The notes beneath the pieces were generated by a model. The model saw nothing but the letters and a program-made list of their open reading frames with translations. It did no database searches and was not told the DNA's origin. The position numbers were made by a program, and so were the translations under genes. From positions 1-36,584 of the forward strand of contig JABWBQ010000029.1 in NCBI GenBank assembly GCA_013360395.1: a stretch of 36,584 nucleotides of DNA. The letters run 5' to 3'. This document shows positions 1-36,584 of the stretch, piece after piece. Position 1 is the stretch's first letter, and each line of letters begins with the position of its first letter. This DNA comes from Flavobacteriales bacterium. Lineage in GTDB: Bacteria > Bacteroidota > Bacteroidia > Flavobacteriales_F > PHOS-HE28.

Positions 1-249
1 GATGTGGTCGTACCGGGTGCCCCGCAGCGCGCGGATGATCCGCACGAGGTCCGCGTTCTTCGCCCTGCGCTTGTCCCACACGAAGAGGCGGTGCAGGAAC
101 GGATGCCCGTCGAAGAGCCCTTCATTGCCTTGGCGCACCACCAGGTCGATGGTGGCCTCGGGAAAGAAGGCGTGCAACTTCTCCAGCAGGCCGGTGGCGA
201 GCACCACGTCGCCCAGGAAGGCCGTCTGCACGATCAGGAAACGCTTCAC
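1..249 (-). CDS. Glycosyltransferase family 9 (heptosyltransferase-like), partial
   Basis: The N-terminal 83 codons are present and the gene runs off the left edge of the window. The protein begins VKRFLIVQTAFLGDVVLATG, the typical opening of the GT9 / ADP-heptose:LPS heptosyltransferase family (hydrophobic strand, then a GD-[IV]-[VL] loop). Family members transfer heptose or related sugars during lipopolysaccharide core assembly at the cytoplasmic face of the inner membrane; the exact sugar cannot be told here. The start is a GTG at 247-249 that overlaps the TGA of the upstream CNNM gene as GTGA, so translation is probably coupled. It is the third gene of a minus-strand operon with dapD and the CNNM gene. 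Family assignment is fairly sure, substrate is not. Confidence 0.82.
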   Translation of the reverse strand, partial: MKRFLIVQTAFLGDVVLATGLLEKLHAFFPEATIDLVVRQGNEGLFDGHPFLHRLFVWDKRRAKNADLVRIIRALRGTRYDHI

Positions 250-1526
250 CGGGCGCGCGGGATGATGAGCACCTTGTCGATGCGGTTGCCGTCCATGTCC
301 AGCACCTCCCCGGTGAATTCCTCGTCCTGCACGCGGTCGCCGGCGGTGGGGATGCGCTCCAGGCGGCCCAGGAAGAAGCCTGCGACGGTGGCGTAGCTCG
401 TGGCTTCCTCGTCGATGAGGGTGCGGCCCAGGCGCTGGTTGAGGTCGCCGATGAGCACCTGCCCGTCCACCAACCAGCTGCCGTCGGCGCGCTGCACCAT
501 GGTGGCCGGGTGTTCCTCGTCCTCGTCGGGCAGGTCGCCCACGATGGCCTCGGTGAGGTCGTGCAGGGTGACCACCCCCTCGAACTGGCCGTGCTCGTCC
601 ACCACCAGGGCGATGTACTGCTTGGTGCGCTTGAAGCGCCGGAGGATGTCGAAGGCCTCGGCGCTTTCCGGCACGATGATGGGCGGCACCACCACCTGCT
701 GGAGGGTGAACCCGGGGGTGTCCACCTGCTCCAGGAGATCGCGTGCGCTGAGGGTGCCCTCGATCTCGTCCACCGTGCCCCGGCACACGGGGAACTTGGA
801 GCGCAGGCTGTCGCGCACCTGGGCCACGATCCCGTCCAGCGGCCGGGTGCTGTCGATCCACTCCACCTGGCCGCGGTGCGTCATCAGGGTGCGGGCCCGT
901 TGGGCGCTGAAGCGGAAGAGGTTCTGGTGGGCCTCGCTCTCGGCCTGGTCCAGCACCCCCTGCATGTTGGCCGTGCGGATGATGGCCCGCAGCTCCTCGG
1001 CGCTCAGGCGGTCCCCCCGGTCCTCCTGCTGCGGCACCAGCTTCAGCAGCAGCGTGGTGGACACCGACAGCAGTTTCACGATGGGGAAGGTGGCCAGGGT
1101 GAACACCCGGATGATCGGGGCCGCGAACAGGGCGATGGGCTCCGGTGTGTTGAGGGCGATGGACTTGGGCACCAGCTCGCCCACCACGATGGTGAAATAG
1201 GTGATGCCGCCGATGACCACCGTGAAGGCCGTGTTGTGCGCGTAGGGTGCCAGTACGGGCCATCCCTTCAACGCCTTCGCCAGGTCGTCGGTGAGCGCCG
1301 CTCCGCCGTAGGCCCCGGCGATGATGCCGATCAGGGTGATGCCCACCTGCACCGAGCTGAGGAAGGCCTCGGGGTCGGCCAGCAGCCGCTGCACGATGCG
1401 CGCCCGCCGGTCGCCCTGGTCCACCAGCGCCTGGATGCGCGCCGGCTTCACGCTCACCAGCGCGATCTCGCTCAACGAGAAGAAGCCGTTGAGCAGGGTG
1501 AGCAGGAGGATGACCAGGAGCTCCAT
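246..1526 (-). CDS. CNNM/CBS-domain membrane protein (hemolysin C / CorC-like)
   Basis: A 426-residue protein with the standard order of the CNNM (DUF21) family. An N-terminal membrane domain covers about residues 1-190, with hydrophobic helices near 1-22, 60-80, 100-125 and 130-165 and a conserved GELVPK at 116-121. A pair of CBS domains lies at about 210-335, the second holding VVDEHGQFEGVVTLHDL. A C-terminal CorC_HlyC domain follows at about 345-425. Such proteins are linked to Mg2+/Co2+ efflux or ion homeostasis, with CBS domains sensing adenine nucleotides; the old name hemolysin is misleading. The gene starts 4 nt after the dapD stop and its own stop overlaps the next start, so it sits in the middle of an operon. 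Family call is secure, transported ion is inference. Confidence 0.93.
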   Translation of the reverse strand: MELLVILLLTLLNGFFSLSEIALVSVKPARIQALVDQGDRRARIVQRLLADPEAFLSSVQVGITLIGIIAGAYGGAALTDDLAKALKGWPVLAPYAHNTAFTVVIGGITYFTIVVGELVPKSIALNTPEPIALFAAPIIRVFTLATFPIVKLLSVSTTLLLKLVPQQEDRGDRLSAEELRAIIRTANMQGVLDQAESEAHQNLFRFSAQRARTLMTHRGQVEWIDSTRPLDGIVAQVRDSLRSKFPVCRGTVDEIEGTLSARDLLEQVDTPGFTLQQVVVPPIIVPESAEAFDILRRFKRTKQYIALVVDEHGQFEGVVTLHDLTEAIVGDLPDEDEEHPATMVQRADGSWLVDGQVLIGDLNQRLGRTLIDEEATSYATVAGFFLGRLERIPTAGDRVQDEEFTGEVLDMDGNRIDKVLIIPRAR

Positions 1527-1530
1527 GCCG

Positions 1531-2346
1531 CTACACCGCCACGCCGTGCTCGCGCAGGGCGTCGTTGAGGCTCGTCTTGCGGTCGGTGCTCTCGGTGCGC
1601 CGGCCGATGATGAGGGCGCAGGGCACGCCGTGCTCGCCCGCCGGGAACCGTTTGGGCACCGTGCCGGGGATCACCACCGAACGGGGCGGCACGTAGCCGC
1701 GCATCTCCACCGGCTCCGGCCCGGTGACGTCGATGATGCGCGTGCTGGCGGTGAGCACCGTGTTGGCACCCAGCACGGCCTCGCGCCCCACACGCACGCC
1801 TTCCACCACGATCGCCCGTGAGCCGATGAAGCAGCCGTCCTCGATGATCACCGGGGCGGCCTGCACGGGCTCCAGCACCCCGCCGATGCCAGCTCCGCCG
1901 CTCAGATGCACGCCCTTGCCGATCTGCGCACAGCTGCCCACCGTGGCCCAAGTGTCCACCATGCTGTCCTCGTCCACGTAGGCACCGATGTTCACGTAGC
2001 TCGGCATCAGGATCACCCCCCGCGCCAGGAAGGCGCCGTACCGGGCGATGGCATGCGGCACCACGCGCACCCCCAGCTTGGCATAGCCGTGCTTCAGCTT
2101 CATCTTGTCGTGGAACTCCAGCGGCCCCACCTCGTAGGTCTGCAGCTGACGGATGGGGAAATACAGCACCACGGCCTTCTTCACCCAGTCGTTCACGGTC
2201 CATTCCCCGTCGGGCGTGGCCGGCGGTGTGGCCACCCGCACCTCCCCGCGGTCCAGCTTCTCGATCACCGCGCTGATGTGGTCCACCACATCGGCATCCC
2301 GCAACAGGTCCCGGTCCTTCCAGGCCAGTTCGATCATCTCGTGCAT
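1531..2346 (-). CDS. dapD: 2,3,4,5-tetrahydropyridine-2,6-dicarboxylate N-succinyltransferase
   Basis: DapD transfers succinyl from succinyl-CoA to tetrahydrodipicolinate in the lysine / diaminopimelate pathway, feeding peptidoglycan in the cytoplasm. The 271-residue product is close to the usual length of about 270-275. It has an N-terminal helical domain with WTVNDWVKKAVVLYFPIR and a left-handed beta-helix of hexapeptide repeats from about residue 100 to 235 (MPSYVNIGAYVDEDSMVDTW, GSCAQIGKGVHLSGGAGIGG, VIIEDGCFIGSRAIVVEGV). Two ATGs are possible, at 2346 and at 2337 (fourth codon). A -7-like box ends only 4 nt before the first, which makes the second start or a leaderless message plausible. 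First gene of the dapD-CNNM-GT9 operon and divergent from ruvX. Confidence 0.96.
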   Translation of the reverse strand: MHEMIELAWKDRDLLRDADVVDHISAVIEKLDRGEVRVATPPATPDGEWTVNDWVKKAVVLYFPIRQLQTYEVGPLEFHDKMKLKHGYAKLGVRVVPHAIARYGAFLARGVILMPSYVNIGAYVDEDSMVDTWATVGSCAQIGKGVHLSGGAGIGGVLEPVQAAPVIIEDGCFIGSRAIVVEGVRVGREAVLGANTVLTASTRIIDVTGPEPVEMRGYVPPRSVVIPGTVPKRFPAGEHGVPCALIIGRRTESTDRKTSLNDALREHGVAV

Positions 2347-2350
2347 ACCG

Positions 2351-2358
2351 CAAAGATG
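2351..2358 (-). promoter_or_regulatory. Putative -7 box (CATCTTTG) of dapD
   Basis: CATCTTTG on the minus strand lies 4 nt before the first dapD ATG and 13 nt before the alternative one. It resembles the Bacteroidota TAnnTTTG -7 element apart from the first base. The identical octamer precedes the BatA gene. No clear -33 TTG is seen at normal spacing. Confidence 0.4.
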
Positions 2359-2419
2359 GGCACCGGCGCGTGCGCGGGGGCCGGGGGGCGGGAGCCCTTC
2401 CGTTCACGACCTTCGCGGC

Positions 2420-2836
2420 ATGGGACGCGTGCTGGCCATCGATCCCGGCGCCCGGCGCTGCGGCCTGGCCGTCACCGACCCGCTGCGCCTGATCGCCACC
2501 GCCCTGGACACGGTGGATGCCGGCGCACTGCTGGATCACCTGCGACGCTATCTCCACCGCGAGGCGGTGGACGGCTTCGTGGTGGGCGTACCGCGCGGGT
2601 TGGACGGCGGTCCCACCGACGGCACCGCTCCCGCCCTGGCCCTGGTGGAGTCCTTGCGCAAGACCTTTCCGCAGTGTTTCGTGGAGGTGGTGGACGAACG
2701 TTTCACCAGTGTGCTGGCGGAACGAACCCTGCTTGCGAGCGGCAAAGGCCGCCAGGCGCGTCGTGACAAGGGACAGCTCGACCGCATCAGCGCCACCATC
2801 CTCCTGCAGGACTGGCTCCGGAGGGCGGCGCGGTGA
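2420..2836 (+). CDS. ruvX: Holliday junction resolvase-like RuvX / YqgF nuclease
   Basis: A 138-residue YqgF-family protein with an RNase H-like fold. Family members process the 5' end of pre-16S rRNA and have been proposed to resolve Holliday junctions. Visible motifs: MGRVLAIDPGARRCGLAVTD at the N-terminus with the first catalytic Asp, VVGVPRGLDG in the middle, VVDERFTSVLAE (second acidic site and the ERxTS motif) and a terminal DRISATILLQDWL carrying the third Asp. I chose ATG 2420 because the family begins right at this strand; the open frame extends upstream but without homologous sequence. A GACCTTCG box ends 4 nt before the ATG. Followed by def after 129 nt. Confidence 0.94.
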   Translation: MGRVLAIDPGARRCGLAVTDPLRLIATALDTVDAGALLDHLRRYLHREAVDGFVVGVPRGLDGGPTDGTAPALALVESLRKTFPQCFVEVVDERFTSVLAERTLLASGKGRQARRDKGQLDRISATILLQDWLRRAAR

Positions 2837-2950
2837 CCGTCCGTGCCCGGCCACGTCAGGGTTCGCTGGCCGGTGCGGGACCGCGGAACTGCTCCCGTCG
2901 TTGAGCTACGACATTTCGTGATGGGCGTCCGACCGCCGGACGGCGCGGAG

Positions 2951-2958
2951 TATTTTCG
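2951..2958 (+). promoter_or_regulatory. Putative -7 box (TATTTTCG) of def
   Basis: TATTTTCG ends 7 nt before the def ATG. It matches the TAnnTTTG consensus with one substitution. If transcription starts 5-7 nt after the box, the mRNA begins at or next to the start codon. Confidence 0.45.
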
Positions 2959-2965
2959 CGACCCC

Positions 2966-3559
2966 ATGATCCTCCCCATACGCGCCTACGGCGATCCCGT
3001 CCTCAAGAAGGAGGCCCAGGACATCGAGCCTGGCCATGCGGGATTGGAGCAGTTGATCGCGGACATGTTCGAGACCATGTACGCGGCCAACGGGGTGGGC
3101 CTGGCCGCCCCCCAGGTGGGCCACAGCATCCGCCTCTTCATCGTGGATGCCTCGCCCTTTGCCGAGGATGAGCACGGCAAGCCCATCCCCGAGCAGGCGC
3201 ACCTGGCCGGGTTCAAGAAGGTGTTCATCAATCCGTACATCGTGGAGGAGGAAGGGGAGGAGTGGCCCTTCGAGGAGGGATGCCTCAGCATTCCCGGCAT
3301 CCGCGAGGAGGTGTTCCGCCAGCCGCGGATCGTGCTGCAGTACCAGGATGCGGCGTTCAAGGAGCACGAGGAGGCCTTCGAGGGCTTCGCTGCCCGGGTG
3401 ATCCAGCACGAGCACGATCATCTGGACGGCATCCTGTTCACCGACCACCTGGCGCCGCTGCGGCGCAAACTGCTGCAGGGCCGCCTGCGCGACATCTCGC
3501 GCGGCATCACCGACGCGAAGTACAAGATGCGATTCCCCCCACTGAAGACCGCCCGATGA
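2966..3559 (+). CDS. def: Peptide deformylase
   Basis: Removes the N-formyl group from nascent polypeptides at the ribosome using an active-site metal. The 197-residue product has all three family motifs: GVGLAAPQVG, EEGCLSIP (metal-binding Cys) and QHEHDHLDG (two metal-binding His and the catalytic Glu). Length fits bacterial deformylases. ATG 2966 is chosen because the family starts with this short stretch before AYGDPVLKK; the frame is open further upstream but does not resemble the family. No Shine-Dalgarno is visible, but a TATTTTCG box lies just upstream. The stop overlaps the ATG of the following lipoprotein gene as ATGA. Confidence 0.97.
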   Translation: MILPIRAYGDPVLKKEAQDIEPGHAGLEQLIADMFETMYAANGVGLAAPQVGHSIRLFIVDASPFAEDEHGKPIPEQAHLAGFKKVFINPYIVEEEGEEWPFEEGCLSIPGIREEVFRQPRIVLQYQDAAFKEHEEAFEGFAARVIQHEHDHLDGILFTDHLAPLRRKLLQGRLRDISRGITDAKYKMRFPPLKTAR

Positions 3560-4134
3560 GGACCTTGCTGATACCCGGCCTTCTGGCCCTGTTGCTCACG
3601 GCCTGTGGCGGTGATGCCGCCGACGCACCGGCCACCCCCACCGTCACGGCGGCGCCACCGGCCCCGGAGATGGGCGCCCGCATCCGGGCCATGGAGGATA
3701 CGCTCTTCGCCAAGACCGTCTTCGACCGCCGCGGCGCGCAGGCCCTGCTGGACGTGTACAAGGCCTACGCCAAAGCCTTCCCCAGCGACAGCATGGCGCC
3801 GGAATACCTTTTCCGTGCGGCGGGCATGAGCAAGGGTTTGGGCGGACCGCAGGAGGCCGTGCAGCTCTACGACCGCATCATCAAGGAGTATCCTAAGTGG
3901 GGCCGGCTGGCGGATACCTACTACCTGCGTGCCTTCACCATCGACGCCGACCTCAAACAGAAAGGCCCGGCCAAACAGGCGTACGAGGAGGTGATCGCAC
4001 GTTTCCCGGACCACCGCTTCGCCAAGGATGCCAAGGCGATGATCCAGAACCTGCAGTACACCGACGAGGAGCTGATCGAACGCTTCCGCCGGATGAACGA
4101 CAGCATCGAGGCGGCCGAGGCGAAGGCGCGCTAA
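3556..4134 (+). CDS. TPR-like lipoprotein
   Basis: A 192-residue putative lipoprotein. The signal peptide MRTLLIPGLLALLLTACGG has a lipobox (LLTAC), so the mature protein probably starts at Cys17 and is anchored in a membrane facing the periplasm. After a low-complexity Ala/Pro/Thr linker, residues of about 75-165 form helical pairs resembling tetratricopeptide repeats (YKAYAKAFPSDSMAPEYLFR, AVQLYDRIIKEYPKW, AYEEVIARFPDHRFAKDA), as in BamD- or YbgF-type scaffold proteins. No enzyme motif is present. The start overlaps the def stop (ATGA). The stop overlaps the convergent dihydroorotase-like gene by 4 nt (4131-4134). Specific function unknown. Confidence 0.85.
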   Translation: MRTLLIPGLLALLLTACGGDAADAPATPTVTAAPPAPEMGARIRAMEDTLFAKTVFDRRGAQALLDVYKAYAKAFPSDSMAPEYLFRAAGMSKGLGGPQEAVQLYDRIIKEYPKWGRLADTYYLRAFTIDADLKQKGPAKQAYEEVIARFPDHRFAKDAKAMIQNLQYTDEELIERFRRMNDSIEAAEAKAR

Positions 4135-5423
4135 GCCAGCACTTCCTGCAGCACCGGGCTCCAGTGATGGCGCCCCGCACGCACGATGCCCAACGGCCTG
4201 CCGGTGAGCTGCTGACCGAAGAACGGTGAGTTGTCGGCCCTGCTGACGGCGGTGGGGCGGTCGTACACCCAGCTCATCTCGGGGTCGAACAGCGTGAGGT
4301 CCGCCTCCCCGCCTTCCACCAGGTGGAGCGGCGGCAGGCCCAGCGCCTTGCGCGGGCCATGGGTGAAGCGTTCCACGATGCGGCGCAGGCTCATGTGCCC
4401 CTTGAGGGCGGTGTTGGCCACGGCGAAGGCCGTCTCCAAGCCGCCCATCCCGAAGGCGGCCTGCCCGAACTCCAGCTTCTTGTGCTCGATGTCCTCCGGC
4501 CGGTGATCGCTGCAGATGGTGTCGATGGTGCCGTCCTTCACCCCGTTGCGCAACACCTCGATGGTGGTGGCATCGCGCAGCGGCGGCATCACCTTGTACA
4601 CCGTGTCGAAGCCGCGCAGGCAGCCGTCGTCCAGCAGCAGGTGGTGGGCGGCCACCGAGGCGGTGAGCGCCAGGCCGCGGGCCTTGGCCGCCCGCACCAG
4701 GTCCACGCCCTCGGCCGTGCTCACCGTGGCCACGTGCAGCCGCGAACCCGTGTACTCCAACAGGGCGAGGTCGCGCGCCAGCCGCACCTGCTCGGCCAAC
4801 GGTGCGATGCCGCGCATGCCCAGGCGGGCGCTCAGCGGGCCTTCGTGCATCTGGCCCTGGCCCAGCAGGTCGGGGTCCTGCGCAAAGGCGATCACCGTGC
4901 CGCCGAACACCGTGACGTACTGCAGGGCGAGCAGCAGCACCCGCGGATTGCGCAGCGGCTCCTGATCGTCCGTGAAGGCCACCGCACCGGCCCGGTGCAT
5001 GTCGTACAGCTCGGCCAGCTGCTGTCCCTGCAACCCCTTGGTGAGGCCGCCCAACGGCAATAGGCGCACCACGTGGCCATCGGCCCGGCGCAGCAGGTGT
5101 TCCACGCGGCTGGCGTCATCGATGGCGGGGCGGGTGCTGGGCAGTACGGCCACCGCGGTGAAACCTCCGGCGGCGGCAGCGTCCAACCCGTTGCGCAAGC
5201 CTTCCTTCGGCTCCTCGCCGGGCTCGCGGAAATGGGCCCGCGTATCGGTCCATCCCGGGGAGACATGCAGGCCCGGCAGACGCACTTCCCGCGCATCGCC
5301 CCGGGCCAGCCGTTGCCCGATCCGTGCGATGCGGCCGTCCTGCAGCAGCAGGTCGGCCTCCTGGCCGTGGGCGGGGCCTCCCGGGTCTACGATGTGTACC
5401 TGGCGGAGCAGCGTGGGCTTCAT
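4131..5423 (-). CDS. Dihydroorotase-like protein lacking metal ligands
   Basis: A 430-residue amidohydrolase-superfamily protein that aligns along its length with type I dihydroorotase (third step of pyrimidine synthesis). Key metal ligands are replaced. The usual DxHxHxREPG reads DTRAHFREPG, so the first His is Arg62. The second-strand His (normally in HCED) is Phe180 in IAFAQD. The His of HxxHVST is Thr233 in LHVATVST. His64, Asp152/153 and Asp306 (CSDHRPE) remain. Metal-dependent hydrolysis is therefore unlikely; a structural or regulatory role, as for the non-catalytic PyrC' partners of some aspartate transcarbamoylases, is possible. ATG 5423 overlaps the stop of the upstream BatA gene (ATGA). 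An annotation as active PyrC would be misleading. Confidence 0.85.
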   Translation of the reverse strand: MKPTLLRQVHIVDPGGPAHGQEADLLLQDGRIARIGQRLARGDAREVRLPGLHVSPGWTDTRAHFREPGEEPKEGLRNGLDAAAAGGFTAVAVLPSTRPAIDDASRVEHLLRRADGHVVRLLPLGGLTKGLQGQQLAELYDMHRAGAVAFTDDQEPLRNPRVLLLALQYVTVFGGTVIAFAQDPDLLGQGQMHEGPLSARLGMRGIAPLAEQVRLARDLALLEYTGSRLHVATVSTAEGVDLVRAAKARGLALTASVAAHHLLLDDGCLRGFDTVYKVMPPLRDATTIEVLRNGVKDGTIDTICSDHRPEDIEHKKLEFGQAAFGMGGLETAFAVANTALKGHMSLRRIVERFTHGPRKALGLPPLHLVEGGEADLTLFDPEMSWVYDRPTAVSRADNSPFFGQQLTGRPLGIVRAGRHHWSPVLQEVLA

Positions 5424-7459
5424 GGCGTGGTGCGGATCAGGATGGTCTCGATGGCCAGGAAGAGCAGGGCCAGCACGATGAACCAGGGCCACAGCTTGGT
5501 TCCTCCGTCCACCTCGTTCAAACTTAGCGTGGCGCCGGCCTGCGGGGCGTCCAGCACGCGGTAGGCGGTGAGGCCGCGCTGGGCGAGCTGTTCACGCAGC
5601 TCCTCCACGCTCATGAGGTCGCGCGACGCTTCGGCACGGTCGTTCACCAAGGCCACCATGGCCACCGTATCGGCACCCCGGGTCACGGCGTAGGCGCCCG
5701 CCTCCAGGTCGTCGCCGCCCAACATCAGTTCGGTGCCAGCGGGGCCCCTGCGGGTCTCGGCCACCCGGTCACGCCCACCGGGGCCGCGGAGGGTGAATCC
5801 CACCTCGCCGGCCGGCGGCACGCCGGGCAGCGGCACCTGGTGTTCGGCGCCCAGCACCTGGTACAGGGGGCCCGAGCTCCGGCTTGTTTCGGCCATGCGC
5901 AGCAGGGTGGTGACGAAGAGGGCGTGCCGGATCAGGCCACCGGCCGCCGCAGTGAGCGGGGAGGCGCCCACCAGCACCCGGCCTTCCCCGGCCGCCGAGA
6001 GCGACAGGAAGGGCTTGCCGTCCACGGTGCGCAGGAGCGCGGTGGCCCCATGGACCGGCTGCAGGGCGTAGCGCACGCGCACCGCGGGCAGGTCCACGTT
6101 CCGCGGCAGATGGGTGAACACTTCGCGATGGAACGGCAGGTCCAGGTCGATCCGGTCCATGGCGATGCTGCTTGTATCCCGGGCGCCGAAGGTGGCTGCG
6201 CCCAGGCCGGCCAGCAGGCCGTTATGGTCGGCCACCGGCGGGTCGAACGGCGGGAACAGGGCCAGCGAGCCGCCGGCTTCCACCCGCGCGCGGATCTGCT
6301 CGGCCAGCCCTCCGGGGAGGGCGGTATTGCCGTTCACCACCACCAGGTCGGCTTCGGCCACCGATCCCGGGTCCACCGTGCGCAGGTCGGCGAAGGTGGC
6401 CTTGTAGCTGCTGTCGCTGGCGAACACGGCCCGCAGCGCCTGGTCGCCGTCGGCCAAGGCGCCACCGATCACCAGCACCCGCACCTGGTCCACCACGGTG
6501 TAGGCGATGGGAAGCACATCGTCGAACACGATGGGCGGGTCCTGGATGGAGAGCTCGCCATGGTGGGGGCCGCGACCCACCTGGGCGAAACGCAGCACGG
6601 TGTCCACCGCGGAAGCGGCGCGCACCCCGAAGGTGCCCATGGCACGGACCGCACCATCCACCGTGAGACGCAACGGAATGGACGAAAGGTCGGCGGGGCC
6701 GTGGTTGGTGATGCGGACATGCAGGGCTTCCTGCCGGCCCGCGCGGCGCACCGGACCTTCGAACCACGCCGAGTCGATGCTGAGGTCGGTGGCGTCGCCC
6801 GGCTGGAAGGGCACGATCAGCACCGGCAGCAGGCTGTCGTTGGTCCAGGCATCGAGGTCCACGTTGTGCCGTTGCAGGTCGGTGAAGAGGATGCGCCGCC
6901 GCCCCTGTTCCTCCCCGCGCACCAGGGCCTCGCGCTGGCGGGCCAGCACTTGCGAGAGGGGGCGGGCGTAAGGTCCGGTCTCCACGCGCGACACGGCCTC
7001 CACGGCGTCGTCCCGGCCCAGGAGCATCTGTTGCCGCGCTTCGTACCGGTTGGTCAGCACCTGGAACCGGTCGGTGGCCGCCTGGGCGTTCACGATGTCG
7101 CCGGCCGCCTTGCGCGCCTGGTCCAGCAGCCGCCCTCCGGCGTTCTGCCCGTCCATGCTGTAGCTGTCGTCCACGTACAGGCTCACGGCCTGGCGGCCCG
7201 GCACGGACGTGGTGCCCGGCCGGCGGAGCACCGGCTGCGCGAAGGCCAGCACCAGTGCGGCCAGCGCGGCACAGCGTGCGGCCAGCACCGCCCAGTGCCG
7301 CACCTTCCGCATGCTGCGCGTGCGCCGCGTCACCTCCTCCAGCAGGCGCACGTGGGTGAAGTCGATCCGCTTGAACCGCCGCAGCTGGAAGAGATGGATC
7401 AGGACCGGGATGGCCAGGGCACCGAGCGCCCACAGGAAGGAGGGGTTCAGGAAGGTCAT
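5420..7459 (-). CDS. BatA / vWA-like membrane protein
   Basis: A 679-residue membrane protein. The N-terminus has the BatA (aerotolerance N-terminal) layout: hydrophobic helix at about 6-24, an RRFKRIDFTHVRLLEEV linker, second helix at about 56-78. A von Willebrand A-like periplasmic domain follows, starting SLYVDDSYSM (residues 93-102) with a DxSxS MIDAS metal site. A large soluble region comes next, ending in a C-terminal helix (PWFIVLALLFLAIETILI, about 655-673) and a short tail. Family members are common in Bacteroidota and often lie near MoxR/Bat operons; their role is poorly defined. Here no moxR or other bat gene is adjacent. Instead the stop overlaps the start of the dihydroorotase-like gene, implying coupled expression. 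CATCTTTG ends 8 nt before the ATG. Confidence 0.88.
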   Translation of the reverse strand: MTFLNPSFLWALGALAIPVLIHLFQLRRFKRIDFTHVRLLEEVTRRTRSMRKVRHWAVLAARCAALAALVLAFAQPVLRRPGTTSVPGRQAVSLYVDDSYSMDGQNAGGRLLDQARKAAGDIVNAQAATDRFQVLTNRYEARQQMLLGRDDAVEAVSRVETGPYARPLSQVLARQREALVRGEEQGRRRILFTDLQRHNVDLDAWTNDSLLPVLIVPFQPGDATDLSIDSAWFEGPVRRAGRQEALHVRITNHGPADLSSIPLRLTVDGAVRAMGTFGVRAASAVDTVLRFAQVGRGPHHGELSIQDPPIVFDDVLPIAYTVVDQVRVLVIGGALADGDQALRAVFASDSSYKATFADLRTVDPGSVAEADLVVVNGNTALPGGLAEQIRARVEAGGSLALFPPFDPPVADHNGLLAGLGAATFGARDTSSIAMDRIDLDLPFHREVFTHLPRNVDLPAVRVRYALQPVHGATALLRTVDGKPFLSLSAAGEGRVLVGASPLTAAAGGLIRHALFVTTLLRMAETSRSSGPLYQVLGAEHQVPLPGVPPAGEVGFTLRGPGGRDRVAETRRGPAGTELMLGGDDLEAGAYAVTRGADTVAMVALVNDRAEASRDLMSVEELREQLAQRGLTAYRVLDAPQAGATLSLNEVDGGTKLWPWFIVLALLFLAIETILIRTTP

Positions 7460-7601
7460 CCGCTGGGCAAAGATGCGGCGGATGCACCGGCCATCCGCCG
7501 CACCACGCCGGGCCGCGCTCTTCCACGTCCTCCGGTCCTGTCAAGCTCTTTGGGGACCGGGATCCGGCACTTCCGTCGATGATCCGGTGTAACTCGTCGA
7601 A
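7460..7601 (+). other. Divergent intergenic region, BatA gene / FG-GAP gene
   Basis: 142 nt between divergent genes. On the minus side CATCTTTG at 7468-7475 is the likely BatA -7 box. On the plus side I see no good TAnnTTTG element; CTCTTTGGG near 7547-7555 is only a weak resemblance. No hairpin or repeat stands out. Confidence 0.4.
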
Positions 7602-10058
7602 ATGCTTCGGCGTATCAGCGGCGCAATGCCCAACGCCATGGCAACCGTCCGGACCCTCGTTGTCGTACCTGTGATCGCCTGCATGACCGCTTCCGCGCAG
7701 TTCGGCGGCGGGCACGAGATCTACGTGGAAGGCCCCCAGAGCCTGGAATTCGTGGACCTCACCAGCGACGGTGCGCCCGACCTGCTGATCGGTAGCCGCA
7801 ACGGCCTGTCCGTCCATGTGAACCTGGGCCAGTCGTTCGGCCCGGCCCAGCTCTGGACGAGCACCGATGTGGTGGGCCATGCCGCGGACCTGGACGGCGA
7901 CGGCTGGACCGATATCGTGGGCAGCAGCGAACAGAGCGGCGCGCTCACCTGGTACCGCAACGTGGGCAGCCTCGGCCTGGGGCCCGCCCAGCTGGTGAGC
8001 AACGGACCGGCCGCACGCGCCATCACTTCGGGCGACCTGGACGGCGACGGCGACCGCGACCTGCTTGTCACCACCGTGAGCGGCCAGCTGCGCTTCCTGG
8101 AGAACAGCAACGGCCTGGGCCAGTTCGCTCCGGGCCTCGTCGTGGTCGGACCCGTGTCGGCCGAACGCGCCGAGATCTTCGACCGCGATGCGGACGGCGA
8201 CCTCGATGTGGTGTGGAACGACCCGATGACCTCCGAGCTGCGCTGGTGCGAGAACCTGGGCGGTGCCGCCTTCGCCCCGCCCGCCGTGCTGGGCAACGTG
8301 GGCATCGGCGCCCCGCGCGATCTGGACAACGACGGCCTGGTGGACCTGGTGATGGCCAGCGCCCCCGACCAGCAGCTGCAATGGCAGCGCGGCCTCCCCA
8401 ACGGCTTCGGTCCCCCACAGCCCCTCAGCGCCGCCTCGTCCGTGAGCGACCGCGTGCTGGTGCAGGACCTCGACCTGGACGGCGACCTGGACGTGGCCGT
8501 GGCCTCCCACACGCTCGATGAGCTCGCCTGGTACGAACACCTCGATGGCCAGGGCTCCTTCGGTCCGCGCCAGGTGATCGCCTCCGGCATCACCGACCCC
8601 GGCCTGCTCATCGCGGGTGACGTGGACGGCGATGGCGATGCCGAGCTCTTCACCACCTCGGTGGCCCAGTACCGCGTGGTCTATTTCGACAACCTCGCCA
8701 TCGCGGGCAACAGCATCGTGGGCCGCGTGTTCAACGACGTGAACGCCGACGGCGTCTTCAACGGCAACGACCACGGGCTGTACAACATCCGCGTGGAGGC
8801 CACCGATGTGCCGGCCACCTTCACCAACCACAGCGGCATGTACAGCTTCAGCGCCGTCCCCGGGCCTTATGCGGTGTGGCTGCCGCCGGTGGCGGGTTGG
8901 ACCACCACCACGCCCGACCTGTACAACGTGACGGTGACCACCCAGAACAACAGTGCGCTGGAACGCGACTTCGGCCTGCACGCCGACCAGGACGTGGTGG
9001 CCATGGGCCCCGTGCTCACCCCGGGCGACATCCGCTGCAACGAAGTGGTGCCCTACTGGTTCAACGTACAGAACATCGGGACCCTGGCCGCCGATGTCAC
9101 CGCCGCCCTGCACCTCGACCCGTTGAGCACCTTCGCGGGGGCCGTCCCCCCGCCCGATGCCGTGCTGAACGGTGTGCCCCAGTGGACCTTCGTGAACGTG
9201 CCCGCCACCCACACGCGGCAGGTGCAGGTGCTGGTCCAGATGCCCGATGAGACCCATGTGGGCGAGCAGCTCGACGACTCCCTGGCCGTGGTGGCCATGG
9301 TCAGCGGGACCACCCACACCACCGGCGTGGCCGTGGAGGGCGAGGTGGGCTGCGCCGTGGACCCCAACGACAAGCAGGTGTTGCCGCGCGGCATGGGCCC
9401 CGAGCACCTCACCGCCATGGGCACCACCCTGGTGTACACCATCCGCTTCCAGAACACGGGCAACATCCCCGCCGGCCAGGTGGTGCTGCACGACAGCCTC
9501 GATCAGGACCTCGACCTCGCCTCGCTGCGCGTCCTCGGGGCAAGCCACGTTCACCAGGTGGCGCTCAGCGACGACGGGCTGTTGACGGTGACCTTCCCGG
9601 ACATCCAACTGCCCGACAGTGCCAGCGACCCGGTGGGCAGCCAGGGCTACCTGATGTTCGCCATCGACCATCACGACGGCCTGGCGGAAGGCAGCACCGT
9701 GCATAACCGGGCGGCCATCCACTTCGATCAGAACGCCCCCGTGATCACCAACACGGTGCTGAACACGCTCACCCACGGCGCGGTGGGGGTGGGGGAGGAC
9801 GCTGCGTCGGCGTCGCCCGCCATCGCCGTGGTGCCCAACCCGGTGAGCAGCACGGCCACCATCGTGCTCGACGAACGGTTCCAAGGCCGTGTGGAGCTGA
9901 TGCTCCTCGATGCCTCGGGCCGGGAGGTGCGCCGCGTGCAGCGCCGGTCGTCCACCGTGGTGTTGGACCGCCAAGGCCTGGGTGGTGGCCTCTACATGCT
10001 GCACGTTCGCGACGAAGCCGGCCATGCGGCCGTGACCTCGGTGCTCATCGAGCGGTGA
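7602..10058 (+). CDS. Secreted FG-GAP/VCBS-repeat protein with T9SS sorting domain
   Basis: An 818-residue extracellular protein. A signal peptide is cleaved near TASAQ (residues 28-32); the start could also be Met9 or Met13. From about 30 to 365 it carries FG-GAP/VCBS beta-propeller repeats with Ca2+-type loops such as DLDGDGWTD, DLDGDGDRD, DRDADGDLD, DLDNDGLVD, DLDLDGDLD and DVDGDGDAE. Residues of about 373-445 (GRVFNDVNADGVFNGNDHGL) form an SdrD/CNA-B-like domain. A DUF11/DUF7619-like domain with YTIRFQNTGNIPAGQVVLHD follows. The last 80 or so residues are a T9SS type A sorting domain (VVPNPVSSTATIVL, LMLLDASGREVRRVQ, GGGLYMLHV). It is probably exported through the type IX system and attached to the cell surface or released. 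The 3' end overlaps the convergent TIGR02757 gene by 14 nt. Ligand unknown. Confidence 0.92.
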   Translation: MLRRISGAMPNAMATVRTLVVVPVIACMTASAQFGGGHEIYVEGPQSLEFVDLTSDGAPDLLIGSRNGLSVHVNLGQSFGPAQLWTSTDVVGHAADLDGDGWTDIVGSSEQSGALTWYRNVGSLGLGPAQLVSNGPAARAITSGDLDGDGDRDLLVTTVSGQLRFLENSNGLGQFAPGLVVVGPVSAERAEIFDRDADGDLDVVWNDPMTSELRWCENLGGAAFAPPAVLGNVGIGAPRDLDNDGLVDLVMASAPDQQLQWQRGLPNGFGPPQPLSAASSVSDRVLVQDLDLDGDLDVAVASHTLDELAWYEHLDGQGSFGPRQVIASGITDPGLLIAGDVDGDGDAELFTTSVAQYRVVYFDNLAIAGNSIVGRVFNDVNADGVFNGNDHGLYNIRVEATDVPATFTNHSGMYSFSAVPGPYAVWLPPVAGWTTTTPDLYNVTVTTQNNSALERDFGLHADQDVVAMGPVLTPGDIRCNEVVPYWFNVQNIGTLAADVTAALHLDPLSTFAGAVPPPDAVLNGVPQWTFVNVPATHTRQVQVLVQMPDETHVGEQLDDSLAVVAMVSGTTHTTGVAVEGEVGCAVDPNDKQVLPRGMGPEHLTAMGTTLVYTIRFQNTGNIPAGQVVLHDSLDQDLDLASLRVLGASHVHQVALSDDGLLTVTFPDIQLPDSASDPVGSQGYLMFAIDHHDGLAEGSTVHNRAAIHFDQNAPVITNTVLNTLTHGAVGVGEDAASASPAIAVVPNPVSSTATIVLDERFQGRVELMLLDASGREVRRVQRRSSTVVLDRQGLGGGLYMLHVRDEAGHAAVTSVLIER

Positions 10059-10809
10059 GCGTCCCTTCGATGCCGAGCCCGAAGAGCGCCAGATCGTATT
10101 TCACCGGATCCAAAGGGTCGAGCTGACGGAGACGCTCCGTGAGCTCGACCACGCTTTTCCAGTCGTCCTGGGACCGGGTGAGCAGGCCCAGTGCGCGGGC
10201 CGTGCGGCCGGTGTGCACGTCCAAAGGGACCATCAGGTCCGCGGGGCGGATCGTGGTCCACAGCCCCAGGTCCACGCCTTCCGCGGAGGTGCGCACCATC
10301 CACCGCAGGAACATGTTGATCCGCTTGGCGTTGCTTCCCCGGGAGGGGTCGGCCACGTGCTTGCGTGTGCGGGCCGGATGCCGCGGCTCGAAGAACCGCC
10401 GCTTGAACCGGGCGATCGCCGTTCCCATGTCGCCAACGGACCCTTCGTCGAGGAAAGCCTCCTCGATGCCGCCGTACGTCCTGCGCAGATGGCGCAGGCT
10501 CCGAACGAACTGCTGCAGGTCGCCGCCGTTGAAGGTGCGGTGCACGAAGGGTGCCAGGCGGGCCAACTCGCGGGCCGAGGCCGCATCGACGAAAGCACCC
10601 GGCGCACCATCCATCAGACGCACCAGCCGCCACGCATTGGCCACGATGGTGCGCCGCTGCCCCCACGCGATGGTGGCCGTGAGGAAACCGATGACCTCCG
10701 CATCGCCCCGCGCCGCAAAGGACCTCGGCACCTGCAACGGATCATGGGCCACGAAGTCCGGCGTGGCATGGCGACGGTAGGCGCTTTCCAGCAGCCGCCG
10801 CACCCGCAT
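10045..10809 (-). CDS. TIGR02757 / DUF2400 family protein
   Basis: About 254 residues from the ATG at 10807-10809; another in-frame ATG lies at 10830. The protein reads as the TIGR02757 family: RRLLESAYRRHATPDFVAHDPLQVPRSF near the N-terminus, a GFLTATIAWGQRRTIVANAWRL helix region, NMFLRWMVR, PLDVHTGRTARALGL, and a C-terminal DPVKYDLALFGLGI. The function is not established. The conserved PxDVHTGR and DPVKYDFALFGxG segments suggest a helix-hairpin-helix DNA glycosylase-like fold, but that is inference. The 5' end is close to the divergent secreted-protein gene (ATG 10871), and the 3' end overlaps the convergent FG-GAP gene. Confidence 0.85.
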   Translation of the reverse strand: MRVRRLLESAYRRHATPDFVAHDPLQVPRSFAARGDAEVIGFLTATIAWGQRRTIVANAWRLVRLMDGAPGAFVDAASARELARLAPFVHRTFNGGDLQQFVRSLRHLRRTYGGIEEAFLDEGSVGDMGTAIARFKRRFFEPRHPARTRKHVADPSRGSNAKRINMFLRWMVRTSAEGVDLGLWTTIRPADLMVPLDVHTGRTARALGLLTRSQDDWKSVVELTERLRQLDPLDPVKYDLALFGLGIEGTLTAR

Positions 10810-10855
10810 GTCCACCGGCACACAGCCCATGCGCCGCAAGTTGGCACATGTCCTG

Positions 10856-10863
10856 TATCTTGC
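10856..10863 (+). promoter_or_regulatory. Putative -7 box (TATCTTGC) of the 10871 gene
   Basis: TATCTTGC ends 7 nt before ATG 10871. Upstream it shares a TTGGC...CCTG context with the sucC box (TTG at 10841-10843, 12 nt spacing), an unusually short gap for a -33/-7 pair. Confidence 0.4.
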
Positions 10864-10870
10864 CGTGACC

Positions 10871-11674
10871 ATGGGCGTATCCCTCCATCGTTGGCCGGTG
10901 CTCGCCTTCGCCTGCATGGCCCTGCCCCTGGGCCTGGACGCCCAGACGCTGTGCAGCGCACAGGGCAACGTGATCCTCTACTCCAACTACGACGGCGGTC
11001 CCCTGGTGATCGCTGTGGACGAGGACATCCCCGACCTGCACGTGGGCATCGTGAGCTACGAATACGTGAAAGTGGAGTTCATCGGGGCTTTCACGGGCAA
11101 CGTGACGCAGGTGGTGTATGCGGGAATGAACGGAAGCAACGACCATTGCGGCATCGGCTCGGGGACCAGCGTCAGCATCAACGGTGCACCCAACGCCACG
11201 ACGGACATCCGGGTCGCGCCGCCGGTCACCTTCGCCAACGGCAACGGTTACGGCAGCATGATCTGCGCCTATTCATGCGATGTGAACACGGGCCAGGGCG
11301 GCTGCAACACGGCCGATCAGGTGGCCCACTACTTCCTCACCGAGTTCGGCGGCATCCTCCGGTATCACCGCACCCAGTATGGCTGCTGGTCCGGCACGCA
11401 GTACGTCTCCGCCGCCGGCAACTGCTGCGAGGACCCGCTGGCCACCCTCCTGCCGGACCACGCGGAACCCTTGCCGTTGCAGCGCATGGGCGACCGGTTC
11501 GTGCTGGAAGGCGTCGACGGGGTGCGTGTGGTGGATGCTTCCGGTCGCGTGGTGCTGGAGCGCACCGCCTCGGGTGGTCGGGTGGTCTTCGAGGTCACCG
11601 GCTGGAGCCCGGGCAGCTATATCGTGATGGAGGCCGCCGGTGAGCGCGTGCTGCGGTTCGCGGTGATGCCCTGA
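10871..11674 (+). CDS. Secreted protein with T9SS sorting domain
   Basis: A 267-residue secreted protein. A signal peptide (WPVLAFACMALPLGLDAQ) is followed by an unrecognised body of about 160 residues containing many Cys (CSAQG, HCGIG, MICAYSCD, GGCN, YGCWSG, GNCCED), suggesting disulfides outside the cell. The last 75 residues are a short T9SS type A-like tail (DRFVLEGVDGVRVVDASGR, GWSPGSYIVMEAAGERVLRF). The start at 10871 is chosen because the signal peptide begins there; the frame is open upstream to 10808 but that part overlaps the divergent TIGR02757 coding region. No catalytic motif seen; function unknown. Confidence 0.85.
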   Translation: MGVSLHRWPVLAFACMALPLGLDAQTLCSAQGNVILYSNYDGGPLVIAVDEDIPDLHVGIVSYEYVKVEFIGAFTGNVTQVVYAGMNGSNDHCGIGSGTSVSINGAPNATTDIRVAPPVTFANGNGYGSMICAYSCDVNTGQGGCNTADQVAHYFLTEFGGILRYHRTQYGCWSGTQYVSAAGNCCEDPLATLLPDHAEPLPLQRMGDRFVLEGVDGVRVVDASGRVVLERTASGGRVVFEVTGWSPGSYIVMEAAGERVLRFAVMP

Positions 11675-11697
11675 CATGGAGTGCCCGGCACCTTCCG

Positions 11698-13272
11698 TCA
11701 AGGGCGGTCCACCTTGATGAACCGGGCCCGCAAGGGCCGCCCGTCCGTGCCGCGGTAACACGCGCTGTACGTTCCTGCCGGCAGGTCTTCGATCCACAGT
11801 CCGGACCCGCCCTGAACCACCCGCCGCCAGGTCCTTCCCAATGCGTCGGTCAGTTCAACATCGAACGACACGCCGGGTCCGGATCCCGGGAGGTGCAGCA
11901 CGTCGATGGCCGGGGAAGGGTAGGGGTGTACGATGCGCTCGTGGGATGCGTCGACATGTCCGGTGCTTCCGCACTCCGGTACGGTCGTTACGATCCTCGG
12001 AACGAGCGTCAGCAGCTGCGAGGCGAACTGGATGCCGGGGGCCGCGGCGAGCGCCGGACCTGGAATGGTCTGCACGGCCATGGTCCCCTGGACGACCGGC
12101 GCGGTCAGCATGCTGTCACAGGCCGGTCCGACGGACGGGTCGAACCGTTCGCGGGTGTGCGGTGCGCTCGTCCATGAGGTGTCCGGCAGGGCCCGTGAGA
12201 CCAGATGAGCGCCATCGTCCCCCAAGCCGAAGCCGAAGACCGTTCGCGTGAGGCCATCGCTGAGCTTGAACGCGCTCAACAGGTCGGCATTGGGGTCGAG
12301 ATGAACGAACGTATGGTCGGGTCCCATTCCCGCGAACATCCAGTAGGTGCCGTCCGGCGCGCGTTGCACATCACGCAAATGGATGTTGCCGCCAGCCGTG
12401 TAGGAACGTCCCGCCGTCGCCTGGCCCTGCGCATCGATCAGGATCGCGAACATCCCACCGGGTCCGTTGGGATCGAGGCCCTTGCCGAACAGCCATGTCC
12501 CGTTCGGGCCGGGCAGGATCGCGCAGGGATCCCCGCCCACCTGGAAGACGTTGTGCTCGATGCCGGTGGCAAAGTAGCGCACCCACTGTACGATGCCGTT
12601 GGCATTCACGCAGAGAACCCCCAGGAGGTCGGTGTACCCGAAGCAGAGCCACAGGTCACCGTTGGGCTGCTCCAGCATGTTGTAAGTGATCTTTTCCAGG
12701 GAGTTGAACCCGGTGAGGTTGCCCGGTTCGGGGTACCTTTTCGTCCAGAGCATATTGCCGCTCAGGTCCAGCTTCGTCAGGTGAAGGTCTAAGTCGCTCC
12801 CCGGCATGAGCACACTGCGCCATCCAACGGCCGCACAGTTCCCGTCCGCGGTGAGGATGACGTCGGACACGGGCATCCCCATATCCCTGCTCCATACGAG
12901 GGCGCCAAGGGTGTCCACCAGCGCCACGGCCCCTTTCGACGGGTACCAGCCTTGCACGGCGCATAACAGCGTGCCGTCGCCGAGGTCGTGCACCGCGCCG
13001 ACCCCGGTCTCTCCGATGCCTCCCAGGTCCACCTGGCGCTCCCAGACCAGCTGGCCTTGCGGGTCCAGCAGGCCGATGGATCCGTGAACAGGCGCGGAAG
13101 CCCCGGCGCCAAAGAACACCGTGGAGCCGCTCGGCAACGGCTGGAATTGCTCGCTGATCGCAGGGTACTGCGCATGCACGTACCGGTTGTTGAACAAGGA
13201 CTGGCCAAGGACGTTCTGGGGGCAAAGGCCGAACAACGCAAGCAGGCCGAACAAGGGACGGGAGGCGGTCAT
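11698..13272 (-). CDS. Secreted T9SS-sorted beta-propeller-like protein
   Basis: A 524-residue secreted protein starting MTASRPLFGLLALFGLCPQN, with likely signal cleavage near VLGQ. The body has repeating blades of the type GDGTLLCAVQGW, LVDTLGALVWSRDMG, LTADGNCAAVGW, LTKLDLSGNMLWTKRY and VNANGIVQWVRYF. This alternation of a trace statement and 'W' strands is typical of PQQ-like or SBBP-type propellers. The C-terminus is a T9SS type A sorting domain (HPYPSPAIDVLHLPG, VELTDALGRTWRRVVQ, LPAGTYSACYRG). The frame continues upstream to 13638, but that part lies over the YdeI-like gene and does not resemble protein, so ATG 13272 is preferred. It starts 17 nt after the YdeI-like stop. Confidence 0.88.
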   Translation of the reverse strand: MTASRPLFGLLALFGLCPQNVLGQSLFNNRYVHAQYPAISEQFQPLPSGSTVFFGAGASAPVHGSIGLLDPQGQLVWERQVDLGGIGETGVGAVHDLGDGTLLCAVQGWYPSKGAVALVDTLGALVWSRDMGMPVSDVILTADGNCAAVGWRSVLMPGSDLDLHLTKLDLSGNMLWTKRYPEPGNLTGFNSLEKITYNMLEQPNGDLWLCFGYTDLLGVLCVNANGIVQWVRYFATGIEHNVFQVGGDPCAILPGPNGTWLFGKGLDPNGPGGMFAILIDAQGQATAGRSYTAGGNIHLRDVQRAPDGTYWMFAGMGPDHTFVHLDPNADLLSAFKLSDGLTRTVFGFGLGDDGAHLVSRALPDTSWTSAPHTRERFDPSVGPACDSMLTAPVVQGTMAVQTIPGPALAAAPGIQFASQLLTLVPRIVTTVPECGSTGHVDASHERIVHPYPSPAIDVLHLPGSGPGVSFDVELTDALGRTWRRVVQGGSGLWIEDLPAGTYSACYRGTDGRPLRARFIKVDRP

Positions 13273-13289
13273 GGTCTTTGGACGTTCGA

Positions 13290-13901
13290 TCAGGGGGTGG
13301 GTGGCCTCGTCGCGGGTGGGAAGGCCCGTCGGCCCTGCGCAGCCTCGTCCACCGTGGCCTTGATGCGTTCCTTCCGGGTCTCCGCGGTCCGGGCCGAACC
13401 GATCCAGGTGAGCAGCATCTTGCGGGCACTGGGGGACAGGCTGTCGAAGAAGATCCGCGATCGCGCGCGCCGGTCGAGCGCCCGGGCCAGGTCCGCAGGT
13501 ATCTCCAACGCCTCCGCGGCGTCGAGCGTGTTCCAGGATCCGTCGGCCTTCGCCGCATCGACCTTGGCCCTGCCCGCCGCGGTCATCCGGCCTTCGGCCT
13601 CCAGCCGTACGATGTTTGCCTTGTTCAGCTTGCTCCACACGCTGCGGGGCTTCCGCGGCGACAGGTAGCGCATGGTGCGCTCCGCATCGAGCTTGCGCGG
13701 CAGGCTGTCGATCCAGCCGAAGCAGAGCGCTTCATCCACCACCTCCGCGTAGGACACATGCTTGGCCGGGGTGGCCACCTTCCACCGCACCAGCCAGATG
13801 CCTTCGGTGCGTCGGTGGTGTTTCTTCAGCCAGGCCCTCCATTGCGTGCGGGTCGTCACCTCCACGCGCTCCAGCCCATCGAGCTTGGTGCTGCGCTTCA
13901 T
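13290..13901 (-). CDS. YdeI/OmpD-associated family protein
   Basis: A 203-residue soluble protein of the YdeI/OmpD-associated (bacteriocin-protection-like) family. Recognisable are the N-terminal WRAWLKKHHRRTEGIWLVRW, the conserved YAEVVDEALCFGWIDSLPRKLD, YLSPRKPRSVWSKLNKANI, and the C-terminal Lys/Arg-rich repeat region with LARALDRRARSRIFFDSLSPSARKMLLTWI and ARTAETRKERI. The biochemical function is unknown; homologues have been linked to resistance phenotypes in enterobacteria. Start ATG 13901 overlaps the stop of the upstream DUF4412 gene (ATGA), so the two are probably coupled. Confidence 0.88.
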   Translation of the reverse strand: MKRSTKLDGLERVEVTTRTQWRAWLKKHHRRTEGIWLVRWKVATPAKHVSYAEVVDEALCFGWIDSLPRKLDAERTMRYLSPRKPRSVWSKLNKANIVRLEAEGRMTAAGRAKVDAAKADGSWNTLDAAEALEIPADLARALDRRARSRIFFDSLSPSARKMLLTWIGSARTAETRKERIKATVDEAAQGRRAFPPATRPPTP

Positions 13902-14644
13902 CGGCCCATGCCCGGCAGTTCCATCACCTGATAACCGTCCAGGCTGAAGCGGGCTTCGTCCACCGTGCCGGCCACGAGGTCGTGCACCTTGCAGACCATC
14001 CGGTCCGTGCCGTTCGCATCCACCCATTCGAATTCCAGGGGGAAGCCCTTCACACCGGCCGTGCGTTGCGTGAGCCGGGGGTCGCCGGTGCCCGCCACGC
14101 GTTGCAGATCGGCGAACGGCGCCGGCAGGTCCTGGGCCACCCAGCCCGTCCACACGCCCTCGCTGCTGCGCGCCACCACCTTCACACACCGGTGGCCGTC
14201 GATCGTGCGCGTCTCGTTCGTCACCTCCACCGTCGGCGTATCGGCAGTCCCGTTCTGCGCGGTCATCACCACCTTCTTCTTGCGCATCTTCATGGCCATG
14301 CGTGCGCCCTGGCTCTCGGGCATCAACATGTACTGCCACTTGCCCTTCAGGTCCACCAGCATGCGCATGGCGGGGGCGCCCGGGGACGAGGCCTCGGTGA
14401 GCGCCTTGTCGGCGCTGCTCCAGTAGCGCAGGGTCATCGGGCTGCGTTCCTGTTCCGCACCGCTGCGGAACTGGTGCGTCTCCATCCGGAACGAGCCGAT
14501 GAAGCTGTTCGGCACAAAGGGGTCGTTGTCGTCCACCACCGTGATCCCTTCGCCCAGGGCGAAGGTGCCCGGCATGCCGGAAGGGGCCTGGCCGAGGCAG
14601 CAGGTGACGAGGACGAGGGCGGGGAGGGATGCCAGGGTGCGCAT
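13898..14644 (-). CDS. DUF4412 domain-containing secreted protein
   Basis: A 248-residue exported protein. The signal peptide MRTLASLPALVLVTCCLGQA could be cleaved after Gly-Gln or be a lipoprotein signal (VTCC). The rest matches DUF4412-type proteins of Bacteroidota: FIGSFRMETHQFRSG, MRMLVDLKGKWQYMLMP, a Met/Lys-rich MAMKMRKKKVVM, TIDGHRCVKVVARSSEG, and GFPLEFEWVDANG. The fold is probably LolA/LppX-like beta sheet, but the function is not known. It lies 11 nt downstream of the SGNH hydrolase gene and its stop overlaps the YdeI-like start. Confidence 0.82.
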   Translation of the reverse strand: MRTLASLPALVLVTCCLGQAPSGMPGTFALGEGITVVDDNDPFVPNSFIGSFRMETHQFRSGAEQERSPMTLRYWSSADKALTEASSPGAPAMRMLVDLKGKWQYMLMPESQGARMAMKMRKKKVVMTAQNGTADTPTVEVTNETRTIDGHRCVKVVARSSEGVWTGWVAQDLPAPFADLQRVAGTGDPRLTQRTAGVKGFPLEFEWVDANGTDRMVCKVHDLVAGTVDEARFSLDGYQVMELPGMGR

Positions 14645-14655
14645 GGGTCAGGGTT

Positions 14656-15369
14656 TCAGGGATCGGGCGTGGGGGCTGTGAGCACGGGGCGAAGCAGCGC
14701 GGCCCAGCGGTCGTAGCCTTCCGCGTTCAGATGCACGCCGTCGTAGGTCAGCGTGGGATCGATGGTCCCGCGCTGCTCGAAGGCGGCGTAGAGGGGCAGC
14801 ACGGCGACCCCGTACCGGCCGGCCAGGCGATGGATCACCGCGTTGCAACGCCGCACTTCGCCATCCATGCCGCGGTCGGCTGTGGGCAGCAGCTCGTCCA
14901 ACAGGACCGGTGCGCGGGGGTGCACCGTGCGCAGGGTGTCCAGCAGGGCGGCGAGGTCGGCCTCGAAGCGTTCCACGGGCCGGTGTTTGAACAGGTCGTT
15001 GATCCCGGCGTGCACCACGATCAGCGCCGGGGCCGGGCCGCAGCTGATGCGCACGCGGTCGGCCACATCCCGCAGGGTGCTTGCGCTCACACCGCGGTTC
15101 ACCACCGGCAGACCGGGAAAGACCTCCCCCAGGGGGAAGTGTTCCAGATGGCTGTCGCCGAGCAGGATGATGGCGCCGCTGTCCGGTGGCAACCGCCGGA
15201 AGAGCTCGGTGCGCGCCGCCTGCCGGTCGCCGCTGAAACGATGCATGCCTTCGTTGGCGCGCCACATCCGGAGGGCAAGGTAACCCGCGTTGGCGGCCAG
15301 CAGCGCCACAAAAAGCGCCAGCAGGATGCGGAAACTCCGCCGCGAGGGACCGGGCCGGGGGTCGGGCAT
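14656..15369 (-). CDS. SGNH/GDSL hydrolase, membrane-anchored
   Basis: A 237-residue SGNH hydrolase with an N-terminal membrane anchor (RSFRILLALFVALLAANAGYLAL, about 11-33), placing the catalytic domain in the periplasm. All four blocks are present: GDSH with the nucleophile Ser at 73, the oxyanion Gly in NRG (91-93), GIND (122-125) and the catalytic pair in DGVH (Asp210/His213). Such enzymes hydrolyse esters, often acyl groups on lipids, glycans or peptidoglycan; the substrate cannot be read from sequence. It begins 18 nt after lolD, a gap that contains TACCTTGG (15374-15381), so it may be both co-transcribed and independently started. Confidence 0.9.
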   Translation of the reverse strand: MPDPRPGPSRRSFRILLALFVALLAANAGYLALRMWRANEGMHRFSGDRQAARTELFRRLPPDSGAIILLGDSHLEHFPLGEVFPGLPVVNRGVSASTLRDVADRVRISCGPAPALIVVHAGINDLFKHRPVERFEADLAALLDTLRTVHPRAPVLLDELLPTADRGMDGEVRRCNAVIHRLAGRYGVAVLPLYAAFEQRGTIDPTLTYDGVHLNAEGYDRWAALLRPVLTAPTPDP

Positions 15370-15387
15370 GGGACCAAGGTAGCGGCC

Positions 15388-16035
<648 letters not shown>

Positions 16036-16247
16036 GGGGGTGAAAAGTAATCCGCGGTCGCCTGACCGTGAGCTTTCCTGGGCATGCGTCAGGCGGCCGC
16101 GCGCGATCGGGACCGGTCGGTGTGCGGGCGGGGGGAGGGCGGGTACTTCCCGAGCGTCCCCGGTCTGGAAGACCTGCCGGATGCGGGGTGCTGCGCAGGC
16201 GGCGTACCCTGTGACCGCGCGGTCCGCGCCCCAAGGACGTTCGTTGC
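16036..16247 (-). other. Intergenic region upstream of lolD
   Basis: 212 nt between the lolD start and the stop of the mechanosensitive channel gene, both on the minus strand. Apart from the lolD -7 box I see no gene, strong hairpin with a T-run, or repeat. Confidence 0.4.
16042..16049 (-). promoter_or_regulatory. Putative -7 box (TACTTTTC) of the lolD-like gene
   Basis: TACTTTTC on the minus strand ends 6 nt before the lolD ATG. It matches TAnnTTTG except for the last base. No -33 TTG at usual spacing. Confidence 0.4.
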
Positions 16248-17540
16248 CTACTCCGACTTTTTCTCCATGTGCTGACGCGGATCGATGGAGGCGGGTGACT
16301 CGAACACCTCCAGCCCGAAATACGAGATCGAGGCCAGCAGGTGGTCGAAGATGTCCGCGATCAGGTGCTCATACGGCACCCAGCGCACGTCGTCCGTGAA
16401 GCAGTAGAGCTCCAACGGCAGGCCTTTGTCGTCGGGTTGAAGTTGGCGCACCATCCTGGACATCTCGAGATGGATGCCCGGCCGTTCCAGGGCATAGCGT
16501 TCCATGTACTTGCGGAACAGGCCCACGTTCGTCAGGTTGCGCCCGTTCACCAGCATGCGCTTGTCCACCTGGTGGGTGGCGTTGTACTGCCGGATCTCCT
16601 CGCGCCGGGCATCGATGTAGTCCGTGAGCAGCTCGATCCTCCGCAGTTCATCCACCTCGGCGTCGTTCAGGTAGCGGATGGAGCTCATCTTGATGCGGAT
16701 GCTCCGCTTGATGCGCCGCCCGCCCGACTGCTGCATGCCGCGCCAGTTCTTGAACGAATCGCTGATGAGCGCGTAGGTGGGCACGGTGGTGATCGTCTTG
16801 TCCCAGTTCTCCACCTTCACCGTGGTGAGGTTGATCTCGAGCACCTCCCCGTCCGCGCCGTACTTGGGCATCTCGATCCAGTCGCCGATGCCCACCATGT
16901 TGTTGGCGCTGATCTGGATGCTGGCCACGAAGCCCAGGATCGTGTCCTTGAAGATCAGCAACAGCACCGCCGAGGCGGCGCCCATGCTCACCAGGAAGGT
17001 GGCCACCGAGCGGCCCGTGAGCAGGGAGAAGATCGTCAGCAAGCCTATCATGTACAGCAGCAGGGAGATCACCTGCGCATAGCTGCCCAGGGGCTTGCCC
17101 CGGTAGTTGTCCATCTGCTGCAATGTGTCGCGGCCGGCGAAGAGCACGGCCCGGGCGATGCGCACGGCAAGCACCACGAAGAAGATGGCGAAGAGCTTCT
17201 CGGTCAGGCCTATCAGTCGCGGGTGGTGCTCCAGCACGGACGGGATCAGGTTGAAGCCGAGCACCAGCGGGATGATGCGCGCCAGGTAGCGCGGCACGTC
17301 CTGCGCCTCCAGGTTGTTGTCGAAGTTGGAATCCGTGGTCAGCGAGATCCGTGACAGCATGCGCTGGAACGTCCAGCCCAGGGTCAGCGTGAGCACCCAC
17401 AGGGCCAGCGCCACCAGGGCGATGCCCGTCACGGTGGTCATCCAACCGAGGCTCTCCCCGGCCAAGCCGATGCGGGCCAGGAGGTGCGGGATGTCCTCGG
17501 TGAAGAATTCGTGGAACAGCGGATGGTCGGGTGCGCGCAT
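16248..17540 (-). CDS. Mechanosensitive ion channel family protein (YbdG/MscM-like)
   Basis: A 430-residue MscS-superfamily channel, near the length of E. coli YbdG (about 415). Several helices precede the pore (about 34-56, 84-102, 112-135, 155-173). The pore-lining helix is [20 protein letters not shown] (178-197). The beta domain follows with [20 protein letters not shown] (203-222) and [16 protein letters not shown] (232-247). A long C-terminal cytoplasmic part, including [19 protein letters not shown] and [20 protein letters not shown], resembles YbdG rather than small MscS. It probably releases osmolytes when membrane tension rises. ATG 17540 is chosen because the upstream frame to 17642 lacks a family match. 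Confidence 0.9.
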
Positions 17541-17620
17541 GGCGGGAACGGGTGGCCCGTGCAAAGAAAGCACCCGGGGCCCGGCCATCGGGCGTCGATG
17601 CTCCCTTGGCGTGCGGCCTG

Positions 17621-17628
17621 TACATTCG
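17621..17628 (+). promoter_or_regulatory. Putative -7 box (TACATTCG) of sucC
   Basis: TACATTCG lies 28 nt before the sucC ATG, giving room for a leader of about 20 nt. The upstream TTG at 17606-17608 is spaced only 12 nt, as in the 10856 element. Confidence 0.45.
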
Positions 17629-17656
17629 CGCCGGAACATCAATCCGACCGGCGTCC

Positions 17657-18847
17657 ATGAACCTTCACGAATACCAGGGCAAGCAGATCCTTCAGCAATA
17701 CGGCGTCACGGTGCAGCGCGGCATCGTGGCCTACAACGCCGATGAGGCCGTGGACGCGGCCAAGCGGCTGAGCCAGGAGACCGGCACCAAGTTCTGGGTG
17801 GTGAAGGCCCAGATCCACGCCGGCGGCCGGGGCAAGGGCGGTGGCGTCAAGCTGGCCAAGACCACCGAGGAGGTGCGCGAGAAGGCCGACGCGATCATCG
17901 GCATGATGCTCAAGACGCCCCAGACGCCGCCCCAGGGCAAGAAGGTGCACAAGGTGCTCATCGCCGAGGATATGTACGCCCCGGGGCCCAGCCCCACCAA
18001 GGAGTTCTACATGAGCGTGCTGCTCGACCGGTCCAGCGGGCGCAACATCATCATGTACAGCACCGAGGGCGGCATGGACATCGAGGAGGTGGCCGAGCAC
18101 AGCCCGGACAAGATCTTCAAGGAGAGCGTGGACCCGCGCGTGGGCCTGCGCCCCTTCCAGTGCAACAAGATCGCCACCGACCTGGGCCTCACCGGCACGG
18201 CCAAGAAGGAGATGATGAAGTTCGTGGCCGCCCTCTACCGCGCCTACGAAGGCTGCGATGCCGCCATGTTCGAGATCAACCCGGTGCTGAAGATGAGCAA
18301 CGACCGCATCGCCGCGGTGGATGCCAAGGTGCGCCTGGACGGCAACGGCCTCTTCCGCCATCCGGAATATGCCGACATGCGCGACAAGACCGAGGAGGAC
18401 CCGATCGAGGTGGAGGCGGGCGAGGCCGGCCTCAACTATGTGCGCCTGGACGGCAACGTAGGCTGCATGGTGAACGGCGCCGGCCTGGCCATGGCCACCA
18501 TGGACATCATCAAGCTCAGCGGCGGCGAGCCCGCCAACTTCCTGGACGTGGGCGGCACCGCCGACGCCGCCCGCGTGGAAAAGGCCTTCCGCATCATCCT
18601 CAAGGACGAACGCGTCAAAGCCATCTTGGTGAACATCTTCGGCGGTATCGTGCGCTGCGACCGCGTGGCCCAGGGCATCGTGGACGCCTACAAGAACATC
18701 GGCGACATCAAGGTGCCCATCATCGTGCGCCTGCAAGGCACCAACGCCAAGGAGGCCAAGGAGCTCATCGACAACAGCGGCCTGAAGGTGCTCGGCGCCG
18801 TGGCCCTGCAAGAGGCCGCCGACCGGGTGAAGGAGGTGTTGAAGTAG
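17657..18847 (+). CDS. sucC: Succinate-CoA ligase (ADP-forming) subunit beta
   Basis: The beta subunit of succinyl-CoA synthetase converts succinyl-CoA to succinate in the TCA cycle with substrate-level ATP formation, as a complex with SucD. The 396-residue product starts with the invariant MNLHEYQGKQIL and has an ATP-grasp domain (FWVVKAQIHAGGRGKGGGVK, AMFEINPV) and a C-terminal CoA-ligase domain (FLDVGGTADAARV, AILVNIFGGIVRCD, VPIIVRLQGTNAKEA). Full length, no damage seen. No sucD is adjacent, so the alpha subunit must lie elsewhere. ATG 17657 is fixed by the conserved N-terminus; no Shine-Dalgarno is visible. Confidence 0.98.
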   Translation: MNLHEYQGKQILQQYGVTVQRGIVAYNADEAVDAAKRLSQETGTKFWVVKAQIHAGGRGKGGGVKLAKTTEEVREKADAIIGMMLKTPQTPPQGKKVHKVLIAEDMYAPGPSPTKEFYMSVLLDRSSGRNIIMYSTEGGMDIEEVAEHSPDKIFKESVDPRVGLRPFQCNKIATDLGLTGTAKKEMMKFVAALYRAYEGCDAAMFEINPVLKMSNDRIAAVDAKVRLDGNGLFRHPEYADMRDKTEEDPIEVEAGEAGLNYVRLDGNVGCMVNGAGLAMATMDIIKLSGGEPANFLDVGGTADAARVEKAFRIILKDERVKAILVNIFGGIVRCDRVAQGIVDAYKNIGDIKVPIIVRLQGTNAKEAKELIDNSGLKVLGAVALQEAADRVKEVLK

Positions 18848-19151
18848 ACGAGGCGCCCTTCGACCTCCAGCCCCGGCATGGACGGGCGCTGCGACGTCGG
18901 CAGCACCAAGCAGGGTGGGACCCGGACCGGTTGTTCGTGCATACACCGCACGACCAAGGTTCGTGCTTGCACCGGTATCGGGAAGAGGTGATGCGGCCGG
19001 AGGCCGCGACGGGTCTTGCGTTTTTACTGAGGTCTGTGCCAGGCGCTCGGCGCCCACGAACTCATCCACGCGCGGGTCCGACCGGGCGCAACACCAAAGG
19101 CCTCCGGCCGCGTGGACGCGGTGGTGATGGAGCAGAAGGAGCTGGTGAGGC
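18848..19151. other. Convergent intergenic region with inverted repeats
   Basis: 304 nt between the ends of sucC and the ABC permease gene. I see no credible coding sequence. It holds a hairpin GCGGCC-GGA-GGCCGC (18993-19007) followed after 13 nt by a run of five T (19021-19025), which could act as a weak sucC terminator. A 13-nt exact inverted repeat pairs 18993-19005 with 19099-19111 (GGCCTCCGGCCGC). Smaller stems are TCGTGC/GCACGA (18935-18953) and GGCGC/GCGCC near 19043-19055. Confidence 0.5.
18993..19025 (+). terminator. Possible weak terminator after sucC
   Basis: A perfect 6-bp GC stem with a 3-nt loop (18993-19007) and five T at 19021-19025. The 13-nt gap between stem and T-run is longer than in a standard intrinsic terminator, and the stem is about 145 nt from the sucC stop, so the call is tentative. 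Confidence 0.25.
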
Positions 19152-20405
19152 CTACGCCGCGTCGACGACGTTGCGCCGGAAGAAGTGGAGGGCGAGCCCG
19201 TTCAACACCGTGCCGATGAGCACCAGGGCCGCCAGGTGCCCGAGGAAGCCAGGGTCGGGGAGGGGCAGGGTGCGCCAGAGCACATCGAAGAAGCCCTGGA
19301 TGGCCCAGTAGTTCACCGAGAGCACGGCGATCTTCTGCATGAACGCGGGCATGAAGAACAGGGGCATCATGCTGCCGCCGATCGCGCTCATCACCAGGAT
19401 GATCAGCGTGGACAAGCCCTGCACCTGCTGCCGGCTTTTGGCGACCGCCGCCAGGAAGACCCCGAAGGCCGAGCAGGCGTAGGCCGATGCCGCGATCACC
19501 AGGAGGAGACCGGTCAGGTGCCCGCGCACCTGCAAGCCGAACACCAGGCTGGTGAAGGCGAGCATGACCGACAGCTGGGCGATGGAGATCACGTTGGCGG
19601 AGATCATCTTGCCGAAGAGGATGTGCGCCCTGGGGACCGGGGCCAGCAACAGGCGCTTCAGGGTGCCCTCCTGCCTTTCGTCCAGCAGGCCCATGCCGAT
19701 GCCGACCACCGAGAACAGCAGCATCATGATGGCCGTGCCCGCCACGGCCTGGACGAGCACCACGCGGTTCCCCGTGGCGGGCTTCACCAGGCTGGTCATT
19801 TTCACCTCGCCGCCCACACCGAAGGCGCCCGCTGTCCCGCCCTCGCTGCCCCGCTCCATGGTGCTGTACAGGGTGTCGAACTGCATGCGCGCCCGGAGCC
19901 GCTCCTGCACGGGGCCGTTCTCCATCATCCGGTCGATCCGGGTGCCCACCGCCGTTCTCGCATGGCCGCTGTTGAATGGGAAGTTGATGAGGGTGGGCAC
20001 CAGGGACTGTTGCAGCATGCTCACCTGGGTCGCCTGGGCCTCGTCGTACTGCAGCTCCACCGGCAGTTCCCCGCCGCTGCGCACCGAATCGGCGAAGCCC
20101 GGGTGGATGATCAACACGCAGTCCTGCTTGCCTTTGCGCACCCCTTCCCGTGCCTGCTCCAGGCCCATGGGCACCACGGTCAACGCTGCCAGCGTGTCGA
20201 GCTGCTCCATGAAAGCCTGGGAGAGCGGGGTGGCATCGAGGTCGCTCACCGGCAGCGCATAAGGCCTGCTTTCCCCTCCGCCGTCCATGCCGCCGTACGC
20301 GAAGGCGAACAGGGTGATCAGGGCCAGCGGTATGGCGAACGTGATCAGCATGGACCGCCGGTCCTGAACGAACAGGCGCAGGTCCTTCAGGGCCAGCAGC
20401 AGCAT
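19152..20405 (-). CDS. ABC-2 type transporter permease
   Basis: A 417-residue membrane subunit of an ABC-2 exporter. One helix lies near the N-terminus (about 19-38, MLITFAIPLALITLFAFAYG). A large extracytoplasmic loop follows to about residue 210. Then come about five or six helices, with the cytoplasmic signature segment LLDERQEGTLKRLLLAPVPRAHILFGKMI (240-268) typical of NatB/YhgE/DrrB-like permeases. The 5' end overlaps the ATPase stop by one base (TGATG), so the two are translationally coupled. Substrate unknown; such exporters move drugs, ions, lipids or polysaccharides. Confidence 0.9.
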   Translation of the reverse strand: MLLLALKDLRLFVQDRRSMLITFAIPLALITLFAFAYGGMDGGGESRPYALPVSDLDATPLSQAFMEQLDTLAALTVVPMGLEQAREGVRKGKQDCVLIIHPGFADSVRSGGELPVELQYDEAQATQVSMLQQSLVPTLINFPFNSGHARTAVGTRIDRMMENGPVQERLRARMQFDTLYSTMERGSEGGTAGAFGVGGEVKMTSLVKPATGNRVVLVQAVAGTAIMMLLFSVVGIGMGLLDERQEGTLKRLLLAPVPRAHILFGKMISANVISIAQLSVMLAFTSLVFGLQVRGHLTGLLLVIAASAYACSAFGVFLAAVAKSRQQVQGLSTLIILVMSAIGGSMMPLFFMPAFMQKIAVLSVNYWAIQGFFDVLWRTLPLPDPGFLGHLAALVLIGTVLNGLALHFFRRNVVDAA

Positions 20406-21328
20406 CAGTCGCGCAGTTGTTTGCCGGTGAGGTGCAGGAAGATGGTCTCCAGGTCCACGTCGCGCACCGCCACCGCACGGATGTCCATGCCCCGCTCCGT
20501 GGAACCTTGGAGGATCCGCGCCAGGTCGCCCTGCCCCCCGGGCGTGAGGAAGTGGGTGATGCCCTTCTCCTGGTGCACGTGCGGCCAGAAGGAGGCGGCC
20601 TGTTCCAGCACCTGGGCCGGCTCACCGGCATAGGTCACGTCCACGGTCCCCGTCAGCCGACTGGCGTCCTTGAGCTCGGCCAGTGTGCCCTGCGCGACGA
20701 TGCGACCCGTGTCGATGATCCCGATGCGGTCGCACAGCCGTTCGGCCTCCTCCATGTAGTGCGTGGTGTAGATGATGGTGAGGCCATCGGCGTGCAATTG
20801 CTCCACGACCTCGAAGATCAGGTTGCGGCTCTGCGGGTCGATGCCCACGGTGGGTTCGTCCATCAGCAGCACCTGCGGCCGGTGCAGCAGGGCCGCCGCG
20901 ATGTTGATCCGCCGTTTCATGCCGCCCGAATAGGTGCCCACCCGGTGGTGGCGACGGTCGGCCAGCCCGAACAGGCGCAGCAGCTCGCCGGCACGTTCGC
21001 GCACCGCGGCGTTGGGCACGCCGTACAGCCGGCCCCAGAAGAGCAGGTTGGCCTCGGCCGTGAGGTCGTTGTACAGCGCGAGCTCCTGCGGCACCACGCC
21101 GATGGCCCGCTTGCACGCCAGCGGCTCGGTGGCCAGGTCGTGACCGGCCACCACCACCCGCCCGCTGTCAGGGGGCAGCAGGGCGCTGAGAATGGAAATG
21201 GTGGTGGACTTGCCAGCGCCGTTCGGCCCCAGCAGGCCGTAGCACTCGCCCTTGGGCACGCTGAACCCCACGCCTCGCAGGGCCACCTGTTCGCCGAAGC
21301 GCTTGTGCAGGTCGGAGACCTCGAGCAT
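20405..21328 (-). CDS. ABC transporter ATP-binding protein (ABC-2 exporter)
   Basis: A 307-residue ATPase of the DrrA/NatA/CcmA class. Walker [10 protein letters not shown] is at about 34-42, then the Q-loop in [13 protein letters not shown], signature YSGGMKRR, Walker [13 protein letters not shown] and the H-loop in [15 protein letters not shown]. The C-terminal 80 residues form the regulatory extension seen in this class ([39 protein letters not shown]). ATG 21328 is preferred over the longer frame to 21454 because the family begins [20 protein letters not shown] (21362-21369) is an exact TAnnTTTG box 33 nt upstream. Operon with the permease gene. Confidence 0.93.
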
Positions 21329-21361
21329 GGGCGGTGCGCCGTGCCGGATGCCGGTCGCTCT

Positions 21362-21369
21362 CAAATGTA
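21362..21369 (-). promoter_or_regulatory. -7 promoter box (TACATTTG) of the ABC-2 operon
   Basis: Exact match to the Bacteroidota TAnnTTTG -7 element on the minus strand, 33 nt before the ATPase start codon. The -33 TTG is not evident. Confidence 0.5.
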
Positions 21370-21487
21370 GCGCGGGGGGCGATGCCCGTTGCGGTGCCCC
21401 GGCCGCGTGCCGCGCTTCCGCACCGGGCCCGTGTGCGCACCGGACCGCCTGCATGAGGCGTCCCTGGGCAAGCCGTTCGACGCACGT

Positions 21488-23728
21488 TCACTCGCGCTCG
21501 GCCCGTCCGCCCTGCATGAAGGTCCGCATCCGCTCCACGTCGCCCACCAGCCACAGCAGGTCGTCCTGCTCCAGCCGCATGGTGCTGTCGGGGTTCCCGA
21601 AGCGTTGTTCGCCGCGTTCCAGCCCGGTGACCAGGGCGGCCCCTTCCTCGCGGATGCCGCTCTCGCGGATGCTGCGGCCCACCAGCGGGGACCGGGGGAG
21701 GACCCGGTACTTCACCAGGCGCATCTCGCAGCGTTCGGGCGTGGGAGCGCCGCTCAGCGGTGGGCTCTCGCTGAGTGCGGTACTGGCCGCGGCGAGCTGT
21801 TCGTCGGTGCCGATCAGCACCAGGTGGTCGCCCGGCAGCAAACGCTCGTCGCGCTTGGGCACCTGGATGGTGCGCTCGCCCCGTTCGATCAGGGCGATGT
21901 TCACGCCGTGGGCCTCGCGCAGGGCCAGTTCCTGGAGGGTGCGGCCCACGGCCAGGGAGGTCGCCGGCACCACCACCTCGGCCAGGTGAAGGTCCCAGGG
22001 GGCCAGCTCGGGGCGTTCGCGCCTTCGCTCGCGCTGGTGGTAGTTGATCAGAAAGTGCTTCTCCATGCGGTGGTAGAACGCATGCATGCCCCGCCGGAAG
22101 AGCAGCACCGCAGCGCCCACCGAAAGCACTGCGGCGAGCAGCCCGGGGCCGGCCCCGAAGAAGCGGTTCACCAGCAGGGTGAGCAGCACCACGGCGGCCC
22201 CGATGCGCAAGGCTTCGATCATCACCAGCGGACCGCGCAGGGCGCGCCGGTTCAGCCAGAGGTGCCGGTAGGCGGCGCGTTGCACCCGGTGGAAGGCCAT
22301 GGCCCACACCACCGGCAGCAGCGCCACCAGCGTGAGCAGGCCCGCCACCATGGCGCCCTGCCGCGCCCCGAACCGCCCGCTGGCCCAGGGCAGCAGCTGC
22401 CGCTCGCCCAGCAGGATCACCGAAACGCCCAGCAGGGAAAGCACGCCCACGTTGAGCCCATAGGCGCGCAGCAGCTTGTGCCAGTCGCTCCGCACCCGCA
22501 CCTGCTCGGTCTGCCTGCTGTACCGGTCCAACGCCGCCGCCCAACCCTTGGGCAACGCACGTTCGATGCGGGCCGCCATGCCGGCGGAACCGCGGATCAT
22601 GTACGGGGTGACGAACGTGGTGAGCACCGACACGGCCACGGCGATGGGGTAGAGCCGGGGGCTGGTGACGCCCAACGAGAGGCCCAGCGTGGCGATGATG
22701 AAGGAGAACTCCCCGATCTGCGAAAGGCTCATGCCCGCCTGCACGGCCCGCTTCAACGGCTGCCCCGCCAGCAGGGCGCCCACGCCGCTGCTCAGCGGCT
22801 GACCCACCATCACCACCGCGCTGATCACCAGCACGGGCGCCCATTCGGTGCGCAGCACCTGCGGATCGATCAGCATGCCCACCGACACGAAGAAGATGGC
22901 GCCGAACAGGTCCTTCACCGGGCGGGTGAGGTGCTCGATGCGTTCGGCCAGCAGGGTCTCGGCCAGCACCGAGCCCATGATGAAGGCGCCCAGCGCGGCG
23001 CTGAAGCCCGCGGTCACGGCCAGGCCGGCCATGGCCAGGCACAGGGCCAGCGCCACCACCAGCAGCGTCTCGTCGTTCATAAGGTGGCGCGTGCGCTTGA
23101 ACAGCGTGGGCACCAGGAAGATGCCGCCCCCGAACCACAGCGCGAGGAACAAGGCCAGCTTGCCCATCTCCAGCAGCAGTGCCGTGCCCTCGAACTGGCG
23201 CCCCACGGCCAGGGTGCTCAACAGCACCAGCAGCAGGATGGCCACCAGGTCCTCGATCACCAGCGCGCCCACCACCAGCCGCGCGAACCCCCGCGTCTTC
23301 AACCCCAGCTCGTCGAAGGCCCGCACGATGATGGTCGTGGAACTGATCGACAGGATGCCGCCCAGGAACATGCTGTCCATGCCCCCCCATCCCAGCAGCT
23401 GACCTGTGGCGTAGCCCGCCCCGAGCATGAACAGCACCGTGGTGATCGCCGTCACCGCCGCCGCACCGCCCACCTGGGCCAGCTTTTTGAAACTGAACTC
23501 CAGCCCCAGCCCGAAGAGCAGGAAGATCACCCCGATCTCCGACCAGGTGCCGATGCTGGCCTCGTCCATCACCGTGGGCACGTATTTCACGTGCGGGCTC
23601 ACCAGCAGGCCGGCCAGGATGTAGCCCAGCACCAAGGGCTGCCGGATCTTCTTGAAGACCAGCGTGGTCACCGCCGCCACGGACAGGATGAGCCCGAGGT
23701 CGTGGATCAGCGGGGGCAGATGGGTCAT
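21488..23728 (-). CDS. CPA2 cation:proton antiporter with two RCK_C domains
   Basis: A 746-residue inner-membrane protein. Residues of about 5-380 are a Na+/H+-exchanger (KefB/GerN-like) domain with some 12 helices, including GVIFLLFGLGLEFSFKKL (66-83), ILSISSTTIIVRAFDELGLK (125-144) and the ion-binding ALVIEDLVAILLLVLL (155-170, Glu159/Asp160). An unusual second hydrophobic block of four helices at about 425-547 is followed by two RCK_C/TrkA-C domains (about 580-645 and 668-737), each with the GRTLQELALREAHGVNIALI or GRSIRESGIREEGAALVTGL pattern. No NAD-binding TrkA_N domain is present. It probably exchanges K+ or Na+ for H+ under ligand control through RCK_C. ATG 23728 is chosen at the start of the first helix; the frame runs open to 24247 without homology. 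Confidence 0.92.
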   Translation of the reverse strand: MTHLPPLIHDLGLILSVAAVTTLVFKKIRQPLVLGYILAGLLVSPHVKYVPTVMDEASIGTWSEIGVIFLLFGLGLEFSFKKLAQVGGAAAVTAITTVLFMLGAGYATGQLLGWGGMDSMFLGGILSISSTTIIVRAFDELGLKTRGFARLVVGALVIEDLVAILLLVLLSTLAVGRQFEGTALLLEMGKLALFLALWFGGGIFLVPTLFKRTRHLMNDETLLVVALALCLAMAGLAVTAGFSAALGAFIMGSVLAETLLAERIEHLTRPVKDLFGAIFFVSVGMLIDPQVLRTEWAPVLVISAVVMVGQPLSSGVGALLAGQPLKRAVQAGMSLSQIGEFSFIIATLGLSLGVTSPRLYPIAVAVSVLTTFVTPYMIRGSAGMAARIERALPKGWAAALDRYSRQTEQVRVRSDWHKLLRAYGLNVGVLSLLGVSVILLGERQLLPWASGRFGARQGAMVAGLLTLVALLPVVWAMAFHRVQRAAYRHLWLNRRALRGPLVMIEALRIGAAVVLLTLLVNRFFGAGPGLLAAVLSVGAAVLLFRRGMHAFYHRMEKHFLINYHQRERRRERPELAPWDLHLAEVVVPATSLAVGRTLQELALREAHGVNIALIERGERTIQVPKRDERLLPGDHLVLIGTDEQLAAASTALSESPPLSGAPTPERCEMRLVKYRVLPRSPLVGRSIRESGIREEGAALVTGLERGEQRFGNPDSTMRLEQDDLLWLVGDVERMRTFMQGGRAERE

Positions 23729-23733
23729 GGGGC

Positions 23734-23741
23734 TCAAGATA
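23734..23741 (-). promoter_or_regulatory. Putative -7 box (TATCTTGA) of the antiporter gene
   Basis: TATCTTGA on the minus strand ends 5 nt before the antiporter ATG. It shares a 53-nt divergent spacer with CATCTTCG (23768-23775, plus strand), which ends 6 nt before the hydrolase ATG. Confidence 0.4.
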
Positions 23742-23781
23742 TCCTTCGCGACGATCGGGCGATGCCGCATCTTCGCATCCC

Positions 23782-24480
23782 ATGCACACCATCCTGCTCC
23801 TGCACGGCGCCCTCGGCACCAAGCGCCAGCTCGCCTTCCTGGCCGACGGCCTGGACCACACCCGCTGCCTGAGCCCCACCTTCTCGGGCCATGGCCAAGG
23901 CGAGGTACCGCCGGAAGGGCTGTCCTTCGACCTCTTCCTGGCCGACATCGATGCCGCCCTGGAGAAGGAGAGCGGACCCGTGCACTTGTTCGGCTACAGC
24001 ATGGGCGGCTACGCGGCGCTGCTCTGGGCTGCACGCCATCCGGGTCGCGTTGCCTCCGTGGCCACCCTGGGCACCAAGCTGCTGTGGACCGAGGACGGCC
24101 TGCGCAAGGAGCTCGCCCGGCTGGACCCCGCGACGATGGAGGAGAAGGTGCCCGAATTCGCCATGGGCCTGGCCGCCGCGCACGGTCCCGCGCGGTGGAA
24201 GGACCTCGTGGCGCACACCGCCGCCCTGATCGAACGCACGGCCGCACAACCCCCGCTCACCGACGCGGTGCTCGCCGCCATCGAATGCCCCGTGCTGCTG
24301 TGCGTGGGCGACCGCGACAGCACCGCCGTGCCCGGGGATACGCTGCGCGTCGCGGGTCAGTTGAAGGATGCCGGGGTGCTGGTGCTTCCCCGCACCCGCC
24401 ATCCCTTCGAGGACGCCGACCTCGACCTGCTGATCACCCAGCTCTCCCGGTTCTGGGAGGGCGTCGCGCCGGAGGAGTGA
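23782..24480 (+). CDS. Alpha/beta hydrolase (MenH/YfbB-like)
   Basis: A 232-residue alpha/beta hydrolase. The oxyanion strand ILLLHGALGTKRQL is followed by the nucleophile elbow GYSMGG (71-76, Ser73), the catalytic Asp in CVGDRDSTAV and the His in TRHPFED near residue 213. Size and lack of a lid insertion fit small esterases or 2-succinyl-6-hydroxy-cyclohexadiene carboxylate synthase-like proteins; the substrate is unknown. It precedes the biotin carboxylase gene by 59 nt on the same strand. CATCTTCG ends 6 nt before the ATG and no Shine-Dalgarno is seen. Confidence 0.9.
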   Translation: MHTILLLHGALGTKRQLAFLADGLDHTRCLSPTFSGHGQGEVPPEGLSFDLFLADIDAALEKESGPVHLFGYSMGGYAALLWAARHPGRVASVATLGTKLLWTEDGLRKELARLDPATMEEKVPEFAMGLAAAHGPARWKDLVAHTAALIERTAAQPPLTDAVLAAIECPVLLCVGDRDSTAVPGDTLRVAGQLKDAGVLVLPRTRHPFEDADLDLLITQLSRFWEGVAPEE

Positions 24481-24539
24481 AGCTCCCGCGACCCGTGGTC
24501 GTGTCCGCCGAAAGCGGCACCTTCGCACACCGAATCCCG

Positions 24540-26036
24540 ATGGCCAGGAAGAAGATCCGCAAGCTCCTCGTCGCCAACCGCGGCGAGATCGCCCTCCGTG
24601 TGATGCGCAGCGCCCGTGAGATGGGCATCCGCACCGTGGCCGTGTTCTCCGAGGCCGACCGCAGCGCGCCCTTCGTGCGCTTCGCCGACGAGGCGGTGTG
24701 CATCGGGCCGCCGCCCAGCAAGGAGAGCTACCTGGTGATCGACAGGCTGGTGCAGGTGTGCCGCGACCTGGACGTGGACGCCGTGCACCCCGGCTACGGC
24801 TTCCTGAGCGAGAACGGCGAGTTCGCACGGGCCCTGGAGAAGGCCGGCATCATCTTCATCGGCCCGTCGCCCGAGGCCATGAAGGTGATGGGCGACAAGC
24901 TCGCCGCCAAGGAGGCCGTGCGCAAGTTCGATGTGCCCTTGGTGCCCGGCACCGAAGGCGCCGTGAGTGGCGTGGACGAGGCCATGAAGGTGGCCAAGAC
25001 CATCAAGTTCCCCATCCTCATAAAGGCCGCCGCGGGCGGTGGAGGCAAGGGGATGCGTGTGGTGGAGCGCGAAGCCGACCTGAAAGAGGGGCTGGAACGC
25101 GCCATCAGCGAGGCCCGCAACGCCTTCGGCGACGGCAGCGTGTTCATCGAGAAATACGTGGCCGGTCCGCGCCACATCGAAGTGCAAGTGATGGCCGATG
25201 CCCACGGCAACACCTGTTACCTCTTCGAGCGCGAATGCAGTGTGCAGCGCCGCCACCAGAAAGTGGTGGAGGAGGCCCCCAGTACCGTGCTCACCCCCGC
25301 GATGCGCCAGCGCATGGGCGAGGCCGCGGTGAACGTGGCCAGGAGCGTGAACTACGTGGGCGCCGGCACTGTGGAGTTCCTGCTCGACGAGAACGGCGAT
25401 TTCTACTTCATGGAGATGAACACCCGCCTGCAGGTGGAACACCCGGTGACCGAGATGATCACCGGCCTCGACCTGGTGAAGCTGCAGGTGCGCGTGGCCG
25501 AAGGGGAGAAGCTGCCCTTCCGGCAGGAGGACCTGGCGATCAAGGGCCACGCCATCGAAGTGCGGGTGTATGCCGAGGACCCGTCGAACAACTTCCTGCC
25601 GGACATCGGCACGCTCACCACCTACCGGCCGCCGCAGGGCCCGGGGGTGCGCGTGGACGATGGCTTTGAGGAGGGCATGACCATCCCCATCCACTACGAC
25701 CCCATGATCGCCAAGCTCATCGTGCATGGGGCCACGCGCGAGGAGGCCATCGCACGCATGGAGCGCGCCATCGACGACTACGCCATCGGCGGGGTGGAGA
25801 CCACCCTGCCCTTCTGCCGCTTCACCATGGGGCATGCGGCCTTCCGCAAGGGGGCCTACGACACCCATTTCGTGCGCGACCATTTCCGCCCCGAGGCCCT
25901 GGAGGGCTCGGATCCCGTGGAAGCCTCGGCCGCCGCCGCCATCGCCGCCGGCCTCCTGGAGGTGCGCACCACCCCGGTGGCGGCCGGTACCCAGAACCAC
26001 GGCACGGCGTCGGTTTGGAAACTTCGCCGGCGCTGA
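24540..26036 (+). CDS. accC: Acyl-CoA carboxylase biotin carboxylase subunit
   Basis: Biotin carboxylase uses ATP and bicarbonate to carboxylate biotin on its carrier protein, for acetyl- or propionyl-CoA carboxylase. The 498-residue product has the N-terminal domain (KLLVANRGEIALRVMRSARE, HPGYGFLSENGEFA), the ATP-grasp domain with GGGGKGMR and ERECSVQRRHQK, the catalytic EMNTRLQVEHPVTE, and the C-terminal domain GHAIEVRVYAEDP. The roughly 50-residue tail ends in KLRRR and has no biotinyl domain, so a separate BCCP is needed; none is adjacent. Acetyl- versus propionyl-CoA type cannot be decided here. ATG 24540 is fixed by homology; the open frame upstream overlaps the hydrolase gene. Confidence 0.96.
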   Translation: MARKKIRKLLVANRGEIALRVMRSAREMGIRTVAVFSEADRSAPFVRFADEAVCIGPPPSKESYLVIDRLVQVCRDLDVDAVHPGYGFLSENGEFARALEKAGIIFIGPSPEAMKVMGDKLAAKEAVRKFDVPLVPGTEGAVSGVDEAMKVAKTIKFPILIKAAAGGGGKGMRVVEREADLKEGLERAISEARNAFGDGSVFIEKYVAGPRHIEVQVMADAHGNTCYLFERECSVQRRHQKVVEEAPSTVLTPAMRQRMGEAAVNVARSVNYVGAGTVEFLLDENGDFYFMEMNTRLQVEHPVTEMITGLDLVKLQVRVAEGEKLPFRQEDLAIKGHAIEVRVYAEDPSNNFLPDIGTLTTYRPPQGPGVRVDDGFEEGMTIPIHYDPMIAKLIVHGATREEAIARMERAIDDYAIGGVETTLPFCRFTMGHAAFRKGAYDTHFVRDHFRPEALEGSDPVEASAAAAIAAGLLEVRTTPVAAGTQNHGTASVWKLRRR

Positions 26037-26101
26037 TCGGGTACAAAGGGGCAAGAACGGCCCCACCTTTGCGTTGTCCCATCGTCCCCGCCGGGGGTGC
26101 C

Positions 26102-26797
26102 ATGGTCCGGATCGTCGCGCTCGCCCTGCTCCTGCTGGCCGGCCTGCCAAGGCTTGCCGCCCAGGAGGGCACGCCCTACCCGTTCATCGCCCTGCGCATC
26201 GAGGACGGCGACACGCTGCCCACCATCCTGCTCCCGGAGAAACGGGTGGAGGGCTACACCAGCGCCAAGGCCCGCCGGGAGGCACGCCGTTACGACCGAT
26301 TGGTGCGCAACGTGGTGAAGGTCTATCCCTACGCCCGGGTGAGCGCCGAGCTGCTCGACCAGTATGCCCACGAAATGGCCGCCCTGCGCAACGACCACCA
26401 GCGCGACCTGTACACCAAGCTTGCGGAGGCCGAGTTGCGGGCCGAGTTCGAGGCGGAGATCACCGACCTCACCATCACCCAGGGCGGCATCCTCATCAAG
26501 CTCATCGACCGAGAGACGGGCAGCACCGGGTACGAATTGGTAAGGCAGTTGCGGGGTGGCTTCCAAGCCTTCATCTGGCAGGGTGTGGCCCGGCTTTTCG
26601 GCAACGACCTCAAGGATACCTACGATCCGCTCGGGGAGGACGCGGCCATCGAACAGGTGGTGCACCGTATCGAGGCCGGTGAGCTGGCCGTGGCCGAGCG
26701 TGCCCCGCACACGCCCAAGGCCGCCGCTCGGCTGGCAAAGCGCAAGGCCCGGCTGTTCAAGCGGTACGGGCTCACCGCTTCGGACAGGCCCCGGTGA
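26102..26797 (+). CDS. DUF4294 domain-containing exported protein
   Basis: A 231-residue protein with a signal peptide (MVRIVALALLLLAGLPRLAAQ). The remainder matches the DUF4294 family seen in Bacteroidota: RIEDGDTLPTILLPEKRV, the helical AKARREARRYDRLVRNVVKVYPYARVSAELL, LAEAELRAEFEAEITDLTITQGGILIKLIDRETG, TGYELVRQLRGGFQAFIWQGVARLFGNDLKDTYDP. The Asp-Arg-Glu-Thr segment and FxQxxARxF region are the conserved core. Function unknown; likely periplasmic. CACCTTTG lies 30 nt upstream of the ATG. Confidence 0.88.
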   Translation: MVRIVALALLLLAGLPRLAAQEGTPYPFIALRIEDGDTLPTILLPEKRVEGYTSAKARREARRYDRLVRNVVKVYPYARVSAELLDQYAHEMAALRNDHQRDLYTKLAEAELRAEFEAEITDLTITQGGILIKLIDRETGSTGYELVRQLRGGFQAFIWQGVARLFGNDLKDTYDPLGEDAAIEQVVHRIEAGELAVAERAPHTPKAAARLAKRKARLFKRYGLTASDRPR

Positions 26798-26840
26798 GGG
26801 GGCTTGCGGTGCTGCCAATGCACCAGGCCACGGTCCGCAG

Positions 26841-27338
26841 TCACCAGGGGCGGAACCGCCGCACCATCACGTGGTCGTCCATCACGAAGCCACCGCCGAT
26901 GTCAAGCACCTCGTCGCGCTCTACGGTGAAGCCGTGGCGCTCGTAGAACGCCTTGGCCGGGTTCCGTTTGTTCACGTTCAGTTCCACGGCTGCATCCCCG
27001 GCTTTCATGCAGGCCATCAGCACGGCTTCGAGCAGGGCATGCCCCACGCCTGTTCCCTTCACCCCGGGCAGCACGTACAGCTTGTGCAGGCGGGAGCGCC
27101 CCGGCTTGTACGCGTGCTCCACCGCGGCGAACCCGACGGCCCTGTCGCCCTGTATGGCGAGCGTGAAACGATGGCCCTCCGCGAACCGGGCCTGAAGCGC
27201 CGCCGTGCTGTACATGAGGTCCAGCATGTAGGCGATCTGCGCGGTGGTGATGATGCCCGCATAGGCCACGGGCCAGGTGTCCCGGGCGATGCCCTGGATC
27301 AACGGAATGTCCGCCGGAACGGCCTCGACGAGGGTCAC
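26841..27338 (-). CDS. GNAT family N-acetyltransferase
   Basis: A 165-residue GNAT acetyltransferase. The fold is recognisable from the N-terminal VEAVPADIPLIQGIARDTW, the central strand LAIQGDRAVGFAAVEHAY, the acetyl-CoA pyrophosphate loop LHKLYVLPGVKGTGVGHALL (85-103, R/K-x-x-G-x-G type) and the late VELNVNKRNPAKAFYERHGF. Substrate unknown; neighbours do not reveal it. The start is GTG 27338, whose bases overlap the TGA of the upstream dehydrogenase gene (GTGA), implying coupled translation. Non-ATG starts here and at the GT9 gene occur only in such overlaps. Confidence 0.88.
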   Translation of the reverse strand: MTLVEAVPADIPLIQGIARDTWPVAYAGIITTAQIAYMLDLMYSTAALQARFAEGHRFTLAIQGDRAVGFAAVEHAYKPGRSRLHKLYVLPGVKGTGVGHALLEAVLMACMKAGDAAVELNVNKRNPAKAFYERHGFTVERDEVLDIGGGFVMDDHVMVRRFRPW

Positions 27339-28222
27339 TTCGCGAAGGCGGGAGCCACCACCAGGTCCTTGCTGCCGCCGCTGTACGTGTAGAAGCCCTC
27401 GCCGCTCTTCACGCCCAGCTTGCCCGCGGTCACCATCTGCACCAGCAGCGGGCAGGGGGCGTACTTGGGGTTGCCGAAGCCTTCGTGCAGCACCCTGAGG
27501 ATGGCCAGGCAGGTGTCCAGCCCGATGAAATCGGCCAGCTGCAACGGACCCATGGGGTGGGCCATGCCGAGCTTCATCACCGTATCGATCTCGGCCACAC
27601 CACCGATGCCCTGGAACAGTGTCTCGATGGCCTCGTTGATCATGGGCATCAGGATGCGGTTGGAGACGAAGCCCGCCTGGTCGTTGACCTCCACGGGCAC
27701 CTTGCCGATGGCGCGGCTCAGGTCCATGATCCTGGCGGTCACCACATCGGTGGTGCTGTAGCCCCGGATCACTTCCACCAGCTTCATCACGGGCACGGGG
27801 TTCATGAAGTGCATGCCGATCACCTCCCCGGGACGTCGGGTCGCGGCGGCGATGCGGGTGATGCTGATGCTGCTGGTGTTGGTGGCCAAGATGCATCCCG
27901 CCGGGGCGCCGGCGTCGATGTCCTGGAAGATCTTGAGCTTGAGGTCCACGTTCTCGGTGGCGGCCTCCACCACGAGTTCGGCGTTCTTCACCCCGGAGGA
28001 CAGTTCGGTGGCCGTGGTGATGCGGCCGAGCGCGGCCTGCTTGTGGTCCTCGGTGAGGCCGCCCTTGGCCACCTGGCGGTCCATGTTGCGGGCGATGGTG
28101 GCGAGGGCCTTGTCCAAGCGGTCCTGGGCGATGTCGATCAGGGTGACCGTATGGCCGCCTTGGGCGAACACATGGGCGATGCCGTTGCCCATCTGGCCAG
28201 CACCGATAACGGAGATGTTCAT
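27335..28222 (-). CDS. hbd: 3-hydroxybutyryl-CoA dehydrogenase
   Basis: An NAD(P)-dependent enzyme interconverting acetoacetyl-CoA and 3-hydroxybutyryl-CoA in fatty-acid or butyrate metabolism. The 295-residue protein has the Rossmann motif ISVIGAGQMGNGIAHVFAQGG (GxGxxG at 7-12) and the full catalytic set at standard positions: Ser117/118 in NTSSIS, His138 and Glu150 in HFMNPVPVMKLVE, and Asn188 in GFVSNRI. The C-terminal dimerisation domain includes HPMGPLQLADFIGLDT. ATG 28222 is fixed by the N-terminal strand. Its predicted promoter (28243-28276) touches the heptamer array. Coupled to the GNAT gene. Confidence 0.96.
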   Translation of the reverse strand: MNISVIGAGQMGNGIAHVFAQGGHTVTLIDIAQDRLDKALATIARNMDRQVAKGGLTEDHKQAALGRITTATELSSGVKNAELVVEAATENVDLKLKIFQDIDAGAPAGCILATNTSSISITRIAAATRRPGEVIGMHFMNPVPVMKLVEVIRGYSTTDVVTARIMDLSRAIGKVPVEVNDQAGFVSNRILMPMINEAIETLFQGIGGVAEIDTVMKLGMAHPMGPLQLADFIGLDTCLAILRVLHEGFGNPKYAPCPLLVQMVTAGKLGVKSGEGFYTYSGGSKDLVVAPAFAK

Positions 28223-28242
28223 GTTGTTCCGGGGATGGACGG

Positions 28243-28276
28243 CGAATGTAGGTCGTAGGTTTCCTCCGGCTTCAAG
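28243..28276 (-). promoter_or_regulatory. Predicted promoter of hbd (TTG-N22-TACATTCG)
   Basis: On the minus strand a TTG (28274-28276) is separated by 22 nt from TACATTCG (28243-28250), within the 17-23 nt spacing reported for Bacteroidota promoters. The box is 20 nt before the hbd ATG. The -33 triplet lies inside the first units of the heptamer array. Confidence 0.5.
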
Positions 28277-28569
28277 ACACCGGCCTCCGGCCTCCAGCTT
28301 CCAGCTTCCAGCTTCCAGCCACCAGCCTCCAGCTTCCGGCCTCCAGCTTCCGGCTTCCAGCTTCCGGCTTCCAGCTTCCGGCTTCCAACCTCCAGCCACC
28401 AACCTCCGGCTTCCAGCTTCCAGCCACCAGCCACCAGCTTCCGGCCTCCGGCTTTCAACTTTCAGCTTTCAGCTTTCGGCGTTGGCCTCCAGCTTCCGGC
28501 CTCCGGCTTTCAGCCTCCAGCTTCCGGCTTCCGGCTTCCGGCATCCAGCCTCCAGCCTCCAGCTTTCAG
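28264..28569. repeat. Heptanucleotide tandem repeat array, 44 units
   Basis: 306 nt made of 42 heptamers and two hexamers (at 28320-28325 and about 28480-28485), read by hand. The plus-strand consensus is CYTCCRG: CTTCCAG, CTTCCGG, CCTCCAG and CCTCCGG dominate, with CTTTCAG, CCACCAG and CATCCAG variants. Nearly all differences are transitions at positions 2, 4 and 6. The pyrimidine-rich strand is the plus strand. Units alternate irregularly, as expected from repeated slippage or unequal exchange plus point mutation. No spacer-repeat structure, so not CRISPR. Confidence 0.95.
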
Positions 28570-28588
28570 TGATGCGTGTGGAAGGGCT

Positions 28589-30004
28589 TCATTTCCCGTC
28601 GCCCTTGAGCATGATGATCACGGTGTAGGCCAGGATCTTGAGGTCCACCGCGAGGCTCATGTTCTCGATGTAGAGGATGTCGTACTTGAGCCGGCGCACC
28701 ATCTGGTCCACGTTCTCGGCGTAGCCGAACTTCACCTGGCCCCAGCTGGTGATGCCGGGCCGCACTTTGTGCAGGTGCCGGTAGTGCGGGGCCACTTCCA
28801 TGATCCGGTCGATGAAGTAGCGGCGTTCGGGACGCGGCCCCACCAGGCTCATATCGCCCTTGAGCACGTTCCAGAACTGGGGCAGCTCGTCCAGTCGGGC
28901 CCGGCGCAGAAAGCGGCCGATGGGGGTGATGCGCGGGTCGGTGGAACTGCTGAGCTGCGGGCCGGCCTGCTCGGCATCGGCGTACATGCTGCGGAACTTG
29001 ATGATGCGGAACGGCCTGCCGAAGCGGCCGATGCGCTCCTGGCGGAAGAACACCGGCCCCGGGCTCGAGGTGCGCACCAGCACGGCCAGTACCAGGAACA
29101 GGGGGGAGAGCAACACCAGGGCGAACGCGCTGAACACGATGTCGAACAGCCGTTTGAGGGCGAACTGCCAGGCCGGCATGATCTGCGGGTTCACCTCGAT
29201 CAGCGGCGCGCCGAAGATGCTGGTCATCTTCACGCTGCCGGCCATGATGTCGTACATGTCGGGGATGACCTTGATGCGCACGTTGGTGCCCTCCAGTTCG
29301 TTGATGATGCGGCTGATGTGCTCGTGCTCGCTGCTCTCCACGGCGATGATGGCCTCCTCCACGCCGTGAGCGTCGATCGCGCGCCGCAGTTCGGTCCAAC
29401 GCCCCAGGCACGGAAGCCCCGCGGCACCCAGCTGCTGGTCGCCGCCGTTCACGCTCACGAAGCCCACGAAGCGGTTGCCCGGGCTCTTGCGCATGCCCTC
29501 GATCTCGTGGTGGATGGCCACCGCCCGCTCATTGCCGCCCACCAGCACGGTGTTGAACCCGATCCGCCGGTCGTGCACCATGCGCACCGTGCGGCTGGTG
29601 AGCAGGAAGCGCGGCAGCAGCGTGAGCCCGAAATGCAGGCCGAAAAGCACGGCGAACGAACGTGCCAGGTAGGTGGCGTCCGGCACCTGGTCGTCCAGCA
29701 ACAGCACGAAGAAGATCACCACCACCCCGATCAGGCTGATCAGTAGCGTCTGCCCCAGCTCCTTGGTCCGGTGCCGCCGGAAGATGTCCGAATAGCCACC
29801 GATCATGGTGTACAGGCCCAGCCAGAACAACGGCACCGCGAACAGGCCGATCGCGTAGTTGCGGTCCAGCTCCACGGGTACGGCGTAGCCGAAGGTCAGC
29901 GGCTCCAGGACCTTCTTGCGGTACAGGTAGAACAGGGTCCACGCCGTGGCGGCCGACAGCAGGTCGGAGATCACGTAGAGGCTTACCTGGGTCCGTCGGT
30001 CCAT
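28589..30004 (-). CDS. Polyprenyl glycosylphosphotransferase (initiating sugar transferase)
   Basis: A 471-residue WbaP/WcaJ-type enzyme that would transfer a sugar-1-phosphate to undecaprenyl phosphate and start a surface polysaccharide. About four N-terminal helices lie at roughly 10-28, 50-68, 84-103 and 113-130. A Rossmann-like domain follows at about 150-255 (FNTVLVGGNERAVAIHHEIEG). A membrane helix after FALKRLFDIVFSAFALVLLS leads into the catalytic Bac_transf domain with KFRSMYADAE, the RRARLDELPQFWNVLKGDMS segment, VGPRPERRYF and a terminal PGITSWGQV. Last gene of the Gfo/Idh-lipoprotein-transferase operon, 9 nt after the lipoprotein stop. Which sugar is used is not visible. Confidence 0.95.
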   Translation of the reverse strand: MDRRTQVSLYVISDLLSAATAWTLFYLYRKKVLEPLTFGYAVPVELDRNYAIGLFAVPLFWLGLYTMIGGYSDIFRRHRTKELGQTLLISLIGVVVIFFVLLLDDQVPDATYLARSFAVLFGLHFGLTLLPRFLLTSRTVRMVHDRRIGFNTVLVGGNERAVAIHHEIEGMRKSPGNRFVGFVSVNGGDQQLGAAGLPCLGRWTELRRAIDAHGVEEAIIAVESSEHEHISRIINELEGTNVRIKVIPDMYDIMAGSVKMTSIFGAPLIEVNPQIMPAWQFALKRLFDIVFSAFALVLLSPLFLVLAVLVRTSSPGPVFFRQERIGRFGRPFRIIKFRSMYADAEQAGPQLSSSTDPRITPIGRFLRRARLDELPQFWNVLKGDMSLVGPRPERRYFIDRIMEVAPHYRHLHKVRPGITSWGQVKFGYAENVDQMVRRLKYDILYIENMSLAVDLKILAYTVIIMLKGDGK

Positions 30005-30013
30005 GCCCTCAGG

Positions 30014-30886
30014 TCATCGGTGCACCAGCTTGATGTCGTCCAGATAGACCGATCCGGAGGAGGCGCCGTCGACCAACTGCACTTCGATGTAGAACCGTTT
30101 GTTGGTGGTGCCCGGTGCGTGGAACAGGCTGCCCAGGTCCACGTAGATCTTGGACCAGGGCATGCCGCCGTCGCTGCGCAGGGTGGGCGACACGTAGAGG
30201 TAGGGGACGTCGATCACGCTGCCCCCGCCGGAGGGGTCCATGAGGCCGCCCACCAGGAAACGATGGTCGCTGCGCCGGTCGATCTCCAGGAACACGGCCC
30301 CCTCGGGCTCGAAGCTGTCGCTGCTCACCATCCGCACGAAGGGCCTGTCCTGGTCCACATGGATGTAGCCCGCCCCGTTGCCCGTGAGCACCAGGCCCGG
30401 ATCGTTCACCAGCATCATGGTGGTGTCGCTGTCGTCGCTGCGGGTGAACTTGAACCCGGGGTCCTCGAAGCCCTCGATCCAGTATGTGTTTCCGTCGTAG
30501 TAGGTGAACTGCGGGGTCACCTGGACGGTGGTGCCTTTGCGCAGGTCCGCCGGACCCGACCAGGTGGCGTAGAAGGGGTACTGCACCCGGTCGTCGCGCA
30601 TGCCGTTGCGGGGTATGCCGGCGATGAGCTGGATGGTCATGGGCCCTTCGCGCAGCACGGGCAACCGCGAACCGGACTCCCAGACCCCCAGGGCCTGCCC
30701 GTCGGCATACACCCACAGGTCGGTGATGCGGTGGGAGCCCGTGCCCTCGGTGAGCGGGTCGGTGGCCACGGTGACCGTGCCCAGCTGGAGGTAGGCGGCC
30801 TCCTTGTCGCCCTTGGTGCAGGAGCCCAGGAGCAGCAGCGTGGCGGGGGCGAGGAAGGCGGCGGGACGCATGGGCCGATGGTTCAT
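30014..30886 (-). CDS. Lipoprotein of unknown function in polysaccharide operon
   Basis: A 290-residue lipoprotein (285 if Met6 is used). The signal RPAAFLAPATLLLLGSCTKG has a lipobox LLGSC. The mature part looks like all-beta domains: an N-terminal piece with LGTVTVATDPLTEGTGSHRITDLWVYADGQALGVWE and PVLREGPMTIQLIAGIPRNG, then a jelly-roll-like half with FEPEGAVFLEIDRRSDHRFLVGG and a C-terminal KRFYIEVQLVDGASSGSVYLDDIKLVHR typical of carbohydrate-binding or discoidin-like folds. Start ATG overlaps the oxidoreductase stop (ATGA). A surface glycan-binding or assembly role is inference from context. Confidence 0.82.
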   Translation of the reverse strand: MNHRPMRPAAFLAPATLLLLGSCTKGDKEAAYLQLGTVTVATDPLTEGTGSHRITDLWVYADGQALGVWESGSRLPVLREGPMTIQLIAGIPRNGMRDDRVQYPFYATWSGPADLRKGTTVQVTPQFTYYDGNTYWIEGFEDPGFKFTRSDDSDTTMMLVNDPGLVLTGNGAGYIHVDQDRPFVRMVSSDSFEPEGAVFLEIDRRSDHRFLVGGLMDPSGGGSVIDVPYLYVSPTLRSDGGMPWSKIYVDLGSLFHAPGTTNKRFYIEVQLVDGASSGSVYLDDIKLVHR

Positions 30887-31920
30887 AACGTTCCGGAGGG
30901 GGGGGCTGGTATATGCAGGCCGGGCCCCACGTGCCGCAGGTTCTCGGCCATCCGCTCCAGGATCCGATGCGCCAGTTCCAAGGCCTCCAGGCCGTCCTGA
31001 ACGCTCACCCGGGGCGGGTGCACGCCCCGCACGGCGGCCGCAAAGGACCGCAGCTCCTCGCGGATGGCGTTGGTGGCCGGCACCTCGGGCTTCTCGAACT
31101 GAATGGCCCGCCTGCCCCGACCACCGCCCAGGTCCAGGGTGATGGCGAAGGGGTCCGGCTCGCCCGCCACGGCCTCCATGCGCACGATCTCGGTCTCCTT
31201 GGCCAGCATGTCCACGGAGATGTACGCGTCCCGTTGGAAGAAGCGCATCTTGCGCATGTTCTTCAGGCTGATGCGGCTGGCGGTGAGGTTGGCCACGCAG
31301 CCGTTGGCGAACTCGATGCGGGCGTTGGCGATGTCGGGCGAATCGCTCACCACGGCCACGCCGCTGGCATGCACGGCCGTCACCGGTGCGCGCACGGTGC
31401 CCAGCACCAGGTCGAGGTCGTGCACCATCAGGTCCAGGATCACCGGTACGTCGGTGCCTCGCGGATTGAACTGGGCCAGGCGATGCCCTTCGATGAAGAG
31501 CGGGTCGCGCAGGCTGGGCACGGCGGCCTGGAACGCCGGATTGAAGCGCTCCACATGCCCCACCTGCACGCACAGCCCGCTGGCCTCGGCCGTCCGCACC
31601 AGCGCGCGACCCTCCTCCAGGGTGTTGGCCAGGGGTTTCTCGATGAACACGTGCCGGCCCCGGGCCAGCGCCTGCATGGCGCAGGCGTGGTGGCTCAGGG
31701 TGGGCGTCACCACGTCCACCGCCTCGGCCGCTTCGATCACGGCTTCCACGGAACCCAGGGCCGGGATGCCGAACTCGGCCTGCACCACCGCGCACCGCTC
31801 CCGGTCGGGGTCGTGGAAGCCCACCACCTGCAGGGTGTCCACCTCCAGGGCCTGTTGCAGATGGATGCGGCCCAAATGGCCGGCCCCCAGGATCCCGATG
31901 CGCAAACGGTTTTCCGACAT
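30883..31920 (-). CDS. Gfo/Idh/MocA family oxidoreductase
   Basis: A 345-residue NAD(P)-dependent sugar oxidoreductase. The Rossmann motif GILGAGHLGRIH is at 9-20, the EKPLA motif at 94-98 with the catalytic Lys, GHVERFNPAF at 121-130, and DLMVHDLDLVLG at 163-174 with the conserved His. The GHVERFNP and MVHDLD segments resemble the WlbA/GnnA-like group that oxidises UDP-sugars for lipopolysaccharide, consistent with the downstream sugar transferase; the substrate is inference. ATG 31920 is at the family start; the frame is open to 32649 but that part is antisense to pcm. TATTTTCG (31941-31948) lies 20 nt upstream. Confidence 0.92.
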   Translation of the reverse strand: MSENRLRIGILGAGHLGRIHLQQALEVDTLQVVGFHDPDRERCAVVQAEFGIPALGSVEAVIEAAEAVDVVTPTLSHHACAMQALARGRHVFIEKPLANTLEEGRALVRTAEASGLCVQVGHVERFNPAFQAAVPSLRDPLFIEGHRLAQFNPRGTDVPVILDLMVHDLDLVLGTVRAPVTAVHASGVAVVSDSPDIANARIEFANGCVANLTASRISLKNMRKMRFFQRDAYISVDMLAKETEIVRMEAVAGEPDPFAITLDLGGGRGRRAIQFEKPEVPATNAIREELRSFAAAVRGVHPPRVSVQDGLEALELAHRILERMAENLRHVGPGLHIPAPPSGTL

Positions 31921-31940
31921 GGGTGCTGTTGAAAGCGGGG

Positions 31941-31948
31941 CGAAAATA
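31941..31948 (-). promoter_or_regulatory. Putative -7 box (TATTTTCG) of the polysaccharide operon
   Basis: Minus-strand TATTTTCG, 20 nt before the oxidoreductase ATG, in the 66-nt divergent spacer shared with pcm. No -33 TTG at usual spacing. Confidence 0.45.
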
Positions 31949-31973
31949 GGCCCCGGCCCCGAGGCGCGCCCGT

Positions 31974-31981
31974 TACTTTTG
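31974..31981 (+). promoter_or_regulatory. -7 promoter box (TACTTTTG) of pcm
   Basis: Exact TAnnTTTG ending 5 nt before the pcm ATG. Transcription would begin at about the start codon, so the mRNA is probably leaderless. This is the clearest case of the pattern in the window. Confidence 0.55.
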
Positions 31982-31986
31982 CCGCG

Positions 31987-32640
31987 ATGACCGTCGGAGG
32001 TGACGATTACCGGTCCCAAGGGGCGCGGCGCAGGCTGGTGCAGGAGCTCAAGACCAAGGGGATCGGGGACGCGGCGGTGCTCGAGGCTGTGGGCAGGGTG
32101 CCTCGCCACCTCTTCTTCGAGGATACCGCCCTGCGGTCGCACGCCTACGAGGACAAAGCCTTCCCCATCGGTTGCGGCCAGACCATCTCCCAGCCATACA
32201 CCGTGGCCTTCCAGACCCAGCTGCTGGAATTGCGACGCGGCCACCGCGTGCTGGAGGTGGGCACCGGCAGCGGATACCAGACCGCCGTGCTGGCCGCCAT
32301 GGGCGCCAAGGTGTGGAGCATCGAAAGGCACCGCCCCTTGTACCTGGCCACACGCGGCCGGTTGGAAGCGATGGGCCACAAGGCGGCGTTGTACCACGGC
32401 GACGGTTTCCTGGGCCTTCCGGCCTACGCCCCCTACGACCGCGTGCTGGTGACCTGCGGGGCGCCCTTCGTGCCCGATGCCTTGGTGGAACAGCTCCGGC
32501 CCGGAGGCATCCTGGTGATCCCCGTGGGCGAGGGAGCCGTGCAGCGCATGGTGCGCATCCGCAGGGAGGTGGACGGGGCCCTGGTCCGGGAGGAGCACGG
32601 CGACTTCCGCTTTGTGCCCATGCTGGCCCACCGGCAGTAG
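31987..32640 (+). CDS. pcm: Protein-L-isoaspartate O-methyltransferase
   Basis: Repairs isoaspartyl residues in aged proteins by SAM-dependent methylation in the cytoplasm. The 217-residue product has RVPRHLFFED, the family-specific IGCGQTISQPYTVA (61-74), SAM motif I VLEVGTGSGYQTAVL (88-102), acidic SIERH (111-115), and the C-terminal VTCGAPFVPDALVEQLRPGGILVIPVG. Length is normal. Divergent from the polysaccharide operon, followed after 240 nt by the outer-membrane protein gene on the same strand. Confidence 0.96.
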   Translation: MTVGGDDYRSQGARRRLVQELKTKGIGDAAVLEAVGRVPRHLFFEDTALRSHAYEDKAFPIGCGQTISQPYTVAFQTQLLELRRGHRVLEVGTGSGYQTAVLAAMGAKVWSIERHRPLYLATRGRLEAMGHKAALYHGDGFLGLPAYAPYDRVLVTCGAPFVPDALVEQLRPGGILVIPVGEGAVQRMVRIRREVDGALVREEHGDFRFVPMLAHRQ

Positions 32641-32661
32641 GCCCACCACTTCGGCACGGAC

Positions 32662-32691
32662 TTGGCAATATCGCCGCAGCCACTATCTTCG
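32662..32691 (+). promoter_or_regulatory. Predicted promoter (TTG-N19-TATCTTCG)
   Basis: TTG at 32662-32664, 19-nt spacer, TATCTTCG at 32684-32691. Transcription would start near 32698, about 180 nt upstream of the outer-membrane protein gene, or serve the 24-codon frame at 32720. Confidence 0.5.
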
Positions 32692-32755
32692 CCCCCGAAT
32701 TTCTCCGGCCGATCCCGCAATGAGGCAGACCAAAACGTGGTACCGTTCGACGGAT

Positions 32756-32771
32756 CAACAAAAAATTGTTG
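32756..32771. promoter_or_regulatory. Inverted repeat over the -33 element (possible operator)
   Basis: CAACAA (32756-32761), four A, TTGTTG (32766-32771). It overlaps the -33 TTG of the 32769-32799 promoter. It could bind a dimeric regulator or be chance in an AT-rich stretch. Confidence 0.3.
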
Positions 32772-32799
32772 ATATCCGCAGCGGTTGTTCATAGCTTTG
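32769..32799 (+). promoter_or_regulatory. Predicted main promoter of the outer-membrane protein gene (TTG-N20-TAGCTTTG)
   Basis: TTG at 32769-32771, 20-nt spacer and an exact TAGCTTTG at 32792-32799, the best full match to the Bacteroidota -33/-7 consensus in the window. The predicted leader is about 75 nt. The TTG is the distal half of the inverted repeat 32756-32771. Confidence 0.6.
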
Positions 32800-32880
32800 C
32801 CGCGCCTTGGGCCTACCTTTGACCGGGAAGATCCCTGAGAACCAAGTAAGAAGCACACGTAAAACCAAAACGTTCGTCAG

Positions 32881-33729
32881 ATGAGAAAGACTGTACTGTT
32901 CGCTGCAGCGCTCTCCGCCGCTACGGCAGTGACCGCCCAAACGGGTGAGATCACCAGCAACCGCGGTGAGAACTGGTTGTCCCAAGATGGGGATTGGGGC
33001 CTGACCATTGATGCCACCCCGTTCATCGGCTACGCCGGTAACCTGTTCAACGGGACCTCCGGGAACACGGTGCCCACCTGGATCTCCGCCAGCACCTGGG
33101 ACCCCTACAACTGGGCCGGTGGTGGCGACGGCGGCGCTTTCGGTAGCGTGACCCGTGCCGTGATCGGCGTGAAGAAGCTGAAGGATGCCAACACGGCCTT
33201 CCGTGGCCGCGTGCGCCTGGGCTTCTACAGCCACAAGGAGACCGTGCTGGTGAGCGAGATCGGTGCGACCGACCCGAACGCCATGGTCGAGGACGTGACC
33301 AAGACGGGTGGCAACACCATCCAGCTGGGCTTCGGCCTGGAGAAGCGCGTGGGCAGCACCCGCGTGGTGGGCGTGTACGGCGCCGATCTGAACCTGGGCT
33401 TTGCCGGTCAGAAGAAGACCTTCGAGTATGGCAACAGCCTGGACAACACCGGCTCGCGCATCAGCGAAGAGAAGCAGGGCGGTGCCATGATGGTGGGCCT
33501 GAACGCCTTCGTGGGCGTGGAGTGGTTCGTCGCTCCGAAAGTGTCCCTGGGCGCCGAGTACGGCTGGGGCCTGATGCTCGCCAGCAAAGGCTTCAACAAG
33601 ACCAGCTGGGAGCGTGTCACCGGTGACAACGGCCCGGGCGAGGTCGAAAGCGGCACCAAGGTGAACGACTTCGGCATCGACACCAACAACAACGGTGTGT
33701 CGATCAACATGAACTTCTACTTCCAGTAA
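32881..33729 (+). CDS. Outer-membrane beta-barrel protein
   Basis: A 282-residue protein with signal peptide MRKTVLFAAALSAATAVTAQ. The mature part alternates amphipathic strands with short turns (WGLTIDATPFIGYAGNLF, FRGRVRLGFYSHKET, TIQLGFGLEKRVGSTRVVGVYGADLNLGF, AMMVGLNAFVGVEWFVAPKVSLGAEYGWGLML) and ends in a Phe (SINMNFYFQ close to the typical aromatic C-terminal strand), as in small porin-like barrels of Bacteroidota. Codon use appears less GC-extreme than its neighbours, and strong promoter and terminator signals suggest high expression. Function within the outer membrane unknown. Confidence 0.9.
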   Translation: MRKTVLFAAALSAATAVTAQTGEITSNRGENWLSQDGDWGLTIDATPFIGYAGNLFNGTSGNTVPTWISASTWDPYNWAGGGDGGAFGSVTRAVIGVKKLKDANTAFRGRVRLGFYSHKETVLVSEIGATDPNAMVEDVTKTGGNTIQLGFGLEKRVGSTRVVGVYGADLNLGFAGQKKTFEYGNSLDNTGSRISEEKQGGAMMVGLNAFVGVEWFVAPKVSLGAEYGWGLMLASKGFNKTSWERVTGDNGPGEVESGTKVNDFGIDTNNNGVSINMNFYFQ

Positions 33730-33750
33730 GGGTAAACCCCTTCGGAACAG

Positions 33751-33783
33751 GAAGCCCCTGCCTCGGCAGGGGCTTCTTCATTT
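33751..33783 (+). terminator. Intrinsic terminator after the outer-membrane protein gene
   Basis: A perfect stem GAAGCCCCTGC / GCAGGGGCTTC (33751-33776) with a 4-nt loop CTCG, followed by TTCATTT. It starts 21 nt after the stop codon. The strongest terminator hairpin in the window; the T-tract is interrupted. Confidence 0.75.
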
Positions 33784-33787
33784 CAGG

Positions 33788-33795
33788 TACCTTGC
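33788..33795 (+). promoter_or_regulatory. Putative -7 box (TACCTTGC) of the nnrE gene
   Basis: TACCTTGC ends 4 nt before ATG 33800, the same close placement as at pcm, ruvX and the hydrolase gene. Confidence 0.4.
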
Positions 33796-33799
33796 TGCC

Positions 33800-36157
33800 A
33801 TGCTGCCCGTACTCACCGCTGAACAGGTGCGGCAGGTCGATGCCCTGACCATTGCGCGGGAGCCCATCGGCAGCACCGCCCTCATGGAGCGCGCCGCCGC
33901 CGCCTTTGTGCAGGCCTTCCTCACCCGGTACGGCGACCGGCCCCGTCCCCTGCTGGTGCTCTGTGGCCCCGGGAACAACGGCGGCGATGGCCTGGTCATC
34001 GCCCGGTCGCTCGCAGAACGGGGATGGCCGGTGCGGGTGTTGACCGCTTACACGGAGGACCAGGCCTCCGCGGACAACCGCCATCAGTTGCAACGGCTTT
34101 TTGAAAAGCGGGTGGAACGGGTCCAGCGTCCCGACGGCACGCTGCCCTCCCTGCGGCCCGGCGAATGGGTGATCGACGCGCTGTACGGCACCGGGTTGAA
34201 CCGTCCGCCCCGCGACGAAGTGCTTCAGCTTATCCGGGAACTGAACGCGCAAAGCGCTGCCGTGGTCGCGGTGGACCTGCCCTCGGGGGCCTATGCCGAT
34301 GGCGGGCCGGATGACCCCACCGCCGTGGTCAAGGCCAGCGCCACCTTCAGCTTCCAGGTCCCCAAGCGGTTCCTGATGCTGCCCGAGCATGCCGACCGGT
34401 ACGGGGAACGCCATGTGGTGGACATCGGCCTGGACCGTGCGGCCATCGCGGCCTGTGCGAGCGACCTGGCCCTGTCGGAGGTCGCGGACGTCGTGCGTCT
34501 GCTTCCTTCCCGCCCGGCGGGCGGCCACAAGGGGACCTTCGGCCACGCCCTACTGCTGGCCGGGGGAACGGGCCACCTCGGGGCCGCCGTGATGGCCGCG
34601 GCTGCCGTCCTTCTGATGCTGCTGCGGCGAAAAGAGGAGGCGTTCCGGGCCAAGGCCTCGCTGGCAGCCATCGTCGAGTCGACCGACGACGCGATCGTCA
34701 CCAAGCGGTTCGATGGCACGATCACGAGCTGGAATGCCGCAGCCGAGCGCATGTTCGGGTACCGCGCCGAGGAGGTGCTCGGCCGGCGTGTCGACGCAAT
34801 CGTGCCGCCGGATCGCGCCGACGAGGAAGCCGGGTTGACCGATCTCGTCAGGCGTGGAGAGGTTCTGGCGAACTGCGAGACGGTCCGGCTGCGCAGGGAC
34901 GGCACGCGCGTCGATGTCTCGATTACCGTGTCGCCGGTGCGCGATGCCGGCGGGGCGATCATCGGCGCGTCGACGATCGCCCGCGACGTCACCGAGCGCA
35001 AGCGTGCCGAAGCGAAGTTCCGGAGCGTACTGGAGCTGGCGCCCGACGCCATGGTCATCGTCAACGAAGAGGGCCGGATCGTGCTGGTCAACGCCGAGAC
35101 CGAACGCATGTTCGGCTACGGGCGCGACGAGCTCATGGGCCAGCCGGTCGAGATCCTGATGCCCGAACGCGCGCGCGCCTCGTATCCGAAGCTGCGGGCG
35201 GAATATGCGGCAGCCCCGCGCGTGCGCGAGATGGGGACCAGGATGGAGCTCCGCGGCCTCAGGAAGGACGGCACGGAGTTCCCGGTCGAGATCAGCCTGA
35301 GCCCGATCGACGCCGACAGCGGCCGCCTCGTGATGAGCGCCATCCGCGACACCAGCGAGCGCAAGCGCTTCGAGCAGGCGCTGCGCGAGAAGAACGACGA
35401 GCTCGAGCGCGCGATCCGCGCCAAGGACCTGTTCCTGGCGACGATGAGCCACGAGCTGCGCACGCCGCTGAACGCGATCATCGGCTTCACCGGCCTGATG
35501 CTGATGAAGCTGCCCGGGCCGCTGAACGCGGCGCAGGAGCGCCAGCTGACGCTCGTGCAGTCCAGCGGCCAGCACCTGCTGTCGCTGATCAACGACCTCC
35601 TGGATCTGGCGAAGATCGAATCCGGCCGCGTCGAGCTGACGCTCGAGCCGGTGCGTTGCCTGGCGGTGCTCGAAGAGGCGGCGGCGACGCTGCGCCCGGC
35701 GGCATCGACCAAGGGCCTGACGATCATCGTCGCCACCGATGGCGGCGAGCTGCACGTGCAGGCCGACCGGCGCGCGCTGCAGCAGATCGTGCTGAACCTC
35801 GGCTCCAACGCAGTCAAGTTCAGCCAGCGCGGCATCGTGCGGCTGGAGGCGCGCGCCAACGCCTCCAACGGTGACGGGCAGCGCGTCGTGGAACTCGCCG
35901 TCGCCGACGAAGGTGTGGGCATCAGCACCGAAGACCAGGCGCGGCTCTTCCAGCCCTTCATGCAGGTCGGCGCGCAGGCACGCCGCCCGGCCGAGGGCAC
36001 CGGGCTCGGCCTGCACCTGTCGCGCAAGCTCGCCGAGCTGATGCAAAGCGACCTGCGCGTGCAAAGCGAACCGGGCGTCGGCAGCCGCTTCAGCCTGCGC
36101 CTGCCGCGCATCGAACCGCCAGCCGCTGCCGGCGGGAGCCCTCCTGCGGAGCCCTGA
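33800..36157 (+). CDS. nnrE: Chimeric frame: NAD(P)H-hydrate epimerase/dehydratase start joined to PAS histidine kinase
   Basis: One 785-codon frame made of two unrelated parts. Residues 1 to about 240 are an NnrE (YjeF_N) NAD(P)HX epimerase with GPGNNGGDGLVIAR (56-69), WVIDALYGTGL and VVAVDLPSGAYADGG. Residues 242-265 (GGHKGTFGHALLLAGGTGHLGAAVMAA split over the join) start the NnrD dehydratase. From about 268 the protein becomes a histidine kinase: tail of a membrane helix (VLLMLLRRKEE), PAS domains at about 288-400 and 405-522, HisKA with His551 in MSHELRTPLN, and a HATPase with N-box Asn670, DEGVGI and GTGLGLHLSRKL. NnrD is cut off and the kinase lacks its N-terminal sensor. Codon use changes at the join (more GCG, GTC, TCG). 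I read it as an assembly chimera, not a fusion protein. Confidence 0.8.
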   Translation: MLPVLTAEQVRQVDALTIAREPIGSTALMERAAAAFVQAFLTRYGDRPRPLLVLCGPGNNGGDGLVIARSLAERGWPVRVLTAYTEDQASADNRHQLQRLFEKRVERVQRPDGTLPSLRPGEWVIDALYGTGLNRPPRDEVLQLIRELNAQSAAVVAVDLPSGAYADGGPDDPTAVVKASATFSFQVPKRFLMLPEHADRYGERHVVDIGLDRAAIAACASDLALSEVADVVRLLPSRPAGGHKGTFGHALLLAGGTGHLGAAVMAAAAVLLMLLRRKEEAFRAKASLAAIVESTDDAIVTKRFDGTITSWNAAAERMFGYRAEEVLGRRVDAIVPPDRADEEAGLTDLVRRGEVLANCETVRLRRDGTRVDVSITVSPVRDAGGAIIGASTIARDVTERKRAEAKFRSVLELAPDAMVIVNEEGRIVLVNAETERMFGYGRDELMGQPVEILMPERARASYPKLRAEYAAAPRVREMGTRMELRGLRKDGTEFPVEISLSPIDADSGRLVMSAIRDTSERKRFEQALREKNDELERAIRAKDLFLATMSHELRTPLNAIIGFTGLMLMKLPGPLNAAQERQLTLVQSSGQHLLSLINDLLDLAKIESGRVELTLEPVRCLAVLEEAAATLRPAASTKGLTIIVATDGGELHVQADRRALQQIVLNLGSNAVKFSQRGIVRLEARANASNGDGQRVVELAVADEGVGISTEDQARLFQPFMQVGAQARRPAEGTGLGLHLSRKLAELMQSDLRVQSEPGVGSRFSLRLPRIEPPAAAGGSPPAEP
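34586..34612. other. Probable assembly junction between two genomes
   Basis: Homology to NnrD ends and homology to a histidine kinase begins inside this interval, around ATGGCCGCGGCTGCCG (34592-34607). Upstream sequence has Bacteroidota traits (promoter box, no Shine-Dalgarno). Downstream has proteobacterial codon choice, and a GGAG-like sequence precedes the response regulator start. Confidence 0.7.
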
Positions 36158-36161
36158 AGCC

Positions 36162-36584
36162 ATGCCTGCCCGCATCCTCGTCATCGAGGACAACCCGGTG
36201 AACCTCGAGCTGATGACCTACCTGCTCGAGGCCTGGCAGCACCAGGTGCTGGTGGCGCGCGACGGCGCCGAGGGCCTGGCGTTGGCGCGCGGGCAGCGCC
36301 CCGACCTCATCGTCTGCGACATCCAGATGGCCGGCATGGATGGCTACGAGGTCGCGCGCCGCCTGCGCGCCGACCCGGTGCTCGGCCGCGTGCCTTTGGT
36401 CGCGGTGACGGCCTACGCGATGGTCGGCGATAACGAGCGTGCGCTGGCCGCCGGCTTCGACATGCATGTACCCAAGCCGATCGACCCGGCGGGCTTCATG
36501 GTCGCGCTGCAGCCGCTGTTGCCCGGCAGCGCCGCGGCGCCGTTGCCGCACAAGGGCGTGCCCGACGGCGCCGGCGACGGCTTG
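36162..36584 (+). CDS. Response regulator receiver protein, partial
   Basis: 141 codons, open at the window end. A CheY-like receiver domain fills residues 4-121: RILVIEDNPVNLELM with the acidic pair Glu9/Asp10, phospho-acceptor Asp53 in VCDIQMAGMDG, Thr83 in VAVTAYAM and Lys105 in VPKPID. The sequence after residue 121 (GSAAAPLPHKG) is a linker, so an output domain may follow beyond the window. The ATG is 4 nt after the kinase stop, with GGAG upstream, so it forms a two-component operon with the kinase and belongs to the same, probably foreign, segment. It most likely accepts phosphate from that kinase. Confidence 0.92.
   Translation, partial: MPARILVIEDNPVNLELMTYLLEAWQHQVLVARDGAEGLALARGQRPDLIVCDIQMAGMDGYEVARRLRADPVLGRVPLVAVTAYAMVGDNERALAAGFDMHVPKPIDPAGFMVALQPLLPGSAAAPLPHKGVPDGAGDGL

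Follow-up and report, generated by a model that had tools for sequence, protein, structure and literature searches.

What is a long array of CYTCCRG heptanucleotides doing between hbd and a sugar transferase gene of a Flavobacteriales bacterium, how did it get there, and does it act on its neighbors? We addressed these questions starting from a single stretch of DNA of 36,584 nt, hereafter the window, in which the array and the flanking features are located as listed in Table 1. That the array is real is clear. Its 44 units, as counted in the initial annotation, give a lag-7 identity of 0.78 versus a mean of 0.31 in a Markov null (sd 0.03, max 0.41; 2000 order-1 resamples), while other 270-bp stretches of the window reach at most 0.38, and TRF scores the array at 239 with 39.7 copies. 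Unit positions 1 and 5 are nearly invariant, and positions 2 (T24/C18) and 6 (A27/G16) each alternate between two bases. The variation consists mostly of transitions (80% of lag-7 differences) and the strands are asymmetric, with pyrimidines representing 69% of plus-strand bases, both as first described. Two details needed correction. The first base of the array is 28263, one to the left of 28264 where it had been placed, and there is one 6-nt slip (CGTTGG) rather than two, all other units being 7 nt long; the second slip had appeared because the parse began at 28264, inside the first CCTCCGG. An assembly artefact was considered and is unlikely because degenerate units, unique flanks, and syntenic neighbors surround the array, which lies inside a 36.6-kb contig.

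Table 1. Features in and around the hbd gap of the window, and loci carrying the promoter-like module in other bacteria
Feature	Position or locus	Strand	Remark
CYTCCRG heptanucleotide array, 44 units	28263..28569	+	pyrimidine-rich on plus strand
CTTTCRR units ending in CGTTGG	28452..28485	+	one higher-order repeat boundary
6-nt junction unit CGTTGG	28480..28485	+	same junction kind in 10/16 arrays of the genome
hbd, 3-hydroxyacyl-CoA dehydrogenase	27335..28222	-	PF02737 and PF00725; array upstream
Bacterial sugar transferase	28589..30004	-	PF02397; array just beyond its stop
TACATTCG, -7-like putative promoter element of hbd	28243..28250	-	similar sequence in congeners without array
TCTTG within array, -33 candidate of the initial annotation	28273..28277	-	22-nt spacing to -7-like element
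Halomonas module	L114, L136, L148, L164, L169, L182, L190, L194, L215 and others		
Pseudomonas module	L120, L186, L204, L217		

The array is one of many in its own genome (G000; other G-numbers likewise denote genomes of the genus). A strict three-unit CYTCCRG pattern matches 59 times on the forward and 49 times on the reverse strand, that is, 108 matches against none for the reversed-pattern control, and a looser four-unit pattern adds loci on contigs C23 and C40. G000 carries at least 16 arrays, in both orientations, which bears out the suggestion that they form a dispersed family. Gene calls around the 16 arrays that we examined, made with a home-made codon-usage caller, assign 11 of them to gaps between tandem genes (6 same-strand, 5 opposite-strand), 4 to gaps between convergent genes, and 1 to a gap whose divergent genes are weakly called. 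No array lies inside a called gene, although one overlaps the end of its neighbor by 8 bp. This absence from genes could reflect selection for an intergenic function as well as purging. We also looked for a conserved insertion flank and rejected it, the 5' flanks in G000 having only CCTCAAG-type units in common.

In the window, the array fills the gap from ~20 bp past the sugar transferase stop to ~40 bp before the start of hbd, whose identity is confirmed by its 3-hydroxyacyl-CoA dehydrogenase domains. Judging from the Bacteroidota consensus, TACATTCG, 12 bp outside the array, may be a promoter element of hbd. The -33 and -7 elements of Bacteroidota promoters are usually 19–21 nt apart. The initial annotation had the hbd promoter overlapping the array, and there is indeed a TTG inside it, but the case is weaker than claimed since this TTG is 22 nt from TACATTCG. 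No sigma70-like promoter or terminator-like site was found at the window array. We searched for hbd in 45 genomes of the genus and fetched 30 loci. The sugar transferase adjoins hbd in all but two of these (L046 and L059); in the others, with the exception of G000, the gap is short and devoid of a CYTCCRG array. In G064 (L045), the gap contains a different tract, with CTTGAAG/GGCTCAAG-type units and inverted parts. A TACnTTnGCC sequence, similar to TACATTCG, precedes hbd in congeners, usually without any array. Promoter context as a conserved function, proposed at the outset, is not supported by this comparison, since nearly all congeners have no array there yet keep the -7-like sequence.

A cis-regulatory element of hbd, which would supply a -33 box or a length-tunable promoter context, thus seems quite unlikely. 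While 12 bp separate the start of the array from a conserved -7-like element downstream, and the array does include a TTG, that element is retained where the array is absent, the spacing is 22 nt, other arrays adjoin unrelated genes, and 4 of the 16 sit between convergent genes, a setting in which one would not expect a promoter. We found no support for a role in gene control; most likely, the array does no more than change the sequence context upstream of hbd. As a side observation, several congeners (for example, L052 and L053) have a GC-rich palindrome (e.g., GGGCGCGAGATCTCGCGCCC) between the sugar transferase stop and the -7-like element of hbd; it is possibly a terminator and is absent in G000.

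When the units of the G000 arrays are sorted into classes A (CYTCAAG), B (CYTCCRG), C (CTTTCRR), and D (the 6-nt CNTTGG), arrays read as a run of B, a run of C, one D, and then B again, C again, and D again. This higher-order repeat, [CYTCCRG]n-[CTTTCRR]m-CNTTGG, is common to 10 of the 16 arrays. Its D junction occurs 30 times in these 10 arrays, preceded by a C-class unit in 29 cases and followed by B in all 30, while a direct return from C to B without D is seen 8 times. A units tend toward the 5' end of the array (mean relative position 0.22). Since 10 sites that are not linked to one another have this specific 6-nt junction in common, we infer that tracts were probably copied between unlinked loci rather than born independently.

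Relatives were compared at one genome per species. The gap between pyrH and frr measures 740 bp in G000 and is mostly array (~640 bp); in both G008 and G025 it is 124 bp and contains ~5 units of the CYTCCRG family, and in the sister genome G026 no CYTCCRG units were evident at this gap. Flank comparison identified older shared array sites, C90a with G026, C94 with G008, G025, and G033, and C23 with G008 and G025. Because the G000 arrays at these three sites have no D junction, the D-bearing arrays appear to have expanded later, within the lineage of G000, with two D-bearing sites, hbd and pyrH-frr, compared directly in relatives. Several other congeners display unrelated heptamer arms between pyrH and frr (GTACAGA, GTTGTCA/TTA, and AACTACG types; L297, L299–L302, L305, L306, and L308), some of them as inverted pairs. 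Such inverted arm pairs could act as terminator-like hairpins.

These arms, with their potential for hairpins, together with the finding that most G000 arrays start or stop within a few tens of nucleotides of a called gene end, raise the possibility that arrays are transcript 3'-end or hairpin elements (terminators or REP/BIME-like sequences) shaping mRNA 3' ends. We regard this as unlikely. The arrays of G000 are single-armed, 14 of 16 being without opposite-orientation units within 800 bp (C94a/b, ~780 bp apart, is the sole opposite-orientation pair), and the paired inverted arms forming a stable hairpin that typify REP/BIME elements were not found. The RNA of the window gap folds unremarkably (z 0.10), and the window array has no recognizable terminator-like site.

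A structural role for the DNA itself, as a G-quadruplex, H-DNA, or a platform for nucleoid proteins, appears highly improbable. It would be in keeping with the strong purine/pyrimidine asymmetry and with the G4 formed by heptamers of Xanthomonas and Nostoc (PMC4692102). However, the runs of at least three G in each period that characterize G4-forming GGGNATC-type repeats are absent from either strand, the pyrimidine fraction is only 69%, and the strands fold no better than shuffles (z -0.8 and -0.4). G4 and H-DNA were rejected in view of the absent G3 runs and the mixed strands, and a stable strand structure was rejected with all folding z-scores near zero (-0.8, -0.4, and 0.1). Least credible of all is an RNA sponge, in which transcripts of the purine strand would titrate CsrA through a GGA every 7 nt. 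On the strand that is read in the direction of hbd, GGA does recur with the period of the array, but CsrA (PF02599) was not found in the genome by a search for which E. coli, B. subtilis, and T. maritima were positive controls.

How widespread is the family? Within the genus, strict CYTCCRG matches occur in G000, G008, G025, G026, and G033, with a single further match in G018. A tree built from hbd and frr groups G025, G008, G026, and G000 in one nested set and G013 and G023 as sisters; G033 lay outside this tree. The family is thus confined to the clade formed by G025, G008, G026, and G000 plus the unplaced G033, bar the single G018 match. Other genomes of the genus have heptamer dialects of their own: GTACMGR is found only in G013 and G023, GTTGTYM mainly in G004, G031, G032, G023, and G013, and MMCTAYR mainly in G020, G006, G002, G032, and G004, with reversed-pattern controls nearly always zero. 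Of 395 Bacteroidota genomes sampled across the phylum, 2 contain a four-unit CYTCCRG pattern, counting G000. The idea of a family dispersed in Bacteroidota stands for the genome itself but not phylum-wide, and within the genus the arrays belong to one clade.

Taken together, these data favor a reading, to which we assign a probability of about 0.68, in which the array is noncoding satellite-like DNA of a clade-specific heptanucleotide family, grown by slippage, spread by tract copying, and probably without sequence-specific function. Among the three roles proposed initially, slippage is the best supported, as judged from unit-number differences at orthologous gaps. These differences suggest that arrays lengthen and shorten by slipped-strand replication in a 7-nt register. 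Tracts carrying the [CYTCCRG]n-[CTTTCRR]m-CNTTGG motif would be copied between unlinked intergenic sites by a homologous or template-switch route, as the shared 6-nt junction indicates, and arrays would persist where they do little harm, mostly near gene ends. The hbd array would then have arrived recently, at a site where relatives have a short gap.

The satellite-like array is a variant of a known heptanucleotide kind, represented by cyanobacterial STRRs, the GGGNATC repeats of Xanthomonas, and TAACTGA arrays. As in dispersed bacterial arrays of the LSSR/STRR kind, we find tandem 7-nt units far above chance, many dispersed and mainly intergenic copies (16 arrays, 0 inside called genes), and unit numbers differing between relatives at one site (pyrH-frr, C90a, and C94). 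An excess of heptanucleotides in bacteria, for which polymerase slippage was proposed, was noted by Mrazek 2007, as summarized in PMC4679880 and PMC4692102; since then it has been without a settled explanation. The long simple sequence repeats of that study, with 5–11-nt units, share the heptanucleotide excess, but in these summaries they are a statistical class, while the arrays here form a family whose members share junctions and whose units are specific to a clade. Among periods up to 11, period 7 also ranks first or ties for first in our samples, accounting for 3 of 3 arrays in Bacteroidota, 8 of 11 in array-rich non-Bacteroidota (picked for carrying CYTCCRG arrays), 4 of 10 in G000, and 5 of 12 in G004 and G024, these being small numbers from sampled stretches with arrays of at least 3.4 copies.

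Among repeats of a similar kind, the one studied most thoroughly is GGGNATC in Xanthomonas and Nostoc (Rehm et al. 2015, PMC4692102), which has G runs, forms G4, and prefers four units. Like our arrays, it has a 7-nt unit dispersed over the genome on both strands, is intergenic (~90% in Xanthomonas), near gene ends and rare between divergent genes, and varies in unit number between species. Unlike it, our arrays lack G3 runs, reach ~90 units, show a higher-order repeat, and are shared between species at some sites and not at others, whereas GGGNATC sites are mostly kept between two Xanthomonas species. Cyanobacterial STRRs are likewise tandem heptanucleotide arrays, with three heptanucleotides in Calothrix PCC 7601 (cited in PMC4692102) and ttgtcagttgtcagttgtca in 44 genome copies in Nostoc PCC 7120 (PMC2408588). 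The latter is the GTTGTCA dialect of the genus; the unit of our family differs from those of STRRs, for which the excerpts of these sources describe no higher-order repeat. TAACTGA direct repeats of Beggiatoaceae, Cyanobacteria, and Bacteroidetes (MacGregor 2015, PMC4679880) are also intergenic heptamer arrays, sporadic over distant phyla and with up to 43 copies, but in the Beggiatoaceae genome that was analyzed they are mostly short and directly precede start codons, and related heptamers are rarely repeated. Our literature search returned no relevant match for CTTCCAG strings and none for WKLEAGSW, a translated repeat mentioned in the initial annotation. In the open literature (subscription journals were outside the search), we found no description of the higher-order pattern, of dialect turnover at fixed gaps, or of the cross-phylum heptamer class.

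That last aspect emerged from a scan of species genomes, which returned at least 118 stretches with four CYTCCRG units (L108–L225). By record title, the matches listed span about twelve phyla and include Gemmatimonadota, Acidobacteriota, Chloroflexota, Streptomyces, and Planctomycetota; in 18 genomes among them, CYTCCRG counts range from 2 to 449 with all reversed controls at 0. In Halomonas and some Pseudomonas relatives (Table 1), the array directly follows a dispersed module made up of purine-oriented heptamers, TTGAC, ~17 nt, and CATGCTG or AACGCTG, in this order. An exact TTGAC lies at most 45 nt upstream of 20 of the 57 gammaproteobacterial arrays among the matches listed, versus a chance rate of 0.036, and the strict TTGAC-CATGCTG module is present in up to 12 copies per Halomonas genome, with controls at zero. 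By its sequence, this module looks like a candidate sigma70 promoter that would direct transcription into the array; inverted heptamer arms surround it. A TTGAC-N17-CATGCTG module was not found before the arrays of G000, whose 5' flanks differ from one another.

That unit types follow a fixed polar order, and that one heptamer class turns up again in many phyla, goes beyond what plain slippage predicts. All heptamer arrays might be a single phylum-crossing satellite class, produced by a dedicated or conserved process working in 7-nt steps with a restricted vocabulary (CYTCCRG, GTTGTCA/TAACTGA, and AACTAYG), in which one dialect replaces another between clades at given intergenic sites and arrays travel behind a mobile promoter module in Halomonas and Pseudomonas; we consider this a rather improbable extension. 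The same heptamer in distant phyla is a puzzle now open to survey. The genus offers a natural series in which the same gene gaps, in ~40 species, are empty or hold a few to ~90 units of clade dialects, and it thereby allows direct tests of how satellite arrays in bacteria arise, spread, and turn over. Finally, at one ancestral array site, a small ORF (L020, 4383–4736) lies between two oppositely oriented arrays and, judged by eye, resembles a four-helix-bundle protein of the 23S rRNA intervening-sequence type.
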